From positions 1 to 64,000 of the forward strand of contig NZ_CAMCEC010000002.1 in the NCBI RefSeq assembly GCF_945873775.1: a DNA stretch of 64,000 bases, written 5' to 3'. Source of the DNA: an uncultured Treponema sp. GTDB lineage: Bacteria > Spirochaetota > Spirochaetia > Treponematales > Treponemataceae. Both the position numbers and the translations under genes were made by a program. The notes below the pieces were generated by a model, which saw nothing but the letters and a program-made list of their open reading frames with translations, had not been told where the DNA came from and did not search any database. Shown piece after piece: positions 1-64,000 of this stretch (the first letter of the stretch is position 1; every line of letters begins with the position of its first letter).

Positions 1-218
1 GACATTAATATACCGCGCCTCCACCCTCCTTGTCAACACTAAATTTCCTTTTTTTATGATTTTTTCAAACTTTTTTTGTGATTTTCTCAGTTTTTTTTGC
101 TTTTTATGCAAAAGATTACCGTGTCAAGCCACGAAGATGACAGATTGGATTGCCGTGTCGGGGCACGGCAATGACAGGTTGCCTTTTGTCATTGCCTGGC
201 GTAACTGGGCTATCTCTT
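1..218. other. T-rich intergenic stretch with degenerate hairpin repeats
   Basis: No gene was found here. Positions 45-115 are very T-rich on the + strand. Positions 150-171 form a hairpin (TTGCCGTG / CACGGCAA with a 6-nt loop) followed by ATGACA, a partial copy of the dispersed TGTCATT hairpin repeat seen elsewhere in the window. A second, more degenerate copy (TTGTCATTGCC at about 187) runs up to the stop codon of the LRR lipoprotein. Confidence 0.5.
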
Positions 219-1642
219 TCACTCACTCGGAGGAATGTCGCCGTCGGTGCAGATTATGGTTGCTCTGGACAGCGCGATGTTTCCATTTTCTCCATAGGCT
301 TGAACACTGCTAATATTAGGCTTGACTTTTGTTTCCCAGTCGGATTTTGTACCTTGATATTTTACCGTCTTTAGATTTGTACAAGAGTAAAATGCAGCTA
401 TACCTATTTCTGTAATGCTGGCGGGAATTGTTATGCTTTCGAGCGAGGAACATTCATAGAAAAGTCCGACTGACAGTTTAGTCACACCGTCCGGAATCAC
501 GATATTCTTAAGGTTGCTGCAAGACATAAAAGCACCAGACTGACCAGAATTATCTTCTTCAAATTCCTTCAACGTGGAAGGAAGCGTTACATCTACAAGT
601 GAACTGCAATATTCAAATACATAATATCCTAAACTTTCCACTCCCTCGGGAATTACGATTTTTTCTAGTGAACTACAGCCATTAAATGCCCTATAAAGTT
701 TTCTCAAGGATGAGGGAAGCGACACATTCTTCAGGCTTGTACAGTTTTCAAAAGTAGCACCAAGTTCCTGAACGCCTTCCGGCACGACGATTTCCGTCAA
801 GTTAGAGCATAAATTGAAGGCGAAATTCCCAATAGAATCAAGCGTTTTTGGCAGAACCACATCCACAAGATTTATACACGTATTAAATGCGTAGACTTCA
901 ATACTTTTGACGCTTTGTGGAAGAATGATTCCCGCAAGATTTTCGCAGTTAAAGCTAGAATTGCCCCTGAACGCATTATCCGGAATCGCCGTAAGGTCAT
1001 CAGTTCCGCTCAGGTCAAGTATGATTCTTGCATCCGAGCTCTTTTCCAGCAACGCCAAAAGCGCATCCACTATTTTAGAAGGAGTATCTATGTCAGTCTT
1101 TGCCAGATAGTCCGCGACGTTTCCCACAACACTGACCGTATGCACGCCGCTTTCTGTAATGCCTTCGATTTTTTTGAGCGCGTTCTCAGCCGTAAGTCCC
1201 CACTTTGCGTAGAGAGTAAGGTCTGCGTCCAGAGTGATTTTTTCGCCGGCCGCATAGTTTTTGCCGGTCGCATTCGGCTTTGTATTCCAGCCTGCAAAAG
1301 TGTAGTCAAATCCGTTTTCGGTAAACTCAGTTCCAGCCGGGAGCGTGATTTCAGTTCCAGTAACTTCGGTAATGCTTGCGATTGTGCCAGTTCCGCCGTT
1401 CACGTCAAAGGTTACGGTGTAGGTTACTTTTGGTGTTTCGGGATTTGAAGGATTTGTGTCTGAGCCGCCGCCGTTTCCGCCGGAATCTGAAGGATTTTCT
1501 ACAGGCGTTGTTACTTGTCCGTTGTCGTCATCCGAGCCGCTTGAGCCGTCCGAACAAGAAGTGAATGAGAGCGCAAAGCTAAATGCAAGAATGCACGCTA
1601 TGACCGCATGGGGGGGGTAAAGAACTTGTGGTTGATTTTCAT
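219..1642 (-). CDS. BspA-like leucine-rich-repeat lipoprotein, out of frame at a C8 tract
   Basis: Predicted cell-surface lipoprotein. An ATG at 1642 has a GGAG ribosome site and a TTGTCA-N16-TATAAT promoter. The first codons run into eight C on the coding strand (G at 1610-1617) and then a TAG. With nine (or six) C the frame joins a signal peptide ending in the lipobox SFTSC, a Gly/Ser/Asp-rich linker, an InlB/Listeria-Bacteroides-type repeat (NGGTGT...YTFAGWNTKPNATGKNYAAGEKI) and about ten BspA-type leucine-rich repeats (IVIPEGVESLG, ITIPASITEIG). The full product would be about 474 aa. The in-frame part alone is 219-1403, opening with a GTG. The BspA family is known for surface adhesion and often binds host or partner proteins; the ligand here is unknown. 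Phase variation or a homopolymer sequencing error would both explain the shift. Confidence 0.8.
1610..1617. repeat. G8/C8 homopolymer in signal-peptide codons
   Basis: Eight consecutive G on the + strand (C8 on the coding strand) lie 24 nt after the ATG of the LRR lipoprotein. Eight C leaves the gene out of frame; nine or six would restore it. Slipped-strand mispairing at poly-G is an established switching mechanism in Treponema pallidum. Confidence 0.75.
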
Positions 1643-1679
1643 TTTGTCTCCATAAAAATATAATTTGTTGTGTTTTATA

Positions 1680-1707
1680 ATTATAGTATGTTTATTTGAA
1701 ATGACAA
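1680..1707 (-). promoter_or_regulatory. Promoter of the LRR lipoprotein gene
   Basis: On the minus strand, -35 TTGTCA (1707-1702), a 16-nt spacer and -10 TATAAT (1685-1680) stand about 38 nt upstream of the ATG at 1642. This supports 1642, not 1403, as the true gene start. Confidence 0.65.
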
Positions 1708-1751
1708 CTTAAATTGAAGAAAAAGTGAAAAAAGTTTGTCTAGCAAAGGGG

Positions 1752-1871
1752 ATTGCCGTGTCAATGCACGGCAATGATAAATGAGCAAAATGAATATTAA
1801 AACTTGTCATCTTCGGGCTTGCCCCGAAGATCTATTGCATAGGATTCCACAGTCTAATCCAAGGAATGACA
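1752..1871. repeat. Dispersed TGTCATT hairpin repeat (copy B)
   Basis: Two hairpins are seen. One is ATTGCCGTG / CACGGCAAT at 1752-1775. The other starts at TGTCAT (1805) with stem ATCTTCGGG / CCCGAAGAT around the loop CTTGC, and the element closes with GGAATGACA at 1871, the inverse of its start. It sits between the pullulanase 3' end and the LRR lipoprotein promoter. Confidence 0.7.
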
Positions 1872-1879
1872 AAGCGTTT

Positions 1880-3727
1880 TCAGCTGCTTTTCTTTAAAAT
1901 CACAAAACTTTTGGCTTCCATGGTGTTTGGAACAAAATCTTTTTGCTCTGGTTTTCCGCTTAAAACATCTATAGAATTCGTAAATCCGGCTGAATCGATT
2001 CTTGCAGAAGAATCCGTAGCGTTAAAATATATGCAGAATTTTCCGGCAGTATACTTTGTAAATCCAGGAAAAATTGTCTGCGCTGAACAATCAGTTTTTG
2101 AGCCGAACGAATCAGAATTTTCCCGGCGGAAGGCAAGAAGACCTTTATACGCATTGAAAATATCAGAATAGCGCGTTTTAAATTCCAAGTCGATTTGATT
2201 TATTTCATCGCTCGAATTGTAGCTGTTTTCATTTCCCTGCTTTGTGCGAAGAAATTCTTGGCCGCCGTTTAGAAAAGGAGTTCCCTGCGCAAGAATGATA
2301 TACGCCGCCGCAAGGATGTCCTGCCTTTTCACTTTTTCAAGCCCGTCATTTCCGATTGCCTCAAAAAGATTTCCTGAATACGAAGTTTTTTCAAGATACG
2401 AAATTGCAAGCTTGTCAAACAAAGTGTAGTTGTCATGGCATTCAACGTAATGAATTGAAAGGCTTGGAATGCCACTTGGATTCCGGTTGTTTTTTCCAGT
2501 CGCGCCAAGAAGTCCTTTTTCAATTTCTAAATCGCAGAAGTTTCCCTGAACCTGCCCCTTCGCAAATCCGCCGAATTCGCTTCCTTTTATTGCGTCTCTA
2601 AAATCATCATTGAACGCTCCGACTCCGCAATTTTCGCCGCAAGCAACTGAACCTGGGCATCCATTTTTTACAGCGCATTCTCCGCCAGTCCAAGGCTCTC
2701 CGTAAACCATTACGCACGGATCAATTTTTTTCAGCTCGCAGAAAATTTCCGACATCGTTTCCTGCTCCTGAACGCCCATAAGATCAAAGCGGAATCCGTT
2801 TATATGGAAATCTTTCATCCAGTGCTTGAGTGAATCGAGCACATATTTTTTTACCATTTTGTGATTTGTGGCAATTTCGTTTCCGCAGCCTGAACCGTTG
2901 GAATATCCGCCTTCAGAATTAAGCCTGTAAAAATATTTTGGAACAGTCATATCATAAAGCGAATTGTTTTCCGTGCCGTCAGTGTGATTGTAAACAACAT
3001 CCATTATCACGGCGATTCCCGCGTCATGGAACGACTTTACCATTTGCTGCATTTCTTTTACAGCCTGAAGTCCGTCAGTGTATCCTTGCGAAACGTAGCG
3101 GCCTTCTGGAACGTTGTAGTGAAAAGGATTGTAGCCCCAGTTGTATGAAAGATCTGAATTTTTTTGCGCATAATCGAACATCGGAAGAATCTGAACATGA
3201 GTTACGCCAAGCTCTTTTAAATACGAAATTATTTTTGGATCGGTCATCTCAAGAAATTTTCCAGTTGAAGCCGGATTTACAGCGCGGCTCCAGTCCCGGA
3301 TGTGCATTTCATAAATTACAGCTTTTGAATAATCAGTTTCTTTAAATGGATTTTTATATTCAGATTTTTCCATGACTGCGATTTGAGAGGCAACAGAATC
3401 CGGAGATGCGACTGTGTGCCAAATGTCAGCAACTTTATAAACTTCCGCGCCAAAAGAAATTTCATACTGATAGTAAGAACAGCCTTCATAAGAGCCGCTA
3501 AAAAACCAGATGCCTTTTTCCTTGCGTTCCATTTGCTTTGCGACGCATAATTTTTTTGCAGCTGAATCTTTAAACAGCAAAAGACGAACATTGTCAGCGG
3601 TCGGCGCCCAGCATTTAAAAGACGCAGAAGTTCCGTTAAGTGTTAAGCCAAGGTCATTTCCGTCGTAATAAAAATCGGAATCAATTGATTCTGCGGAATT
3701 TTCATTTGAATAATATTTTTTGTCCAC
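1880..3727 (-). CDS. pulA: Type I pullulanase (GH13)
   Basis: Hydrolyses alpha-1,6 branches of pullulan, glycogen or starch. An N-terminal CBM48/early-set domain (FYYDGNDLG...FKCWAPTADNV) precedes the GH13 barrel. Counting from the longest frame (TTG at 3754), the pullulanase signature YNWGYNP lies near residue 204, DVVYNHT near 252, FRFDLMG with the nucleophile Asp near 324, YGEPWTGG with the acid/base Glu near 353, and ECHDN near 438. No signal peptide, so a cytoplasmic role in glycogen or maltodextrin turnover is likely. I chose the GTG at 3727 because TATAAT ends 6 nt before it with a -35 TTGAAA 16 nt further up, and a start at 3754 would lie upstream of the -10. This gives 615 aa, normal for the family. 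Confidence 0.9.
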   Translation of the reverse strand: MDKKYYSNENSAESIDSDFYYDGNDLGLTLNGTSASFKCWAPTADNVRLLLFKDSAAKKLCVAKQMERKEKGIWFFSGSYEGCSYYQYEISFGAEVYKVADIWHTVASPDSVASQIAVMEKSEYKNPFKETDYSKAVIYEMHIRDWSRAVNPASTGKFLEMTDPKIISYLKELGVTHVQILPMFDYAQKNSDLSYNWGYNPFHYNVPEGRYVSQGYTDGLQAVKEMQQMVKSFHDAGIAVIMDVVYNHTDGTENNSLYDMTVPKYFYRLNSEGGYSNGSGCGNEIATNHKMVKKYVLDSLKHWMKDFHINGFRFDLMGVQEQETMSEIFCELKKIDPCVMVYGEPWTGGECAVKNGCPGSVACGENCGVGAFNDDFRDAIKGSEFGGFAKGQVQGNFCDLEIEKGLLGATGKNNRNPSGIPSLSIHYVECHDNYTLFDKLAISYLEKTSYSGNLFEAIGNDGLEKVKRQDILAAAYIILAQGTPFLNGGQEFLRTKQGNENSYNSSDEINQIDLEFKTRYSDIFNAYKGLLAFRRENSDSFGSKTDCSAQTIFPGFTKYTAGKFCIYFNATDSSARIDSAGFTNSIDVLSGKPEQKDFVPNTMEAKSFVILKKSS

Positions 3728-3785
3728 ATTGAAATTATACAAGAAATGAAACAAGTTTCAATGCGGATTTTTTCAGCCAGAAATT

Positions 3786-4460
3786 TTAAATCGACTTTAA
3801 TTCAGCGGAAACAACTTTCCATTCGCCGTTTTCTTTTGCAGCTTCAAGCCAAGCGTATTTTCCTTCAAGAAGCGGACCGGGATTTATGACAGTTGTAGAT
3901 CCAACTTTGCAAATTCCTGCGCTTTCGTGAATGTGCCCGGTAACAACTGCAAGCGGCTTGTACTGCTCAATAAACTGCGTAAAAAGCTGGCTTCCAACAT
4001 GAATGCCTCCTGAAATTTTATCGCAGTCCGTGTTCTTTGGAGGATTGTGGCTAACCGCAATCAAGTTGCTCCATTCCTGCTCACCTTGCTCCGTGATAAT
4101 TTTAAAATCCTCCATGAGTTCTTCTTCTGATTTTTCATTCGGAGTTGTGCCGGTGAATTTACTTCCGCCGCCGCTTCCTGCAAACGCAAGTCCTTCGTAC
4201 ATCACAAGCTGTTTTTCTACGGAAATATCACGCTTTTCAGTTTCTTCAATAAAAGAAGGATTGTCGCAGTTCCCGATTACAGAAAAGATTGTATCGTGCT
4301 TGGAGCAAAGTTTTTCAAGAGCAGGAAGTCCTGTTTCCTCGCTGCCAAATTTTGCAAAGTCGCCGGCAAAAATAACGCCGTCCGCCTGCTTAAAAATTTC
4401 ATTCATTTTATCAAGAACTTCTAAATTTCCGTGCAAATCTGATATTACTAAAAATTTCAT
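3786..4460 (-). CDS. Calcineurin-like metallophosphoesterase
   Basis: Cytosolic phosphoesterase with the five metal-binding blocks of the family: DLHGN at residues 8-12, GDFAKF, GNCDNP, SHNPP and GHIHES. It is compact (224 aa) and closest in layout to the YfcE/MJ0936-type or Icc-like enzymes; the substrate cannot be read from sequence. It lies 24 nt downstream of hisC on the same strand with its own CGGAGG ribosome site, so it is probably co-transcribed with hisC, but no functional link to histidine synthesis is evident. Confidence 0.85.
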   Translation of the reverse strand: MKFLVISDLHGNLEVLDKMNEIFKQADGVIFAGDFAKFGSEETGLPALEKLCSKHDTIFSVIGNCDNPSFIEETEKRDISVEKQLVMYEGLAFAGSGGGSKFTGTTPNEKSEEELMEDFKIITEQGEQEWSNLIAVSHNPPKNTDCDKISGGIHVGSQLFTQFIEQYKPLAVVTGHIHESAGICKVGSTTVINPGPLLEGKYAWLEAAKENGEWKVVSAELKSI

Positions 4461-4484
4461 TTTAATGCCTCCGAAAAAATTGAT

Positions 4485-5609
4485 TTAAATTTCAGCAAGA
4501 ACTTTTTTCAGTTTGTCCATTTGTTCTTTTGTTCCAATCGTTATGCGCACGAAATCTTCAATGCCCGGCGTGTCAAAATGGCGGATAAGAATTCCGGCTT
4601 TTTTTACAGCTTCGTAAATTGAAGTTCCGCTTATTCCATCTTTTTTTGCAAAAATAAAATTTGTCTTGCTTTCAATAACAAACCAATTTTTTGAACGCAA
4701 AAATTCAGTGAGAAGGTTTCTTTCATTCACAATTTTTTTTGCATTTTCTTCATAATAAGAATAATTTTCACAAGCGGCTTTTCCGGCTGTTTGCGCAAGA
4801 AAATCAACTGGAAAATGATTGAATGAATTTTTTACTGTAAAAACTGAATTTATAAGTTCTGGATTCGCAACGGCAAAACCAAGTCTCATTCCGGCGAGCG
4901 AAAAACTTTTGCTGAACGTGCGCACAATGACAAGATTTTTGTAATCCTTTAAAAGTGAAAGGCAGCTTTCTTCACCAAAATCCGCATAAGCTTCATCAAC
5001 AACAAGAATTCGATCCGAAGAATTTTTTTTCAGGAGAGATTCAACTTCCGCGCGCTTCAAGGCAATTCCAGTTGGAGCATTCGGGTTAGCGAAAATTATC
5101 GAGCTGTTGTTTTTTTCAGACTCGGAAAGCATTTTGTCTGTGTCCAAACTCCAGTCATTTTTTAGCGGAATTTTCTGCATCGGAATATTGTAGAATCCGC
5201 AGTAAACGGGATAAAAACTGTAAGTAAACTCAGGAAGAACAAGCGGACAGCTGCTGCCAAAAAATGTATAAAAAACAAAAGAAAGAACTTCATCGCTTCC
5301 ATTTCCGCAGAAAATCATTTGCGGAGTTATTTTAAATCCAAGTTCATTTTTTGCGTTCTGGGAATTGCAAAGAACTCCGCCTGTGGAATTCAGCATATCG
5401 GCAATCGCAGTTCTAAGTTCAACTGAATCTGGATCTGGATAAAGTCCAAGTTTTTCACGGTGGCAAGACGCAGCTTTTTTTACAGCTTTTGCAACGTTCT
5501 TGCTCGGCGGATACGGATTTTCATTTGCGTTCAGCTTAATATAAACTCTGTCCTTTGGCTGCTCGCCGGGAACATAAGGATGAAGATTTTCTAACCGTTC
5601 AGATAACAT
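4485..5609 (-). CDS. hisC: Histidinol-phosphate aminotransferase
   Basis: PLP-dependent class I/II aminotransferase converting imidazole-acetol phosphate to histidinol phosphate in histidine synthesis. It shows the N-terminal LNANENPYPPS block, NPNAPTG near residue 175, DEAYADF near 205 and the PLP lysine in TFSKSFSLAGMRLG (Lys234). Length 374 aa is normal (about 350-375). A GAGGT ribosome site precedes the ATG. No other his genes are nearby. HisC-like enzymes sometimes also transaminate aromatic keto acids, which would matter because the window carries aromatic pathway genes. Confidence 0.88.
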   Translation of the reverse strand: MLSERLENLHPYVPGEQPKDRVYIKLNANENPYPPSKNVAKAVKKAASCHREKLGLYPDPDSVELRTAIADMLNSTGGVLCNSQNAKNELGFKITPQMIFCGNGSDEVLSFVFYTFFGSSCPLVLPEFTYSFYPVYCGFYNIPMQKIPLKNDWSLDTDKMLSESEKNNSSIIFANPNAPTGIALKRAEVESLLKKNSSDRILVVDEAYADFGEESCLSLLKDYKNLVIVRTFSKSFSLAGMRLGFAVANPELINSVFTVKNSFNHFPVDFLAQTAGKAACENYSYYEENAKKIVNERNLLTEFLRSKNWFVIESKTNFIFAKKDGISGTSIYEAVKKAGILIRHFDTPGIEDFVRITIGTKEQMDKLKKVLAEI

Positions 5610-5684
5610 TTTTACCTCGAAAAAAAATATGCGGATTCAAGATTTATAAAACCTGCCGCATAAAAAGCAGCAGATTTTTTTTAG

Positions 5685-6917
5685 CTAAATTTTAAATGAT
5701 TTTAGTCTTTCGCAGGCTTCCTGAATATTTTCGCGGTGTCCGAATGAACTGAAGCGGATAAAACTTTCACCGCTTGGTCCGAATCCTGCGCCCGGAGTTA
5801 CAACTACATTGCACTGGCTAAGAATCTGATCAAACACGTCCCAGCTTTTCTTTCCCGGAAATTTCGCCCAGACATAAGGAGCGTTTCCGCCTGAATAAAC
5901 TTCAACGCCCATCGCCTTGAAATTTTCACTTTCCAAAGCAGAGCGGATCAATGCGGCGTTTTCAAGATAATAGCTTATTGTTTCCTGCATTTCTTTAAGG
6001 CCAGTTTCATCCAATGCTGCAAATCCTCCAGCCTGCGCAATATTGCTTGCTCCGTTGAATGCAGTGTTTGTTATGCGCGCCCAAGCGTCTGCAATTTTTG
6101 AACCATCGTCAAATTTTAAATTTTCTGGAACTACGCACCATCCAAGGCGGACTCCTGTAAATCCTGCTGGCTTTGAAAATGACTGCATTTCAATTGCACA
6201 GTCTTTTGCGCCTTCAATTTCATAAATTGACTTAGGAAGATTTTCATCACAGATAAACGCTGAATACGCCGCGTCAAAAAGAACAACACATCCATTCGCT
6301 TTTGCAAACTTTACAAGCTCGGTGAGATTTTCTTTTGTTGCAACTGCGCCGGTAGGATTGTTCGGCGAGCATATATAAATCAAGCTGTCTTTTTTTACAA
6401 CAGACAAATCCGGGAAAAATCCGTTTTCAGGAAGACACGGCATATAAGTTATGTCCTTGAATCCGTTTTCTGTAACAGGCTCTTTTCCGCCGGCACCAGC
6501 CATTACAGTTCCGTCAACATAAACCGGATAAGAAGGATCTTGAACTGCAACATTCACATCCGCGCCAAACATTGCCTGAAGCCGTCCAAGGTCGCACTTT
6601 GCTCCGTCCGAAACAAAAATTTCACTTGGCTTGATTTCGCCATTGTAAATTGCCTTTGAAATGCGCTCACGAAGTTTTGGCATTCCTGCGCTGTCATCCT
6701 GATAGCCTTCATAGCCTTCTTTTGTGCCAAGAGCTTCCACAAAATTTTTCATTTCTTCAACAATGTGAGGAGCAAGCGGCTCTGTTGTGTTTCCAATTCC
6801 AAGGCTGATTATTTTTGCTTCTGGATGCTGAGCCTGAAACGCCTTTCGTCTTTTTGCAATTTCAGGGAAAAGATAGCCTTTTGCAAGATTTGTGTAATTT
6901 TTGTTTCTCTTTATCAT
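5685..6917 (-). CDS. dapL: LL-diaminopimelate aminotransferase
   Basis: Converts tetrahydrodipicolinate directly to LL-diaminopimelate, a one-step shortcut in lysine and peptidoglycan precursor synthesis. The start NYTNLAKGYLFPEIAKRR is characteristic of DapL, followed by LGIGNTTEPL, the SPNNPTG block and the PLP lysine in QSFSKPAGFTGVRLGW (Lys249). Length 410 aa is typical. It has an AGAGGA ribosome site. It complements dapA and asd found near 39-41 kb, giving a coherent aminotransferase-type DAP route. Confidence 0.93.
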   Translation of the reverse strand: MIKRNKNYTNLAKGYLFPEIAKRRKAFQAQHPEAKIISLGIGNTTEPLAPHIVEEMKNFVEALGTKEGYEGYQDDSAGMPKLRERISKAIYNGEIKPSEIFVSDGAKCDLGRLQAMFGADVNVAVQDPSYPVYVDGTVMAGAGGKEPVTENGFKDITYMPCLPENGFFPDLSVVKKDSLIYICSPNNPTGAVATKENLTELVKFAKANGCVVLFDAAYSAFICDENLPKSIYEIEGAKDCAIEMQSFSKPAGFTGVRLGWCVVPENLKFDDGSKIADAWARITNTAFNGASNIAQAGGFAALDETGLKEMQETISYYLENAALIRSALESENFKAMGVEVYSGGNAPYVWAKFPGKKSWDVFDQILSQCNVVVTPGAGFGPSGESFIRFSSFGHRENIQEACERLKSFKI

Positions 6918-6989
6918 TTTGATTTCCTCTGTTCAATTTTTGAAAAGTTTAGCATTTTTGCAAGTTTGCTACAATGAAAAAATTAAGGC

Positions 6990-7020
6990 AAAAAAACGAC
7001 CTTCTGAAAAACAGAAGGCC
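6990..7020 (-). terminator. Intrinsic terminator after the DUF2259-like gene
   Basis: On the minus strand GGCCTTCTG / CAGAAGGTC closes a TTTTT loop and is followed by G and seven T. It lies about 30 nt past the stop at 7053. Confidence 0.8.
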
Positions 7021-7052
7021 AAAAACGAAGGAGGTTTATGTAATAAGGAAAA

Positions 7053-7754
7053 TTATTTTATGCGGTAAGTTTCAACCATGTATCTGATTGAAGTTCCAGT
7101 GTCATCTTCAAGAGTTTTCTTTACAACGAAGACAAGGCTTTTTCCTGATTTGTCTGCAAAAATTCTTTCAATCTGATATGCAGTTATTCCCTTGCGCTCA
7201 AAATCTGGAGTTCCAACAGCAAAAGAAGAAACTGTGTTTCCAGAAGAATCTTTTTTTAGAACTTCAATAAAAAATTTCGACCGGCAATTTTTTCCGCTTC
7301 CATTAAAAGACGGAACAAGGCGCACGTGATAAAGAATTCCGGATACGTCGGAAATTCCTTCAAAATCCTTGAACACAATTTCTTCTGTAGGAGATTTTGT
7401 TTCTGACTCGCGCAAATATAAAAGTGTTCCAACTCCGGCTGGCTTTGCGTTGTACTTTGAAATTTTCCAGTTGCATTTTGCCTTTAAATTTTCATAAGCA
7501 GTTTTTCCTGAAATATCCAAGGAAGAATCTCTTGACTTGAAAACTTCGCCTTTTACAAAATCATTTGCGGCAACATCAACCGTGTAAATTTCCGCCCAAG
7601 GCTCGTAAGTTTTATCTGTTTTTCCATACTGGCCAAAAAGATAATATTTTCCGTCCTCAGAAAAACCTATATCGTCAAAAGAAGCGGCGTCTCCTGCAAA
7701 TGAACTGCACACGGCAAAAAAAACAGAAAATGCGCAAACTAAAATCTTTTTCAT
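7053..7754 (-). CDS. Secreted DUF2259-like protein
   Basis: A 233-aa secreted protein with a clear signal peptide (MKKILVCAFSVFFAVCSSFA followed by GDAASF). The mature part opens SFDDIGFSEDGKYYLFGQYG, resembling the DUF2259 'predicted secreted protein' family found in treponemes; its function is unknown. I set the start at the ATG at 7754 because GGGAGGA lies just upstream and the signal peptide begins there; a longer frame to 7820 adds 22 unlikely residues. Monocistronic, with its own terminator. Confidence 0.8.
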   Translation of the reverse strand: MKKILVCAFSVFFAVCSSFAGDAASFDDIGFSEDGKYYLFGQYGKTDKTYEPWAEIYTVDVAANDFVKGEVFKSRDSSLDISGKTAYENLKAKCNWKISKYNAKPAGVGTLLYLRESETKSPTEEIVFKDFEGISDVSGILYHVRLVPSFNGSGKNCRSKFFIEVLKKDSSGNTVSSFAVGTPDFERKGITAYQIERIFADKSGKSLVFVVKKTLEDDTGTSIRYMVETYRIK

Positions 7755-7872
7755 TTTATTCCTCCCGGAAAAAACTTCGCAAGAAAATGCTGGAAGTTCC
7801 CACAGATAAATTTTCGGCAAGCAAAAATAAATCTTTAGGAAAGAATTCCGCAGAAAGGCAAAACAGTTTCCC

Positions 7873-7901
7873 TTGATAAAAAGAAACCGCTGGAGTATTC
7901 T
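7873..7901 (+). promoter_or_regulatory. Promoter abutting the start codon at 7908
   Basis: TTGATA (7873-7878), 17-nt spacer, TATTCT (7896-7901), then 6 nt to the ATG. No Shine-Dalgarno is possible, so the transcript is probably leaderless. Confidence 0.65.
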
Positions 7902-7907
7902 TTAGAC

Positions 7908-8738
7908 ATGACTTTAAAAAACAAGAACAGAATTTTTCTTTTTCTATTTATATTCAGCGCGATATTTTTTTTGTTCAATATTACAGTTCTTTGCATTGCG
8001 GCTGCGGCAAAATCAATAGTTCCGCCGATAAACCCGATGCGTCCGTTTGTTCTTATTCCAAAAGGCGGATTGTGTCCGTACAATTTTAATTCATCGCTAG
8101 CGGCAATAATTACATTCAGTCTTTCAGCTCCAGCACTTTCAATCGCAATCTTCAAAGGATTTGAAAAAACGCCTTCTCTTGAAATTTTATTTTTTTCCGG
8201 ATTCATAATCAGTTGCGTTACAGAAAGCGCAAGAATTCTTTTGCCGCTGTTTGGATTCTGGAAAACAAATTCACTTTTTTTAATTTACATCGGACGGATT
8301 GTGGCAGCCGGAAGATTTCTTGCGCCGATGAGTCTTTTCTTTGCGACAGTTTTTTCTTCCGCGGAAGAACTTCAAAATGCGGAACGGAATATTTTTATTT
8401 TGCTTGCTTCAACTTGCGCATTCGGATTTTTTTATCCAATGGACACAACTATAACAACTTCAACTTGCACAGTTCTTTGGGGCTTTAGAAAATTTTTTGC
8501 GGTCATAAGAGTTTTTATTGTTGTTGTAACAATTTTTTCAGTTTTGGCAGAAGCATACACAAAAGGAATAAAAGGGATTTACATAAAGGCATTTGGCGTT
8601 GTAGTTCTTGCGGCCGGCTATGGACTTTTATGCAACACAGACTGCTGGCTTGAATTTTTTATCGCGATTATTCTTTATGTTTCAGGATGTTTTCTTTACT
8701 TAAAAACCGTTCACTATTTGGAAAATACTTGGAACTAA
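7908..8738 (+). CDS. Multi-spanning membrane protein of unknown function
   Basis: A 276-aa inner-membrane protein with roughly seven to eight hydrophobic segments, beginning with FLFLFIFSAIFFLF. Charged or polar loops include SSAEELQNAERN and LENTWN at the C-terminus. I do not recognise a family; no transporter or enzyme motif is evident. The promoter ends 6 nt before the ATG. The stop codon abuts, tail to tail, the stop of the kinase-like gene at 8739. Confidence 0.75.
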   Translation: MTLKNKNRIFLFLFIFSAIFFLFNITVLCIAAAAKSIVPPINPMRPFVLIPKGGLCPYNFNSSLAAIITFSLSAPALSIAIFKGFEKTPSLEILFFSGFIISCVTESARILLPLFGFWKTNSLFLIYIGRIVAAGRFLAPMSLFFATVFSSAEELQNAERNIFILLASTCAFGFFYPMDTTITTSTCTVLWGFRKFFAVIRVFIVVVTIFSVLAEAYTKGIKGIYIKAFGVVVLAAGYGLLCNTDCWLEFFIAIILYVSGCFLYLKTVHYLENTWN

Positions 8739-9389
8739 CTAGCAAAGCAAATACTGAGCCAATCCGCCGAGCAAAATCGGAATAAAAAGATTGTCAAAAT
8801 CTTTTAACGGAAGAATTTCAATAAGCATTCCGGCTCCTGCAATTATGAGCGAAACCTTTGTTATGTCCGCTTGGCCTTTAAGCATAAAAAAGCAAGCAAG
8901 ATAGCACGAAATAAAAATCGCAGTAAAACAAGTGAGGCTTCCTGCAACCGTTTTTCCTTCTGTAAACGGAATCTGAACTCTTCCAAAAAGTTTTCCAGCA
9001 AGACTTGCAAGTCCATCTCCAAATGCAAGAGCGTAAATTCCAATTGCAGCCGGAAGTTTTTCCCACAAAATCGCGCTCGAAATAATTCCCAAAACTAGCG
9101 TTACAGGACCTAGAACAAATTTGTTTTCATCGCGTTTTCTGGCGGCAGCTTCTGTTACAGCGGAAATCAAAAAAACTTCTTTTCCATTCAGACGCAGAAT
9201 TTCCGCAGCAGAATAAAAAGCAACCAGCGCAAAAAGACAGACAATAGTCGGCTTATATGCAATCCAAAGAAAACATGGAACAAACGCGCTGCACAGATGA
9301 ATCGACTTTCTGAAAAGCTCTTTTAAAATTCCAATTATTTTTTGGCGAGAAATTATTCCGCTGTATTTTTTTGAGAAAAGAGCCATCAT
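8739..9389 (-). CDS. CTP-dependent lipid-alcohol kinase-like membrane protein (SEC59/COG0170)
   Basis: A 216-aa polytopic membrane protein resembling the dolichol kinase/phytol kinase and CDP-diglyceride synthetase-like group. The diagnostic stretch is ALAFGDGLASLAGKLFGR followed by EGKTVAGSLTCF, the typical GD-GR-KT(V/L)EGS-like active-site region. The substrate in spirochaetes is not established; a role in polyprenol or lipid phosphorylation is inference. The ATG at 9389 follows GGAG by 5 nt and the upstream TPR gene ends only 2 nt before, so the two are translated from one message. Confidence 0.8.
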   Translation of the reverse strand: MMALFSKKYSGIISRQKIIGILKELFRKSIHLCSAFVPCFLWIAYKPTIVCLFALVAFYSAAEILRLNGKEVFLISAVTEAAARKRDENKFVLGPVTLVLGIISSAILWEKLPAAIGIYALAFGDGLASLAGKLFGRVQIPFTEGKTVAGSLTCFTAIFISCYLACFFMLKGQADITKVSLIIAGAGMLIEILPLKDFDNLFIPILLGGLAQYLLC

Positions 9390-9391
9390 AA

Positions 9392-12300
9392 TTACTCCAG
9401 TCCTTCCTCTCCATTTAAAAGCCGCGGAATTTCTGTATAGATTTCAGGTTCGTATCCAGAAACAGGGCGCGTTATGTATTTTATATTTTGCTCGGCAAGA
9501 TTTGAACCGTCAAGCCTTATCATCGTTGTCTGGTTTCTTGTCATTGCGTCCCATGCTCTAAGACTTTCCTGCAAACAAACAATTGACTTTGCATTCAACG
9601 AGCTGTTTCCTGTTGCAGACGCAATTCTTGAAAGCGTAACTCCAAGATTGTTAGAAGCCTTCATGTAAGTGTCAACAATATCAGCATGGTCATCGCGAAT
9701 CTGCGGAAGCACAACTCCATATTTTTCGCGTTCAACATCAAGAATAGAAAGAAGCCTTTCGTAATATCCGCGCGCAATATAATTGTCTCCACTCAAATTC
9801 AAAGTGTTCGCAAGGGCAAGCAAAAGATGAGTGTCGTTTTCATTTGTGTCCTGGCTTTTTATAAATGAGCCCAAGGCGGCAGGATAATTTCTATTCTGAT
9901 ACTGAATATATCCAATTCTATAGCGCACAGATGAAGTGTCGTGCTTGTTGTTCACCGCGTTCTGATAATTCTTTAAAGCAGCCGCATTATCCCCGGAAAT
10001 AAAATAGTCCAAGTCCGCCAAATCAGAATATAAAGTTCCGACATTTTCATCGCTTTCAAATCCGCTGGAATCACGCTCGCGCTCAAAAATTTCAATTCCC
10101 TTTCCGTACAATTCTTCCGCAGTAAGATATTCACGCTGATTCCGCATTTCTTCGCCCAAAAGCCTGACTGCATTTATATATTTGTAAGTGTCCTTGCGGT
10201 TTCTCTTTGGCTGATTCTCAAAGGAATTTATAGAAGCCTCAAGAAGTTTTGCAGCATTGCGTCCGCTTCTAGTTTCAACAAAATAACGTCCCATGTTGTA
10301 AAGCGCAACTGAATTTTCCGGTGCAGATTTCAGCGCAGTTTCCAAAAGCTTTCTGACATCTTCTATAGAAAATCTTAAATTTTCTTCTGACGGCCGAAGT
10401 TTTCCATAACGCTTGTCGAGCATATATCCGCTAAGCTCAATCAAGTCCTTTGAAGAAAGAGCATTCTTTTTTCCCATCAGAATATTTTTGTACATAAGAA
10501 CTTGGCGCAAATTATCTGTGCGGATAAAATATCTCATCTGGCGTGAAAGATAAAGGTCGTTGATTCCGTAAAGCTGAGTGAGCAAATCGTACTGTTCTTT
10601 TGCCAAAGGAAATTTTTCAGCATTTCTGTCCGAAGCCCATTCAAGGTACAAGTCGCCCAAAGCAAGCAAAGCGTCTGAATCATTTATGTGATAATCAAGA
10701 ACTTCACGCTTTAAAATCCGCTCGCCTTCCTCGTAGTTGTACAAATCTGAAGTTTCCATGTCCGCCCATTCAAGTCCGGCTTTTTTGTCATGATTGTAAC
10801 GCTGAAGAATTGCGCGGTACATCATTCTGGAACGGTCGTACTGCCTGTGATTTCTGTAGCCCTGGGCAAAACGGAAAAACCATTTTTTTACAGGTTTATA
10901 TGTCAAAGCCTGATTGAATTTTTTTTCAGACTGAGGATACTGATTGTCCTGCAAAAGCGCGTATCCCTGTTTGTAAAGGCTGCTTGCTCTTGCCGGTTTG
11001 TAAATAAAATTGTTTGTAAGCGTAAAAATACAGAAAACAAGAATCGCAGCGGCAGTTGTAAAAATCGCGCTAGGAATTATTCTGTTTTTAAGCTGATACT
11101 CAATTGATTTTTTGTAGGCTTCATATTCGGCGGCGGAACGGCGTTCAAAATCCCGCGGAACATCGAGCGAAATATCAAGGAGCTTTTCAAGTTCAGAGGC
11201 AACTTGGCGCGCAGGAGCTTTTCTCAAAACTTTTTCAAGAACTGAAAAAATTGCATCGTCTGTAAATTCATTTTTTACAACAAAATCTTCAAGCGCAATT
11301 CTTACATTCAGTGGATAAGTCGCAAGATTTTTCTGGAATCTTTTGTATTCCGCATCTGTAAAAGTGTTCTTTGGCTTTTCACTTTCTTTGGCTTCCGCGG
11401 CATTGGAAAAATCAGCAGTCGCAACATCTGGCTTTTTTGTAAGGTCGGCAGTCGCAATGTCAGAAAATCCCGGAATATGAAATTCGTCATCGCCATCAGA
11501 ATCAACTCCGCCAAGCTCAAATCCACTGTCTTCCTGATTCGAAAAGTCAAGGTCGTTTATGTCGCTCGTGTCAAAAGTTTCAACTGGCTCATCTTCTGGA
11601 ACATCCATTTCCGGGGAAAAAAGTTCGCCATCAGTTGCGGCCGGAGCAGAAGCATTTTGCTCTGTATTTTCATTTTCTGACTTGTCGAAATTCGGCACAG
11701 AAAGTTCTTCGTTAAAATCAGGCAAGGAATCCGCATTGTCCGACGGCATATCAAAATCAGGCAAATCAATGTCAGAAAAATCGTCAGCTTTAGTTTCTGC
11801 ATTTTCTGCGGAAGGCTCTGAAATATTTTCTTGAGGCGCATCAGAAGTTTCTGATTTTGGCTCAGAAGAATTTTTGTCATTCAAGCTGTCAAGGTCAAGC
11901 GAACCCAAGTCAAGTGAATTTTCATCCGCAGGAATTTCTTGCGAAATTTCTTCTTTCTTGATTTCTGGCTTTTTATCTGCTGAAGGAAAATCCATCTCGC
12001 CAATTCCGCTCAAGGAATCTGCAAGAGAATCGGTGTCAAGATCCGGCAGAACATTTTCCTGGCTCGAATCAGATTCAGACGGCATATCAAAAAGCGACTC
12101 GTCAAAAGCAGTTCCGTCCGGCTCTGAAGCAGGAATAGAATTTTGAGGAGCAGAACCAGCATCAAAAGAATCCATGTTAAAAATATCAGGATTTATAGAT
12201 TCTTCGCTTTCTTCGGATTTTTTTTCATCATTGGAAATTTGCGGCTCGTCTTGCGCTTGAGGCTCCGGGCTGGATGCAAGAAGAGATTCCAAGTCCATGT

Positions 12301-12730
12301 CTTCAATTCCAATTTCTTCTGGCTCTGGTTCAGGCTCCGGCTCTTTTTCGTCTTCAAATTCAGATAAGTCAAGATCGGACAAATCCATGTCGCCGGCAGA
12401 AGGCAAAAGATCTGAAACATCAGGAACCGCCTCTTCTTCAGTTGCAGCCGGTTTTTGCTCAGAACTAGATTCAGAATCATCGTCCATAAAATCAGAAAAA
12501 TCGTTTGCTTCACGCTTGCGTTCTTCTGCGGCCGCGGCAGCTTGCGCCTGATCTTCTTCTGAAAGAGCAGGAAGTCCATTTACAAAATCTTCAGAATCAT
12601 CTATGTCTGCGACATCTTTGGGGATTTTTACTGTTACTGGTTTTTCTCCGCGGGCAGCCCGGATTTTTACTTCATCACCGAGATTCAACATATCCGAATT
12701 AAACTGCTGCAGCTGCTTTAGTCCTGGCAT
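9392..12730 (-). CDS. flcA: Large TPR membrane protein, FlcA-like (periplasmic flagellar collar)
   Basis: A 1112-aa protein in three parts: a short N-terminal block (MPGLKQLQQFNSDMLNLG...), a long Asp/Glu/Ser-rich low-complexity cytoplasmic-type region to about residue 450, one transmembrane helix near residues 550-572 (SAIFTTAAAILVFCIFTLT), and a C-terminal array of tetratricopeptide repeats. This architecture matches what is known of FlcA, the TPR collar protein of spirochaetal periplasmic flagella (Borrelia BB0326); assignment by architecture is inference. TATAAT ends 8 nt before the ATG with TTGAAA 18 nt further up, so the message is probably leaderless. Its gene is followed directly by the SEC59-like gene. 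Confidence 0.75.
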   Translation of the reverse strand: MPGLKQLQQFNSDMLNLGDEVKIRAARGEKPVTVKIPKDVADIDDSEDFVNGLPALSEEDQAQAAAAAEERKREANDFSDFMDDDSESSSEQKPAATEEEAVPDVSDLLPSAGDMDLSDLDLSEFEDEKEPEPEPEPEEIGIEDMDLESLLASSPEPQAQDEPQISNDEKKSEESEESINPDIFNMDSFDAGSAPQNSIPASEPDGTAFDESLFDMPSESDSSQENVLPDLDTDSLADSLSGIGEMDFPSADKKPEIKKEEISQEIPADENSLDLGSLDLDSLNDKNSSEPKSETSDAPQENISEPSAENAETKADDFSDIDLPDFDMPSDNADSLPDFNEELSVPNFDKSENENTEQNASAPAATDGELFSPEMDVPEDEPVETFDTSDINDLDFSNQEDSGFELGGVDSDGDDEFHIPGFSDIATADLTKKPDVATADFSNAAEAKESEKPKNTFTDAEYKRFQKNLATYPLNVRIALEDFVVKNEFTDDAIFSVLEKVLRKAPARQVASELEKLLDISLDVPRDFERRSAAEYEAYKKSIEYQLKNRIIPSAIFTTAAAILVFCIFTLTNNFIYKPARASSLYKQGYALLQDNQYPQSEKKFNQALTYKPVKKWFFRFAQGYRNHRQYDRSRMMYRAILQRYNHDKKAGLEWADMETSDLYNYEEGERILKREVLDYHINDSDALLALGDLYLEWASDRNAEKFPLAKEQYDLLTQLYGINDLYLSRQMRYFIRTDNLRQVLMYKNILMGKKNALSSKDLIELSGYMLDKRYGKLRPSEENLRFSIEDVRKLLETALKSAPENSVALYNMGRYFVETRSGRNAAKLLEASINSFENQPKRNRKDTYKYINAVRLLGEEMRNQREYLTAEELYGKGIEIFERERDSSGFESDENVGTLYSDLADLDYFISGDNAAALKNYQNAVNNKHDTSSVRYRIGYIQYQNRNYPAALGSFIKSQDTNENDTHLLLALANTLNLSGDNYIARGYYERLLSILDVEREKYGVVLPQIRDDHADIVDTYMKASNNLGVTLSRIASATGNSSLNAKSIVCLQESLRAWDAMTRNQTTMIRLDGSNLAEQNIKYITRPVSGYEPEIYTEIPRLLNGEEGLE

Positions 12731-12738
12731 GGTTAAAA

Positions 12739-12768
12739 ATTATACTCCTCAAAGCGACATGGTTTCAA
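12739..12768 (-). promoter_or_regulatory. Promoter of the FlcA-like gene
   Basis: Minus strand: TTGAAA (12768-12763), 18-nt spacer, TATAAT (12744-12739), then 8 nt to the ATG at 12730. Confidence 0.7.
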
Positions 12769-12877
12769 GTCTAATATCGGCACACAAATCCGCCGAGTTT
12801 AGAAAATTGAAATCAGGGAAGTTTCAGCTAAAAAAATAGAATTCAACTTTAAAATAAAAAATTCCGAAAATACATAT

Positions 12878-13609
12878 ATGAAGAAATTACTTTGCGCTAT
12901 TTTTTCAGTTTTTCTTTTTTTATCTTCTGCGGAACTTTTTTGCGCGGAATCAAAAGTCATGCTCACAGATGAAGAACTTGACTACGCCGAACTCGTGAAC
13001 ACAATTCAAGATGTTGGCTCTCCATATCTCAAAGGTGACTATGCAATTTTCACATCAAAAAGCAACGCGCGCCACATTGGAATCGCATTTGACTTTGAAG
13101 GATTCAAGACAATCCATTCATTCAAGATAAAAAAATTCATCGACATGGAATACAAAGAAGCCGGCTCAATTTATTTTTATATTTTAAAAGTTCCCAAAAA
13201 TGTTCTTGAAATAAATTACAGGCTGATTATAGACGGACTTTGGACAATTGATCCGCTCAATGATGAAACCGTTTTCAGCAGGGAAACAAATCTTGTGCTT
13301 TCACATTTTAATGCATCGCGTGAAATTCCGCAGGTAACTGAAAAAATCAGCGGCGGAAAAATTCGTTTTGTCTACAAAGGAAAATCCGGACAGAAAGTTC
13401 GTGTAGGCGGAAACTTTACAAACTGGGACAGCTGGATTTACCAGATGAGCGAAGTCGCGCCGGGAATCTATCAGTTTGAAATTCCGCTTCCGCCTGGAAA
13501 ATATGAATACGCCTTTTACACTGGAATAAATTCTTTTCCAGACTCAGGAAATCCTCAGAAATGCTACACTCCCGATGGAAAAACAGCATCTCTGATTGTC
13601 CTGGACTAG
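12878..13609 (+). CDS. Secreted protein with C-terminal glycogen-binding (CBM48/AMPK-type) domain
   Basis: A 243-aa secreted protein. The N-terminal signal peptide (MKKLLCAIFSVFLFLSSAELFC then AES) is followed by an unassigned region and a C-terminal early-set/CBM48-like domain: IRFVYKGKSGQKVRVGGNF, then TNWDSW and LPPGKYEYAF, ending near the C-terminus. These folds bind glycogen or act as protein-interaction modules. It is divergent from the FlcA-like gene, which may hint at a cell-envelope role, but that is inference. The stop codon shares CTAG with the stop of ffh on the other strand. Confidence 0.78.
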   Translation: MKKLLCAIFSVFLFLSSAELFCAESKVMLTDEELDYAELVNTIQDVGSPYLKGDYAIFTSKSNARHIGIAFDFEGFKTIHSFKIKKFIDMEYKEAGSIYFYILKVPKNVLEINYRLIIDGLWTIDPLNDETVFSRETNLVLSHFNASREIPQVTEKISGGKIRFVYKGKSGQKVRVGGNFTNWDSWIYQMSEVAPGIYQFEIPLPPGKYEYAFYTGINSFPDSGNPQKCYTPDGKTASLIVLD

Positions 13610-15000
13610 AACTTAAATCCGCCCGGCATATTAAAGCCTTTCGGAAGATTTGGCATAGAGCCGCCCATTCCCATAGCTCCCATTTGCTGCATAAGCTTTG
13701 CCTGCGCGCCGCGGTTGCGTGCAAGTTTTTTCATTGTGAGCTTTGTCTTTTCAAACTGCTTTATAAGCTTGTTCACTTCCTGAACACTTGTTCCGCTTCC
13801 TTTTGCAATTCTCTTGCGGCGGGTAGGACCAATAATCAAATGGTTCATTCTCTCTTTGTATGTCATGCTTTGAATAATAGCTTTTTGATGCTTCATTCCA
13901 GCCTTATTGATTTGCTCTTCGCTGATTTGTCCAGAAAGTCCAGGCATCATGTCAAGAAGCGATTTTATGCTTCCCATTTTTTCAACTTGCTCAAGCTGCT
14001 CAAGCATATCCTGCAACGTAAATTCATTGCGCTGCATTTTTTTCTGCATTTTAAGAGCAGCTTCCTGATCCACAGTTTCCTGGGCTTTTTCAACAAGCGA
14101 AACAACATCGCCCATTCCAAGAATTCTGCTTGCAATTCTGTCTGGATGGAAAGGCTCAAAGTCTTCTGTTTTTTCGCCAGTGCCAATAAAGAGAATCGGT
14201 TTTTGCGTAATCGACTTCAAAGAAAGAGCCGCACCGCCACGCGCATCAGAATCAAACTTTGTAAGAATAACGCCGGTTAGTCCGAGCTGCTCATCAAAAC
14301 TTTTTGCAATGTCAACAGCATTCTGGCCAGTCATGGAATCCGCAACAAGAACAGTTTCCACAGGATTAAGTTTCTTTTTTATAGAAACAAGTTCAGTCAT
14401 CATGTCTTCATCAATCTGAAGGCGTCCGGCTGTATCGACAATTATTGTATCAAGTCCGTTTTTCTTTGCAAAATCAACTGAATGCTCCGCAACTTTTACA
14501 GCGTCTTTTGAGTCTTCTTTGTAAACAGGAACTCCGATTTTTTCGCCAAGGACACAAAGCTGCTCAACCGCCGCCGGACGAATCAAGTCGCAGGCAACAA
14601 GCAAAGGCCGCCTTCCATCTTTTTTAAGACGAGCCGCAAGTTTATGTGCCGCAGTTGTTTTTCCCGCGCCCTGAAGACCAAGCAAAAGAATTACAGACTG
14701 AGTGTCAGGACCTTTTAACGCAAGGTCAGTTTTTTTATCGCCGAGCATCGCCGCAAGCTTGTCGTAAATGATTTTTACAAACTGCTGGCCTGGATCTACT
14801 GCCTTTAGAACTTTTTCTCCTTTTGCTTCTTCAATTGTGCTGTTTACAAACCGGCGGACAACGCGCAAATTTACGTCCGCTTCCAAAAGAGCCATTTTTA
14901 TCTGCTCTACGGTTTCCTCTATATTTTTTTCTGTAATTGAAGATTTTCCGCTTAAAGTGCGGATTATTCCGCTGAAAGTTCCTGTTATTTTTTCAAGCAT
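13606..15000 (-). CDS. ffh: Signal recognition particle GTPase Ffh
   Basis: SRP54 homologue that binds 4.5S RNA and signal sequences and docks to FtsY. The N domain begins MLEKITGTFSGIIRTLSGKSSITE; the G domain has GLQGAGKTTAAHKLA, DTAGRLQ and TKFDSDARGG; the Met-rich M domain follows and ends GGSMPNLPKGFNMPGGFKF. Length 464 aa is typical. An ACGGAGT ribosome site precedes the ATG. It lies 25 nt downstream of gpsA, so gpsA-ffh are likely co-transcribed. The 3' end overlaps the convergent gene by 4 nt. Confidence 0.96.
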   Translation of the reverse strand: MLEKITGTFSGIIRTLSGKSSITEKNIEETVEQIKMALLEADVNLRVVRRFVNSTIEEAKGEKVLKAVDPGQQFVKIIYDKLAAMLGDKKTDLALKGPDTQSVILLLGLQGAGKTTAAHKLAARLKKDGRRPLLVACDLIRPAAVEQLCVLGEKIGVPVYKEDSKDAVKVAEHSVDFAKKNGLDTIIVDTAGRLQIDEDMMTELVSIKKKLNPVETVLVADSMTGQNAVDIAKSFDEQLGLTGVILTKFDSDARGGAALSLKSITQKPILFIGTGEKTEDFEPFHPDRIASRILGMGDVVSLVEKAQETVDQEAALKMQKKMQRNEFTLQDMLEQLEQVEKMGSIKSLLDMMPGLSGQISEEQINKAGMKHQKAIIQSMTYKERMNHLIIGPTRRKRIAKGSGTSVQEVNKLIKQFEKTKLTMKKLARNRGAQAKLMQQMGAMGMGGSMPNLPKGFNMPGGFKF

Positions 15001-15025
15001 TTTTTACTCCGTTTTTGAAATATCG

Positions 15026-16081
15026 CTATCTGTTAAGCAAAAGCTCTTTAAGGCATTCTTCCGCATTGATTTCCTTATTAAGAACTTTGTACAAGGCATT
15101 GCAAATAGGAAGCTTAAGATTTTTCTGCTCCATAATTTTATGCACATATTTGCAGGCAATCGCGCCTTCCGGCAAATATCCGACTTTTTTTACATTCGCA
15201 ATCAAATCATCAAGATTTTTAAACTGATCCAGCATTCCGGTTTTTATCAAGTCCTGTCCGAATCTTCTGTTGCGCCCATATTTCGATTTGCAAGTTACAT
15301 CAAGATCTCCGACTCCGCTGATTGAAGTGAACGTAGCCGCATGAGTTGCGCCCATTGCAAAACCAAGCGTCTGAATTTCATTAAGTCCTGCCGCCATCAA
15401 AAGGCTTTCCGTGTTGTCTCCAAAAATCGGACTGTTTTCAGCAAGAGCATCCATTGCCCCGTAAACAACAGCAATTACGTTTTTAGCAGCCGCGCAAACC
15501 TGAACACCAATCGTATCAAAAGAAGCATAAGCCATGATTCCTTTTACGCGCAAAAGATCACGCATACGAACCGCATTTCTATGATGCTGGCTTGCCGCAA
15601 TGAGTCCAGTTATTTTTCCAAGCGCAACTTCCTCGGCGTGGCTAGGTCCGGCAATATAAACTGTCGCATTTTTATAGCATTCAGGAAGCGCCTCTTCCAT
15701 TGTATCCAAAACAAATTCAGGAGTTCCAGATTCAGAAGGAACAAAGCCTTTTGTCAATGCGCCGATTATTGTAGAGCCGTCCGCAATATTAGGAACATCA
15801 GTAAATTTTTTTATTGTAGAAGCAAGATAAAGAGAAGGACTTCCCATAATCAAAAACTGCTTTCCCGCAGCAACAGCCCTTATGTCAGAACTTGCAGTCA
15901 TTGAAGGCTCAAGCGCATATCCCGGAAGATACCTTTTGTTTTCATGCTGATTGTTTATAGACTCAACAACGTCTTCTTCCATTGCCCAAAGCTGAACTTT
16001 ATGTCCGCCGCGCGCAATCGCAGTTCCCAAAGCTGTTCCCCAGGCACCCGCTCCAATTATTCCAACTTCAAAAATTTCCAT
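15026..16081 (-). CDS. gpsA: Glycerol-3-phosphate dehydrogenase [NAD(P)+]
   Basis: Reduces dihydroxyacetone phosphate to sn-glycerol-3-phosphate for phospholipid synthesis. The Rossmann motif GIIGAGAWGTALG lies near residues 6-18; AGPSHAEEV and the conserved AAKNVIAV block with the catalytic Lys follow. I chose the ATG at 16081 (351 aa) because AAGGGA lies 7 nt upstream and the protein then starts at MEIFEVGIIGAG; a longer frame to 16123 adds 14 non-conserved residues. Confidence 0.95.
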   Translation of the reverse strand: MEIFEVGIIGAGAWGTALGTAIARGGHKVQLWAMEEDVVESINNQHENKRYLPGYALEPSMTASSDIRAVAAGKQFLIMGSPSLYLASTIKKFTDVPNIADGSTIIGALTKGFVPSESGTPEFVLDTMEEALPECYKNATVYIAGPSHAEEVALGKITGLIAASQHHRNAVRMRDLLRVKGIMAYASFDTIGVQVCAAAKNVIAVVYGAMDALAENSPIFGDNTESLLMAAGLNEIQTLGFAMGATHAATFTSISGVGDLDVTCKSKYGRNRRFGQDLIKTGMLDQFKNLDDLIANVKKVGYLPEGAIACKYVHKIMEQKNLKLPICNALYKVLNKEINAEECLKELLLNR

Positions 16082-16201
16082 ATCAAATTCCCTTGATAAA
16101 GCTGACTGAATTTTACTCTTCAACCTAATTTGCAGCTAGCTCAATATTACTACAGAAAAAACAATTCCTCAATGCAAAAAAAATCAACTTAAGAGAAAAA
16201 C

Positions 16202-16247
16202 AAAAAAAGGCACTGCAATGAGACAAAATGCGCCTATGCAATGCCTT
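16202..16247 (-). terminator. Intrinsic terminator after ndk
   Basis: Minus strand AAGGCATTGCA / TGCAGTGCCTT stem followed by seven T, about 20 nt after the ndk stop. Confidence 0.8.
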
Positions 16248-16266
16248 GTAATTTTAATAGAAAGAA

Positions 16267-16713
16267 TTAATACCAAATTCCAGCCTGGTCTTCCCAGTCA
16301 ACAAGTTCTTCTGGCTTAAAGAACAATGCGATTTCTCTTTCTGCGCTTTCATCGCTGTCTGAAGCATGGATTATATTATGAGAAGTATGGCAGCAGAAAT
16401 CTCCACGGATAGTTCCCGGAGCTGCTTCTGCAGGATTTGTTGCGCCAGTAATTTTTCTAACCAAAGTAACGCAGTCATCGCCCTGCCAAACCATCGCAAC
16501 AACAGGACCGCTTGTTATGTAATCAAGAAGCGGATCATAGAAAGCTTTTCCCTTGTGCTCTGCATAGTGCTGGGAAGCAAGATCCTGGCTTATATTCATA
16601 AGTTTCAGTCCGATCAGTTTAAGACCTTTTTTTTCAAGGCGGCTAACAACTTCACCCACGAGCCTGCGATTCAAAACACCAGGCTTTAACATTGTAAAAC
16701 ATCTTGTACTCAT
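16267..16713 (-). CDS. ndk: Nucleoside diphosphate kinase
   Basis: Transfers the gamma phosphate between nucleoside triphosphates and diphosphates. It has the N-terminal FTMLKPGVLNRRLVGEV block, TGATNPAEAAPGTIRGDF and the active-site histidine region HNIIHASDSDESAEREI. Length 148 aa is normal. TTGAAA-N17-TAAAAT ends 6 nt before the ATG and no ribosome site is present, so this is a strong leaderless candidate. Confidence 0.95.
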   Translation of the reverse strand: MSTRCFTMLKPGVLNRRLVGEVVSRLEKKGLKLIGLKLMNISQDLASQHYAEHKGKAFYDPLLDYITSGPVVAMVWQGDDCVTLVRKITGATNPAEAAPGTIRGDFCCHTSHNIIHASDSDESAEREIALFFKPEELVDWEDQAGIWY

Positions 16714-16719
16714 ATTCTG

Positions 16720-16748
16720 ATTTTAACAGAAATCCCCTTGTTTTTCAA
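16720..16748 (-). promoter_or_regulatory. Promoter abutting the ndk start codon
   Basis: Minus strand: TTGAAA (16748-16743), 17-nt spacer, TAAAAT (16725-16720), then 6 nt to the ATG at 16713. Confidence 0.7.
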
Positions 16749-16793
16749 CGGGTAATAGACTTTCGCAAAAACCTAATCTATACTAGCAGCAGA

Positions 16794-17432
16794 ATGACTA
16801 TAGAAAAAAAGGAAATCATCGAGCTTCAAAAATCCGTAGAGCGAAAAATCGAAGAGCTTCAGCTTTCTGCCAAACCAGATTCAGCTCAAATATTCGATTT
16901 GAATATGCTTGACTCAAACATCTCGCTTTTTCTTCTTGCCGCGGAATTCAAAGATGACCCGGTTGAATTAAAGCCGAGCGACAAGCTGATTATAGAAGCA
17001 TTAAAAAAATTCAGAAGCGGCTCAACAAAAGAAATCGATATTGAAACTTTCGCAAAAGAAGCCGCAACTGCCGCAAACGAAATTTTAAGTTTAATAGATC
17101 AGTTTGAAGAGCGGATTGAAGATTCCACGGAAAAAATTTTCTGCACAAATTTAAAAGCCCGTCTGGATTCCGCATATAGTTTAATTCAGCAGATTGCCTT
17201 TTTAAAAAATGAAGGAAAGAAAAATCTTAAGCTTTGGCAGACACAGGAAATTCCGCTGCCTGTTTCAAATGCCGGAAAAATCCTTGGAAAAATAAAATCC
17301 GAAAAAAAAGCAGCCGCTTCCCGCGCAAACGGAAAAAAAGGCGGACGTCCTTCAAAAAATCCCCAGCAAACAAAAAAAGCCGCTGCCAAAAAGACAACGG
17401 CTAAAAGAACAAAATCAACTAAGTCTGTTTAA
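16794..17432 (+). CDS. Hypothetical protein with Lys/Ala-rich, AT-hook-like C-terminal tail
   Basis: A 212-aa soluble protein. The first 160 or so residues are charged and helical (EKKEIIELQKSVERKIEEL), perhaps coiled coil; the last 40 are strongly basic with ANGKKGGRPSKNPQQ and KKAAAKKTTAKRTKS, resembling histone H1-type tails and the GRP core of AT hooks. Nucleic-acid binding is therefore plausible but is inference. I chose the ATG at 16794; a longer frame to 16704 would overlap ndk and its promoter. A TATACT ends 9 nt before the ATG. Its 3' end overlaps that of fabZ by 4 nt on the opposite strand. Confidence 0.75.
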   Translation: MTIEKKEIIELQKSVERKIEELQLSAKPDSAQIFDLNMLDSNISLFLLAAEFKDDPVELKPSDKLIIEALKKFRSGSTKEIDIETFAKEAATAANEILSLIDQFEERIEDSTEKIFCTNLKARLDSAYSLIQQIAFLKNEGKKNLKLWQTQEIPLPVSNAGKILGKIKSEKKAAASRANGKKGGRPSKNPQQTKKAAAKKTTAKRTKSTKSV

Positions 17433-17860
17433 TTTGCAGAACCTACAAGGCACATCCATTCGGCTTCAGCGCAAAGAACATCGCCTACAAAAGCTTTGCC
17501 CGACTGCTTTACCATTTTTGGGCTTACACGCAAGTTTGTAACTTCCATTCTTACAGTGTCGCCCGGACGAACCTGATTGCGGAATTTAACCTTGTCAACT
17601 GTAGCAAGGAAAAACAAGCTGCCTTCAGCAAAAGTTTTCTGCAAGCTCAATGCTGCTCCGCCACCCTGCGCCATAGTTTCAATAAGAATTACGCCTGGAA
17701 CTACAGGATACTGCGGAAAATGTCCTTTAAAGAAAAAGTCTTCGTCTGTAAATTTTCTTGTGCAGACGCAGCCTTTTTCATCGTAGCTTTCAATTGAATC
17801 CACAAATAAAAACGGTTTTCTGTGCGGAAGAAGGCTTTCTATATCAGTAAATCTTTCCAT
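17429..17860 (-). CDS. fabZ: 3-hydroxyacyl-[ACP] dehydratase FabZ
   Basis: Dehydrates 3-hydroxyacyl-ACP in type II fatty-acid synthesis. It shows LLPHRKPFLFVD, the catalytic His in GHFPQYPVVPGV and the catalytic Glu in LIETMAQGGG. The ATG at 17860 lies 4 nt after the fabF stop, giving 143 aa, which is normal; the longer frame reads back into fabF. It is last in the fabD-fabG-fabF-fabZ operon. Confidence 0.94.
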   Translation of the reverse strand: MERFTDIESLLPHRKPFLFVDSIESYDEKGCVCTRKFTDEDFFFKGHFPQYPVVPGVILIETMAQGGGAALSLQKTFAEGSLFFLATVDKVKFRNQVRPGDTVRMEVTNLRVSPKMVKQSGKAFVGDVLCAEAEWMCLVGSAN

Positions 17861-17864
17861 GTTT

Positions 17865-19112
17865 TTACTCGCTGACTTTTTTGAATACAACAATTCCGTT
17901 GTGTCCGCCGAATCCGAAGTTTCCGCTCATAGCAACATCAATATTCATGTCGATTCCTTTGTTCGGTGTGTAGTCAAGGTCGCAGCCGCCTTCAACATCA
18001 ACTTCATCAAGGTTGATTGTCGGAGGAATATATCCTTCCTGAATTGCCTTTACGCAAACCATAGCTTCAAGAGCGCCGGCATTTCCAAGACAGTGTCCGT
18101 GCATACTCTTTGTTGAAGAAATGTGAAGTTTTTTTGCAGCCTCGCCGAACGCCATGTGGAGCATTGCAGTTTCGCCAGAATCATTCAAGTGAGTTGAAGT
18201 TCCGTGCGCATTGTAATATGTAACATCTTCTGGTTTTACTCCGGCATCTTTCATTGCCAAAGTCATTGCGCGTGCTCCCATGATTCCGTCTGGATTAGGA
18301 GCTGTAAGATGATAACCGTCGCAAGTTGCGCCATATCCGGCAAATTCAGCATAGATTTTTGCACCGCGGGCTTTTGCGTGCTCGTATTCCTCAAGAACAA
18401 GAATTGTCGCGCCTTCACCCATAACAAATCCATCGCGCTGCTTATCAAACGGACGGCAAGCTTTTGAAGGATCGTCTGCCCATTTTGAGCTCAAAGCCTG
18501 AAGAACTGTAAAGCCCAGGTTTGCAAATCCGTTCTGTGTAGATTCAGCACCGCCGGCAAGAATAATGTCGCTTCTTCCTGCGCGGATATTGTCCAAAGCC
18601 TGTCCAAGTGCGTCTGAACCAGAAGCGCAAGCTGTAGCGATTGTATGCGCAACTCCGTGAAGTCCAAACTTTATGCTGATGTTCGCAGCGGCTTCATTCG
18701 GAATAAGCTGAGGAATTGTCATTGGAGGCATACGCTTAAATCCAGAGTCAAAATAGCTTTTCATGCTTGATTCTGTGATTTCAAGTCCGCCGATTCCAAC
18801 TCCAAGATAAACAGCGGCATTATCCAAGGCTTCCTTGTTGTCTGTAAGATTTGAATCATCCAAAGCCATTTTTGCAGCGGCTACAGCATACTTTGAAAAT
18901 CTTGCCATTTTGCGTGCTGACTGAGGATCCATGTATTTGTCAGCTTCAAAATTCTTTACTTCGGCAGCATATTTTACTTTAAAAGCAGAAGCATCATAAT
19001 GTGTTATAGTTGCGATTCCGCTTTTTCCAGCTCTTATAGAAGCCCAAGTTTCTTCAACGCTGTTTCCGATTGGCGAAACACATCCAAGTCCTGTTACAAC
19101 AACTTTGCGCAT
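17865..19112 (-). CDS. fabF: 3-oxoacyl-[ACP] synthase II
   Basis: Condensing enzyme that elongates acyl-ACP with malonyl-ACP. It has the N-terminal RKVVVTGLGCVSPIG, the active-site cysteine in TATACASGSDALGQA (read as TIATACASGSDAL), and the two catalytic histidines in NAHGTSTHLND and STKSMHGHCLGNAG, plus GNFGFGGHN near the end. The ATG at 19112 follows GGAG by 6 nt, giving 415 aa; an ATG 4 codons earlier lacks good spacing. Same operon as fabG and fabZ. Confidence 0.95.
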   Translation of the reverse strand: MRKVVVTGLGCVSPIGNSVEETWASIRAGKSGIATITHYDASAFKVKYAAEVKNFEADKYMDPQSARKMARFSKYAVAAAKMALDDSNLTDNKEALDNAAVYLGVGIGGLEITESSMKSYFDSGFKRMPPMTIPQLIPNEAAANISIKFGLHGVAHTIATACASGSDALGQALDNIRAGRSDIILAGGAESTQNGFANLGFTVLQALSSKWADDPSKACRPFDKQRDGFVMGEGATILVLEEYEHAKARGAKIYAEFAGYGATCDGYHLTAPNPDGIMGARAMTLAMKDAGVKPEDVTYYNAHGTSTHLNDSGETAMLHMAFGEAAKKLHISSTKSMHGHCLGNAGALEAMVCVKAIQEGYIPPTINLDEVDVEGGCDLDYTPNKGIDMNIDVAMSGNFGFGGHNGIVVFKKVSE

Positions 19113-19170
19113 AATTTTCTCCATAAAATAAATTAGTTAATTATAGTAGATAAACTTATAAATGAAAGCC

Positions 19171-19914
19171 TTAGGCTCCCATTCCACCATCAACACCAAT
19201 AACCTGAGCAGTTACGTAAAGGCTCAAGTCAGAAGCAAGGAACAATGCCGCATTTGCAACATCTTCAGGCTTTCCAGCTCTCTTTAAAGGAATTCCTTCA
19301 ATCCAAGCCTTGCGGATTTCTTCTTTTACAGCATTTGTCATGTCTGTTTCAATAAATCCTGGAGCAATGCAATTTACACGAACACCGCGGCTTCCAACTT
19401 CCTTTGCAAGCGATTTTGAAAACGCAATAAGTCCGCCTTTGCTTGCAGAATAATTCACCTGGCCAGCTCCGCCATGAATTCCAACAATTGAAGCCATGTT
19501 GATTATAGAGCCTGATTTTTTGTGAATCATATCACTTGAAACAATCTGGCAAACAAGAAAAGCCGAAGTAAGATTTACGGCAAGAACTGAATCCCAGTCT
19601 TCCTTTTTCATTCTAAAGCTCAAAGTGTCGCGTGTAATTCCTGCGTTGTTTACAAGAACATCAAAACCGCCAGACTCGCCAAGCGCATTTTTTACCGCCG
19701 CTGTAAGAACTTCCGCATTTCCAGCGTCTGCATAAAATTCATGGAAAGCAGTTCCGTTTTCCGCTGCAAGTTTTTCAAGCTCAGCTTTTCCTGCGGATTC
19801 TTTTGTGCACATTCCCCAGACTTCGCATCCATTTGCAAGAAAAACTTCAACAATCTTGCGTCCGATTCCGCGTGAAGAACCAGTAACCAAAGCCTTTTTG
19901 TTTTTTAAAAGCAT
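19171..19914 (-). CDS. fabG: 3-oxoacyl-[ACP] reductase
   Basis: NADPH-dependent short-chain dehydrogenase reducing 3-oxoacyl-ACP. It shows the cofactor motif TGSSRGIGR near residue 11, NNAG, the catalytic Ser region NMASIVG, the YSASKGG Tyr/Lys pair, and the family ending VIGVDGGMGA. Length 247 aa is typical. It lies 13 nt after fabD with a GAGGAT ribosome site. Confidence 0.95.
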   Translation of the reverse strand: MLLKNKKALVTGSSRGIGRKIVEVFLANGCEVWGMCTKESAGKAELEKLAAENGTAFHEFYADAGNAEVLTAAVKNALGESGGFDVLVNNAGITRDTLSFRMKKEDWDSVLAVNLTSAFLVCQIVSSDMIHKKSGSIINMASIVGIHGGAGQVNYSASKGGLIAFSKSLAKEVGSRGVRVNCIAPGFIETDMTNAVKEEIRKAWIEGIPLKRAGKPEDVANAALFLASDLSLYVTAQVIGVDGGMGA

Positions 19915-19927
19915 ATTATCCTCATTA

Positions 19928-20884
19928 TTAAAGATTATTTACAGATTCAGCTGTGTTAACTGGCAAAACTGCAATCGAAGCGTTGTAGTCAGTGTTTCCC
20001 CAAAGTCCAGAAAGAACTTTTCCAGGTCCAACTTCAAGAGCAGCCCACTTGCCAAAACCGTCAGCTTTCATAACAGAAGCAAGGCAGTCCTCTTCGTCTG
20101 TCCAAAGGACTGGATTTGTAAGATGAAGAACTGCGGATTTTTTTGCTTCCTCGCCGGAAACACATTCTTTTCCTGTTACATTTGAAAACAGCTTGATTTT
20201 AGGATCGTTGAACTTAACATCTGCAATAGCTTTTTCAAATTCCACAGCGGCATCCTGCATCAAAGGCGAATGGAAAGGACCTGCAACCTTTAAGCGGACT
20301 GCACGGCGCGCGCCAGCTTCAGAAGCAGCTTTTTCAACAGCAGCAAGAGCATCAAAAGTTCCGCTTACAACAGTCTGCTTTACACTGTTCATGTTTGCCG
20401 CATAAGCATCTTTTATACCGGAAGCAATTTCTTTTACTTTTTCAGGAGGAAGTCCAAGAACCGCTGTCATTCCAGGCGCATGGCCTTCATTTTTCGCCGC
20501 GATTTCCTCGCATACTTTCTGCATTATAAGTCCGCGCTGGCGTACAACTTTTACAACATCTTCAAATGACAAAACTCCTGCAGCGTAAAGAGCCGGAAAT
20601 TCTCCAAGGCTGAATCCCATTGCCGCAGAAGGCTCAATATTTTTATCTTTTAAAGCAGCCATCAAAGCAAGAGAAGCCGCTGTTATGGCAATCTGGCTGT
20701 TGTCAGAACGGCTGAGTTCCGCCGCATCTGATTCCCACAAAAGTTTTGCCATATCTAAATTTACAATGGAAGAAACATCATCAATAACTTTCTTTGCCGA
20801 AGAAAAAGATTCAGCAACGTCTTTTACCATTCCTGGAGCTTGTGCGCCTTGTCCTGGAAACAAAAATGCGTATTTTTCAGCCAT
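19928..20884 (-). CDS. fabD: Malonyl-CoA:ACP transacylase
   Basis: Loads malonyl groups from CoA onto acyl carrier protein. It shows AFLFPGQGAQAPGM at the N-terminus, the nucleophile serine in GFSLGEFPAL (most homologues have GHSLGE, so the usual His before Ser is replaced by Phe) and the catalytic His in VAGPFHSPLM. Length 318 aa is normal. It is first in the fab operon, with an AGAGGT ribosome site and a TTGACA promoter upstream. No acpP or fabH lies in the window. Confidence 0.94.
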   Translation of the reverse strand: MAEKYAFLFPGQGAQAPGMVKDVAESFSSAKKVIDDVSSIVNLDMAKLLWESDAAELSRSDNSQIAITAASLALMAALKDKNIEPSAAMGFSLGEFPALYAAGVLSFEDVVKVVRQRGLIMQKVCEEIAAKNEGHAPGMTAVLGLPPEKVKEIASGIKDAYAANMNSVKQTVVSGTFDALAAVEKAASEAGARRAVRLKVAGPFHSPLMQDAAVEFEKAIADVKFNDPKIKLFSNVTGKECVSGEEAKKSAVLHLTNPVLWTDEEDCLASVMKADGFGKWAALEVGPGKVLSGLWGNTDYNASIAVLPVNTAESVNNL

Positions 20885-20911
20885 AATTACCTCTTCTATA
20901 AATTTTATTTT

Positions 20912-20939
20912 ATTATGACAAAAAAAGACAAAATGTCAA
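20912..20939 (-). promoter_or_regulatory. Promoter of the fabDGFZ operon
   Basis: Minus strand: TTGACA (20939-20934), 16-nt spacer, CATAAT (20917-20912), about 27 nt ahead of the fabD ATG. The -35 lies in a short palindrome GACATTTTGTC, a possible operator. It does not resemble the FapR or FabT sites I know. Confidence 0.55.
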
Positions 20940-20997
20940 GTATTTTCTTTTAAACGAGCCTCTGTTTTTCTGTGCAAAAATGAAATTCAGTAAAAAC

Positions 20998-21026
20998 AAA
21001 AAAAGCCCCTGCATTTAGCAAGAGCT
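20998..21026 (-). terminator. Intrinsic terminator after ptsN
   Basis: Minus strand AGCTCTTGC / GCAGGGGCT, 9 pairs with G-T wobbles, then seven T. It separates ptsN from the fab operon. Confidence 0.8.
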
Positions 21027-21048
21027 TCTATAGAATAGATAAAATAAA

Positions 21049-21495
21049 CTATTCAGTTAAAATCTTTATAACTTCCGCTTTGTCCTGAGTATTCAGAATC
21101 TGAGCGCGCTTGTCAGCAGATTTAAACAAAAGGCTAACTTCAGCAAGGAACTGAAGATGCGGACCAGTTTTGTTTACAGGCGACAATGTCATAATAAATA
21201 TACGGCAAGGCTCCTGATCCAAGCTGTCAAAATCAACAGGATTGTCTGAAACTCCAATACAAGCAACCAAGTCAGAAACTGTGTCAGTTTTTCCATGCGG
21301 AATTGCAATTCCATGCTTCATACCGGTAGACATCTTGCGCTCACGGTCAAGAACACACTCCTTTGCAACTGCTTTATCTGTTACTTTCCCGGCTTTCACG
21401 AGAATATCGAGAAGCTCGTCAATAATTTCTTCTTTTGTAGTTCCCTTTAAATGAAGGTCTACTGTGTCAGGTGTTAATACAGTTCTTAAGTCCAT
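21049..21495 (-). CDS. ptsN: PTS EIIA component, nitrogen/fructose type
   Basis: A 148-aa single-domain EIIA of the PtsN/fructose group. The phospho-accepting histidine lies in KHGIAIPHGKTD (His67) and ACIGVSDNPVDFDSLD and VNKTGPHLQFLAEVS are family blocks. As no EIIB/EIIC sugar permease is adjacent, a regulatory rather than sugar-transport role is likely. The promoter TTGACA-N17-TAAGAT ends 6 nt before the ATG and there is no ribosome site, so it is a leaderless candidate. Monocistronic. Confidence 0.88.
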   Translation of the reverse strand: MDLRTVLTPDTVDLHLKGTTKEEIIDELLDILVKAGKVTDKAVAKECVLDRERKMSTGMKHGIAIPHGKTDTVSDLVACIGVSDNPVDFDSLDQEPCRIFIMTLSPVNKTGPHLQFLAEVSLLFKSADKRAQILNTQDKAEVIKILTE

Positions 21496-21501
21496 ATTAA
21501 T

Positions 21502-21530
21502 ATCTTATGTTCACATGAAAAATTTGTCAA
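21502..21530 (-). promoter_or_regulatory. Promoter abutting the ptsN start codon
   Basis: Minus strand: TTGACA (21530-21525), 17-nt spacer, TAAGAT (21507-21502), 6 nt to the ATG at 21495. Confidence 0.75.
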
Positions 21531-21594
21531 GGTTTAAATATGCAATGTTAAAATTTTTAACAATCAGTTTGGGCAAAACCTAAATGTAAATTTT

Positions 21595-22482
21595 TCAGGA
21601 AATCTGCGCGGAATCCTTTCTAAAATCAAGAGGCGTTGTCTTGTAATATTTGTGAAAAGTTTCGCAAAAGTAGCTTGTTCCAGAAAAACCGCATTCATAG
21701 GCAATTTCAGTAATCGGAATGTCAGTCTTGCAAAGAAGCTCTGTGCTGATTTTTAGCCTGTATTTTATAAGATAAATTATCGGAGATTCCTTTAAATACT
21801 GGCTGAAAATTGAAGAGCATTTGCTTTTGCAGCAGAATCCGGCGGAAGCAATGTCTTCAAGTGAAATTTTCTTCTTATAATTATCCTGAATAAAAACTAT
21901 CATCAGCTTTAAAGCGTTAAGTCCCGCTGAATTTTGTGCCGAACTTTCAGATTTTATGTCCACGTTAGAATAGACAAGCTCGAATATGCTGAAAAAATTC
22001 CGCTGCGTTACAAACTGCCAAGTCTTTGTGTCTTTTTTTAAATGAATTTCTTTTAGAAGTTTTATAATTTTATTTTGCCACTGGATTTTCCGGCTCAATT
22101 TTATAAATGGATAATTTGCATTGTACGTAAACGGCTTTACAAATTTTTCATCAAAATCCTTATTGGAGCAAAGCAACGAAGGATTAAGCAAAATGCAGAT
22201 AAATTCGCAGTCTTTGCGGTCTGCTGAAAATCCGTAGTGAACTTGCCGGCTGTTTACAAAGATTGCGTCTCCCGCTTCAATTTCAATTAAGTTTCCATTT
22301 ACGTTGTAAGTTTCAAGGCCTTCAAGAACAACTATAAATTCCCAGTCCTCATGCCAGTGAGTGCAGCCTTTTAAATCAGGATAGCAAGATAAAAATCCGC
22401 TTGTAATATACGCAGGAAAAGCCGGATCGTTGTACGCAACATTTTCTGACAAATCCACATTGAAAGTTGAATAACGCTTCAA
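21595..22482 (-). CDS. AraC-family transcriptional regulator with N-terminal cupin
   Basis: A 295-aa regulator. The N-terminal half is a cupin-like sensory domain (GCTHWHEDWEFIVVLEG, EAGDAIFVNSRQVHYGF), the C-terminal 100 residues form a double helix-turn-helix (YKKKISLEDIASAGFCCKSKCSSIF, PITEIAYECGFSGTSYFCETFHKYYKTTPLDFR). The start is a TTG preceded by AAGAGG at 6 nt. It is divergent from the GH3 glucosidase, 147 nt apart, so it most likely controls that gene in response to a sugar; this is inference from context. Confidence 0.88.
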   Translation of the reverse strand: MKRYSTFNVDLSENVAYNDPAFPAYITSGFLSCYPDLKGCTHWHEDWEFIVVLEGLETYNVNGNLIEIEAGDAIFVNSRQVHYGFSADRKDCEFICILLNPSLLCSNKDFDEKFVKPFTYNANYPFIKLSRKIQWQNKIIKLLKEIHLKKDTKTWQFVTQRNFFSIFELVYSNVDIKSESSAQNSAGLNALKLMIVFIQDNYKKKISLEDIASAGFCCKSKCSSIFSQYLKESPIIYLIKYRLKISTELLCKTDIPITEIAYECGFSGTSYFCETFHKYYKTTPLDFRKDSAQIS

Positions 22483-22629
22483 AAACTGCCTCTTAAAAAA
22501 AAATGGAAGATTGTTATATTAATTTAGCATATAGTTAAAGATTTTGAAAGCAACCAGTGGTAATATTGATAAAAAACAGGTGTTGTTTTTATAGCATTTT
22601 TTTACTTAAAAATTATTACGGGGGATTTT

Positions 22630-25401
22630 ATGACATTTGCAGAAAAAATTCTTGAAGCCGCACAGGAAGGAATCGTACTTCTTAGGAACAATGGAAATAC
22701 GCTTCCGCTTGAAGAAAATGAAACTGTTTCTATTTTTGGAAGATGCCAGTTTGATTTTTACAAATGCGGAATGGGTTCTGGAGGTTCAGTACGCGCGCCT
22801 TATTCCACAAATTTAACAGACAACATTCCAATGGCGAACAAGGAGCTTGCAGAAATTTACAGAAACTGGATAAAAGAAAATCCGTTTGACAATGGCGGAG
22901 GCGGCTGGGCAATGGAACCTTATTTTCAAAAGGAATTTCCTGTTTCAGCGGAACTTGCAAAAAATGCCGCAAAAGTTTCAAAAAAAGCAGTTTTTGTTGT
23001 AGGAAGAAATGCCGGCGAAGACAAAGACTTCACAAAAGAAAAAGGCTGCTGGTTTTTAACTGACGAAGAACGCAACGCAATAAAAGAAATTTGCGCTGCA
23101 TTTGAAAGCGTTATAATTGTTTTCAATTCATGCGGAATAATCGACACAGCTTGGATTGACGATGAAGAATTTTCTGGAAAAATAAAATCCGTAGTTTATG
23201 CTTGGCAAGGCGGTCAAGAATCTGGAAGAGCCTGCGCAAACATTCTGTGCGGAAAATCAGTTCCATGCGGAAAACTCACAGACACAATCGCAAAATCAAT
23301 AGACGACTATCCTTCCACAAAAAATTTCGCAACGCCAAATGAATCTTTTTATATGGAAGATATTTATGTCGGCTACAGATATTTTTCAACATTCGCAAAA
23401 GAAAAAATTTTGTTTCCATTTGGATTCGGACTTTCCTACACAGAATTTAAAACTGAATTTGTTTCTTCTTCTGTGGACGGAAAAAATGTAAACGTAAAAG
23501 TCCGCGTAGAAAACATTGGAAAAAAATTCAGCGGGAAAGAAATTGTCCAGCTTTACATTCAAGCTCCGCAAGGAAAACTCGGAAAGCCTTCAAAAGTTCT
23601 TGTCGCATTCAAAAAATCAAATTTGCTAAAACCGGGACAGTCAGAAGAGCTTGAGCTTTCGTTCAATTTGGAATCCACAGCTTCTTATGACGACTCTGGA
23701 ATTTCTGGATTTGAATTTTCATTTGTTCTTGAAGAAGGAAAATATTTTGTGTTCTTGGGAACTGATTCTGAAAGCGCAAAAAAAATTCCTGTGGGAAGCA
23801 GCGATTTTATTTCAGTTGAAAAAACTTACGCCACAGAAAAACTTTGCCAGGCTCTTCCTCCAAGAAAAGCTTTTTCAAGAATCAAGCCAGCGCAATTAAA
23901 ATCGGACGGAAATTATTCAATTCAAGAAGAAAATGTTCCGCTCGAATCATTCAGCCTTGAACAGCGCATAAAAGAAAATCTTCCAAAAGAACTTCCGTTC
24001 ACGGGAAACAAAGGAATAAAATTTCAAGACGTAAAGAAAAATCCTGAGCTGCTTGAAAAATTTGTTGCGCAGCTGAACAATGAAGAGCTTGCAACTCTTG
24101 TGCGCGGAGAAGGGATGATGAGCCGCAAAGCGACAATGGGAATCGCATCAGTTTTCGGGGGCGTAAGCGAATCTCTTTATGACTACGGAATTCCTGTTGC
24201 AGGATGCGCGGACGGACCTTCTGGCATAAGACTTGACACAGGAAAAGAAGCTTCTCTTATGCCGATAGGAACTTTGCTAGCTTGCACTTGGAATCCGCCT
24301 CTTGTTCAGGAGCTTTTTGAATTTGAAAGCCAAGAGCTAATGCAAAATCAAATTGACACAGTTCTTGGGCCTGGAATAAACATTCACAGAAATCCGCTCA
24401 ACGGAAGAAACTTTGAATATTTTTCCGAAGATCCGCTTTTAACTTCCGAAATGACGCTTGCAATTTTAAAAGGTGTTTCAAAAGAAGGACCGTTTGCAAC
24501 AATAAAACATTTTGCCGCGAACAGCCAGGAAACGCAAAGACGCGAGCACGACTCAATAGTTTCAGAACGCGCGTTACGAGAAATTTATCTCAAGCCGTTT
24601 GAAGCCGCCGTAAAACGTGGAAATGCCCAGTCAATTATGACAAGCTACAATCAAATCAACGGACATTTTGCGGCAAGCAACTATGATTTAAATTCAACAA
24701 TTCTCCGCAAAAACTGGAAATACACAGGCATTGTTATGACCGACTGGTGGGCAAGAATAAACGACTGCGTAAAAGGCGGAAAAGGAGAAATTGAACTTAC
24801 AGCTTCGATGGTCCGCGCGCGAAACGACATCTACATGATTGTAAACAACGACACTGCGGAAAAAGACGGAAACAACGACAATATAAAGTCAAGCTTAAAA
24901 AACGGCGAGCTCACAACTGCGGAACTTCAAGTTTGCGCAATGGACATTATAAAATTCCTTGCAAAAACTCTTGTCGCTGAACGCAAGCTTCGTCCGTTAA
25001 ACAATATTCCAGTCTTGGCTCCAAAAGCTGAAAATCAGAACGCAAAAAATCCAGCGCAGGAAAATTTCAGATTTCTTTGCAACGGGGAAACAAAAAGGAT
25101 TTTCTTTGCGCCAGAAAATGGAGTTTACAATGTGCTTGGAGTTTATTCAAAGCCAGCAGAAGTGGACAAAGTTTCGCAGTCTGTATGCAATGTGCTTATC
25201 GATGAAAAACCAACATTCGCATTTGAATGTCGTTCCACAGAAGGAAAAGAAACAGGCGCTGTAATCGGGCAGGTTCAGCTTGAAAAAGGCAACTATGAAA
25301 TTTCGCTTGAGCATACAAAGCCCGGAATCGAAATAAAATTCGTTGCATTGTCAAGAGATGTTTCTGTTTCATCTGGAATCGATTATTTAAAATCTGAGTA
25401 A
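22630..25401 (+). CDS. GH3 beta-glucosidase with permuted domain order
   Basis: A 923-aa glycoside hydrolase family 3 enzyme, probably cytoplasmic (no signal peptide). The domain order is reversed compared with most GH3: the C-terminal alpha/beta sandwich comes first (EGIVLLRNNGNTLPL..., residues 1-300), then a fibronectin-III-like domain (about 305-400), and then the catalytic barrel (about 465-790) with KHFAANSQETQRREHDS, TSYNQINGHFAASNYDL and the nucleophile Asp705 in VMTDWWARIND. A C-terminal beta domain follows. This order is known from a rumen GH3 subgroup (Ruminococcus albus, Butyrivibrio). Likely acts on beta-glucosides; the exact substrate is open. Controlled perhaps by the divergent AraC regulator. 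Confidence 0.9.
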   Translation: MTFAEKILEAAQEGIVLLRNNGNTLPLEENETVSIFGRCQFDFYKCGMGSGGSVRAPYSTNLTDNIPMANKELAEIYRNWIKENPFDNGGGGWAMEPYFQKEFPVSAELAKNAAKVSKKAVFVVGRNAGEDKDFTKEKGCWFLTDEERNAIKEICAAFESVIIVFNSCGIIDTAWIDDEEFSGKIKSVVYAWQGGQESGRACANILCGKSVPCGKLTDTIAKSIDDYPSTKNFATPNESFYMEDIYVGYRYFSTFAKEKILFPFGFGLSYTEFKTEFVSSSVDGKNVNVKVRVENIGKKFSGKEIVQLYIQAPQGKLGKPSKVLVAFKKSNLLKPGQSEELELSFNLESTASYDDSGISGFEFSFVLEEGKYFVFLGTDSESAKKIPVGSSDFISVEKTYATEKLCQALPPRKAFSRIKPAQLKSDGNYSIQEENVPLESFSLEQRIKENLPKELPFTGNKGIKFQDVKKNPELLEKFVAQLNNEELATLVRGEGMMSRKATMGIASVFGGVSESLYDYGIPVAGCADGPSGIRLDTGKEASLMPIGTLLACTWNPPLVQELFEFESQELMQNQIDTVLGPGINIHRNPLNGRNFEYFSEDPLLTSEMTLAILKGVSKEGPFATIKHFAANSQETQRREHDSIVSERALREIYLKPFEAAVKRGNAQSIMTSYNQINGHFAASNYDLNSTILRKNWKYTGIVMTDWWARINDCVKGGKGEIELTASMVRARNDIYMIVNNDTAEKDGNNDNIKSSLKNGELTTAELQVCAMDIIKFLAKTLVAERKLRPLNNIPVLAPKAENQNAKNPAQENFRFLCNGETKRIFFAPENGVYNVLGVYSKPAEVDKVSQSVCNVLIDEKPTFAFECRSTEGKETGAVIGQVQLEKGNYEISLEHTKPGIEIKFVALSRDVSVSSGIDYLKSE

Positions 25402-25404
25402 AAA

Positions 25405-25476
25405 AATGCCGCAGTGGAAGTTTCAAAATATGCCACTATTTGAAAAACCCACTCATCACAATTTCCATTGCGGCTT
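25405..25476 (+). other. Structured intergenic hairpin after the GH3 gene
   Basis: GCCGCAGTGGAA near 25409 pairs with TTCCATTGCGGC near 25463 (one G-T pair), enclosing a second hairpin TTTCAAA / TTTGAAA. T-runs follow some 20 nt later. It may end or stabilise the GH3 transcript. Confidence 0.5.
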
Positions 25477-25477
25477 C

Positions 25478-25506
25478 TTGTATATAACTTTTTTTTTTAT
25501 TAAAAT
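25478..25506 (+). promoter_or_regulatory. Promoter next to the ACT-domain gene
   Basis: TTGTAT (25478-25483), 17-nt spacer, TAAAAT (25501-25506), 9 nt to the ATG at 25516. No ribosome site. Confidence 0.55.
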
Positions 25507-25515
25507 AATTTCATT

Positions 25516-25785
25516 ATGAAAGCTATAGTTACTGTTGTTGGCGCAGATAAAGTCGGTATAATTGCAAAAGTTTCAGCGTATCTTGCAAAGCATTCTATAA
25601 ACATTGCGGATATTTCTCAGACAATTTTAAGCGGAAATTTCGTCATGATGATGATGGTTGATTTTGACAATTCAGACATTGGAATTGACACTGCAAGAAA
25701 AGAACTTGTTGAAGAGCTGGGAACACTTGGCGTTGAAGTCAACATAATGAACGAGAAAGTTTTTTCTGAAATGCACAGAATTTAA
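25516..25785 (+). CDS. UPF0237 ACT-domain protein
   Basis: An 89-aa stand-alone ACT domain (MKAIVTVVGADKVGIIAKVSAYLAKHSIN as the start of the fold, positions 1-29) of the UPF0237 family; ACT domains bind amino acids or similar small ligands. In many bacteria this gene is followed by a DUF711/UPF0210 partner, which is absent here: the next gene is on the other strand. Function is unknown. The promoter ends 9 nt before the ATG and no ribosome site is seen. Confidence 0.88.
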   Translation: MKAIVTVVGADKVGIIAKVSAYLAKHSINIADISQTILSGNFVMMMMVDFDNSDIGIDTARKELVEELGTLGVEVNIMNEKVFSEMHRI

Positions 25786-25787
25786 AA

Positions 25788-25822
25788 ATAAAAAACTCCA
25801 GTCTGAAACTCAGAATGGAGTT
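25788..25822 (-). terminator. Intrinsic terminator, flavodoxin operon
   Basis: Minus strand AACTCCATTCTGA / TCAGACTGGAGTT followed by TTTTATTTTT. It lies beyond the flavodoxin stop at 25934, opposite the end of the ACT gene. Confidence 0.65.
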
Positions 25823-25873
25823 AAAACCAAACACACACACTTTTAAACCAACTCGAGGAATTAGTTTAAACCT

Positions 25874-25935
25874 GTGCCTGTTGCTGGCACTTTTTATAAG
25901 ACTGCAATGCAAATGCAAAGCAGTCTATTTTTTTT
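25874..25935 (+). terminator. Tandem + strand terminator hairpins after the ACT gene
   Basis: GTGCC / GGCAC with T5 at 25874-25895 and AGACTGC / GCAGTCT with ATTTTTTTT at 25899-25935. Both are oriented to end transcription from the ACT-domain gene before it runs into the flavodoxin gene. Confidence 0.65.
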
Positions 25936-26350
25936 ATGCAGTTTCGCCAAGAGACTTGCATTCAGCAAGAGCAGCTTCATCTGGAGCAAGCTGAGCTTTT
26001 AAGCCTTCGCCATTTACAACAGTTGCGCCAGCTGCCGAAAGACGTTCAACCCAAGTTCTAAGCCACTGTCCATCGCCCCAGTCATAAGAGCCGAATACAG
26101 CAACTTTTTTTCCGCTCAAGCCGCCTTCAAGATTTGTGAAAAATTCTTCCATCGAATCTTCAAGAACTTCATCTCCCATCGCAGGGCTTCCGAGTATAAT
26201 AACATCGCAAGCAAGAACATCCGAAACATTTGCTTCACTTGCAGTTGACATCAAGAGTTCCGCGCCGCAAGATTTTACACCTTCAGCTACAGCGTTTGCC
26301 ATTGCCTCTGTGTTTCCAGTTGTGCTTGCATAGATTACAGCTTTCTTCAT
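25934..26350 (-). CDS. Flavodoxin
   Basis: A 138-aa short-chain flavodoxin carrying FMN in electron transfer. The phosphate-binding loop is YASTTGNTEAMANAVAEG near residue 8; ILGSPAMGDEV and FGSYDWGDGQWLRTW are the isoalloxazine-contacting regions. Flavodoxins commonly replace ferredoxin under iron limitation. It lies 7 nt after a DUF3793 gene with a GAGGT ribosome site, so the two form an operon behind the structured leader and operator at 26936-27061. Confidence 0.93.
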   Translation of the reverse strand: MKKAVIYASTTGNTEAMANAVAEGVKSCGAELLMSTASEANVSDVLACDVIILGSPAMGDEVLEDSMEEFFTNLEGGLSGKKVAVFGSYDWGDGQWLRTWVERLSAAGATVVNGEGLKAQLAPDEAALAECKSLGETA

Positions 26351-26357
26351 ATTTACC

Positions 26358-26927
26358 TCACATAAAATTTATTGTTTTGCAAATTGCTTCAAAATTATTT
26401 CCAGCTTCTAAAAGGCTTGAACACAAAGCAGAGCATTTTTTGTAAAGCTCCATTTTTTTTACAGCTTCCGCGACATTTCCGTAGACCGCCCAAGCCCCGG
26501 AAAATTTTGTTTTTGTTCCGGAATATTTTTCGTATCCAACAACATCTTCCAAAGGATAACCAAGAAAAACTCCAATCTCATGCGGAAAAATTTCGCAATA
26601 AGAAAGGCGATTCAAAAGCTCATTCAGAACATTTGAAATCCCCTTGTCTGTAAAATAGCCTTTTAAATTCAAGTACGACAAAACTTCAGGCTTTGAAAGA
26701 ATTTCCTGAACAAGTTTTTCATCATAAATGAAAAGCAAAAAAAGATTCTCTCCCCTTCTTGCAATTTTTATTTTTTTCTGGCTGCCCTCAAGGATTTTAT
26801 TCCACAGAAGGATTTTTTTGTATTCACAAAACAGCACTTTTTTTGAAACAGAAACAAGACTTGAAGGCTTTGCTCCGCATAAAGTCGGCGCCCCCAAGTG
26901 AATTACTGTCTGCTCAAAAGTTTTCAT
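26358..26927 (-). CDS. DUF3793 family protein
   Basis: A 189-aa protein of unknown function matching the DUF3793 family by its blocks HLGAPTLCGAKPSSL, LNRLSYCEIFPHEIGVFLGYPLEDV and the KMELYKKC near the C-terminus. The family occurs in anaerobes and often sits next to flavodoxin, as here, suggesting a role in iron- or redox-linked metabolism; this is inference. The ribosome site GAGG comes directly after the U-tract of the leader hairpin. Confidence 0.85.
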   Translation of the reverse strand: MKTFEQTVIHLGAPTLCGAKPSSLVSVSKKVLFCEYKKILLWNKILEGSQKKIKIARRGENLFLLFIYDEKLVQEILSKPEVLSYLNLKGYFTDKGISNVLNELLNRLSYCEIFPHEIGVFLGYPLEDVVGYEKYSGTKTKFSGAWAVYGNVAEAVKKMELYKKCSALCSSLLEAGNNFEAICKTINFM

Positions 26928-26935
26928 ACAACCTC

Positions 26936-27020
26936 AAAAAAAATGCGGGCATATCACATCAGTGGCTGTGTAAGGAGATGTAAACTTAGGATTAAGAACC
27001 GCAAGTTTATATGCCCGCTA
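26936..27020 (-). ncRNA. Candidate structured leader (riboswitch/attenuator) of DUF3793-flavodoxin
   Basis: Within the 5' UTR, on the minus strand, a perfect 10-bp stem P1 (GCGGGCATAT at 27018-27009 with ATATGCCCGC at 26954-26945) encloses two hairpins: P2 AAACTT / AAGTTT (loop 15 nt) and P3 ACATC / GATGT (loop 16 nt). The loops contain GGTT and AGCC, which could pair. P1 is followed by A and eight T (26943-26936), then the GAGG ribosome site. A three-way junction closed by a stem that ends in a U-tract looks like a ligand-controlled terminator. I could not match it to a riboswitch class I know. Confidence 0.5.
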
Positions 27021-27033
27021 GTAATAAATATAA

Positions 27034-27061
27034 GTTAGACTAAACTAACTTACAAAAGTTA
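27034..27061 (-). promoter_or_regulatory. Overlapping palindromes at the DUF3793 transcription start (possible metalloregulator operator)
   Basis: GTTAGACTAAACTAAC (27034-27049) is an imperfect palindrome and TAACTT-ACAA-AAGTTA (27046-27061) a perfect one. They lie just downstream of the -10. The TTAG...CTAA half-sites recall DtxR/IdeR-type operators; this is a resemblance, not a match. Confidence 0.45.
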
Positions 27062-27089
27062 GCATATAGTAACTAAAAAAGATTGTCAA
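27061..27089 (-). promoter_or_regulatory. Promoter of the DUF3793-flavodoxin operon
   Basis: Minus strand: TTGACA (27089-27084), 17-nt spacer, TATGCT (27066-27061). The predicted 5' UTR is about 125 nt, long enough to hold the structured leader. Confidence 0.65.
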
Positions 27090-27112
27090 TCATTCTGGGA
27101 AAAATTTTAAAC

Positions 27113-27149
27113 AAAAAAAATCCGCCATTCTAAAACAGAACAACGGATT
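27113..27149 (-). terminator. Intrinsic terminator after gatB
   Basis: Minus strand AATCCGTTGTTCT / AGAATGGCGGATT with G-T wobbles and a GTTTT loop, followed by eight T. It separates gatCAB from the next promoter. Confidence 0.75.
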
Positions 27150-27173
27150 CAAAAATTTACGTTTCAAGAAAAA

Positions 27174-28715
27174 TTAGATTTCTGAAAGTTTCTTTTGAAC
27201 AAGAGAACTTGCTTCTGCAGGATTCGCCTTTCCTTTGGATTCTTTCATAACCTGTCCCATAAGCCAGCCAACAACATTTGTTTTTCCAGACTTAAAGTCA
27301 GCTACAGCTTTTGGATTTGCTGAAATTACCTTGTCAACAATCGCTTCAATTGCTCCGCTGTCGCTTACAACTTCCATGCCGTCAGATTTTATAATTTCCG
27401 CCGGCATTTTATTTGTCTCAAGCATTTTTGCAAAAACAACTTTTCCCTGCGCGCTTGAAATCTTCTTTAAGTCAATTGCATTTACAAGTTCCGCAATATG
27501 GGCAGGCGTTATAGAAACATCGTTGATTGTTTTTTTGTCTTCATTCAGTTTTGCAAGAAGCTCGGTGAGGATTATATTTGCAGTGCGCTTTGGATTTTTT
27601 GTTCCGGCAGCAGCTTCTTCAAACCAGACAGCCAAGTCGCGGCTAGAAGTCAAAGTTTCCACATCAAAATCAGAAAGTCCGTAGTCCTTCTTTAATCTTG
27701 TGCGCTTTGCTTCTGGAAGCTCTCCGACTTTTGACCTTGCATTTTCAATAAGCTCTTCGCTTACGCTGAACGGCTTTATGTCCGGCTCAACAACAAAGCG
27801 ATAGTCAACAAAAGAATTTTTTGTGCGCTGAACAACAGTCTGGCCTTTTGATTCGTCCCAGCCCATTGTAACTTTAAATCCCGGATTGAATTCCTGACGG
27901 TCTTCCTGAAATTCTTTAAGCTGACGCTGTGCTTCATAAGTGCAGGCATCACGGATTGAACGGAACGAGTTCAGGTTCTTGATTTCAGAAATTGGAGTGT
28001 GGTAAAGTTTTCCGTCTTCCCAAACATTCAAGTTGATGTTGGCATCGCATCGCATATTTCCTTCTTCAAGGTTTCCGTTTGTAACTTTCACATAGCGCAG
28101 AATTTCCTGAACAGTTTCCATAAAAAGAGCGGCTTCTTCCGGGCTTGTCATATCCGGCTTTGTTACAATTTCAATAAGCGGAGTTCCAGAACGGTTGTAG
28201 TCGATGTAAGAATGTGCGCCTTGCAAGTGCAATGACTTTCCTACGTCCTCTTCAAGGTGAATGCGCTCAACACGGACGCGCCGGTATTTTCCGTTTTCAA
28301 TAATGCAGTCCTGACCGATGAAATTTTTTGCGCGGCATTTTTCCGAACCGAACTGCTGTTCCTTTGGATACTTGTGCATCGGAAGGTCTACATATCCATC
28401 GTGGCAAAGCGGAATATCGTATTGCGTTATCTGATAGCCTTTCGCAAGGTCAGGATAAAAATAATGCTTGCGGTCAAATTTTGTAAAGCGTGAAATCTCG
28501 CAGTTAAGAGCAAGCCCCGCAACAGAACCAAGCTCAACATATCCTTTTGAAACACGAGGCATCGCTCCCGGAAGTCCAAGGCAAACAGGACAAACGCGGG
28601 TATTCGGCATTCCTCCGTAACGGTTTTCGCAGGCACAGAACGCCTTTGTTTTTGTCAAAAGCTGCGTATGAATTTCACAGCCGATTACAATTTCATATTT
28701 ATCAATAGAAGGCAT
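27174..28715 (-). CDS. gatB: Asp-tRNA(Asn)/Glu-tRNA(Gln) amidotransferase subunit B
   Basis: Activates Glu-tRNA(Gln) or Asp-tRNA(Asn) in the GatCAB transamidation complex. It begins MPSIDKYEIVIGCEIHTQL, has the cradle-domain blocks CPVCLGLPGAMP, KHYFYPDLAKGYQITQYD, EEGNMRCDANINL and SEIKNLNSFRSI, and a C-terminal YqeY-like tail domain ending NPAEASSLVQKKL. The ATG at 28715 lies 3 nt after the gatA stop; an alternative GTG/ATG upstream would read into gatA. Length 513 aa is slightly longer than the usual 475-500. Confidence 0.95.
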   Translation of the reverse strand: MPSIDKYEIVIGCEIHTQLLTKTKAFCACENRYGGMPNTRVCPVCLGLPGAMPRVSKGYVELGSVAGLALNCEISRFTKFDRKHYFYPDLAKGYQITQYDIPLCHDGYVDLPMHKYPKEQQFGSEKCRAKNFIGQDCIIENGKYRRVRVERIHLEEDVGKSLHLQGAHSYIDYNRSGTPLIEIVTKPDMTSPEEAALFMETVQEILRYVKVTNGNLEEGNMRCDANINLNVWEDGKLYHTPISEIKNLNSFRSIRDACTYEAQRQLKEFQEDRQEFNPGFKVTMGWDESKGQTVVQRTKNSFVDYRFVVEPDIKPFSVSEELIENARSKVGELPEAKRTRLKKDYGLSDFDVETLTSSRDLAVWFEEAAAGTKNPKRTANIILTELLAKLNEDKKTINDVSITPAHIAELVNAIDLKKISSAQGKVVFAKMLETNKMPAEIIKSDGMEVVSDSGAIEAIVDKVISANPKAVADFKSGKTNVVGWLMGQVMKESKGKANPAEASSLVQKKLSEI

Positions 28716-28717
28716 TT

Positions 28718-30223
28718 TTACTTTTCCTCCGCAACAGGAATTCCGCATCCCTTATGCTCGTTTTCCCAGGCTTGGGCAATTTCAAGAATTTTCATTTCGC
28801 TGAACATAGGTCCTGCAAACTGAATTCCAACAGGCATATTTCCGTTTTCCGCCGAAGTTCTTCCAGCCGGAACAGACAAAGACGGAATGCGGGCAAGGTT
28901 TACAAATGTCGTGAACAAGTCGCTAAGATACATGGCAAGCGGATCGTCAACTTTCTGTCCAAGCTTAAAAGCTGGAGTCGGGCAAGTCGGGCAAAGAATC
29001 AAATCGAACTGCTCAAAAAGCTTTGCAATTTCACTCTGAATGCGGGCGCGCACAGACATTCCTTTTTTGTAAGTGTCGCCTGAAAACTGCTCCGACAAAA
29101 CGTAGTTTCCGATTATAATTCTGCGCTTGACTTCCGGACCAAAACCATTGCTTCTTGTGTCCACATAAAGCTCATCGTATCCCTTGCCGTTGTCAATTCT
29201 ATTTCCGTAGCGAATTCCATCAAAGCGGCTCAAATTCGACGCGGCTTCAGACAAAGCGATTACGTAATAGCTTGCAATGGCGGCATCAAGAATCGGAAGA
29301 TCAACAACTTCTATTTTTGCGCCTTTGGACTCAAACCAGCCGCGGGTTTCTTCAAAAACTTTTGCAACATCCGCGTCCATTCCTTTTGACTCAAGGAACT
29401 GCTTTGGAACTGCTATTTTCAGTTTTGAAAAATCAGAGAAAGCTTGAACAGAAGGCTTTGCATCAGGCAAATCAGCGGAAGTGTCGTCATAAAAATCAAC
29501 GCCGCTCATAACGCTCAACGGAAGCGCAATGTCCTGCGGAGTGTGTCCAAGGATTCCAACCTGATCCAAAGAAGAGCCGTAAGCAACAACTCCCCAGCGG
29601 CTTAGAACACCGTAAGTAGTTTTTAGACCGTAGATTCCGCAGTAGCTTGCAGGAAGACGGACAGAACCTCCAGTTTCAGTGCCAAGAGCAAATAAAGCCT
29701 GATTCGCAGCAACTGCAGCAGCAGGACCGCCGGAAGATCCACCTGAAACATAAGCGCGGTCAATAGGATTTCTTGTAGGACCGTAAACAGAATATTCAGT
29801 GGAAGAACCCATTGCAAATTCATCTTGATTGCATCTTCCAATCGGAATTGCGCCGGCTTTTTCAAGACGGTTTATTACAGTCGCGCTGTACGGAGCAACA
29901 TAGCCTTCAAGAATTTTACTTGAGCAGGTAAGTTTTTTTCCGCGAACAGAAATATTGTCTTTTACCGCAAACGGAATTCCAAGAAGAGGCTGCTCATCAA
30001 AAAGCTTTTCAAGAGAACCGTTATTTCTAGCTTCTGCAATCTTCTGGTCGGCATCTTCCGCAGACTTTAAAATATCGTCATAAATCTCAAGAAAGGCATT
30101 AAGAGGCAATGCTGAATTTTTGTCAGCTTCAAAAGTTTCCTTGGATTCCTTTACCAAAGCCACGCTTGAAGTTTCTCCACTTTTTAACGCCTCTACAGTT
30201 TCTTTTATAGTCTTGTACTTCAT
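28718..30223 (-). CDS. gatA: Asp-tRNA(Asn)/Glu-tRNA(Gln) amidotransferase subunit A
   Basis: Amidase subunit releasing ammonia from glutamine. It shows the amidase signature with the cis-Ser/Ser/Lys triad: AVKDNISVRG (catalytic Lys), the glycine/serine stretch GGSSGGPAAAVAANQ and GTETGGSVRLPASYCG. I chose the ATG at 30223, which follows AGAAGG by about 9 nt and starts MKYKTIKETVEAL; it overlaps nothing and begins 1 nt after the gatC stop. Length 501 aa. Confidence 0.95.
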   Translation of the reverse strand: MKYKTIKETVEALKSGETSSVALVKESKETFEADKNSALPLNAFLEIYDDILKSAEDADQKIAEARNNGSLEKLFDEQPLLGIPFAVKDNISVRGKKLTCSSKILEGYVAPYSATVINRLEKAGAIPIGRCNQDEFAMGSSTEYSVYGPTRNPIDRAYVSGGSSGGPAAAVAANQALFALGTETGGSVRLPASYCGIYGLKTTYGVLSRWGVVAYGSSLDQVGILGHTPQDIALPLSVMSGVDFYDDTSADLPDAKPSVQAFSDFSKLKIAVPKQFLESKGMDADVAKVFEETRGWFESKGAKIEVVDLPILDAAIASYYVIALSEAASNLSRFDGIRYGNRIDNGKGYDELYVDTRSNGFGPEVKRRIIIGNYVLSEQFSGDTYKKGMSVRARIQSEIAKLFEQFDLILCPTCPTPAFKLGQKVDDPLAMYLSDLFTTFVNLARIPSLSVPAGRTSAENGNMPVGIQFAGPMFSEMKILEIAQAWENEHKGCGIPVAEEK

Positions 30224-30224
30224 C

Positions 30225-30539
30225 TTACGCACCTTCTCCCAGAACTTTTGGAACCTGGAAATATCCGTCCATGAAATTCGGCTCGTTTATTTTCTTGACA
30301 TCGTGCATCTCAAGCCCTGGAACAATTTCGTCCTCGCGTAGACATTCAGCCTTTGTTGTAGGATAAGCGTCATAGGGATTTTCGCTGTCATCGTATTTAG
30401 AAAGAATATCAAAGTATCCTACAATCTCGTCCACCTGCTTTTTTAAAGTAGCCATATCTGTGCTTTCCGGGGAAAGACGTGAAAGGTATAAAAGTTTTTC
30501 CAATGTTGATTCGTCAACGGTACGTTTATTTTCACTCAT
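30225..30539 (-). CDS. gatC: Asp-tRNA(Asn)/Glu-tRNA(Gln) amidotransferase subunit C
   Basis: Small subunit that tethers GatA and GatB. Typical GatC outline: STLEKLLYLSRLSPES near the N-terminus, DIL(S)KYDD and the C-terminal VPKVLGE stretch. The ATG at 30539 gives 104 aa; TATAAT ends 6 nt before it with TTGCTT 17 nt further up, so the longer frame to 30554 would start inside the promoter. First gene of gatCAB and a leaderless candidate. Confidence 0.92.
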   Translation of the reverse strand: MSENKRTVDESTLEKLLYLSRLSPESTDMATLKKQVDEIVGYFDILSKYDDSENPYDAYPTTKAECLREDEIVPGLEMHDVKKINEPNFMDGYFQVPKVLGEGA

Positions 30540-30545
30540 GTTGCG

Positions 30546-30574
30546 ATTATACAAAATTTAGAACGTTTAAGCAA
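30546..30574 (-). promoter_or_regulatory. Promoter abutting gatC
   Basis: Minus strand: TTGCTT (30574-30569), 17-nt spacer, TATAAT (30551-30546), then 6 nt to the ATG at 30539. Confidence 0.75.
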
Positions 30575-30680
30575 TTTAAGGACAGAAGCATTTCTTTTAT
30601 GAAAAACGGCTTTAATTGCTTAAATGCAAAAAAAAATGTAAACTTCATTTTGCGTGAATTTTTTCCGCCTGAAAAAAAAG

Positions 30681-31445
30681 ATGAAAGACTATTACAAAAT
30701 CCTAGGCGTTTCAAGAACAGCGACAATCGCAGAAATCCGGCGCGCATACAGAAAGAAGGCGAAGATTCTACATCCGGACATAACGGGTGAAGACTCAAAG
30801 GCCTTCCGCGAGCTTGTGGCAGCCTACGAAGTTTTGTCCGACATAAAATCACGCGGACTTTTTGACGAGTCAGTTTTATTCAAGCAGAGCAATTTCCACC
30901 GAGAAAAAAATTTTGAATCATTCGACTACAGAAAATGGCTTTTGGAGCGCACAGATGATGAAAGCCGCGCCAAGCTGATTTTTTTTGATCTTCTGCACAA
31001 CAACGAGGACGAAGCTGTAAGGGAATTCAAAAGAATGAACATGGAGCGCGTTGGATTCAGACTGTCAAGGTGGTTCACGCGGGAAGACTTTATGGACTAC
31101 GGATTTATTCTTGCGGAAGAACTTGTTCTGCGGCAGGAATACTACGATGCTGTCATTCTTCTGGATCAGATTATACGGATGGAATTTTCGTTTGAATATT
31201 TCAAGCTTTTTTTTCCGGAAGTAAAGAGCCTTGCACGCCATATTCTGCGCAACAACATTGAAGGAGCCGTGAACGACGAGCTTGCAATAGACGCATGGGA
31301 GCGCGCGCTTGAGCTTAGGTTCGGAAAAAATGATGACGCGTTTTTTCTTTTAAAGATTGCGGATTCTTATGAGCGGATTGGGGATTTTCAGACTGCAAAA
31401 ATATGCAGAAACGAAGCCGCAAGAATTTCCGCGGAAACAAAATAG
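30681..31445 (+). CDS. DnaJ-domain protein
   Basis: A 254-aa protein with an N-terminal J domain (MKDYYKILGVSRTATIAEIRRAYRKK, with the HPD motif in KILHPDITG) and an unrelated, helical C-terminal region with no Gly/Phe or zinc-finger part. It is therefore a type III J-protein that would recruit Hsp70 (DnaK) to a specific client, not a DnaJ orthologue. The ATG at 30681 matches the J-domain start; a GTG at 30654 is possible. Its stop lies 19 nt before map. Confidence 0.85.
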   Translation: MKDYYKILGVSRTATIAEIRRAYRKKAKILHPDITGEDSKAFRELVAAYEVLSDIKSRGLFDESVLFKQSNFHREKNFESFDYRKWLLERTDDESRAKLIFFDLLHNNEDEAVREFKRMNMERVGFRLSRWFTREDFMDYGFILAEELVLRQEYYDAVILLDQIIRMEFSFEYFKLFFPEVKSLARHILRNNIEGAVNDELAIDAWERALELRFGKNDDAFFLLKIADSYERIGDFQTAKICRNEAARISAETK

Positions 31446-31464
31446 GAAATCATGGAGTTTATAT

Positions 31465-32244
31465 ATGATACGTTTAAAAAATGAAGAGCAAATCAATGGA
31501 ATCAGAAAAAGCTGCCACTTGCTTGCTGATTTATTCAACGAAATTATTCCAAAGGTAAAGCCCGGGGTAAGCACAAAAGAAATCGACGACTGGTGCGTAA
31601 ACTTTGCAAGAAAGTTCGGGGCGACTCCGGCATGGTACGAAGAGGATTTTCCGGGATGCGCATGCATAAGCATAAACAATCAGGTTATCCACGGAGTTCC
31701 TTCCAAAAAACGGATTGTAAAAGACGGCGACATTGTTTCGCTTGACATCGGGCTGAATTTAAAAGGCTACATTTCAGACAGCACGCACACAGTTCTTGTT
31801 GGAAACGTAAAACCTGCACACCAAAAACTTTGCCGGGTTACACGCGAATGTCTTTTGGCTGGAATTGACGCTTGCAAGGCAGGAAACAGAATCAGCGACA
31901 TTTCAAACGCAGTATATGACATTGCGTACAACCAGAACAAATACGGCGTTGTCTATGAATACTGCGGACATGGAGTCGGCCTTGAAGTCCACGAAGATCC
32001 AAGCGTCTGCAACTGTCCTTCAACTGGTCCGAATCCGCGCATTCAAGCTGGAATGGTTCTTGCAATCGAACCGATGATTAACGAAGGAACTGCTGACGTT
32101 GACATTGAAGAAGGAAGCGACTGGACTGTTGTTACTGCGGACGGTTCTTGGAGCTGCCACGAAGAACACACTGTAGCAGTCTTTAAAGACCACACGGAAG
32201 TTCTCACCGACTTGGACTACAACGGAAATTCATGTTTAAAATAA
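31465..32244 (+). CDS. map: Methionine aminopeptidase, type I
   Basis: Removes the N-terminal methionine of new proteins using two divalent metals. It shows MIRLKNEEQINGIRKSC, the metal ligands in LDIGLNLKGYISDSTHT, the catalytic His in EYCGHGVGLEVHEDP and the Glu in LAIEPM and SCHEEHTVAVF. The start at 31465 has GGAG 7 nt upstream; a longer frame to 31357 overlaps the J-protein gene. It has an N-terminal extension of about a dozen residues compared with the E. coli enzyme and no SEC-C motif. Confidence 0.94.
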   Translation: MIRLKNEEQINGIRKSCHLLADLFNEIIPKVKPGVSTKEIDDWCVNFARKFGATPAWYEEDFPGCACISINNQVIHGVPSKKRIVKDGDIVSLDIGLNLKGYISDSTHTVLVGNVKPAHQKLCRVTRECLLAGIDACKAGNRISDISNAVYDIAYNQNKYGVVYEYCGHGVGLEVHEDPSVCNCPSTGPNPRIQAGMVLAIEPMINEGTADVDIEEGSDWTVVTADGSWSCHEEHTVAVFKDHTEVLTDLDYNGNSCLK

Positions 32245-32281
32245 GACATAAAAATTTGAATAGATTTTCAGGAGTTTAATT

Positions 32282-33484
32282 ATGGAAAAAATCAAAATGA
32301 AAAATGCGATCGCCGAGCTTGACGGAGACGAAATGACAAGAGTTCTGTGGAAGGTCATCAGGGAAAAACTTCTTGAGCCTTACGTTGAGCTTAATGTTGA
32401 ATACTACGATCTTGGCTTAAAGAACCGCGATGACACAGATGACAAAGTAACTTATGAAGCCGCGGCAGCAATCAAGCGTCTTGGCGTTGGAGTAAAATGC
32501 GCCACAATCACAAGCAATGCCGCCCGCATGGAAGAATACAAGCTCAAGCAGCTTACACCTTCACCAAACGGAATTCTCCGTGGAGAGCTTGACGGAACAG
32601 TTTTCCGCGCGCCGATTTTTGTAAAGAACATTCAGTGCAATGTTTCTTCATGGAAAAAGCCGATTGTTCTTGGCCGCCACGCTTACGGCGATGTTTACAA
32701 GAACTGTGAGATAAAAACTCCAGGAGCAGGAAAAGCCGAACTTGTTTTCACAGGCGACGATGGAAAAGAAATCAGAAAAACAATTCAAGTTATGCGCGGT
32801 CCAGGAATAATTCAGGGAATTCACAACTTGGACGATTCTATAAGAAACTTTGCGCGCTGCTGCTTTATGTACGCCTTGGACAAAAAAATCGATGTATGGT
32901 TCGGAGCAAAGGACACAATCAGCAAAATCTACGACGGAAACTTCAAGGCAATTTTCAATGAAGTATTTGAATCCGAGTTCAAGGAAAAATTTGAAAAAGC
33001 CGGAATAGAATATTTTTATACGCTCATCGATGACGCAGTTGCACGCATAATGAAATGCGAAGGCGGAATTCTCTGGGCTTGCAAAAACTACGACGGAGAT
33101 GTTATGAGCGACATGATTGCATCTGCCTGCGGAAGCCTTGCAATGATGACTTCAGTTCTTGTTTCCCCAAATGGAGAATTTGAATACGAAGCCAGCCACG
33201 GAACAGTTCAAAAGCACTACTACAAATATTTAAAAGGTGAAAAAACTTCTACAAATCCAGTCGCATTGATTTTTGCCTGGACAGGAGCACTTGCAAAACG
33301 CGCCGAACTAGACGGAACTCCAGAACTTGCAGAGTTTGCCCGCAAACTTGAAAAGGCAACTCTCGATGTTATTGAAGAAGGAACAATGACAGGAGATCTT
33401 GCCCGCCTTGCAAATCCGCCAGCAAAGAAAATTGTAAACAGCTGGGAATACATCGATGAAATTGCGACAAGAATGGCAAAATAA
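32282..33484 (+). CDS. icd: Isocitrate dehydrogenase [NADP+], eukaryote-like type
   Basis: Oxidatively decarboxylates isocitrate to 2-oxoglutarate with NADP. The sequence follows the dimeric eukaryote-like subfamily: AIAELDGDEMTRVLWKVIREKL, the GLKNRDDTDDKVT block, SPNGTIRN-like LTPSPNGILRGELDG, VMRGPGIIQGIHNLDDSI, IDDAVARIMK and YEASHGTVQKHYYKYLKGEKTSTNP. Length 400 aa is normal. An AGGAG site lies 7 nt upstream. No other TCA-cycle gene is near; in a fermenter it likely supplies 2-oxoglutarate for glutamate. Confidence 0.93.
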   Translation: MEKIKMKNAIAELDGDEMTRVLWKVIREKLLEPYVELNVEYYDLGLKNRDDTDDKVTYEAAAAIKRLGVGVKCATITSNAARMEEYKLKQLTPSPNGILRGELDGTVFRAPIFVKNIQCNVSSWKKPIVLGRHAYGDVYKNCEIKTPGAGKAELVFTGDDGKEIRKTIQVMRGPGIIQGIHNLDDSIRNFARCCFMYALDKKIDVWFGAKDTISKIYDGNFKAIFNEVFESEFKEKFEKAGIEYFYTLIDDAVARIMKCEGGILWACKNYDGDVMSDMIASACGSLAMMTSVLVSPNGEFEYEASHGTVQKHYYKYLKGEKTSTNPVALIFAWTGALAKRAELDGTPELAEFARKLEKATLDVIEEGTMTGDLARLANPPAKKIVNSWEYIDEIATRMAK

Positions 33485-33504
33485 AATTTAACTTTATGAA
33501 CTTC

Positions 33505-34341
33505 TTAAAGCTTTAAAAGTCCGCCAAAAGGAATATTGAAATTTCTGCAAAGAGTTTCATATTCTTTTTGGTCATTTTTATTTTTAAGGCTTGTTACAAA
33601 AAAGCTCATATCAGGCGGAAGAAATTTTGGCTCATGTTGATTTTTTAACGATGTATTTTTTATAACTTCAAGAGCATGATTTGAAACTCCGTCCCTGCTA
33701 TCCACAACAAAAACTTTTTTTCCGCCCGCACTAGAAAAATATTCTTTTATATCTTCCGCCATATGCGTAAAATGCGTGCATCCAAGAATTATAGTATCGC
33801 AGCCGCATGAACAAAAAAAATCCACGGCAGGCTTTACCGCATCAAGACGTTCTTCTTTTGAAGCATAAAACAAATCGTGCTCTATAAAACTTATCAAGTC
33901 AGGGTCGCCTCGATTGAACACTTCACATCCAAAAGCAAAATCAGAAATCAGTTTTTTGCAGTAAGGATGCTTTACAGTTGCGTTAGTTGCAAGCAGTCCG
34001 ATTTTTTTGTTTTCCGTAACTTTCGCAGCAAGCTTTATTGCAGGAACAGTTCCAACAATCGGAACATCAGGAAATTTTTCTCTAAGCTGATTCAATGCCG
34101 TTACGCTGATTGTGTTGCAGGCAATGACAACAAGACGCGGATTCCACAAGTCAAGAATTTTTTCTATTGATTCAGAAGCGCAAGATGTTACTTCCTCCGC
34201 TGATTTTTCTCCGTAAGGAAAATGAACAGTGTCGCCAAGATAAACGCATCTTGAGCCAGGAGATTTTTCTTTCAGCAAAAGCATATACGGAATGCCGCCA
34301 GTTCCGCTGTCTAAAAATGCAAAGTCAATTTTTTCACTCAT
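33505..34341 (-). CDS. murI: Glutamate racemase
   Basis: Makes D-glutamate for peptidoglycan. It has FLDSGTGGIPYMLLL at the N-terminus (the catalytic Asp and Ser region), PYGEKSAEEV, the first catalytic cysteine in VIACNTISVTAL and the second in LGCTHFTHM. Length 278 aa is normal. I chose the ATG at 34341 (MSEKIDF); three residues earlier is another Met. It lies 18 nt after dacA, another peptidoglycan gene, in the aroC-dacA-murI string. Confidence 0.93.
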   Translation of the reverse strand: MSEKIDFAFLDSGTGGIPYMLLLKEKSPGSRCVYLGDTVHFPYGEKSAEEVTSCASESIEKILDLWNPRLVVIACNTISVTALNQLREKFPDVPIVGTVPAIKLAAKVTENKKIGLLATNATVKHPYCKKLISDFAFGCEVFNRGDPDLISFIEHDLFYASKEERLDAVKPAVDFFCSCGCDTIILGCTHFTHMAEDIKEYFSSAGGKKVFVVDSRDGVSNHALEVIKNTSLKNQHEPKFLPPDMSFFVTSLKNKNDQKEYETLCRNFNIPFGGLLKL

Positions 34342-34359
34342 AAAAACCACAGAATATTT

Positions 34360-35799
34360 TTATTTTAAAGATGAAATTTTATATGCAAGTGCGCCCCAGA
34401 TTCTCGCAAAGAAATTTATCTTTTCACTTTTTCTGTCAGCAACAAGAGGAACTGTATTTAAAACTCTTCCGTCAAGTGAATATGACAAAGTTCCAAACTG
34501 AGTTCCTTCCTCGAATTCTCCAAAAATACTTTTTGGAATATTTGCCGTAACATGAATTTTCTGCGCCGCTTCTTGTGGTGAAATTCCAGAAATAAATGGA
34601 ACAGAAAAATTTTCACTTTTTGCAGGAACAAGGCAAACGCTTTTTAAAGAAGAGCCTGCAACTCCAACACAAAAACTATGAGGCCGTTTTGCAATATACG
34701 GAGAAAATTTTGAAAACGCATATTCCATCAAATTAGTTCCGTCTTTCACTCTGTAAATATTTCCTTGCGCGCTTCCAATTCCAGGACCTTTCATCGTAAC
34801 AGAAATATAGCGGACACCGTTTCGTTCCGCAGTAAGAGCAATGTTAAATCCGCTTTCATAAATAAAACCAGTTTTCAATCCATCGCAGCCTTCAAGAGAG
34901 CCAAGCAATTTGTTTGTGTTGTACTGAATCACAGCCTGACTGTCGCCGACTCGTTGCGCAGATTCTCTTGGAAGATTTTTTGCAAGCGGATAACGCAAAA
35001 CTTTTTGGGAATGAAATTCAGTGATTGCAAACGGAAATCTTTCTATGTATTTTCTGCAGAAAGCTGAAAACTCTTTTGCAGTTGTAATATTTTTTTCACT
35101 GTAGCCGCTTGATTCCACAAATTCAGTTTTTACCAAGCCCATTTTTTTTACAGTTTGATTCATCCGCTCAACAAACGAATCCATGTTTCCGCAGACATAT
35201 TTGGCAACAGCAATCGAAGCATCATTTCCGCTGGCAATCGCAAGTCCAAGCAAAAGTTCTCTAAGCGTTACTTTCTGCCCTTCGTCCAAAAACATTATTG
35301 AAGCATCGCTTGGAAGATTTCTGGCCCAGCTTTCAGGCGGAAGCGGAACAACATCGTCAAGGGAAATTTCACCATTTTCAACAGCCTCAAAAACAACATA
35401 CATTTCCACAAGCTTTGTCATTGAAGCCGGTGGAATTTGAACATCAGCATTTTTTTCAAAAAGAATATTTCCTGTTGCAAAGTCAATAACAATTGCGCTT
35501 TCTGCATTTACAAATAAATCCGCTGGAACATACTGAAACGGAAGTTCTGAAACAATATCTGCGCGCTCAGGAAATTTTTTGTTCAGCGACTGCTCAAGAA
35601 AATTCTGCTGCTCCAAAGAAAGAGGAGCCGGTTCTTTGGGATTTAAAAGTTTATAAACAGAAACTGCTTGCGCCGAAAATAAAATAAAAACAACAGCTAA
35701 AACAGAAAAAATTATTATGCGTTTTTTTTTCTTTTTATTGTTATTGAAATTTTTATTTTCTTCTATGCTGTTAAAAAAATCTGATGTGTAAGTTTCCAT
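34360..35799 (-). CDS. dacA: D-alanyl-D-alanine carboxypeptidase (PBP5/DacA family, S11)
   Basis: Trims the terminal D-Ala from peptidoglycan stem peptides. The nucleophile motif SMTK lies in PPASMTKLVEMYVVFE, the second motif SGN in AIASGNDASIAVA, and KTG in GLKTGFIYESG; a PBP5-type C-terminal beta domain follows. An uncleaved N-terminal transmembrane anchor (IIFSVLAVVFILFSAQAVSVYKLL, split over about residues 28-50) replaces the usual C-terminal amphipathic anchor. A poly-Lys run precedes the anchor. Length 479 aa. The ATG lies 2 nt after the aroC stop. Confidence 0.92.
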   Translation of the reverse strand: METYTSDFFNSIEENKNFNNNKKKKKRIIIFSVLAVVFILFSAQAVSVYKLLNPKEPAPLSLEQQNFLEQSLNKKFPERADIVSELPFQYVPADLFVNAESAIVIDFATGNILFEKNADVQIPPASMTKLVEMYVVFEAVENGEISLDDVVPLPPESWARNLPSDASIMFLDEGQKVTLRELLLGLAIASGNDASIAVAKYVCGNMDSFVERMNQTVKKMGLVKTEFVESSGYSEKNITTAKEFSAFCRKYIERFPFAITEFHSQKVLRYPLAKNLPRESAQRVGDSQAVIQYNTNKLLGSLEGCDGLKTGFIYESGFNIALTAERNGVRYISVTMKGPGIGSAQGNIYRVKDGTNLMEYAFSKFSPYIAKRPHSFCVGVAGSSLKSVCLVPAKSENFSVPFISGISPQEAAQKIHVTANIPKSIFGEFEEGTQFGTLSYSLDGRVLNTVPLVADRKSEKINFFARIWGALAYKISSLK

Positions 35800-35801
35800 T
35801 A

Positions 35802-36863
35802 CTAAACTCTGCTGCTCCTATTTCTTAAAATCATATCTGCTAAAGTGATTGCCGTCATGGCTTCTACAACAGGAACAATTCTTGGACAAAGACAAACATC
35901 GTGTCTTCCTTCAATAAGAATATCACATTCATTTCCGTTTACATCAACAGTTTCCTGCGAAAGATAAATGCTTGGAACTGGCTTTACGGCAGCTCTAAAA
36001 ACTATATCATCGCCTCTGGAAATTCCTCCAAGGATTCCGCCAGCATTATTTGTTTTAAATGAAAAATTGCTTTCCATAAAATCATTGTTCTCAAGTCCAT
36101 TTGAATCCGCACAGTTGAATCCGCTTCCAAATTCAATTCCTTTTATCGCGCCAATAGACATAACCGCATGGGACAAAACTGCATCAAGCTTGTCAAAAAC
36201 TGGCTCGCCAAGCCCAGCGCTCACGCCTTTTACAACGCACTCAACAATTCCGCCGCAAGAATTTTTTTTCTGCTTAAACTCTTCAACTTTTTTCTGCATT
36301 AAAACGGCAGCATCTTTGTCCGCGGCGCGCATCGCATTCTGTTCAATTTCAGAAAAATCAACTTTGCCACTTTTTATTCCCGCAGTTTCTTTTGTATATG
36401 CAAAAATTTGAATTCCTAAATTTTTCAAAAACATTTTTGCAAAAGCTCCAGCCGCAACTCTTGCACAGGTTTCCCTTCCGCTGGATCTTCCGCCGCCCCT
36501 GTAATCTCTTACGCCGTATTTTTTATAATATGTAAAATCAGCATGACCAGGCCGAAATTTGTCTTTTATATTTTCATAATCTGATGAATGCTGATTTGAA
36601 TTTCTGATTAAAATAGCTATCGGAGTTCCTGTTGTTTTTCCTTCAAATACGCCGCTTAAAATTTCCGCAAAGTCATCTTCTTTTCTTGCAGTAACCGCCG
36701 CACTTTTTGCTCCAGGCTTTCTCCGTTCCATTTCATGCTGAAGAAATTTTTCATCCACAGAAATTCCAGCAGGGCATCCGTCTATAATGCAGCCAAGTCC
36801 TGCGCCGTGACTTTCTCCAAATGTTGCAACTTTAAAAATTTCTCCAAATATATTTCCTGACAT
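35802..36863 (-). CDS. aroC: Chorismate synthase
   Basis: Converts 5-enolpyruvylshikimate-3-phosphate to chorismate, FMN-dependent. It shows TFGESHGAGLGCIIDGCPAG at the N-terminus, the RPGHADFTYYKKYGVRDYRGGGRSS-type signature split near residues 110-130, and RETCARVAAGA. Length 353 aa is normal. AAGGAA precedes the ATG. It connects to the DAHPS-PDT fusion at 60.8 kb through the shared aromatic pathway. Confidence 0.95.
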   Translation of the reverse strand: MSGNIFGEIFKVATFGESHGAGLGCIIDGCPAGISVDEKFLQHEMERRKPGAKSAAVTARKEDDFAEILSGVFEGKTTGTPIAILIRNSNQHSSDYENIKDKFRPGHADFTYYKKYGVRDYRGGGRSSGRETCARVAAGAFAKMFLKNLGIQIFAYTKETAGIKSGKVDFSEIEQNAMRAADKDAAVLMQKKVEEFKQKKNSCGGIVECVVKGVSAGLGEPVFDKLDAVLSHAVMSIGAIKGIEFGSGFNCADSNGLENNDFMESNFSFKTNNAGGILGGISRGDDIVFRAAVKPVPSIYLSQETVDVNGNECDILIEGRHDVCLCPRIVPVVEAMTAITLADMILRNRSSRV

Positions 36864-36902
36864 AATTTTTCCTTAAAATAAATACAAAATTCTCAAAAGA
36901 TT

Positions 36903-39080
36903 TTAACGCAATTTATTCATCAACTCAACACGGCTATGAACATCAAGTTTTTTGAAAATCTTTTTGTTGTGGCTCGCAACAGTTCCAAGACTTATAAAAA
37001 GTTCCTCTGCAATGTCTTTGTCGCTTTTTCCAGAAATTATAAGTTCTGCAATCTGCTTTTCTCTTGAAGACAATTTTTTCATAAAGTCCTCGGATTTTTC
37101 TTCGCCAGTTTTTATTAAAGTTACTTCCTTTTTCTTTTCATGTTTTTGCTCTTTTTTCTTAGACGGAGAAAATCTAGTTTTATTTATTATCACGCTGGAA
37201 TCTTTTGAATTTTCAACACGCTTAAAATCAAACACAACTGAAAATTTAAACTTGCTGTCATTTTTTGAAACAGACAAATCTCCTCGGTAAAATTTTGCAA
37301 TGCGCATAAGAAATGTAAAATTGCGTTTTTCATTTTCAGTTTCCATGCGCGAAAGAGCTTCTTCAACTGTCTGGGAATCCATCGTATTCGAAACTGAAAA
37401 AACAAAATTTTCTTCATCGCCTTTCAGCGAAACAGAAACTTCAGTATTCGGAACAGAAACTTCAATAACAGAATTCAAAAACGATATAAAGAAAAGCTCC
37501 ACAACTCTCATGTCCGCAAGAATCACCGTTTCCGGCTGAATGTCCATTGAATAAGAAATTGCATTTGGCTTAGCTGAGCAAAAAATCTTAGAAGCCTGAA
37601 TGCAGCTTTTAAAAAAATCCGCAAGAAGAATCGGCTGGTTTTCAATTTCAGTTTCATCATTGCACATTCTAAGAGTTGCAAGCGTGTCGCTTATTTTTGC
37701 AGAATTGATTTTAATCCTTTCTATATAGGAAGTGTTTTTCGGAGTGAAAACCTGGCCAGAAAGAATATCTGCCATGCTCAAAGTCTGTGCTGAATCAAAT
37801 AAAATATTTTTCATAAGACGTTCAATCAGATTTTTTTGCTTAAGAAGATCTGAATTCTGCGCCTTTATTTTTTCAAGCTCAACTTTTGAACTATGAGACT
37901 CCTGCCGAATTTTATAAGTTATAAAACAAAGCGAAGGCATCGTAATCAGCAAGTAAGATAAAAACAAAATTAAAAATTCATCAGCGCATATAAAATCAAA
38001 AAAAACATTGTTGTCTTTAAATCTTAAAATCCTTACAACTTGAGCCAGCATTGAAAACAAAATCTGCGGAATCCAAAGCAAAAGAATTATCCGTGCGCTT
38101 TTTTGCATCGACTTCAAGCACATAAATATAGAAGCAATAAAAAAAACTTTTGTTGTTATAGAAAGCGCGGCGTAAGAATAAAGCATTGTCTGGTCAGCCC
38201 TCACCGTTAAAAGAACACAAAACATAACAACTATAAGCTGAATTTCAACTGGAGAAAGTTTTTTATAAACTGATTTTGAATTTCCTTTTAAAACTGTATC
38301 AGCAGAAAGAATTAAAAACATCAGGATAAAACTTTCAAAATAATACGCAAGCCTTGTTGAAAATGAAAACGGATTTAAAAAATTCCACAAGAATACAGGC
38401 CCGATTCCTTTCAACTGAAGCTGAAGCAAAATATAAAACAAAGCCGCCATTGACAAGAAAAACGGCATTGGCTGGCGCACAGCAACCGCATATATAAAAA
38501 GCAAGGCAAAAATGCAAAAGCTTATTCCCAAAACAATATAAAGTTTTGCAAAATAAATTCTCCGTGAATTAAAAAAATCAAGCTCCGTAACAAACTTGAT
38601 ATATATAAAATTTCCATTGTGATTTTTTATTTTTATCCTAAAGCAAGTGTCATCATCGTATCCTGAATTTCTAAAAACCGGAAACGCCTGCAAACTGTCT
38701 GGTGCTTCTATTTTATCTGTTGAAATTTTATGTCCGACTTTTCCAATGTAAAAAAATTTTCCTCCACGCTTTTCATAAAATTCCGCGGAATCTATATATT
38801 CATTTCCAAGGCTTATGACGCAATGCTGAATTTCTGAAATTTCAGGCTTTATTTCAATCCATAAGTTTCCATCATAAAATCCCGGATTTATAGGATTTTT
38901 TGCAGTCTTAAACAAATTGTCATCAAGCTCATCAACATCTTTTTGCGCAGTTGCGTCGATAAACTGTTTTACATGAATTGGAATTTCCTTTCCTGCTGAT
39001 TTTCTTGATTTTGCAAATAAAGGCAACAAACTGCATACCAAAAGCACAGATAAAAAAAGCAGATATTTTTTGTTTTTCAT
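36903..39080 (-). CDS. 7TM-DISM sensor with degenerate kinase-like region and LuxR helix-turn-helix
   Basis: A 725-aa membrane receptor-regulator. Signal peptide (MKNKKYLLFLSVLLVCSLLPLFA), an extracytoplasmic 7TMR-DISM-type sensor domain to about residue 180, seven transmembrane helices (about 185-400), a coiled coil, and a region resembling histidine-kinase dimerisation and ATPase domains but without the phospho-acceptor His context or the DxGxG nucleotide-binding box. A Lys-rich linker leads to a C-terminal LuxR helix-turn-helix (LSSREKQIAELIISGKSDKDIAEELFISLGTVASHN, near residues 665-700). It may act as a one-component membrane-bound transcription factor. TATAAT ends 6 nt before the ATG at 39080. 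Confidence 0.85.
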   Translation of the reverse strand: MKNKKYLLFLSVLLVCSLLPLFAKSRKSAGKEIPIHVKQFIDATAQKDVDELDDNLFKTAKNPINPGFYDGNLWIEIKPEISEIQHCVISLGNEYIDSAEFYEKRGGKFFYIGKVGHKISTDKIEAPDSLQAFPVFRNSGYDDDTCFRIKIKNHNGNFIYIKFVTELDFFNSRRIYFAKLYIVLGISFCIFALLFIYAVAVRQPMPFFLSMAALFYILLQLQLKGIGPVFLWNFLNPFSFSTRLAYYFESFILMFLILSADTVLKGNSKSVYKKLSPVEIQLIVVMFCVLLTVRADQTMLYSYAALSITTKVFFIASIFMCLKSMQKSARIILLLWIPQILFSMLAQVVRILRFKDNNVFFDFICADEFLILFLSYLLITMPSLCFITYKIRQESHSSKVELEKIKAQNSDLLKQKNLIERLMKNILFDSAQTLSMADILSGQVFTPKNTSYIERIKINSAKISDTLATLRMCNDETEIENQPILLADFFKSCIQASKIFCSAKPNAISYSMDIQPETVILADMRVVELFFISFLNSVIEVSVPNTEVSVSLKGDEENFVFSVSNTMDSQTVEEALSRMETENEKRNFTFLMRIAKFYRGDLSVSKNDSKFKFSVVFDFKRVENSKDSSVIINKTRFSPSKKKEQKHEKKKEVTLIKTGEEKSEDFMKKLSSREKQIAELIISGKSDKDIAEELFISLGTVASHNKKIFKKLDVHSRVELMNKLR

Positions 39081-39086
39081 AACTGA

Positions 39087-39112
39087 ATTATAACCCAAGT
39101 TATTTTAAAATC
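39087..39112 (-). promoter_or_regulatory. Promoter abutting the 7TM-LuxR gene
   Basis: Minus strand TTGATT, 16-nt spacer, TATAAT, then 6 nt to the ATG at 39080. Upstream at about 39155-39170 is TACCAT-TTGC-ATGGTA, a palindrome that could be an operator. Confidence 0.6.
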
Positions 39113-39250
39113 AAATAAAATTTACCATATTTTAGGTATAAAACTACCATTTGCATGGTATTTGAAGCGGTTTTTCACATCTCTATCATTCAAATCAATA
39201 AAGTTGAAGAGATTAAATATATAGTTTTTCACATATAAATTGAAAAACAA

Positions 39251-39349
39251 AGGCCGTTCTGATTGAAGTGCAATTCACACTTCGTTTTTCAGAGCGGTCT
39301 TTTTTGTTTTATAAAGCAATGATGGAATTTTCATTGCGTTGCTTTTTTT
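39251..39349 (+). terminator. Two tandem terminator-like hairpins upstream of dapA
   Basis: Hairpin 1: AGGCCGTTCTGA (39251-39262) with TCAGAGCGGTCT (39289-39300), an inner GAAGTG / CACTTC hairpin, then TTTTT. Hairpin 2: GCAATGA (39316-39322) with TCATTGC (39331-39337), followed by GTTGC and seven T; alternative pairing AAAGCAA / TTGCTTT exists. No + strand gene lies upstream, so they end either an unseen small RNA or a dapA leader. Confidence 0.6.
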
Positions 39350-39367
39350 CTATAAAAATGCAATAAT
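39339..39367 (+). promoter_or_regulatory. Candidate dapA promoter
   Basis: TTGCTT (39339-39344), 17-nt spacer, AATAAT (39362-39367). The -35 overlaps the tail of hairpin 2. The GGAGG ribosome site follows at about 39382. Confidence 0.5.
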
Positions 39368-39392
39368 TACGCAAAAATATTTGGAGGTCCCT

Positions 39393-40307
39393 ATGATTAA
39401 ATTGCGCGGTGCTTTTACAGCAATGATTACACCAATGAACGGTGATGGTTCAATAGATTACGAGGGCTTCAGAAAAAATGTAAAATTTCAGCTTGAACAG
39501 GGCATAGACGGTCTGGTTCCTCTTGGAACAACGGCAGAAACTCCGACTCTTGATGAAAAACCTGGAAGCGAAGAAGACAAAATTATCGAAATTGTATTCG
39601 AGGAAGTCCGCAAATTTGAAGAAACCTCTGGTAAAAAAATTCCTGTAATTCTTGGAGCTGGTTCAAACAACACAAAGGACGCGGTTCTTTACTGCGAAAG
39701 AGCAAAAAAAGCCGGGGCAGACGCGGCGCTTGTTGTAACTCCGTATTATAACAAACCTTCAAAAGAAGGAATTTTCCGCCACTTTGAAGCAGTTTCAAAA
39801 GTCGGAATTCCGATTATCGTTTACAACATTCAAGGAAGAACAGGACTTAATATTCCTACAGACTTGCTCGAAAGAATTGCGGAACTTCCAAATATTGCCG
39901 GTGTAAAAGAAGCAAGCGGAAATGTGGCTCAGATGATGGAAGTAATCGGGCAGATAAAGAGAAAAAAGCCTGACTTTGCAGTTCTTTCTGGAGACGACGG
40001 ACTTACGCTTCCGCTTATTGCAGCTGGAGGAGATGGAATTATTTCTGTTGCTTCAAATTTAATTCCAGCCCTGATGCACGAGCTTGCGGATTCGGCTCTA
40101 AAAGGAAACTTTGAGAAAGCCCGTGAGATTCACTACAGACTTGCGCCTTTCTTTAAAGCTGAATTCTGTGACGGAAACCCGACTTCAATAAAGTACGCTA
40201 TGAATTTCAAAGGACTTCCAGCTGGTCCGTGCAGGCTTCCGCTTGTTGAAGTTACAGAAAAAGCTAAAGAGATTATAAAAGATGCTTTGGCTGAATGTAA
40301 ATTATAA
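39393..40307 (+). CDS. dapA: 4-hydroxy-tetrahydrodipicolinate synthase
   Basis: Condenses pyruvate with aspartate semialdehyde, the first committed step to diaminopimelate and lysine. It shows LRGAFTAMITPM, the GTTAETPTLD active-site loop, TPYYNKPSKEGIFRHF with the catalytic Tyr, the IVYNIQGRTG block and the Schiff-base lysine in GVKEASG. Length 304 aa. The ATG at 39393 has GGAGG 5 nt upstream; a longer frame from 39339 lacks one. It is followed 27 nt later by asd, whose product is its substrate. Confidence 0.94.
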   Translation: MIKLRGAFTAMITPMNGDGSIDYEGFRKNVKFQLEQGIDGLVPLGTTAETPTLDEKPGSEEDKIIEIVFEEVRKFEETSGKKIPVILGAGSNNTKDAVLYCERAKKAGADAALVVTPYYNKPSKEGIFRHFEAVSKVGIPIIVYNIQGRTGLNIPTDLLERIAELPNIAGVKEASGNVAQMMEVIGQIKRKKPDFAVLSGDDGLTLPLIAAGGDGIISVASNLIPALMHELADSALKGNFEKAREIHYRLAPFFKAEFCDGNPTSIKYAMNFKGLPAGPCRLPLVEVTEKAKEIIKDALAECKL

Positions 40308-40334
40308 ATTTAATCAGTTTTTAGGGGAAATATT

Positions 40335-41429
40335 ATGGCAGACAAATTGAAAGTAGGTGTTTTGGGCGCAACTGGAATGGTTGGTCAGCGTTATATAAAA
40401 TTGTTGGAAAATCATCCGTGGTTTGAAGTAACTTATGTTGCGGCAAGTCCTCGTTCTGCAGGAAAAGCGTATAAAGATGCGGTAAAGAACCGTTGGCTTA
40501 TTGGCGCTGAAATTCCTGCTGGCGTTGCAGATTTGATTGTTGAGGACGCAAATGACGAGAAAAAGGCTCTTGGAAAATGCCAGTTTGTTTTTTCTGCGCT
40601 TGAAATGGGCAAGGAAGAAATAAAGGCTCTTGAAGCCGCTTACGCTGCGGAAGGAATTCCGGTTGTTTCTAACGCTTCTGCAAACCGCTGGACGGAAGAC
40701 GTTCCAATGCTCGTGCCGGAAATCAACTATTCCCACCTTGATGTGATTGCTGAACAGAAAAAGCACCACGGCTGGGACAAAGGTTTTATTGCAGTAAAAC
40801 CGAACTGCTCGCTCCAGACTTACATGATGCCGATTCACGCGCTGATTCAGGCCGGCTACCCGATTAAAAGAATGATTGTAACAACTTTGCAGGCAACAAG
40901 CGGCGCAGGTTATCCGGGCGTTCCTTCTTTTGACATGATTGATAATATCGTTCCGTTTATTGGTGGCGAGGAAGAAAAGACTGAAAAAGAATGTCTTAAA
41001 ATTCTTGGAAAAGTTCAGGACGGAAAAATCGTTAACGCTGAATATCCGGTTGTTTCTTCAACTTGCACACGCGTTCCTGTAATTGACGGACACACAGCTT
41101 GCGTTTCGCTTGAATTTGCGGACAAAAAGCCAAGCCTTGAAGAAATTGAGAAAATCTGGACTTCTTATAAATCAGTTCCGCAGGAATTGAATCTTCCGAG
41201 CGCGCCGGAACATCCGATTGTTGTTCGCCACGAAGAAAACCGACCGCAGCCACGCCGCGACCGCGAGACAGAAAAAGGAATGGCTTGCGTAATCGGACGC
41301 CTTCGCCCATGCAATGTGTTTGACATAAAGTTTGTTTCGCTTAGCCACAACACAAAGCGCGGAGCGGCACTTGGCGGAATACTGAACGCAGAATTGCTCA
41401 AGGCAAAAGGATTTTTTGACAATCTGTAG
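40335..41429 (+). CDS. asd: Aspartate-semialdehyde dehydrogenase, archaeal/fungal-like type
   Basis: Reduces aspartyl phosphate to aspartate semialdehyde, the branch point for Lys, Thr and Met. It has the cofactor motif GVLGATGMVGQRYIKLL, the active-site cysteine in KPNCSLQTYMM, QATSGAGYPGVPS, STCTRVPVIDGH with the catalytic His, and the ending RGAALGGILNAELL. The subfamily is the one typical of archaea and fungi, not the E. coli one. Length 364 aa. An AGGGGAA ribosome site precedes the ATG. It forms an operon with dapA. Confidence 0.94.
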   Translation: MADKLKVGVLGATGMVGQRYIKLLENHPWFEVTYVAASPRSAGKAYKDAVKNRWLIGAEIPAGVADLIVEDANDEKKALGKCQFVFSALEMGKEEIKALEAAYAAEGIPVVSNASANRWTEDVPMLVPEINYSHLDVIAEQKKHHGWDKGFIAVKPNCSLQTYMMPIHALIQAGYPIKRMIVTTLQATSGAGYPGVPSFDMIDNIVPFIGGEEEKTEKECLKILGKVQDGKIVNAEYPVVSSTCTRVPVIDGHTACVSLEFADKKPSLEEIEKIWTSYKSVPQELNLPSAPEHPIVVRHEENRPQPRRDRETEKGMACVIGRLRPCNVFDIKFVSLSHNTKRGAALGGILNAELLKAKGFFDNL

Positions 41430-41444
41430 GAAGAATTCCGGTTT

Positions 41445-41636
41445 TGTCATTGCCGTACTTGATACGGCAATCTCTAAAAGCAGATTCCTGACCGAGTTTA
41501 CTGCGTAAACATCGCAGTGTCGCAGCACGGGAATGACATAAAGACTGAACTTCAATGTCATTGCCGAGCATGAAATTTCGTGTCATTGACTGGCAAGAAC
41601 TTTTGTGTCATTGCCCGGCGCGACCGGGCAATCTAG
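41445..41636. repeat. Dispersed TGTCATT hairpin repeat (copy C plus three partial copies)
   Basis: A full element spans 41445-41538: TGTC, stem ATTGCCGTA / TACGGCAAT around CTTGA, then the inner palindrome GTTTAC-TGC-GTAAAC (41496-41510) and GGAATGACA at the end. Partial copies start at TGTCATTG 41556, 41581 and 41606; the last has stem TTGCCCGG / CCGGGCAA around CGCGA. It fills the gap between asd and arfB. Confidence 0.75.
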
Positions 41637-41662
41637 CAGAAAAATCTTCAATAAAAAACATG

Positions 41663-41694
41663 GAGCTGTCTGAACACAGGCGGCTCTTTTTTTT
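41663..41694 (+). terminator. Intrinsic terminator of the dapA-asd operon
   Basis: GAGCTGTCTG / CAGGCGGCTC with an AACA loop, followed by eight T. It lies 30 nt before arfB. Confidence 0.75.
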
Positions 41695-41724
41695 CAGGCT
41701 GAAATATTTTTACGGAAAAATTCA

Positions 41725-42135
41725 ATGGATAAACAAGAACTTCATAATTCAATTTGCAGCAACGCGCTTTTCTCATTTGCACGTTCTGGCGGAAAGGGCG
41801 GACAAAATGTAAACAAAGTAAATACAAAAGTCCACATCGCAATTCCGCTTGCAAAACTTTCAGGACTTTCTGAAAAAGAACTGGAGCTTTTAACAAGCAA
41901 ACTAAAATCTTCAATCAACAAGGACTTTGAAATTTTCATTGACTGTGAAGACTCAAGATTTCAAGAGCAAAACAGAAAAATTGCACTGGAACGGCTCGAA
42001 TCAAAAATCGTTTCAGCTGTAAAAATCAACAAAAAGCGAATAAAAACAAAGCCAACCGCAGCTTCAAAAGAAAAACGTCTTAAAACTAAAAAACTCAAAT
42101 CGCTTTTAAAACAACAGCGCGCATTTAAGTTCTAA
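41725..42135 (+). CDS. arfB: Release-factor-like peptidyl-tRNA hydrolase ArfB
   Basis: A 136-aa protein with only the catalytic domain of class I release factors. The GGQ motif lies in ARSGGKGGQNVNKVNTKV (near residue 30), and the C-terminal tail is basic (KKRIKTKPTAASKEKRLKTKKLKSL), as in ArfB/YaeJ, which inserts into the mRNA channel to rescue stalled ribosomes. Family knowledge supports the role; the assignment is by motif and length. A sequence very like its last 40 nt recurs near 43937-43977. Confidence 0.9.
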   Translation: MDKQELHNSICSNALFSFARSGGKGGQNVNKVNTKVHIAIPLAKLSGLSEKELELLTSKLKSSINKDFEIFIDCEDSRFQEQNRKIALERLESKIVSAVKINKKRIKTKPTAASKEKRLKTKKLKSLLKQQRAFKF

Positions 42136-42177
42136 TGCTGAGCTTCATTTTCATTTCAACATGGCAAACAACGCAAG

Positions 42178-43116
42178 CTAAAACTCAATCAGCTTGGTTG
42201 AGATGCTCGCGGCGCTTTCATCCACAGTTACAAGGCGGAACGCGCCGTTCTTAAAGAGCGCGGAAGTGTTTATCTGCGAGAAATCGCCGAATCCATGCTC
42301 AAAAACCGTGTGGACGTGGCCGCCGAAAAGTGCTTTCACGTTGTTTTTCGCAAAAAGCGAAAGAAGATAGTTGCGCTCGGTTGTATCTTCAAGAGCCATG
42401 AACGGAACGTTGTCGCTGTAAAAAGGATAATGCGAGAAAACCATTTTCGGATTTGAATCCGATTTCAGCAGTTTTTCAAAATCATCAAGCTGGTCTGTTC
42501 CAAACGCGCCGTTTCCTGTGTCCACAAAATAAAAGCTGAACGGCAACGAATCAGAATCGTCTGAGCCAGCCGAAAGCGAAAAATAATACGTTGACTTGTA
42601 CGGATAAATCGTTTTTTTCCAGTTTGTCCAGCCGTTGTTGTAAAGGTCGTGGTTTCCAAGAATCGTGTAAATCTTAAAGTCTTCCGCCGAATCCACAACA
42701 TTTTTTTTCACTGCAAGATTTCTGATTCTTTCAAGATATGAATTGTAGTCGCTGCACTCGGACAAATGCCCGCCGTCGGCAGTGTCGCCCAAATTTATTA
42801 TGAACCTCGGAATTTTTGTCTTGTCGCTGCTTTCAAAAAGCGATGAAATCTCGTCTAAGAATTCGCTCATTTTTGATGAATGAACGTCGCTCGCGCCAAT
42901 GTGAACGTCCGTCACAACGATAAAGCTGTATTTTCCGCCCAATCCTAAATCCGAAGAAAGGACAGTTTCACCGCTCAAATCTGAAAATCCGCTGAAACGC
43001 TCGTCAACGTCTTCCTCGCCGAACAAAAGCTGGTAGAATCCGTAGTTCGCGCATGAAGAAAATGCAAGCGGAATCAAAAATGAAGCCAAGATGAAAAATC
43101 TTCTAAATTTTCTCAA
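42178..43116 (-). CDS. Lipoprotein metallophosphoesterase
   Basis: Secreted calcineurin-like phosphoesterase anchored as a lipoprotein (FFILASFLIPLAFSSC). Metal-binding motifs: VVTDVHIGASD, INLGDTADGG, LGNHDLY, FSHYPF and GGHVH, in canonical order. Substrate unknown. I chose the TTG at 43116: GCGAGG lies 8 nt upstream, it starts LRKFRRFFIL, and its TTGA overlaps the TGA stop of the preceding gene, a typical translational coupling; an ATG at 43143 is possible. 312 aa. Confidence 0.82.
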   Translation of the reverse strand: MRKFRRFFILASFLIPLAFSSCANYGFYQLLFGEEDVDERFSGFSDLSGETVLSSDLGLGGKYSFIVVTDVHIGASDVHSSKMSEFLDEISSLFESSDKTKIPRFIINLGDTADGGHLSECSDYNSYLERIRNLAVKKNVVDSAEDFKIYTILGNHDLYNNGWTNWKKTIYPYKSTYYFSLSAGSDDSDSLPFSFYFVDTGNGAFGTDQLDDFEKLLKSDSNPKMVFSHYPFYSDNVPFMALEDTTERNYLLSLFAKNNVKALFGGHVHTVFEHGFGDFSQINTSALFKNGAFRLVTVDESAASISTKLIEF

Positions 43117-43841
43117 AATGAAAACCTCGCTTTCAAATTCCATTCGTAGCGGTCGATGTAAGGCGCAACAACGAACTGGTCGCGCAAACGCAAGCCAAAA
43201 TCGGAAGAGATTCTAAGTCCGCTTTTGAAATTCCACGCGAATCCGAGAGAATAAAGCGGCGTGAACGCAAGCGGATAACGGTAAAGCTCGTGCGAAACGA
43301 TAGAACCGTAAATTTCCGCGCCGGAATCAAAATAATAATTCAAGGCGACAGAGCCGCTCAAAGAAAAATCCCAGAGAAAATCGCGGTCAACAGCGTCAAT
43401 TCGAGCAAACTTCAAGCCAGAGCCAAGATTCGCACGAAAGTCAAAGCGATTTTTTAAGGCAAGGCGGAAAACGCCTTCAAGATAAATGTCGTGCTCAGAA
43501 TACAAATCGTAATAACGCTGAAAATGATAGACAAATTCCGCGCCGAAGCCGATTTTCTGGTTTTCAGTCTCCTGATTCAGCCGCGGGAAAAAATAATTTC
43601 CAAGCATTGCAAAGTCAAAAATTTTGTCGGAGAACTGGACGGAAGCAAGAGCCTTGTAATCCGGCGAGAAATTTTCTTTCTCCTGAAATCCGTAAGTGAA
43701 ATTAAAAGGATTGAATTCGCGCTCCACATTTTTTGCCGCGACGTAGCCGGTGCCAGCCTCGACAAACTGCGTTACGCGCGGAAACGCGGAGCAAAAAGCG
43801 CAGGAGAAAATCAAACCGAAAAGCAAAAAAATTCTCTTCAT
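43113..43841 (-). CDS. Predicted outer-membrane beta-barrel protein
   Basis: A 242-aa secreted protein with signal peptide MKRIFLLFGLIFSCAFCSA. The mature chain is rich in aromatic residues alternating with polar ones (FGAEFVYHFQRYYDLY, SVALNYYFDSGAEIYG) and ends in Phe (KARFSF), as expected for outer-membrane barrels. No family is recognised. The ATG at 43841 (MKRIF) starts the signal peptide; a longer frame to 43919 is unlikely. It is coupled by a 4-nt overlap to the lipoprotein phosphoesterase, suggesting a shared envelope function. Confidence 0.72.
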   Translation of the reverse strand: MKRIFLLFGLIFSCAFCSAFPRVTQFVEAGTGYVAAKNVEREFNPFNFTYGFQEKENFSPDYKALASVQFSDKIFDFAMLGNYFFPRLNQETENQKIGFGAEFVYHFQRYYDLYSEHDIYLEGVFRLALKNRFDFRANLGSGLKFARIDAVDRDFLWDFSLSGSVALNYYFDSGAEIYGSIVSHELYRYPLAFTPLYSLGFAWNFKSGLRISSDFGLRLRDQFVVAPYIDRYEWNLKARFSF

Positions 43842-43936
43842 TTCAATTCTAATTATAAAATTTTGACTGAATTTATCAAGGGAAAAAACAAAGGCAACTT
43901 GTCCATAAAAATAGGACACATTTAAAAGAAAAATAC

Positions 43937-43977
43937 TTCAAAACACTTTTAAATAGCAGCACGCATTTAAGTTCTAG
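43937..43977. repeat. Degenerate copy of the arfB 3' end
   Basis: A 41-nt stretch matches the end of arfB (42093-42134) at roughly 34 of 42 positions, including the exact 15-mer CGCATTTAAGTTCTA. The two copies flank the beta-barrel/phosphoesterase pair as direct repeats. Confidence 0.55.
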
Positions 43978-43991
43978 TCAGAGAGTAAAAA

Positions 43992-44356
43992 GAACTTGTT
44001 TATAAGCAAATTCATCTGTTTTTAAAGGAAAAACACTTGTTTATGACACAAATTCATCTATTTTTAGACTAAAAACACTTCATTCTGCACTAAATTCATC
44101 TGTTTTTAGGCTAAAACCACTTGTTTTTACACAAATTTCATCTGTTTTTTAACCAAAAACACTTCATTTTACACTAAATTCATCTAGTTTTTAGTCAAAA
44201 ACACTTGTTTTAGCACAAAATTCATCTGTTTTTTGACAAAAACTAGTTGTTTTTGAACTAAAATCATCTAGTTTTTTAATAAAAACACTTTGTTTTAACA
44301 AAAAATAAAGTGTTTTATAACCAGAAACAGTTGTTTCTAGCCATAAAACACTTTGC
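43992..44356. repeat. 42-bp non-coding tandem repeat array (about 8-9 units)
   Basis: Degenerate units with period about 42 bp, each of the form ACTTGTTTTTACACAAATTC followed by ATCTGTTTTTAGNCTAAAAAC. Each unit carries a near-palindrome GTTTTTAG-N-CTAAAAAC and a second one AAAACA-CT-TGTTTT. Stops occur in every frame, so it is not coding. No unique spacers, so it is not CRISPR. It ends right at the manA stop codon. Confidence 0.8.
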
Positions 44357-44360
44357 AGAA

Positions 44361-45134
44361 CTAGCAAATCTTCATGAATTTTGCATTTCCGCTTATAGAA
44401 ATTGCTTCGTCAGGGAAAACAACAGCAATATCTTCTTGAGCCATAGGAATTTTTGTTCCATTAGAACCGCAAAGCTCAGCATTCTGCCCTTCAAGCAAGT
44501 AAAGCAAAGTCAGTTTCTTGGGAGCAAAACTTTTTTCCTCAAACAATTCAAGTGAAAAGTATTCGCACTCAAACTTTCCAGGGAAAGGACCTGCCTTTAA
44601 TAGATTGTTGTTCTTAAGAGATTCAAGGCTTTTTTGAACATGAAGCTCGCGCGGACGTCCCCAGTCATACATTCTGTAAGTTATGTTGCTTGACTGCTGG
44701 ACTTCCAGAACGCGGATTCCTTTTCCAATAGCGTGAACTGTTCCAGACGGAATAAAAACAAAGTCGCCTTTCTTTACGCTGACAAAATTCAGTTCATTCT
44801 GAAAAGTTCCTTGCTGTATAGAAGAAGCAATCTGTTCCTTGGAAAAATTTTCCTTTATTCCGTAAGCAAGTTTGGCATCAGGCTCTGCATCAAGAACATA
44901 CCAGCATTCAGTTTTTCCGCGCACGCCATCCCCTTCAAGTTTTTTTGCAGTTTCATCATCAGGATGAACTTGAACAGAAAGCGTTTCATTCGCCTGAATT
45001 ACTTTCACAATAAGAGGATAGTCCTTCCCGATGGCATTTAGAAAATCTTTCTGGCAGCCATCAGGATGTGTGGAAGCTATCCATCTTTCGTATCCCCAGA
45101 TTTTATCACACTGAATAGGATTAAGCTTTAACAT
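44361..45134 (-). CDS. manA: Mannose-6-phosphate isomerase, class I (short)
   Basis: Interconverts mannose-6-phosphate and fructose-6-phosphate. The zinc-binding and active-site blocks are VIQANETLSVQVHPDD, GKTECWYVLDA, FVFIPSGTVHAIGKGIRVLEVQQSSN and TYRMYDWGR. Length 257 aa marks the short Firmicutes-like form. It is the last gene of the mannan locus and delivers mannose to glycolysis; a phosphomannomutase to convert mannose-1-phosphate is needed but not in the window. It starts 9 nt after the second GH130 gene. Confidence 0.93.
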   Translation of the reverse strand: MLKLNPIQCDKIWGYERWIASTHPDGCQKDFLNAIGKDYPLIVKVIQANETLSVQVHPDDETAKKLEGDGVRGKTECWYVLDAEPDAKLAYGIKENFSKEQIASSIQQGTFQNELNFVSVKKGDFVFIPSGTVHAIGKGIRVLEVQQSSNITYRMYDWGRPRELHVQKSLESLKNNNLLKAGPFPGKFECEYFSLELFEEKSFAPKKLTLLYLLEGQNAELCGSNGTKIPMAQEDIAVVFPDEAISISGNAKFMKIC

Positions 45135-45143
45135 TTTTGCATC

Positions 45144-46133
45144 TCACTTTACGATGTCATATTTTTTGATGTAAGAAATAACATCGTCAACAGTGGTAAA
45201 GCACAAAGCCGTGTTTGTATCCGCCGCGCCGTAGTAAATTGCAATTCTGTTTGTGTCAGCATCAACAAGAGCCGCACAAGGGAACACAACATTGGCAACA
45301 AAACCACGCTCTTCGTATTCAACTTCAGGCGTAAGAAGGAAGTTTCCGCAGCGATGAATCACTTTTGAAGGATCATTCAAATCCAAAAGAGCTGCGCCCA
45401 TTGAATAAACAAAGCCTGAGCAAGTTCCTGTAACGCCGTGATAAAACAAAAGCCAACCTTCTTCCGTTTCAATTGGAGCACAGCCCGCGCCAATCTTTAC
45501 AGACTGCCACCATTCGCTTGATTTTCCCATAATCCATTTGTGGTTGCCCCAGTGCAAAAGGTCATCGCTTTCAGAAAGGAAAATATCGCCAAACGGAGTG
45601 TGTCCGCTGTCTGACGGGCGTGTCATAATATAATATTTTCCGTTGAATTTTCTTGGGAACAAGACACCGTTTCTGTTGAACGGAAGAAAACCGTTGCCTT
45701 TAGAAGTGAAAGTCTTGAAGTCTTTTGTTGTTGCGATTCCGATTGAAGCTCCGTGGAAGTCCGTGCACCAGATTATGTGATAGACATCATCGATTTTTAC
45801 AAGGCGCGGATCATAAGCGTAGTTCGGGCTTACATCGTTTCCGTTTTCGTCAGTGATTTTAATTTTGTCGCTGCTGAATTTCCAGTTGAGAGCGTCATCA
45901 CTGAATCCGTAGTAAAGGTAAGGAATTCCGTTGCAAGTTTCAGCACGGAACACGCCGACAAAACCTCCCTCTTTCCACAATGCGACTGCGCTGTTGAATA
46001 TGCGGGTTACATTCGGAATAGGATTTCTTCCGATAACAGGATTTTTTGAATAGCGCCAAACAGGTTTGTCAAAGCCGGCTGGTTTGTCTTCCCACGGCAT
46101 ATTTGGAATTGATTCGCCTTTAATTTTAATCAT
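45144..46133 (-). CDS. GH130 beta-1,4-mannooligosaccharide phosphorylase
   Basis: Phosphorolyses beta-1,4-mannooligosaccharides from the non-reducing end to mannose-1-phosphate. A 329-aa five-bladed propeller of GH130 with RYSKNPVIGRNPIPNVTRIFNSA near the start, FRAET, YAYDPRLVKIDD (catalytic Asp region), CTDFHGASIGIATTKDF, GAGCAPIETEEGWLLFYHG and YYGAADT. The length and start fit the GH130_2 group (RaMP2-like). It lies between the other GH130 and manA. A CGGAGA ribosome site precedes the ATG. Signal peptide absent, so cytoplasmic. Confidence 0.88.
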   Translation of the reverse strand: MIKIKGESIPNMPWEDKPAGFDKPVWRYSKNPVIGRNPIPNVTRIFNSAVALWKEGGFVGVFRAETCNGIPYLYYGFSDDALNWKFSSDKIKITDENGNDVSPNYAYDPRLVKIDDVYHIIWCTDFHGASIGIATTKDFKTFTSKGNGFLPFNRNGVLFPRKFNGKYYIMTRPSDSGHTPFGDIFLSESDDLLHWGNHKWIMGKSSEWWQSVKIGAGCAPIETEEGWLLFYHGVTGTCSGFVYSMGAALLDLNDPSKVIHRCGNFLLTPEVEYEERGFVANVVFPCAALVDADTNRIAIYYGAADTNTALCFTTVDDVISYIKKYDIVK

Positions 46134-46151
46134 TTTTTTATTCTCCGAAAT

Positions 46152-47327
46152 TTATTTTTTGTTTATGAACTCAAGGTTTTTTGAAATAAAATCGCACCGC
46201 TGTTTTACGCAGTCAGCAGAACGTCCAGGGTCAGACGGCGTGTTGAATACATAGTCGGTGAGTTTTTCAAGCGTTGTTGTCGCAACATGAAGCCTAGTAT
46301 CACTCGAAGCATAATAAATATATACATTGCCCGACGGCGTAACCGCAGCTCCGTTTGTAAACACAACATTAGAAACGTCCCCTACACGCTCTTCTCCAAG
46401 CGGTCCAAGGAAAAGCCCTGAAGGTTCAGCGATTACTTTTGACGGATCTTTTAAATCAGTTGCAAAGCAGTAAAGCACGTAGCGAAGACCGGCGGCAGTG
46501 TTGCGGACTCCATGCGCAATATGAATCCATCCGCGCTCTGTTTTTATTGGAACTGCTCCAGCTCCGTTTTTAACTTCTGTGATTGTGTGGTATTTTCTTT
46601 TGCTTGAAATTTTTTCTTCATCAATCACAGCATTTGTTATGTCGTCGCAAAGTCCAAAGCCTACTCCGCCGCCGCTGCCTGTATCGATAAAGTCATCCAT
46701 CGGGCGTGTGTAGAACGCATATTTTCCGTTTACAAATTCAGGAAGAAGAACAACGTTTCTTTGCTGAGGAGAATGCAATGTCTTTAGATTTGGAAGACGC
46801 TCCCACTTCTTTAAATCTTTTGTGCGCACAATTCCTGCACAGGCAACTGCCGCGCTCAAGTCCTTTGATTTTGTGTCTTTGCTTTCTGAGCAGAAAACTC
46901 CGTAAATCCATCCGTCTTCGTGCTGAGTAAGACGCATATCATAAACGTTTGTTTCTTCTGCGCAAGTGTCCGGGAGCTGAACAGGATAATCCCAGAACCT
47001 GAATCCGTCTACACCAGAAGTGCTTTCTGCAACGGCAAAGAATGATTTTCTGTCCGCGCCTTCAACACGGGCAACAAGATAGAATTTTCCGTCTATATAC
47101 AGTGCGCCAGAATTCATTACAGCATTTACGCCAAGACGTTCCATAAAAAATGGATTTGTCAAAGGATTCATGTCGTACTTCCAGAAAAGCGGAACATGAT
47201 TTCTTGTAAGAACTGGATTCTTGTAGCGGTCAAAAATTCCGTTGTAAAAATCGCTCTTTTCATTTTTCATTGCAATAAGCGACTCATATTTTTCTGTCTG
47301 AATTTTTACTTTTTCTTCAAAGTTCAT
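46152..47327 (-). CDS. GH130 4-O-beta-D-mannosyl-D-glucose phosphorylase
   Basis: Splits mannosyl-beta-1,4-glucose with phosphate into mannose-1-phosphate and glucose. It is a 391-aa GH130 protein; the N-terminal helix ([20 protein letters not shown]) and larger size match GH130_1 (BfMGP, RaMP1). Motifs include [68 protein letters not shown] and YYASSDTR. Its substrate is produced by the epimerase encoded just upstream, with which it overlaps by 4 nt (ATGA). Confidence 0.9.
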
Positions 47328-48505
47328 TTTATCACCTTAATTCTTGAAATTGTTTCAAAGCACATTCGTCCGTTGTGGTAAGGACATTTCCATGGCTCAA
47401 CTATAGGCTGGCGGCTTGAAGGCTTGCGCTCTGCATCAACGCACCAGAACCATTCCGAGCCATCGCGCTTGTCAACTATATAATTCTTGATATAGCTCCA
47501 GACTGACTGGGCGGCATCAAGGAATTTTTTGTCATTTGTTTTTTGATATGCATTCAAAAAGCCGACAACAGATTCAGCCTGAACCCACCAAACGCGAGTT
47601 TCGTTGTTTTTTCCGCGCTCGCATTCATTCATAACAGAATTATCTTTGTAGGCGGTTTTTAGAATTCTGTACGGAATGATTTCTGTGATTGGCGCAATTT
47701 TCTTTCTAAGCTCGTCATCGGCAAGAACTTCAAGAGCTCTGTCCACAAGCCAAGAAGTTTCTATGTCGTGTCCATAAGAATACAAGTCAATCAGCGAATT
47801 GAAATTTTTATCAAAGAAAACTTCCTGCCGTTTTTCCTTTGGATTCCAAATTTTGTCAGCAAACTGATTCAAGATAAAAACAAGATTTTTCTTTACATCA
47901 GCACTGCGGCTCACACGGTAAAGTTCTGTGTAGCCTTCAAGAACATGAAGCAAAGTATTCATTGTACGTTCAGCTGTTACACCGTTTTCACTGAGCTTGT
48001 CATTTTCGTTAGGCTTAAAGTCAGCAGTGAATGACTCAAGGTAGCCTTCGGAATCGCGGCATTTAGTTTCTATTGTCTTGTAAAGTTCAAACGCTTTGTC
48101 CAAGGCATTTCTGTCATGCGAAATGTCGTAGTAGCTAGACAAGGCATAAATTGCAAACGCCTGATTGTAAGTATGCTTTGTTGAATCCAGAACACTTCCG
48201 TCAGCATTTGCAGACCAGAATACTCCGCCATTTTCCTTGTCGTAGAATTTGTCGCAAAGGAATTTATAAGCGTGCTTGGCATAGTCCACAAGTTCTTTAT
48301 CTTCAAGCAGTTTGTATGCGTTAGAAAAGAACCAAAGAATGCGGCTGTTAAGTATACAGCCTTTTTCAGCATCCTTGTGCAGATTTAAGTCGAAATCAAG
48401 AAGTCCGTAGAATCCGCCGCGCTCATCATCCTTCATTTTTTTCCAGAAAGGAATGATATGATAAATAAGCTCACTCTCAACTTCAGCAAACATTTCTTCA
48501 AGCAT
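47324..48505 (-). CDS. ce: Cellobiose/mannobiose 2-epimerase
   Basis: Converts the reducing-end mannose of beta-1,4-mannobiose to glucose, giving mannosylglucose for the GH130 phosphorylase. A 393-aa (alpha/alpha)6-barrel of the N-acylglucosamine 2-epimerase family with the catalytic-His regions [18 protein letters not shown] and [15 protein letters not shown], and EARVWW-like [12 protein letters not shown] and WFWCVD. The ATG at 48505 has TGGAG upstream; the longer frame to 48571 runs into the mannanase gene. The neighbourhood favours a mannobiose rather than a cellobiose role. Confidence 0.9.
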
Positions 48506-48521
48506 TGCATTACTCCAATTT

Positions 48522-50651
48522 TCAGTCTTTTTTATAAAGAATAACATCGTCGATATAAATCGGTCCGTCATACTTCACATAACCCATGGTAGGACAAATT
48601 GTTACAAATGTATATGTTGGATTTTGCTGGAACTCAAGCGAAACAGAAACCTTGTAATAAGATTTTCCATCGTCAAGAGTTACAACCGGCAAGTCTTTTA
48701 AGAAAGTATTGTTTTCCTTTAAGCCTGTTTTTACCCAGCCCGGATCAAAGGCAACATAAGGTTGAACTCCAGGAAGTTTTTCCCCTTCGCTTTTCTTTGT
48801 AGCATGAGGAACAGCCTTGTCTTTTTCATAGTAAAAAGTGAAATCAAGTTTTGAAGCATCTGCAAATTCTTTCATTGTTCCAAACTTAACTTTAAGTTCT
48901 TCCCAAGTATTTTCGCCTGAATAAGAGCCGTCAACTTCAACCATTCCGCCATTGAGCTTTGTGTGCTTTATGCTTTTTATTTCAGCCATGTAGCCGCCCA
49001 AAGATGAAGCGTCCGCAATGTCGTTTTTAAAATCGTAATGTTTTATGACGCTGTAGGTTATTTTATTTGAAATTGTTATTGAATTTGATTCAGTTTCAAG
49101 CTTTGTTCCGTCGCTCAAAGTAAACACAACTTTTATAGAAAGAACACTTCCGTCTGGGAAAGTTTTTGCATTAGCAAGCGTGTCAAAGTTGATTCTATAA
49201 ATGTCCGAGGCAACGTTGTAATTCAATGTGCGTGGAGAAGCCGCAGGATTTCCATTTATATAAAGTTCCGCGCGCTTTGCCTTTACAGAAGAATTTTTTC
49301 CCGGCATGAATTTTGCGCTTACTTCAAACAGACCTTTTGCATCTTGATCACGTGCAGGATTCAAAAGATAAACACGAGGCTTGGAAAGATATTCAGGAGA
49401 ATTTTTTCCAGAAAACAAAGCTGCATAATCGCTCAAAAGATTTGAAACGCTGGACTTGTCATTTCTTATTCTGAATCCGTCGTAGTCATCATATATTCCA
49501 TCTCCGCCTTCTGCAATTTCATAAGTGTTTGATGACGTAAGAATCCAGAACATTGAGCCTGCAAGACCTTCGTTGTATGCAGTTGAATTCCAAATATCGT
49601 AAGCCGCAAGACGATTTAAATTTCCGCCGGAAGAAGTTCCATACTCTTCAAGCACAATCGGCTTTTTTGCAGAACGGCCGGAAGCTGCGTGTTTTTTTAT
49701 AAATTCATCGCCCCAGTTTATTTGCGCACTGTCAAGAATTCCCCAAGTTTCTGGATAAAGATGGAAAGTTCCGTAGTCAATATTTTTTATACGGATAAGA
49801 GAATCAAAGTCAGTTCCTTCATAGCCGTTGTAGCAAGTTCCGCCTTCACCAGCATAAGGAGTGAATCCCGGCTGCCTCATAAAGCCTTCATCGCCAACTG
49901 CGCACAACTGGTTTGGAGCAAGTTTTTTTACAAAAGCGCTCATTTCCGCAACCCAGTTTTTTACAATTTTTCCGCTTGTATCTTTCTGGTTGCGAGGCTC
50001 GTTCATAAGCTCCCAAGTCATTATCGTAGGATCTTCGTTATACGGAATTCCTGTGTAAGAATTTTTTCTTGTAACAAGATGCTCCACAAATTCCTTGTAA
50101 GTTTTGTGGCAATTTTCATTTGTGTAGAATTCTTCCGCGCTTTTTAGTCCGAACCATTTTTGCCAAGTAGCCGCATTCATAAGTCCGCCGAAAGCATCCC
50201 AGTAATTGTTCATGGCAATTACAAGCTTAATGTTTCTTTTGGAAGCTTCTGCAATTGTAAAGTCAAGCCGTTCAAAAATATCACGCGGATAGCCAAACTG
50301 ATCTGGCGTTTTTGTGTTTTCCTTTATAAATTTTTGAGGAACTCCAAAAATTCCAGGCTCATCCATTCCGTGCGAATTATGATCAGCATTCGGTCCAAAC
50401 TGAAATCCCCAGCACCGCAAAACTGTTACGCCCATTTCCTGCGCATCATCAAGAACATCAGTAATCATCTTGTCCGGGGAATAATGCATATAATAATTGT
50501 TTGTGCCTACAAAACGGAATTCTTTTCCGTCAAGCATAAACTTGTCTTTTTGAACTGTTACAAATCCTTTTGCGCCGGAAGCAGAACATGAAGCAAGCAG
50601 ACCAAAGCAGGCAAAAACAGAAACCGCAGTCAATTTCTTTATAAGTTTCAC
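48522..50651 (-). CDS. Lipoprotein endo-beta-1,4-mannanase (GH5)
   Basis: Cuts mannan chains at the cell surface or periplasm. A 709-aa lipoprotein (signal ending GLLASC) with a GH5 barrel in its first half: FRFVGTNNYYMHY, the acid/base Glu in TWELMNEPRNQ and the nucleophile in PIVLEEYGTSSG. The second half has Ig-like (ARDQDAKGLFEVSAKF) and a C-terminal jelly-roll region (YDFKNDIAD... to IYIDDVILYKKD) that may bind mannan. The start is a GTG with GGAGG 5 nt upstream, 12 nt after the malG-like gene; the ATG at 50765 would overlap it. GH5 subfamily assignment is not certain. Confidence 0.88.
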   Translation of the reverse strand: MKLIKKLTAVSVFACFGLLASCSASGAKGFVTVQKDKFMLDGKEFRFVGTNNYYMHYSPDKMITDVLDDAQEMGVTVLRCWGFQFGPNADHNSHGMDEPGIFGVPQKFIKENTKTPDQFGYPRDIFERLDFTIAEASKRNIKLVIAMNNYWDAFGGLMNAATWQKWFGLKSAEEFYTNENCHKTYKEFVEHLVTRKNSYTGIPYNEDPTIMTWELMNEPRNQKDTSGKIVKNWVAEMSAFVKKLAPNQLCAVGDEGFMRQPGFTPYAGEGGTCYNGYEGTDFDSLIRIKNIDYGTFHLYPETWGILDSAQINWGDEFIKKHAASGRSAKKPIVLEEYGTSSGGNLNRLAAYDIWNSTAYNEGLAGSMFWILTSSNTYEIAEGGDGIYDDYDGFRIRNDKSSVSNLLSDYAALFSGKNSPEYLSKPRVYLLNPARDQDAKGLFEVSAKFMPGKNSSVKAKRAELYINGNPAASPRTLNYNVASDIYRINFDTLANAKTFPDGSVLSIKVVFTLSDGTKLETESNSITISNKITYSVIKHYDFKNDIADASSLGGYMAEIKSIKHTKLNGGMVEVDGSYSGENTWEELKVKFGTMKEFADASKLDFTFYYEKDKAVPHATKKSEGEKLPGVQPYVAFDPGWVKTGLKENNTFLKDLPVVTLDDGKSYYKVSVSLEFQQNPTYTFVTICPTMGYVKYDGPIYIDDVILYKKD

Positions 50652-50662
50652 AAAATCCTCCG

Positions 50663-51820
50663 CTACTCTTTTACAGAACCAGTAACCATTCCGCCGTAAA
50701 TGTAACGCTGCAAAGAAATAAAAGCTATGAGAGTCGGAATAACAGCGATGACAACGCCGGCACAAATTACAGGCCAGTTAGTTCCAAACGGACCTTTGAA
50801 TTTATAAAGCGAAGTTGAAATAACCTGCAATGATTTTTTCGGCATATACAAAAGCGGATTGTAAAAGTCATTGTAAAGGTTTACGCATTTCAAAATCAAA
50901 ATTGTAACTGTCGCAGGCTGAAGCAGAGGGAAAATTATTTTTGCAAAAACCTGAAAATATCCGGCTCCGTCAATAATCGCAGACTCGTCAAGAGACTTTG
51001 AAATATTGTTCAAGAACTGAAGATAAATCATAATCGCAATAATATCAGTGCCCATAGAAAGAATGATTACAGACAAATGCGTATTGTACATTCCAAGTTT
51101 CTGAATTATCTGGAAAGTTGCAACCTGAGTTGTTATTGTAGGAATAAGAGAAATCCAAAGGAACATCTGGCGGACAATTTTCTTGAGCTTAAAATCAAAG
51201 CGGCTCAAAACAAACGCTGTCATAGAACCAGTTATTACAGTTCCCACGCCGGAAAACAAAATAAGAATAAATGTGTTCCAAAAGCCAAGAAGCATGTTTC
51301 CTTTTATAAACGCAGTCTTGTAGTTTTCAAGGAAAAATCCTTCTGTAACTTTTACTCTAATCACAGTACAGTTTTCTCCAGAAACATAAGCGCCTTTTAC
51401 CATTAAAGATGCGGCTGTTTTTTTATCAACGGAAACAGAGCTTTCTTCGGAATCAAGCGGAAGCTCAACTCTTGCAACTTCGTTTCCCAAAGAATCAGAA
51501 ACAACAATAAAACTTTCTTTTGAGCTGTCTTCTATTTTGTCATAAAGGAACGAAAATCCTTTTAAATTGTGTTCCATTAATATAGAAGAATTCAGCGCAA
51601 TTTTATTTCCGTTTTCAAAAGATTCCGCGCCTTTCCATATTTCATTGTTCGCCTTGAACCTTGGAAGATCAAACGGACGGCTTCTGTTGAATTCCTCGCC
51701 TGTCTTAAAAGAGCCAAGGAAAACAACAAGAATCGGAAGAATAACAGTCAGTGCGGAAAAGCACAGCAAAATATATTTGAGCCATTTTGAAATCTGGCGT
51801 TCGTGGATTTTTGAATTCAT
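50663..51820 (-). CDS. ABC sugar transporter permease, MalG type
   Basis: Inner-membrane permease of a carbohydrate uptake ABC importer. A 385-aa protein with six transmembrane helices; the EAA loop is DGAGYFQVFAKIIFPLLQPA, following ESAI. A large extra domain of about 100 residues stands between helices 1 and 2 (after FLGSFKTGEEF). The ATG at 51820 has AAGGAAGG upstream; a TTG two codons earlier is less likely. It is 24 nt downstream of the MalF-type gene and 12 nt before the mannanase gene. Confidence 0.92.
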   Translation of the reverse strand: MNSKIHERQISKWLKYILLCFSALTVILPILVVFLGSFKTGEEFNRSRPFDLPRFKANNEIWKGAESFENGNKIALNSSILMEHNLKGFSFLYDKIEDSSKESFIVVSDSLGNEVARVELPLDSEESSVSVDKKTAASLMVKGAYVSGENCTVIRVKVTEGFFLENYKTAFIKGNMLLGFWNTFILILFSGVGTVITGSMTAFVLSRFDFKLKKIVRQMFLWISLIPTITTQVATFQIIQKLGMYNTHLSVIILSMGTDIIAIMIYLQFLNNISKSLDESAIIDGAGYFQVFAKIIFPLLQPATVTILILKCVNLYNDFYNPLLYMPKKSLQVISTSLYKFKGPFGTNWPVICAGVVIAVIPTLIAFISLQRYIYGGMVTGSVKE

Positions 51821-51844
51821 AATCAACCTTCCTTAAAAATTATG

Positions 51845-52726
51845 TCAGTTTTTCTCGTCTGTATTGAAAACCGCATTTTGAATAAACGAAATCAAAAGAA
51901 CCATAATGGTAAGCACAATCGCCATGGCAGAAGCAAGTCCAATCTTGTTGAATTTAAATGCTGTATCCATTGTCTTGATTACAAAAGTTGAAGAGCCGTT
52001 TCCGCCGCCAGTCATAATGTAAGGAATTTCAAATACGCTTACTGCGCCTTTTACAGCAAGAATTGCGTTAATCTGAAGAACTGGGGCAATTCCAGGAAGA
52101 ATTATAAAGCGGAACTTTTGCCAAGCATTCGCTCCGTCCAAGGCTGCAGCTTCAAAAGTAACTTTTGGCAAAGATTCTATCGCCGCCACAAACATTACAA
52201 TATTAAATCCCATGTATCGCCAAATAGACGTGAACGACAATGAGTAGTTTACAAGCTTAGGATTTGTAAGCCAAAGAGGTGTGTTTTTTACTCCAAGGAA
52301 ATTCAAAAATGAATTCAGAGTTCCTGTGTCCTTGAAAAAATATGTAAAAATAAAACCGATTGCTACGCTGTTTATAAGATTCGGGAAAAACAAAACTCCC
52401 TTAAAAAAGTTAACGCCTTTTACTTTTGTGCATAAAATAACTGCAAACAAAAGCGCAAGAGCAAGCTGAATAAAAGAGCCCACAAGATAGTAAATGCTGA
52501 CTGCAAAAACCTTGAAATATTCCGGGCGTGAAAAAACTTCTATATAGTTTTTAATTCCAATGAACTTTTTCTGTCCAAGACCGTCCCACTTTAGAAAACT
52601 GTAGCCAAACATATTTATGATTGGAAGAAATCCAAAGACGATTACAAGCACAAGCGGAACTAGCAAAAATGTGAAAATCACGACTTTCTGCTGTTTTTTA
52701 ATTGAAAGTTGTATCTGGTTTTTCAT
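51845..52726 (-). CDS. ABC sugar transporter permease, MalF type
   Basis: Second permease of the importer, 293 aa, six transmembrane helices, EAA loop DGANAWQKFRFIILPGIAPVL. The start at 52726 has AAGGGAG 5 nt upstream; a longer frame to 52780 is not conserved. No ATPase gene lies in the locus, so a shared MsmK/UgpC-like ATPase elsewhere is likely. It is separated from the upstream binding-protein gene by 331 nt holding a dispersed hairpin repeat. Confidence 0.92.
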   Translation of the reverse strand: MKNQIQLSIKKQQKVVIFTFLLVPLVLVIVFGFLPIINMFGYSFLKWDGLGQKKFIGIKNYIEVFSRPEYFKVFAVSIYYLVGSFIQLALALLFAVILCTKVKGVNFFKGVLFFPNLINSVAIGFIFTYFFKDTGTLNSFLNFLGVKNTPLWLTNPKLVNYSLSFTSIWRYMGFNIVMFVAAIESLPKVTFEAAALDGANAWQKFRFIILPGIAPVLQINAILAVKGAVSVFEIPYIMTGGGNGSSTFVIKTMDTAFKFNKIGLASAMAIVLTIMVLLISFIQNAVFNTDEKN

Positions 52727-52882
52727 TGTGGCTCCCTTGCACCGGAACTTCCACAAAGAAATTCCAATGCCTTTATGCACGAAAGTTTTTTACATTTCAT
52801 CCTTAGGCACAACATTTTATGCGCCCAAAGATGAAACTGTTTTTTTAGATGAATGCCATTATAAGACATGAAATTTCCTGTT

Positions 52883-53033
52883 ATTGGGGATGTTCCAAAA
52901 GTATCTTTTTGTCATTTTCGGGCGCGACCCGAAAATCTAAACGTATTTAGAGATTGTTAACCGAGTTTCTTTCAGAAACATCTCATTATCAAGTACGACA
53001 ATGACTTTTAGAACTTATTGGACATTCCCCAAT
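52883..53033. repeat. Dispersed hairpin repeat (copy D) inside inverted repeats, within the ABC operon
   Basis: A TGTCAT hairpin element (52910-53004; stem ATTTTCGGG / CCCGAAAAT around CGCGA, inner palindrome GTTTCT-TTC-AGAAAC) is framed by the imperfect inverted repeat ATTGGGGATGTTCCAA (52883-52898) and TTGGACATTCCCCAAT (53018-53033). It lies between the binding-protein and permease genes, as REP elements do between malE and malF in E. coli. The remaining DNA from 52727 to 52882 shows no gene. Confidence 0.75.
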
Positions 53034-53057
53034 CTTCAATGGCATTCTTGAAACTTT

Positions 53058-54353
53058 TTAGTTTAAATATTCTGCTCTGGTTTTTGCCCAGCGTTTGTTC
53101 CAGTCTGCCATGATGCCTTCAAATGTTTCTTTTGTGCTTCCAATAGCAGCGTCGATAATTCTTTTCTTTTCAGGATCGTTCCAGAAGCCGATTTCAGACT
53201 CCTTGTCAATCTTATCGTAAACGCCTTCGTACTGTGGTTCTGCTGGAGCAGACTCAATGTACTGAACGCCCATTTCACCGAACGAATCCAAAACTGCAGG
53301 ATAAGGCTCGCCCTTCTTTACAGGAATAGATTCTGTATACTGAACCCAGTCTGTGTCGTCTGACATAAACTTTATCCAAGCATAAGCAGTCGCCTTGTTC
53401 TTGCTGTACTTGTTAATGCAAAGAGGCATATCAAGCTGAGCTTCCGCATATTTTTTTCCGTCGATTTCAAATGGGAACGGCATATATCCGATTGTTTCCG
53501 GGCGGGCTGCAAGATCTTTTACCTGCTGAATTGCCCAAGAGCCAAGAACCATGCATCCGATTTTTCCGTCAGCAAGATCCTGCTTTGACTGCTCCCATTC
53601 AGAAGCAAGCAAGTCTTTTTCGCACAAGCCGCGCTTTACAACTTCGTACATCATTTTGTAAAGCTCATAGTGTCCGTCGCCAGGAACAAAAGGAGAATCC
53701 TCATGGATAATCTTTCTCTTGTATTCTGGATCTCCAGACGCGCTCAAAAGTCCGCCTTCCCACTGATTCAAAGTCCAGCCAGAAGGATAGTTCATAAATA
53801 CTGGAACTGCATCTGTCTTGTCTTTGATTTTCTGCATTGCTTCGTAGAATTCCTCTGTGTTTCTTGGAACTCCAACGCCAGCCTTTTTAAAAACAGCCTT
53901 GTTGTAAACAATTCCCGCGCTTACAGTTGCAACCATCGGATATGTGTAAACAACATCCTTGTAAGAAATTGCATTTGAAGTTCTTGTAAAGTTCATTATT
54001 TTATCAAAATCTTCAAGCTTGCCGAGCGGCTCAAAATATTTTTCAAAGTCAATTGACTGAATATTCGGGCGGCAAAGAACATCGCCGTATTCCTGAGTTC
54101 CCATGCGGGTTCTTACAGTTCCTTCGTAATCTGTAATCGCCTCAAACTCTACAGAAGTTCCCGGATATTTTTCCTCAAAGGCTTCCTTGTATTCCTGAAG
54201 CTTAGTGTCTACAATGTCTGTTCTGTTTGTAAGAACGATAATGTTTCCACCGATTTTTCCGTGAATGGAATTTTCACCGCCATTGTTTTTTGAGCAGCCC
54301 GAAGCCAAAAGCGTCAAAGCCGCCGCTGTGCACAAAACTACACTTCTTTTCAT
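53058..54353 (-). CDS. ABC sugar-binding lipoprotein
   Basis: A 431-aa solute-binding lipoprotein of the extracellular family 1 (signal MKRSVVLCTAAALTLLASGC). It shows GGNIIVLTNRTDIVDTKLQEYKEAFEEKYPG, the hinge-like TYPMVATVSAGIVYNKAVFKKAG and GCMVLGSWAIQQVKDLA. Likely ligand: mannooligosaccharides, by context. First gene of the mannan operon. Promoter TTGACA-N16-TATAAT with the AGAAAACGGTTTCT operator immediately downstream. Confidence 0.93.
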   Translation of the reverse strand: MKRSVVLCTAAALTLLASGCSKNNGGENSIHGKIGGNIIVLTNRTDIVDTKLQEYKEAFEEKYPGTSVEFEAITDYEGTVRTRMGTQEYGDVLCRPNIQSIDFEKYFEPLGKLEDFDKIMNFTRTSNAISYKDVVYTYPMVATVSAGIVYNKAVFKKAGVGVPRNTEEFYEAMQKIKDKTDAVPVFMNYPSGWTLNQWEGGLLSASGDPEYKRKIIHEDSPFVPGDGHYELYKMMYEVVKRGLCEKDLLASEWEQSKQDLADGKIGCMVLGSWAIQQVKDLAARPETIGYMPFPFEIDGKKYAEAQLDMPLCINKYSKNKATAYAWIKFMSDDTDWVQYTESIPVKKGEPYPAVLDSFGEMGVQYIESAPAEPQYEGVYDKIDKESEIGFWNDPEKKRIIDAAIGSTKETFEGIMADWNKRWAKTRAEYLN

Positions 54354-54470
54354 TTTTCCTCCAAAATGCCGACTTCCAATATTCAGAAGCAGCCGCAGTT
54401 TTTAAAACGGATTTCACATAAAAGAACTAAGATTAAGCCAATCCATTTGTTTGTTAATTTTTGAAAATAG

Positions 54471-54484
54471 AGAAAACGGTTTCT
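54471..54484. promoter_or_regulatory. LacI-type operator at the binding-protein operon
   Basis: AGAAAACGGTTTCT, near-palindromic, 12 nt downstream of the -10 box of the minus-strand promoter. The identical 14-mer occurs at 54739 and a close variant at 56780. A repressor bound here would block the mannan operon. Confidence 0.75.
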
Positions 54485-54495
54485 TTATTTATTTT

Positions 54496-54523
54496 ATTAT
54501 AGCACCGAAAACCCAGTTGTCAA
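54496..54523 (-). promoter_or_regulatory. Promoter of the mannan ABC/enzyme operon
   Basis: Minus strand TTGACA (54523-54518), 16-nt spacer, TATAAT (54501-54496), a near-consensus promoter about 140 nt before the binding-protein ATG. The 5' UTR between shows no other feature. Confidence 0.8.
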
Positions 54524-54695
54524 TCTTTTTTTTATTATTTTTTTAACAGAATTTTAACTGGCTTTTTCCTGAAAAAACGCAGCCTTTTACAGATTTTTTA
54601 AACTTTTTGAAGAAAAAATTTATATTTTGCACAACAATTAATAGAAAAAAGTGCAAAATTCACAAAAAAATATTTAAAACTTGCGAAAAAAAAAC

Positions 54696-54725
54696 TTGAC
54701 AGCGCAAGAATTCCGTGCTTATCAT
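54696..54725 (+). promoter_or_regulatory. Promoter of the outer-membrane protein gene
   Basis: TTGACA (54696-54701), 18-nt spacer, TATCAT (54720-54725), followed by the operator at 54739-54752. Confidence 0.7.
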
Positions 54726-54738
54726 AAACATACAAAAG

Positions 54739-54752
54739 AGAAAACGGTTTCT
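54739..54752. promoter_or_regulatory. LacI-type operator at the outer-membrane protein gene
   Basis: AGAAAACGGTTTCT, identical to the site at 54471, 13 nt downstream of the -10 box and 29 nt before the ATG. Confidence 0.75.
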
Positions 54753-54780
54753 TAGAACAACGAAATTTTATGAGGTTTTT

Positions 54781-56508
54781 ATGAAGATTAAAAAAATGCC
54801 TGTGGCTTTATCGGCTTTACTTCTTTCACTGGGGGGGGCAGCTTTTGCAGATGATGCTCCTGTTAAACAGAACGCCTGGTTCGACCTTAAAATGCACAAC
54901 ACAGTTGGCTACAACCTTGAAGAAAAAATCTACGGAATGGAATCAACAGTTGACCAAGCGCAAATCTGGTGGGACTTGTTTCCTGGAGCAAACCGCGGCT
55001 ACAGCTCAGAAAACGACGGATTTTCTGTTTACTTTAGAGTTGAAGACTTGAGATACGTTTTCAAATTCTATGACGAAAAGAAAACTTACCTTGACAGCTA
55101 CAACGGCGGAGACGATTCACAGTCAGGAACTGTAGATTCAAAAAAACAGTCAACAGGATGGGAAGAACGTCCTGGAAACTGGAACGACAAAGCTTCAAAC
55201 TACTTTGACTATTCAAGCATTGTTGCTGGCGTAAAATACAGAAACTGGTTCATGGACTTCTACAACTTCAACTACGAAGACGGAGCTCAGGTTGGATTCA
55301 ACCACGCAAGCTTAAAGTCAATCTTTGACGACTTCCGCAGCGACAAGGCATTTGACACAGACAAGGACAACACTCTTGGCTTCTTGTACTACAACGGAAT
55401 TCAGGACACAAGAAACTTCCTTGACAAAGACACTGGAAGCCTTGGACTTACAGGCGTTATTTCCACAGGAGTTGAATTCGACAATCTTAAAGTTCAGCTT
55501 TCTACAGGAGCGGCAGGTTCTTGGATAAGCTCACAGGATCCAAACCTTGATGGACCAGACGGCTACGGAAGCGCAGACAGTCCTTACACTTCAAGCGCAA
55601 ACATCAAGAGAGGAAAAACTTATCAGAAGCTCAACGAAGGAAACGCCGGAGCAGTTCAGCTCGATGTTATGTTTAAGCCAACAGAGCAGCTTGAGCTTAA
55701 CTTGAGCGGACTTACAACTTTCAACTACAAAAAAGCTTATGAGTCCAGACGCAAAGGTCAAGACAGAAAGAATGAAAATATCAACTTCACAGAACTCAGC
55801 ACAGCAAAAGATATCCGTGCATTCGGCGCAGACATTACTTACAACATTGAAACTTCTAAAGGCGTAATCGCTCCTTATGCTGGAATTGACTACAACTATA
55901 GCGATGGAAGAACAAGAACTTACTACGATGACGGAGTAAGCAAGACAGAAGAGCAGAACAGCCAGTTTGAAGTTGGCGGCGGCTTGGCATGGTATCCACG
56001 CGGTGCAGACGCAAAAGCCGGACACGACTCTCTTGACTTCTGGGGCAGACAGTTCCCAATCGGAGCTTCTGTTGGTGTAAACACAGACAACAACGGAATC
56101 GCAAGCCTTGTAGTTTCAGCATTTGAAACACCTGATGAAAATGCGCTTATTCCAAACCTCGGCGGATTCGTTGAGTTTGAATGGGTAAACTTTGCGGAGC
56201 AGGACGGCGGAGATTCAAGATTCTTTGCAGCAGCCCAGCTTGAATACATGATTAAAACTGTAACAAAGAGCGGACTTTCTGTTGGAATCAAACCTTATGC
56301 GCTTGGACGCTGCATTCAGAGATGCGGTGCAAATCTCCAGAGAACTGGACAGTATACAGTGGACTCAAGACTTGGTCTTGTTATCTATCCTTCTGAAAAG
56401 TTCAATGTTGACTTCCGCTATGAACGTCAGGATCAGCTTTACACAAACAGCACTGACAACGACACTGACAAAGGATGTATCACAGGAACATTCAGCTTTA
56501 GACTTTAG
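54781..56508 (+). CDS. Outer-membrane protein of the mannan locus (G8 tract in signal peptide)
   Basis: A 575-aa predicted outer-membrane beta-barrel. The signal peptide is MKIKKMPVALSALLLSLGGAAFA; the mature chain has many alternating aromatic strands (NYFDYSSIVAGVKYRNWFMD, LEYMIKTVTKSGLSVGIKP) and ends in FSFRL. A role in oligosaccharide passage is inferred from the shared operator with the mannan operon. The Leu-Gly-Gly codons are CTG GGG GGG GCA, a G8 tract (54831-54838) that is in frame. The ATG follows GAGG. A longer frame to 54715 would overlap the promoter. Confidence 0.82.
   Translation: MKIKKMPVALSALLLSLGGAAFADDAPVKQNAWFDLKMHNTVGYNLEEKIYGMESTVDQAQIWWDLFPGANRGYSSENDGFSVYFRVEDLRYVFKFYDEKKTYLDSYNGGDDSQSGTVDSKKQSTGWEERPGNWNDKASNYFDYSSIVAGVKYRNWFMDFYNFNYEDGAQVGFNHASLKSIFDDFRSDKAFDTDKDNTLGFLYYNGIQDTRNFLDKDTGSLGLTGVISTGVEFDNLKVQLSTGAAGSWISSQDPNLDGPDGYGSADSPYTSSANIKRGKTYQKLNEGNAGAVQLDVMFKPTEQLELNLSGLTTFNYKKAYESRRKGQDRKNENINFTELSTAKDIRAFGADITYNIETSKGVIAPYAGIDYNYSDGRTRTYYDDGVSKTEEQNSQFEVGGGLAWYPRGADAKAGHDSLDFWGRQFPIGASVGVNTDNNGIASLVVSAFETPDENALIPNLGGFVEFEWVNFAEQDGGDSRFFAAAQLEYMIKTVTKSGLSVGIKPYALGRCIQRCGANLQRTGQYTVDSRLGLVIYPSEKFNVDFRYERQDQLYTNSTDNDTDKGCITGTFSFRL
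54831..54838. repeat. G8 homopolymer in signal-peptide codons
   Basis: Eight G, 50 nt after the ATG of the outer-membrane protein. The current length keeps the frame; a one-base change would switch the gene off. Confidence 0.75.
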
Positions 56509-56558
56509 AATTTAAGTTTTATTTTAGCCTCCTATTTTAATAAAACTTAACATACACT

Positions 56559-56593
56559 TGCTTCCTTGGAGTTTCCAGGGAAGCATTTTTTTT
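56559..56593 (+). terminator. Intrinsic terminator after the outer-membrane protein gene
   Basis: TGCTTCCTTGGA / TCCAGGGAAGCA with a GTT loop and eight T. Confidence 0.85.
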
Positions 56594-56601
56594 ACTGCGT
56601 T

Positions 56602-56711
56602 TGTCATTATCGGGCTCGACCCGATAATCTGACTGTATATACTACAATCATTTAGCGATTGTTAACCGATTTTCTTTCAGAAACATCGCAGGGGCAAATA
56701 CGGCAACGACA
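56602..56711. repeat. Dispersed TGTCATT hairpin repeat (copy E)
   Basis: TGTCAT at 56602, stem TTATCGGG / CCCGATAA around CTCGA, then a near-palindrome around CTTTCAG and an end ACGGCAACGACA. It lies between the terminator and the lacI promoter. Confidence 0.75.
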
Positions 56712-56737
56712 GTTAATCAGGCTAACAAATTTTTTTC

Positions 56738-56766
56738 TTGCTCCAAGACGGATTTTCCTGTATATT
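56738..56766 (+). promoter_or_regulatory. Promoter of the lacI-type gene
   Basis: TTGCTC (56738-56743), 17-nt spacer, TATATT (56761-56766). The predicted 5' UTR is about 240 nt and contains repeat copy F. Confidence 0.6.
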
Positions 56767-56779
56767 TATAGAAACAAAA

Positions 56780-56793
56780 GGAAAACAGTTTCT
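56780..56793. promoter_or_regulatory. LacI-type operator at lacI (autoregulation)
   Basis: GGAAAACAGTTTCT, differing at two positions from the other two sites, 13 nt downstream of the -10 box. Confidence 0.65.
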
Positions 56794-56872
56794 CTAAATT
56801 TTCCTTAATAAAAAATATTAAGTTAAAATTTGGGTTTATATTTTAATGCCATTGTCGGATTTAAAATTTTTA

Positions 56873-56967
56873 TGTTATTGTCCGGCATGACCAGGCAATC
56901 TTATAACAACAGATTCCTGACCGAGTTTACTGCGTAAACATCGCTGTGTTGTTGCACGGGAATGGCA
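56873..56967. repeat. Dispersed hairpin repeat (copy F) in the lacI leader
   Basis: TGTTATTGTCCGG...CCAGGCAATCT (decayed stem), GTTTAC-TGC-GTAAAC palindrome and a GGAATGGCA end. It shares the block ACAGATTCCTGACCGAG (first bases differ in copy C) with copy C and sits in the 5' UTR of lacI. Confidence 0.7.
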
Positions 56968-57010
56968 CTTGATAAAAGCTCAACATTTAAACTATTACAA
57001 AAAAATGAAT

Positions 57011-57988
57011 ATGAAGTATACGATAAAAGAAATCGCAGAGCTCACAGGCGTTGCAAAAAGCACAGTATCAAAAGCCCTTAACGGACAAAAAGGCGTAAGC
57101 GAAGAAAAGCGAATTGAAATAATGAAGCTCGCCTCAGAATATAACTATATTCCAAATGCGGCGGCAAGAGCGCTTTCACACAACAAGTCCGAGACAATAG
57201 GAATTTTAATTTCCGCGGATTACGAATATACGCTTTCAACTTCCTACTGGATAGAAATAATTTCCGCAGTTTCGTACGAGGCTGAAAAAAACGGCTACAA
57301 CCTTCTTGTCATTACCCAGGACAAAGACGATCCGCTAAAGTCGCTTGAAAACGCAATATTCAAAAAATCAATAGACGGACTTGTAGTTCCTGCCGAATAT
57401 GTCCATGCGGATTTAATCAAGCTTTTAAACACTTCTGGAATTCCGTTTGTCATTCAAGGACGGACTCCGCTTTGCAACCACTACTGCGTTGACGTGCGGA
57501 ACAAAGAAGGCGCGTATCTTCTAACTTCAAGACTGATTGAAAACGGCGGAAAAAACATAGCCTGCATTGCCGGGCCAAAAGAATTTCTTTACAACAAGGA
57601 ACGTGTTGAAGGATTCAAGAGCGCGCTCAAAGAGCAGGGAATAAAAAATCCGCCAGTCGTCCACAGCCCATACACAGAGGAAGAAACCGTAAAAAACATC
57701 AGCGCATTTCTAAAGCAAAATCCAAAGATTGATTCAGTTTTTATAACCGCCGGCGGAGACTTTCTATTCTTTATATTTGACACAATGCGAAAAGCTGGCT
57801 TTAACCTTGACAAAATCGGATTCGCAGTTTTCGATGACTACAAGCCGATTCACTACATCATAAAGCCTGTAGTTTCAGCAAGGCAGCCAATAAAACAAAT
57901 GGGCGCGCAAAACGCAAGAATTCTTCTTCAGCTTATAAACAACGAAGCCCCGCCAAACTCTTCACTGTTTGACATCTCGATTGTGTAA
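57011..57988 (+). CDS. LacI-family transcriptional regulator of the mannan locus
   Basis: A 325-aa regulator: N-terminal LacI helix-turn-helix (MKYTIKEIAELTGVAKSTVSKALNG) with the hinge YIPNAAARALSHNKSETIGIL and a periplasmic-binding-protein-like sugar domain (VVPAEYVHADL, FVIQGRTPLCNHYCVDVRNKEGAYL, AVFDDYKPIHY). It most likely represses the operon, the outer-membrane protein gene and itself through the three matching palindromes. No clear ribosome site; an ATG two codons earlier (57005) is equally possible, while 56969 falls in the repeat. Confidence 0.9.
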   Translation: MKYTIKEIAELTGVAKSTVSKALNGQKGVSEEKRIEIMKLASEYNYIPNAAARALSHNKSETIGILISADYEYTLSTSYWIEIISAVSYEAEKNGYNLLVITQDKDDPLKSLENAIFKKSIDGLVVPAEYVHADLIKLLNTSGIPFVIQGRTPLCNHYCVDVRNKEGAYLLTSRLIENGGKNIACIAGPKEFLYNKERVEGFKSALKEQGIKNPPVVHSPYTEEETVKNISAFLKQNPKIDSVFITAGGDFLFFIFDTMRKAGFNLDKIGFAVFDDYKPIHYIIKPVVSARQPIKQMGAQNARILLQLINNEAPPNSSLFDISIV

Positions 57989-58000
57989 AGGGAAAGGAGA

Positions 58001-58165
58001 ATGTATTCATTCAAGACTGAGAGTATTTTATTTTCCATGAGCAATAAGTTATTCTGCAATGTCCTTGTGCTTATATTGGCAAATCGCAATTTGTCTTTTG
58101 CGGAAGAAAAAATCCTGCTACGGAAAAACCGCACCCTCTCTTTTCCCAGTAAAATTTCCCCTTGA
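58001..58165 (+). CDS. Possible small ORF (54 aa), low confidence
   Basis: An ATG at 58001 just after AAGGGAAAGGAG opens a 54-codon frame with a hydrophobic stretch (LFCNVLVLILA) and an FAEE cleavage-like site. No family is recognised. It may be a short secreted peptide or the remains of one; the spacing of the nearest AGGAG to the ATG is too short to be convincing. Confidence 0.2.
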   Translation: MYSFKTESILFSMSNKLFCNVLVLILANRNLSFAEEKILLRKNRTLSFPSKISP

Positions 58166-58194
58166 TTGAATTTTCATTCTATTAATGGTAGTAT
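58166..58194 (+). promoter_or_regulatory. Promoter of thrA
   Basis: TTGAAT (58166-58171), 17-nt spacer, TAGTAT (58189-58194). An AGGGGA ribosome site precedes the ATG at 58225. No leader peptide rich in Thr/Ile codons was seen in the short leader. Confidence 0.6.
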
Positions 58195-58224
58195 AACGAA
58201 ATATTTTTTAAGCAGGGGATTTTT

Positions 58225-60717
58225 ATGCTTACATTAAAGTTTGGCGGAACAAGCATGGGTTCTGCCCGCCGTATTCTTGACAGCGTGGAAATTATGGTCG
58301 GACGTGCAAAGTCTGACAGAATCAGTGTTGTTGTAAGTGCTGTTGCAGGAGTTTCAAACAAGCTTCAATCTGCCATTGACGGCTGCGCTTCCGGCGGAAC
58401 AGCTGAATCTTTTGTAAGCGAGCTTCGTAGAATTCACGCGGACATTTGCGCAGAAATAAAATCAGCATTGCCAGAATTCAGCACAGAATCTGTAAATGCA
58501 AAAATCGAGCCGCTATTTTCTGAACTTGAAAAACTTCTTGCAGGCCTTACGGTTTTTGGAGAATGTCCGGACACCGTTCACTGCCGCATCATGGGCATGG
58601 GCGAATTAATCTGCGCTCCGATTGTTGAAGCAGTCCTTCTTGCAAAAAAACAGAGCGTTTTACTTTTGGATTCACGCAAATTCATTTATACAACTGGCGA
58701 CCAGAAAGAAGGCGAGCCGGACTATGCTCACTGCGCGGACGCTTTTGCTGACTACAGAGACGGTTCAGCTCCTTTAGCGCAAATTCTTTTGTTCCCAGGA
58801 TTTATCTGCTCCTGGATTTCTGGAACTGGCGCAAAACCTGTAATGGGACTTTTGGGACGCAACGGCTCTGACTTTAGCGCGGCGATTGTTGGCTCTTGTC
58901 TTGGCTCTTCTAAAGTTGAATTCTGGACTGACGTTGACGGAATCTACACAGCAGACCCAAGAGTTGTAAAAGACGCTGTTCTTGTAGACGACATGACTTA
59001 CGAAGAAGCAATGGAGCTTTCATTCTTCGGAAGCAAAGTTCTTCATCCAAAGACATTGGCGCCTCTTGCCGCAAAAGGAATTGAAGCCTGGAGCTTGAAC
59101 TCTCACAATCCTTCTGCGCGCGGAACTAGAATCGGAAAAGGTTCGTTTGAAAACTCCGCAAAGAAAGGTCCTGTCTGCGGAATCTCTTGCCTTAAAGACT
59201 GCGCAATGATTTCTGTAAGCGGCTCTGGAATGAAGGGACGCAAAGGAATGGCGGCGCGGATTTTCTCTGCGGTTAGCAATGCAGGCATTTCAATTCTTTT
59301 GATTACCCAGTCGTCTTCTGAATATACAATTTCATTCTGCGTGCGCAAAGCTTTTGCAAATGAAGTTCAGGATGTTCTTAAATCAGAATTTTCACTTGAG
59401 ATTTCAACAAAACTTATAAATCCTATAAAAGTCCAGGCTGACTGCGCCATCGTTTCAATAATCGGCGACGGCATGAAAGAAAAAAGAGGCGTTGCAGGAA
59501 CTTTCTTTGATTCACTTGCAAGCCGCGATGTAAACATTCTTGCAATTGCGCAAGGCTCAAGCGAACGTTCAATTTCAGCTGTAATAAAAGCTGAAGACGG
59601 CGACATGGCAGTGCGCGTTGTCCACCAGTTCTTCTTTAACACAGTTCAGTCAATTCAGGTTTTTGCATTCGGAGCTGGGACAATCGGCGGAACAATGCTT
59701 GACCAGATTGGCGAGCAGCAGAAAATGCTTTTGGAGCAGGGAATCGACATCCGCGTTATGGCAATTGCAAATATCGATGGAATGATTTTCAATGCGGAAG
59801 GAATTTCTCTTGGCGACTGGAGAGATCAAGTTAAGAAAAACGGAACAAAGACAAACCTTGATGAGATAATCAACTTTGTAAAAGAGACAAAGCCTATCAA
59901 TCCAATTTTTGTTGACTGCACTGCAAGCTATGATTTGCCGGAACGCTATCTTGATATTTTCAAGGCTGGAATGAGCATTGCAACTCCAAACAAGCGCGCA
60001 AATTCAATGAGCATGGATTTCTACAAAAAACTCCGCGACACTGCAAACGAAATGCACGTAAGATTTTTGTACGAAACAAATGTCGGCGCAGGACTTCCAA
60101 TTATTGACACATTGCAGAATCTGTTCAAGTCGGGCGACAAGCTCACAGGCTTCAACGGAATTATGTCCGGCAGCTTGAGCTACATCTTTGGAAAACTTGA
60201 TGAAGGGAAAAAATTCAGCGAAGCCGTCCTTGAAGCAAAGCAGCTGCGCTACACAGAGCCAGATCCGCGCGATGACTTAAAGGGAACTGACGTTGCAAGA
60301 AAAGCTTTAATCATTGCCCGTGAAAGCGGAATGAACATTGAGCTTGAAGACATTGAAATGCGTTCAATTTTCCCGCAAGGATTTTCTCTTGAAGGTTCTG
60401 TGGAAGAATTCCTTGCAAAGCTTCCTGAGCTGGATTCTTACTTTGAAGAAAAAATGGCTTCACTTAGAAAAGACAAAAAAGTTCTTAGAATGGGAGCAAG
60501 CATAAAAGATGGAAAAGTTTCCGTTGGAATGCTTGAAGTCGGGCCAGAAGATCCGCTTTTTGGAGTACGCGGCGGAGAAAACGCATTTGTATTCCACACA
60601 GCGCGCTACACACCAATTCCGCTTACAGTCCGCGGATACGGCGCAGGTGCAGGAGTTACAGCGGCAGGAGTCTTTGGCGACATTCTTAGAACCGTAAGCT
60701 GGAACAGCCACAGTTAA
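58225..60717 (+). CDS. thrA: Bifunctional aspartokinase/homoserine dehydrogenase I
   Basis: An 830-aa fusion of two enzymes of the Thr/Met pathway. The N-terminal aspartokinase has KFGGTSMGS (residues 4-12), GRNGSDFSAAIVG and FWTDVDGIYTADPR. Two ACT units follow (MAARIFSAVSNAGISILLITQSSSEYT, GVAGTFFDSLASRDVNILAIAQGSSE, near 345-450). The homoserine dehydrogenase starts near 481 with FAFGAGTIGGTMLDQI-like dinucleotide binding, then ATPNKRANS, GTMSG-like NGIMSGSLSYIFG and YTEPDPRDDLKGTDVARKALI with catalytic Lys. Matches E. coli ThrA in length (about 820). Product feedback by threonine is likely through the ACT units. Confidence 0.94.
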   Translation: MLTLKFGGTSMGSARRILDSVEIMVGRAKSDRISVVVSAVAGVSNKLQSAIDGCASGGTAESFVSELRRIHADICAEIKSALPEFSTESVNAKIEPLFSELEKLLAGLTVFGECPDTVHCRIMGMGELICAPIVEAVLLAKKQSVLLLDSRKFIYTTGDQKEGEPDYAHCADAFADYRDGSAPLAQILLFPGFICSWISGTGAKPVMGLLGRNGSDFSAAIVGSCLGSSKVEFWTDVDGIYTADPRVVKDAVLVDDMTYEEAMELSFFGSKVLHPKTLAPLAAKGIEAWSLNSHNPSARGTRIGKGSFENSAKKGPVCGISCLKDCAMISVSGSGMKGRKGMAARIFSAVSNAGISILLITQSSSEYTISFCVRKAFANEVQDVLKSEFSLEISTKLINPIKVQADCAIVSIIGDGMKEKRGVAGTFFDSLASRDVNILAIAQGSSERSISAVIKAEDGDMAVRVVHQFFFNTVQSIQVFAFGAGTIGGTMLDQIGEQQKMLLEQGIDIRVMAIANIDGMIFNAEGISLGDWRDQVKKNGTKTNLDEIINFVKETKPINPIFVDCTASYDLPERYLDIFKAGMSIATPNKRANSMSMDFYKKLRDTANEMHVRFLYETNVGAGLPIIDTLQNLFKSGDKLTGFNGIMSGSLSYIFGKLDEGKKFSEAVLEAKQLRYTEPDPRDDLKGTDVARKALIIARESGMNIELEDIEMRSIFPQGFSLEGSVEEFLAKLPELDSYFEEKMASLRKDKKVLRMGASIKDGKVSVGMLEVGPEDPLFGVRGGENAFVFHTARYTPIPLTVRGYGAGAGVTAAGVFGDILRTVSWNSHS

Positions 60718-60750
60718 TTTTCGCTGCAATACAGGCACCAAATTCAAGAT

Positions 60751-60787
60751 GCCATTGCTGGAATAAAACCGGCAGTGGCTTTTTTTT
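60751..60787 (+). terminator. Intrinsic terminator after thrA
   Basis: GCCATTGCTGG / CCGGCAGTGGC, 11 pairs, loop AATAAAA, then a run of eight T. Confidence 0.85.
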
Positions 60788-60802
60788 ATACAAAAGCAGG
60801 AA

Positions 60803-60831
60803 TTGAAAAATTCAACTGTTTGTGCTAGATT
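60803..60831 (+). promoter_or_regulatory. Promoter next to the DAHPS-PDT gene
   Basis: TTGAAA (60803-60808), 17-nt spacer, TAGATT (60826-60831), 8 nt to the ATG at 60840. No ribosome site. Confidence 0.65.
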
Positions 60832-60839
60832 TTCTTGAA

Positions 60840-62780
60840 ATGGTTATTGTATTAAAGAAAGATTCAACTGAAGAACAGAAAGAACACATCTGCCAGTTTC
60901 TAAAAGAAAAAAATTTCAAGCTTAACGAAATCGTCGGAGAAGAAGACACCGTTATTGCAGCCGTAGGAAAAGTTTCTATGGATGTAAGAGAAGTTGAGCT
61001 TCTGCCGGGCGTAAACAATGTCATTCCAATCAGCAAGCCGTTCAAACTTGCAAGCCGGGAATTTAAAAAAGAAAACACAATAATTGAAGTTCCAAACAAT
61101 CGCGGACAAATAATAAGAATAGGCGGACAGCACGTTGTTTCCATTGCAGGACCTTGCGCCGTTGAAAGCCGTGAGCAGATGATGGAAATTGCAGCTGCAG
61201 TTGCTTCCAGTGGAGCAGTCATGCTCAGAGGCGGAGCATACAAGCCGCGTTCGTCCCCATACAGTTTTCAGGGATTGGGCGAAGAAGGATTAAAATACCT
61301 AAAAGAAGCTGGAGAAAAATTCGGACTTCCTATTGTTACAGAAATAGTTTCTGAATCTCTTATTCCGCTGATGAAAGGCTATGTTGATGTTTATCAGATT
61401 GGCGCGCGCAATATGCAGAACTTTGATCTTCTAAAAAAAGTTGGAGCAATCGGCAAGCCTGTAATTTTAAAGCGCAGCTACACCGCAACATTGGAAGAGC
61501 TTTTGATGTCCGCGGAATATTTGCTTTCAAGCGGAACAGACAGCGTAATTTTATGCGAGCGCGGAATAAGAACATTTGAGCACGCAACACGCAACACACT
61601 GGACATTTCCGCAGTGCCAGTTTTGCGTTCTCTAACTCACCTTCCGATTATTGTAGACCCAAGCCATGCCGTTGGAATCCGCGACAAAGTTCCTTCCATG
61701 GGACTTGCTTCCATTGCGGCAGGAGCAGACGGAATAATTGTAGAAGTTCACAATCATCCTGAAAAAGCAATGAGCGACGGAGCGCAGTCCATGCTTCCTG
61801 CCCAGTTCGACAAAATGATGCATGATATTGAAGCACTTGCTCCAGTAATCGGAAAATCAGTTGCACACATCCGTGAAGAAAATTCTTCTGTTGTGCATTC
61901 CGAGCAAAAAAATTCAAGCGGAAAAATTGTCTGCGTTTACAGCGGAAAAAGAGGCGCTTATGCGGAACAGGCAATTTCACGCTACTTTGATTCGCATGAT
62001 GTTGAAGCCGTTGCAGTCGATTCATTTGAAGAAATTTTCCAAAGCGTTGTGGACGGAAAAGCCGACTACGGAATGGTTCCAATTGAAAACAGCCTTGCAG
62101 GAAGCGTGTTCCAAAACTACGACAACTTCAGCAGATTTGAAGACGTAAGCATAGCCGGAGCTGTAACATTAAATATCCGCCACGCTTTGCTTGGAATAAA
62201 AGGCGCAACAATTGCTGACATAAAAAATGTCTACTCACATCCGCAGGCATTAAGCCAGTGCAAGAAATTTTTGGACAACCACAAAAACTGGAATTTCATA
62301 GACGCAGTTTCCACAGCAACCGCAGCTCAGTTTGTAGCGGAAAAGAATTCAAAGGAAAATGCCGCAATCGCAAGTTCACTCAACGCATCTCTTTACAAGC
62401 TTGAAATTCTTGCGGAAGATATTGAAAATGATCCGGGAAATTTTACGCGCTTTGTTGTAATTCAGGCAAACCACACTGCAAAGCCAACTGGAGCAAAAGA
62501 AGCAAATGTTCCTGCAAACATGGCAAGCTTTATCTTCAAGACAAAAAATGAGCCGGGAGCTTTGTACAACGTGCTTGGAGTTTTCAACGACTGCGGACTG
62601 AACATGACACGCCTTGAATCCCGCCCGATTGCAGGACAGCCGTGGAGATACTGGTTCTATGCGGACGCTGAAATCAAAAATCAAAATGCGGCGGAATATG
62701 TAAAATCATTAATGGAAAAACTTTCAGATAAAGTTGAAGAAATTCGGCTTCTTGGAATTTACTCTGAATTAGGAAAATAA
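60840..62780 (+). CDS. DAHP synthase-prephenate dehydratase fusion
   Basis: A 646-aa fusion of the first enzyme of the shikimate pathway and the first enzyme specific to phenylalanine. Residues 1-70: a ferredoxin-like regulatory domain as in AroF of Thermotoga type. Residues about 85-340: type I-beta DAHP synthase with GPCAVES (104-110), KPRSSPYSFQG (135-145), KRSYTAT and DPSHAVG. Residues about 360-545: prephenate dehydratase with VYSGKRGAYAEQA, the PIENSLAGSV block and TRF (536-538). Residues 560-640: ACT domain with ESRP (593-596) for Phe binding. No chorismate mutase is attached. The ATG at 60840 is 8 nt after the -10. DAHP synthase would thus come under Phe control through the ACT domain (inference). 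Confidence 0.92.
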   Translation: MVIVLKKDSTEEQKEHICQFLKEKNFKLNEIVGEEDTVIAAVGKVSMDVREVELLPGVNNVIPISKPFKLASREFKKENTIIEVPNNRGQIIRIGGQHVVSIAGPCAVESREQMMEIAAAVASSGAVMLRGGAYKPRSSPYSFQGLGEEGLKYLKEAGEKFGLPIVTEIVSESLIPLMKGYVDVYQIGARNMQNFDLLKKVGAIGKPVILKRSYTATLEELLMSAEYLLSSGTDSVILCERGIRTFEHATRNTLDISAVPVLRSLTHLPIIVDPSHAVGIRDKVPSMGLASIAAGADGIIVEVHNHPEKAMSDGAQSMLPAQFDKMMHDIEALAPVIGKSVAHIREENSSVVHSEQKNSSGKIVCVYSGKRGAYAEQAISRYFDSHDVEAVAVDSFEEIFQSVVDGKADYGMVPIENSLAGSVFQNYDNFSRFEDVSIAGAVTLNIRHALLGIKGATIADIKNVYSHPQALSQCKKFLDNHKNWNFIDAVSTATAAQFVAEKNSKENAAIASSLNASLYKLEILAEDIENDPGNFTRFVVIQANHTAKPTGAKEANVPANMASFIFKTKNEPGALYNVLGVFNDCGLNMTRLESRPIAGQPWRYWFYADAEIKNQNAAEYVKSLMEKLSDKVEEIRLLGIYSELGK

Positions 62781-62813
62781 CATTTCCTCATTGACTTTTT
62801 ATAGGAGTTTAAA

Positions 62814-63305
62814 ATGAAAAAGTATGTGCTTTCTGTTCTTGTTGAAAACCATGCAGGTGTATTAAGCCGCGTGTCTGGACTTTTTAGCCGCCGCGGATAC
62901 AACATAGACTCGCTCACAGTTTGCGAAACGGCAGATCCTGAAAAATCCCGCATGACAATCGTTGTGCGCGGAGACGAATATATTCTTGAGCAAATTGAAA
63001 AGCAGCTTTCAAAACTTGTGGAAGTTATTTCTATTGAACACTGCGATTCTTCTTCAACTTGCCAGCGCGAAACTGCATTGATAAAAGTAAAAGCCGCCGG
63101 AGAAAACAGGGGCGTAATTATTGAAACTTGCAGCATTTACCGCGCACACATCGTTGATGTTTCAGAAAACACTTTGATTGTAGAAGCAACTGGAAGCGAA
63201 GAAAAAATCAGTTCATTGAAGCGGTTGCTTGAGCCTTACGGAATTCTTGAATTCTTAAAGTCCGGACTGATTGCAATGGATCGCGGCGAAAAAGTAATGC
63301 GCTAG
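62814..63305 (+). CDS. ilvH: Acetolactate synthase small subunit
   Basis: Regulatory subunit of acetohydroxyacid synthase, giving feedback inhibition by valine. An N-terminal ACT domain (YVLSVLVENHAGVLSRVSGLFSRRGYNIDSL) and the conserved C-terminal domain (REVALIKV-like RETALIKVKA, ending GPYGI-like EPYGILEFLKSGLIAMDRG). Length 163 aa is normal. AGGAG lies 8 nt before the ATG. The large subunit ilvB is not adjacent, which is unusual. It may be co-transcribed with the DAHPS-PDT gene 33 nt upstream. Confidence 0.93.
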   Translation: MKKYVLSVLVENHAGVLSRVSGLFSRRGYNIDSLTVCETADPEKSRMTIVVRGDEYILEQIEKQLSKLVEVISIEHCDSSSTCQRETALIKVKAAGENRGVIIETCSIYRAHIVDVSENTLIVEATGSEEKISSLKRLLEPYGILEFLKSGLIAMDRGEKVMR

Positions 63306-63306
63306 T

Positions 63307-63750
63307 TTAAAGCGGCTGGCATTTGCCCCATTTTTCATCGAACAACTGCCAGCTGTTATTTTGAACTAGAACATTTCCAGTTTTAAAAACTCTGATTTTA
63401 TATGGAAAGCAGTTTTTTATTTCGTCTGAATCAAGATGAAATTCAAGGCTGCTTTTTCTTTCCCCAAGAATTTTTACAAATACAACTTTAAGATTTATTT
63501 CATTTTCTGTTCCATCTTTTAAGAAAATAATTTTTACTGGAAAAATAAATTTCTCATCTTTTAGAATCGGCTCAAGAAATTCACAGGAAATTATTTTTTC
63601 AGGCAAAGCAAAGTCAAAGAATGCCCACAGCGGAAAAACAGGAACTGCAAAAAATTCCGCAGAACAATTTGAATTGAAATTAGAAATAATTTTCTTTTGA
63701 ATTTTTGCAAGAAACAAAAGCGCGTCTTTTCCTGGAACAAAAGCGAACAT
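63307..63750 (-). CDS. Hypothetical protein
   Basis: A 147-aa protein with no recognised family. It is mostly beta-like, with hydrophobic and charged residues alternating (KFIFPVKIIFLKDGTEN, EINLKVVFVKILGE) and a C-terminal KTGNVLVQNNSWQLFDEKW. No signal peptide or membrane helix is clear. TACACT ends 6 nt before the ATG, but the -35 is poor. It converges with ilvH, the stops being 1 nt apart. Confidence 0.65.
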   Translation of the reverse strand: MFAFVPGKDALLFLAKIQKKIISNFNSNCSAEFFAVPVFPLWAFFDFALPEKIISCEFLEPILKDEKFIFPVKIIFLKDGTENEINLKVVFVKILGERKSSLEFHLDSDEIKNCFPYKIRVFKTGNVLVQNNSWQLFDEKWGKCQPL

Positions 63751-63795
63751 TTTATCAGTGTAGCGTAAACTAAAAAAAAAGTTTAGTATGTTTCC

Positions 63796-64000
63796 ATGCA
63801 GAAATTTTTTTTTAAATCCTTAATATTGTTTTTGGTTATTGCATTTTCATCTTGCGCATTCAAAGCTAAAAATTCTTCAATCGGAATGAGCGGAGAAAAT
63901 TTAATTGCATTGAACAAAGCTGCGGCGGAAGCAAAAATTTCTAATCCGCAGAAAAAACAATATATGTTTTTTAAATTCACAGAAAATCAAAAGGCGCATT
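63796..64000 (+). CDS. Lipoprotein, 3' end beyond the window
   Basis: An ATG at 63796 opens a frame without stop to the window end (68 codons). It begins with Lys/Phe-rich residues, then a hydrophobic core and the lipobox FSSC (LILFLVIAFSSC), followed by AFKAKNSS and a helical stretch (LIALNKAAAEAKI). Family not recognisable from this part. A nine-T run lies in the first codons. Confidence 0.65.
   Translation, partial: MQKFFFKSLILFLVIAFSSCAFKAKNSSIGMSGENLIALNKAAAEAKISNPQKKQYMFFKFTENQKAH

Follow-up and report, generated by a model that had tools for sequence, protein, structure and literature searches.

A poly-C tract in the signal-peptide region of a putative BspA-type lipoprotein gene very probably acts as a phase-variation switch in a presumed gut-type Treponema

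In the window analysed here (the whole stretch of 64,000 nucleotides), a minus-strand gene for a putative BspA-type leucine-rich-repeat (LRR) surface lipoprotein carries a run of eight C residues in its signal-peptide codons, and this C8 tract (1610..1617) is very probably a slipped-strand phase-variation switch, making the gene a contingency locus. The tract lies between the start codon and an intact frame, so that a change of one unit would alter expression; its length differs among close relatives in which the flanks are conserved; and the full frame has been kept by selection while the gene is OFF. Replication slippage at 1610-1617 would add or remove one C. At the assembled length, translation from 1642 would stop after 14 codons (OFF), and a tract one unit longer would join the start to the intact lipoprotein frame (ON). 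Such switching would be reversible within a population, and the ON product, if exported, could serve to vary the surface presented to host or phage.

The C8 tract separates the start codon from the lipoprotein frame

Direct reading of the minus strand from 1642 gives ATG AAA ATC AAC CAC AAG TTC TTT ACC CCC CCC ATG CGG TCA TAG, which places C8 in codons 9-11 and bears out the preliminary description, in which the tract led into a TAG. The truncated frame of the assembly (1598..1642, minus strand) thus encodes the 14 residues MKINHKFFTPPMRS before the stop. The promoter, ribosome site and ATG at 1642 named earlier were likewise recovered: a promoter-like TTGTCA-16-TATAAT (1680..1707, minus strand; 11 of 12 matches) is common to the paralogs, leader included, and a GGAG ribosome-binding site, read directly just 5' of the ATG (1651-1648, minus strand), is kept in most family members. 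On the 3' side of C8, the LRR frame is one unit out of step with the ATG and remains open for 462 codons (219..1607, minus strand), and the other two frames contain 27 and 32 stops across the same stretch; a tract one unit longer would join the lipoprotein signal to the BspA repeats, as had been claimed. The span first assigned to the locus, 1610-1642, comprises the tract and the start only, and the LRR gene extends to 219. An alternative start in the C8 frame was considered and rejected, both for the window gene, where that frame offers no ATG, GTG or TTG, and for the paralog L016, where the same frame has a TAA just 5' of the tract.

The post-tract frame encodes the predicted hydrophobic core of the signal peptide, a putative FTSC lipobox (Cys codon 1556-1554), a Flg_new repeat at about 1400-1203 (Pfam, E=1.1e-9) and BspA-type repeats matching LRR_5 (PF13306; E=2.3e-50, 170 bits against a curated cut-off of 27.7). 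Judged by eye, the ON-frame N-terminus reads MKINHKFF...AVIACILAFSFALSFTSC, with an atypical F at lipobox position -3, and the lipoboxes of paralogs, also assigned by eye, read FPSC, LTGC and CTSC. The upstream neighbour is an alpha-amylase/CBM48 gene (1880..3754, minus strand), which provides a synteny marker. Copies of an inverted repeat, ATTGCCGTGTC...GCACGGCAAT, lie on either side of the LRR gene at 149-172 and 1752-1775, and short repeats resembling it occur between genes elsewhere too.

Selection preserves the intact frame in a close relative

The genome that contains the window (G000; 2.59 Mb in 49 contigs) was compared with a genus set of 200 genomes, of which G084 and G145 proved the nearest relatives suited to comparison; we infer that the latter, with a chromosome of 2,731,853 bp, is Treponema succinifaciens 6091T. 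In G084, a syntenic ortholog (L107) adjoins the same amylase gene, is 91-95% identical to the window gene at the DNA level and has an intact frame of 440 codons. The amylase gene is also present in T. succinifaciens, where the LRR gene was not found beside it. Over 439 codons of the window gene and L107, Ks is 0.142, Ka 0.055 and Ka/Ks 0.385, with synonymous changes accounting for 40 of 93 substitutions against 23% expected (p=2e-5), and, apart from the tract, the coding indels measure 69 and 3 nt, both multiples of three, indicating that the ON frame evolves under purifying selection. A single indel, of one net base, alters the frame between the two genes, and it falls at the tract itself, which reads TTCTTTA-C8 in the window gene and TTCTT-C9 in its ortholog, leaving both OFF but in different phases.

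A family that shares leader, signal and poly-C tract

The module of leader, signal and poly-C tract is present in seven copies in G000, four in G084 and two in T. succinifaciens. A pattern search located it in 3 of 196 genus genomes, and DNA similarity, applied to 200 genomes, gave strong matches in those same three and short or weak ones elsewhere. In a wider set of genome contigs, which may omit near relatives, the leader pattern yielded one match, in Geobacteraceae, that was judged to be due to chance. Within the family, the shared leader is 78-99% identical in long matches, and the domains behind it are LRR_5, Flg_new plus LRR_5, or FGE-sulfatase. The C-terminal parts of L060 (G000) and L113 (G084) are near-identical and their middle and leader parts differ, a mosaic that suggests recombination. 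A copy of the leader promoter (L111) is also found at a contig end (G000:C3:51-94, minus strand), without the gene that would follow. More tentatively, and with our confidence a little short of even, the unit of about 200 bases formed by promoter, leader, signal and poly-C may be a portable phase-switch cassette, moved by recombination to genes with unrelated surface domains (BspA-type LRR and FGE-sulfatase-like). If so, a gut treponeme would gain a surface repertoire that is combinatorial and for the most part OFF, in addition to dozens of further tracts in promoters and coding regions.

Phase, defined as the number of nucleotides from the ATG to the end of the tract modulo 3, was determined for the 13 members from the three species: ten belong to phase 0 and two to phase 2, both of which are OFF, and one belongs to phase 1, which is ON. 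If all phases were equally likely and the relatedness of the copies is ignored, the probability of at most one ON member among 13 is about 0.04. The excess of OFF copies may be due either to populations being selected to remain mostly OFF or to shorter tracts being stickier. As far as the retrieved DNA extends, the post-tract frame is intact in 10 of the 13 members; L019, the sole member in the ON phase, is interrupted by a nonsense codon after a further 37 codons, L056 has a second frame break, and the T. succinifaciens copy L076 contains an in-frame stop.

The distribution of phases bears directly on whether C8 could instead promote programmed -1 ribosomal frameshifting or transcriptional slippage, which would supply a fixed minor fraction of full-length product with no genetic switch. 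The common phase of ten members despite diverged flanks is in keeping with this, as a -1 shift or one added mRNA base would join all ten. However, the second OFF phase is represented by two members, the ortholog of the window gene among them, and a further member is already in phase; a single shift cannot serve all family members because three phases occur among the 13. Nor do the sites resemble programmed -1 frameshift signals, which combine a single phase and invariant slippery site with a downstream structure: in five members, the 110 nt 3' of the tract fold no better than shuffled sequences (z from -0.98 to 1.39). In addition, the promoter-spacer tracts of the same genome (described below) have no frame to shift, and the explanation is accordingly improbable.

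The reading that the gene is a pseudogene, in which a fixed frameshift was followed by decay, fares worse still and is very unlikely. It would accommodate the nonsense codon of L019, the second frame break of L056 and the in-frame stop of L076, but it sits poorly with the 462 and 440 intact codons of the window gene and its ortholog at a Ka/Ks of 0.385, and with the intact post-tract frames of the 10 members. A decaying gene is not expected to give the pattern seen between the orthologs, whereas a gene kept for ON cells would. The preliminary description had regarded a tract of eight in all strains, accompanied by further decay, as evidence against switching; the relative in G084 has a tract of different length and an intact frame.

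G/C tracts are enriched across the genome

Phase variation as the function of C8 also agrees with the abundance of comparable tracts in the genome. Shuffles of the window give 0.22 expected C8/G8 tracts per 64 kb, compared with two found in the window, and the 95 overlapping C8/G8 matches in the genome exceed the roughly 9 expected by scaling from these shuffles about tenfold. Tracts were gathered by pattern search and then retrieved stretch by stretch, giving, at a minimum length of 8, 60 separate G/C tracts in G000 (33 of 8, 21 of 9, 4 of 10 and 2 of 11). The second tract of the window (C/G8; 54831..54838, plus strand) lies in the signal-peptide codons of a gene (54781..56508, plus strand; MKIKKMPVALSALLLSLGGAAFADD...) whose product is predicted to be exported, and the tract is in frame here; its counterpart in G084 is G9 and out of frame, with flanks 98% identical to those of the window. 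Among the 24 tracts that could be paired between G000 and G084, a set confined to those reaching 8 on both sides, eight differ in length, the second tract of the window being one of them, with the caveats that some pairs, such as a31/b36 and a47/b57, may be paralogs and that the difference at L038 is a substitution and not a slip.

Spacers between -35 and -10 elements hold 15 of the 60 tracts, against 0.7 expected, most of them 5' of lipoprotein-like genes. Tracts in spacers of 14-19 between TTGACA-like and TANNNT elements are found at L007 (2755), L014, L017, L018, L030, L038, L039, L040, L045, L049, L051, L052 and L059. Judging from their placement, the tracts in such spacers probably mediate transcriptional phase variation.

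In a second lipoprotein family of G000, the four copies with G8 are in frame and the three with G9 are out of frame, and a tract is also present in the gene for a solute-binding lipoprotein. G8-G9 tracts located within the signal peptide, shortly behind it or inside the coding region also occur in the lipoprotein genes L007 (1501-1509), L036, L047, L058, L055, L028, L012, L021, L031 and L001, in frame in some of these genes and out of frame in others. L053 encodes a protein with a Pfam EcoRI match (E=3e-131) and has a G9 tract (1501-1509) in frame near the start; this EcoRI homolog is possibly a phase-variable restriction enzyme. Acyltransferase and glycosyltransferase genes (L035, L024 and L067) carry G8, G10 and G11 tracts, making variation of surface glycans plausible. 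At L022 (1501-1523), two opposed tracts occur on one strand, GGGGGGGG-aaggctt-CCCCCCCC, where two long frames meet out of step. The window gene would be one of dozens of such switches in the genome.

Within the genus, poly-G9 is absent from G076 and reaches 57 overlapping matches in G112, the two ends of a wide range. Loss of MutS was considered as a cause of slippage and rejected, as G000, G084 and G145 each have a MutS domain gene uninterrupted by stops; with MutS intact, slippage at C8 may proceed at modest rates.

An assembly or sequencing error at the homopolymer, with a true length that is ON in all cells, is the least likely explanation of all, for although some platforms miscall homopolymers, many tracts of the same genome were called at 9, 10 and 11, the G084 ortholog shows base substitutions beside the tract as well as the change in length, and the finished T. 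succinifaciens genome (960x Illumina) holds two family members with C8 out of phase, which weakens the case for an error that the preliminary description had allowed for.

Collectively, purifying selection, a frame-changing indel confined to the tract, paralogs in three phases and genome-wide enrichment support the proposal, first made from the window, that this gene is a candidate phase-variable locus.

Comparison with known systems

Slipped-strand phase variation is a known mechanism that is apparently unreported in gut treponemes: we found no account of it in T. succinifaciens or gut relatives in the literature searched, which does not prove that none exists. The best-known examples of phase variation come from pathogens, and the tracts described here point to a commensal-type gut spirochete lineage with a large repertoire that extends over promoters and over lipoprotein, glycan-synthesis and restriction genes. 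The surface of such organisms is probably under-described, because standard annotation would label genes of this kind as pseudogenes or truncated ORFs. T. succinifaciens itself has been described as apathogenic (PMC3156407).

The protein resembles the BspA/TpLRR family (Pfam LRR_5, PF13306) in that the post-tract product of the window gene matches LRR_5, but the assembled gene is out of frame and an adhesin role is putative. In Neisseria, pilC and opa carry repeat tracts in the signal-peptide region of surface proteins, where frameshifts turn expression on and off; their proteins and lineage are unrelated to those studied here, and the likeness is one of resemblance only. A further parallel is Candidatus Mycoplasma girerdii, in which repeat length likewise serves as a switch for BspA-type LRR surface proteins: the repeat lengths of BspA genes vary among reads, the wild type is often OFF and ON variants occur at low frequency (PMC5476646). 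That system differs in being based on dinucleotide repeats, in belonging to a mycoplasma and in having no shared poly-C leader module.

T. pallidum, which bears the same genus name, provides experimental support for poly-G phase variation: outer-membrane genes (tprL, tprE/G/J and tp0126) have G tracts whose length, 8-11, differs within isolates (PMC7864442). Several tracts in the window genome sit between -35 and -10 elements, as at tp0126. However, the T. pallidum cases in that study act on promoters, whereas the tract of the window gene lies in signal-peptide codons and would switch translation; furthermore, unlike T. pallidum, the lineage of the window appears to be that of a gut-type treponeme, with a paralogous set of genes behind a shared leader.

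Follow-up and report, generated by a model that had tools for sequence, protein, structure and literature searches.

The 85-nt element that precedes a DUF3793 gene in the window, i.e. the entire 64,000-nt stretch of Treponema DNA analysed here, very probably represents a new family of iron-sparing, trans-acting small RNAs (sRNAs) in Treponema that is absent from Rfam. It occurs as an independent gene and carries a conserved unpaired seed, and in relatives this seed is complementary to the ribosome sites of mRNAs for iron proteins.

The locus lies on the minus strand, with the gatB terminator on one side and the DUF3793 gene on the other (Table 1). The initial annotation, which left the strand implicit, had described a perfect 10-bp stem followed by U8 and a ribosome site, and all of these were indeed present; the DUF3793 and flavodoxin genes that it named downstream were recovered as Pfam matches. 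The promoter that it proposed was found as well, although at about 134 nt from the DUF3793 ATG rather than ~125 nt, and transcription would be expected to start near position 27054. The TTAG...TAAC dyad recurs at the equivalent place in most homologous leaders, and the exact GTTAG-N6-CTAAC site occurs once per genome both in the window's own genome, G000 (27034-27049), and in G145 (G145:C1:433460-433475), which suggests a repressor with very few sites. The 85-nt element folds with -26.5 kcal/mol, against an average of -12.9 for shuffled sequences (z -4.87; 0/200 shuffles as good), and in the window a weak CACA/TGTG hairpin is also found inside the 10-bp stem. Neither the window nor the loci of six relatives had a match in Rfam. 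A match to L10_leader at 27106-27160, weak (E 0.043) and under the cut-off, was rejected, as it corresponds to the terminator after gatB.

Table 1. Features of the sRNA locus and of the adjacent operon in the window
Feature	Position	Strand	Basis
Sigma-70-type promoter TTGACA-17-TATGCT	27089-27061	minus	sequence; equivalent promoter in aligned relatives' copies
Operator-like dyad GTTACTATATGCTAAC over the -10 box	27073-27058	minus	sequence
Putative sRNA transcript, ~119 nt, promoter to terminator	27054-26936	minus	promoter and terminator anatomy
Operator-like dyad GTTAGTTTAGTCTAAC (GTTAG-N6-CTAAC), just 3' of the promoter	27049-27034	minus	exact-site search
Terminator stem, 5' arm GCGGGCATAT	27018-27009	minus	sequence; covaries with 3' arm
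Accessory hairpin AAACTT (27008-27003) / AAGTTT (26987-26982)	27008-26982	minus	lineage-specific
Seed loop TCTCCTTACACAGCCAC	26978-26962	minus	identical in 15/196 genomes
Terminator stem, 3' arm ATATGCCCGC	26954-26945	minus	sequence; covaries with 5' arm
U8 tract of terminator	26943-26936	minus	sequence; one A between 3' arm and T8
Ribosome site GAGG	26935-26932	minus	sequence
DUF3793 gene	26927-26358	minus	PF12672, 150.5 bits; ATG at 26927
Flavodoxin gene, second in operon	26350-25934	minus	PF00258

We compared 196 Treponema-group genomes, including G000, and found the RNA of this type (type A) in 21 of them, in one copy each, by an exact loop search and with a covariance model derived from 14 copies; weaker matches to the model were doubtful and are left out of this count. 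Its core consists of one covarying terminator stem around a conserved unpaired loop, UCUCCUUACACAGCCAC, which contains the anti-Shine-Dalgarno-like CUCCUUA. The covariance analysis of relatives' upstream regions that had been suggested as a check bore out the stem, in which 10 of 11 pairs are changed on both sides, with 98.7% of cells paired (0/500 shuffles). The exact 17-nt loop was present once per genome in each of the genomes counted in Table 1, while the reversed-pattern control returned none. The three-way junction described in the initial annotation does exist in the window, but its second hairpin, AAACTT...AAGTTT, was seen in no genome other than the window's own, G145 and G084, and, as judged from the aligned copies, the junction is a local embellishment, the covarying core being a single stem with a large open loop. 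Since the other copies lack the AAACTT hairpin, the proposed kissing of GGTT with AGCC finds no comparative support. The type-A RNAs of G001 (L036) and G189 (L044) have TAACCTC between the operator and the hairpin; it looks like a remnant of the 5' seed of the type-B RNA (see below), and these two RNAs are possible intermediates.

DUF3793 homologues, the upstream regions of which were read, are present in 114 of the 196 genomes. In most relatives they are preceded by GTTAG-N6-CTAAC dyads, with or without an RNA: the type-A RNA is found in 10 cases and a different RNA, type B, in about 28, while the remaining leaders lack a hairpin of this kind, many of them consisting of the operator alone. 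Apart from the 10 copies that precede DUF3793, type-A RNAs are located elsewhere (11/21), and nearly all of these keep the same promoter and dyad. They are followed by an enolase gene in G053, G159 and G174 and by an RNase H gene in G112 and G059, are intergenic or at a contig end in G106, G109, G005 and G009, and in G131 and G179 the sole gene after the terminator is convergent. A convergent gene is out of a riboswitch's reach, and the RNA therefore most likely acts in trans, as an independent sRNA gene with its own promoter and intrinsic terminator. In G106 and G109, DUF3793 is found at another place, with operator-like dyads present and the RNA absent. The initial annotation was thus right in pointing to an undescribed, iron- or redox-linked regulatory RNA with a terminator stem, but its assignment as a cis riboswitch of the DUF3793-flavodoxin operon does not agree with this distribution, and a riboswitch for FMN, a metal or a cofactor was rejected because the RNA also occurs away from DUF3793. 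We also rejected a cobalamin-like GCCACTG, of which the conserved part is AGCCAC, the TG after it being variable, and sequestration of the RNA's own Shine-Dalgarno, as the seeds have no consistent match to the ribosome sites of DUF3793 genes.

Candidate targets were sought in 14 type-A genomes as TGTAAGGAG followed by ATG, with contiguous complementarity to the loop measured outward; all sites were fetched from nine genomes, and part of the sites from the others. Iron or Fe-S genes were found at 18 of 28 long sites (at least 12 contiguous complementary bases before an ORF) and at 4 of 54 short sites of 9-11 bases (Fisher p = 8.5e-8), with iron genes assigned by the analyst, not blind, short-site genes judged mostly by eye, and sister species, i.e. 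non-independent sites, included in all target-site statistics. In several relatives the longest complementarity at start codons reached 12-17 contiguous bases, and sites of 14-17 bases numbered 10, as compared with 0.58 expected from shuffled seed flanks (p 0.0035). The long sites precede genes for desulfoferrodoxin (four genomes), rubrerythrin (three), NifH, IorA and an Fe-S protein (two each), and, in single cases, a nitrogenase component, pyruvate-formate-lyase activase (PflA), a NifU-like scaffold, a 4Fe-4S FAD oxidoreductase, and an aldo/keto reductase that contains a ferredoxin domain. Part of them precede genes without a known iron link. The two longest, of 17 bases (L307 in G159) and 16 bases (L233 in G189), lie before genes of the PF14196 ATC_hydrolase family, which may be unrecognised iron enzymes, or may belong to the regulon for another reason. 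In addition, a perfect 15-base site (L231 in G036, L232 in G012) precedes a gene without a Pfam match in its N-terminal 260 residues, the product of which, in our reading, resembles a sugar isomerase.

In G000 itself, pattern searches and inspection of a few loci revealed no iron gene whose start has at least nine contiguous bases of Watson-Crick complementarity. With wobble allowed, nine contiguous bases were found at one iron gene only, that for SufBD (L370, G000:C16:49715-49733), in which TGTAAGGGG before the ATG forms nine pairs, one of them wobble, at -16.2 kcal/mol; this duplex does not stand out from shuffled sequence, 22% of shuffles being as good. No other iron-related candidate target was seen in G000, and the apparent SufBD homologue in G189 (L283) has TGTAAGGAG. 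The desulfoferrodoxin start of G000 gave no signal, the two-block pattern GGCT-N-AAGGA gave 46 matches in G000 and 54 in G145 with no iron gene among the loci read, and a duplex scan of gene starts within the window yielded no outstanding iron gene. Either the G000 targets use a different register or lineage for pairing, or the regulon has become smaller; the assignment of the window's element as an sRNA, made by sequence comparison, rests on family membership and not on its own target list.

The type-B RNA, which occupies the DUF3793 locus in other species, combines a single-stranded GUACCUC, which follows the operator, with GACUGUUUC as its terminator loop, and its stem also covaries. No case was found of both types in one genome. 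A tandem pair of type-B hairpins precedes DUF3793 at L026 (G161:C77:101918-102025). At nine loci (L010, L011, L023, L025, L028, L037, L038, L047 and L050) a long insert, often with hairpins, separates GTACCTC from the terminator, and the two type-B seeds therefore tolerate very different spacing. In four type-B genomes, AGAGGTAC...ATG sites were found at Fe-S genes for 20 of 37 ORFs, the background for this count being borrowed from the short type-A sites and not taken from genomes without type B. The genes code for aconitase (three) and another aconitase-family enzyme, IlvD, ferredoxin (two), PflA (two), radical SAM proteins (three), Mrp (three), desulfoferrodoxin, a 4Fe-4S FAD oxidoreductase, and, in three copies, a Cys-rich protein in which a 4Fe-4S-like motif was recognised by eye; in one of these three copies (L410 in G037) a complement of the second seed, GAAACAGTC, stands immediately before AGAGGTAC. 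A looser pattern for the type-B loop, GAAACAGT...ATG, was abandoned, as it returned too many sites to interpret.

At two orthologous targets, desulfoferrodoxin and the 4Fe-4S FAD oxidoreductase, the complement follows the RNA type of the genome, being that of type A in type-A genomes and that of type B in type-B genomes. The desulfoferrodoxin start favours the type-A loop in several type-A genomes, at -32, -24, -15 and -13 kcal/mol. In most genomes with type B it is the type-B elements that it favours (-10 to -16 kcal/mol for the best element), and it has an ordinary Shine-Dalgarno in genomes with neither RNA; this sequence comparison is independent of the site counts. We would give even chances to the view that types A and B are one sRNA locus, the seeds of which changed during Treponema evolution, with target ribosome sites rewritten to follow, so that UAAGGAGAAU-type sites would go with the CUCCUUA seed, and GAGGUAC or GAAACAGUC with the GUACCUC and GACUGUUUC seeds. 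Such rewriting, if true, would constitute a natural record of wholesale sRNA-regulon co-evolution.

Could the element instead operate in cis, as a riboswitch or attenuator in which a ligand at the loop decides on termination before DUF3793-flavodoxin? In 10 genomes its stem and U8 do separate the promoter from the first gene, and strong stem covariation and strict loop conservation would be compatible with an aptamer; however, an aptamer would be expected before genes of one metabolic theme and in many cases to match a known family, while the copies before eno or rnhA, or with no co-directional gene, share no such theme, and several of the genomes in question have DUF3793 with the operator and without the RNA. 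Moreover, what is conserved is an unpaired, anti-Shine-Dalgarno-like loop rather than a structured aptamer core, no conserved alternative pairing of the antiterminator type was apparent by eye, and such a device leaves the loop complement at iron-gene start codons in relatives unexplained. We regard control in cis by a ligand as very unlikely.

A simple intrinsic terminator, or a spacer hairpin, with no regulatory function of its own would account for the terminator form of the element, but hardly for 17 unpaired loop bases that stay invariant while all stem pairs but one change, or for seeds complementary to iron genes, and it seems to us scarcely credible. A combination of roles, in which an iron-sparing sRNA acting in trans would also be a regulated terminator setting the level of DUF3793-flavodoxin, is unlikely: the terminator stems are long and stable, no conserved competing structure was noticed, and the RNA exists elsewhere without the operon, even though in 10 type-A and most type-B genomes a single promoter serves both RNA and operon, which the terminator separates.

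Under the sRNA interpretation, which we favour, the element would form the 3' part of an sRNA gene of ~120 nt composed of a promoter, repressor dyads, and a terminator hairpin whose large loop is exposed. A metal-dependent repressor would bind GTTAG-N6-CTAAC, and its release, presumably at low iron, would allow the RNA to be made. Most transcripts would end at the sRNA terminator, and the loop would pair with the Shine-Dalgarno of iron and Fe-S mRNAs, probably blocking their translation and thereby sparing iron, while read-through from the same promoter would yield DUF3793 and flavodoxin, an iron-free substitute for ferredoxin. The type-B RNA would do the same job at the same locus in other species with different seeds.

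Our literature search found no iron-sparing sRNA from a spirochaete (Treponema), and on DUF3793 it returned nothing relevant beyond an incidental mention. With a predicted target list that includes desulfoferrodoxin, rubrerythrin, nitrogenase, PflA, aconitase, IlvD and ferredoxins, iron regulation in Treponema becomes directly testable, and an sRNA that has two interchangeable seed types, and a promoter in common with flavodoxin and with DUF3793, a family so far unstudied, makes a clean system for comparative work on sRNA-target co-evolution.

RyhB of enteric bacteria and PrrF of Pseudomonas are repressed by Fur. Their logic overlaps with that proposed for the Treponema RNA, in that Fe-S and iron proteins go down when iron is scarce, although the Treponema RNA has no Rfam match; both are Hfq-dependent (PMC9410917). 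FsrA of Bacillus subtilis, which is Fur-repressed and helped by FbpA, FbpB and FbpC, binds the Shine-Dalgarno of iron-enzyme mRNAs with a C-rich motif (PMC9410917), and the Treponema RNA has a similar C-rich anti-Shine-Dalgarno motif but, again, no Rfam match. The staphylococcal iron-sparing sRNA IsrR applies single-stranded C-rich seeds to the Shine-Dalgarno of iron-enzyme mRNAs, and has an intrinsic terminator and two operator copies at its promoter (PMC9410917). The Treponema RNA is similar in its seed, predicted to pair with the Shine-Dalgarno, its intrinsic terminator and its two operator copies. It differs from IsrR in belonging to another phylum, in matching no Rfam family, in the location of the type-A seed in the terminator loop, in preceding a flavodoxin operon in about half of its copies, and in its operator, which is GTTAG-N6-CTAAC and not a Fur box; its response to iron is a prediction. 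Overall, by analogy, the logic of the proposed mechanism is that of IsrR and FsrA (PMC9410917), in an RNA without Rfam-level kinship to any described one.
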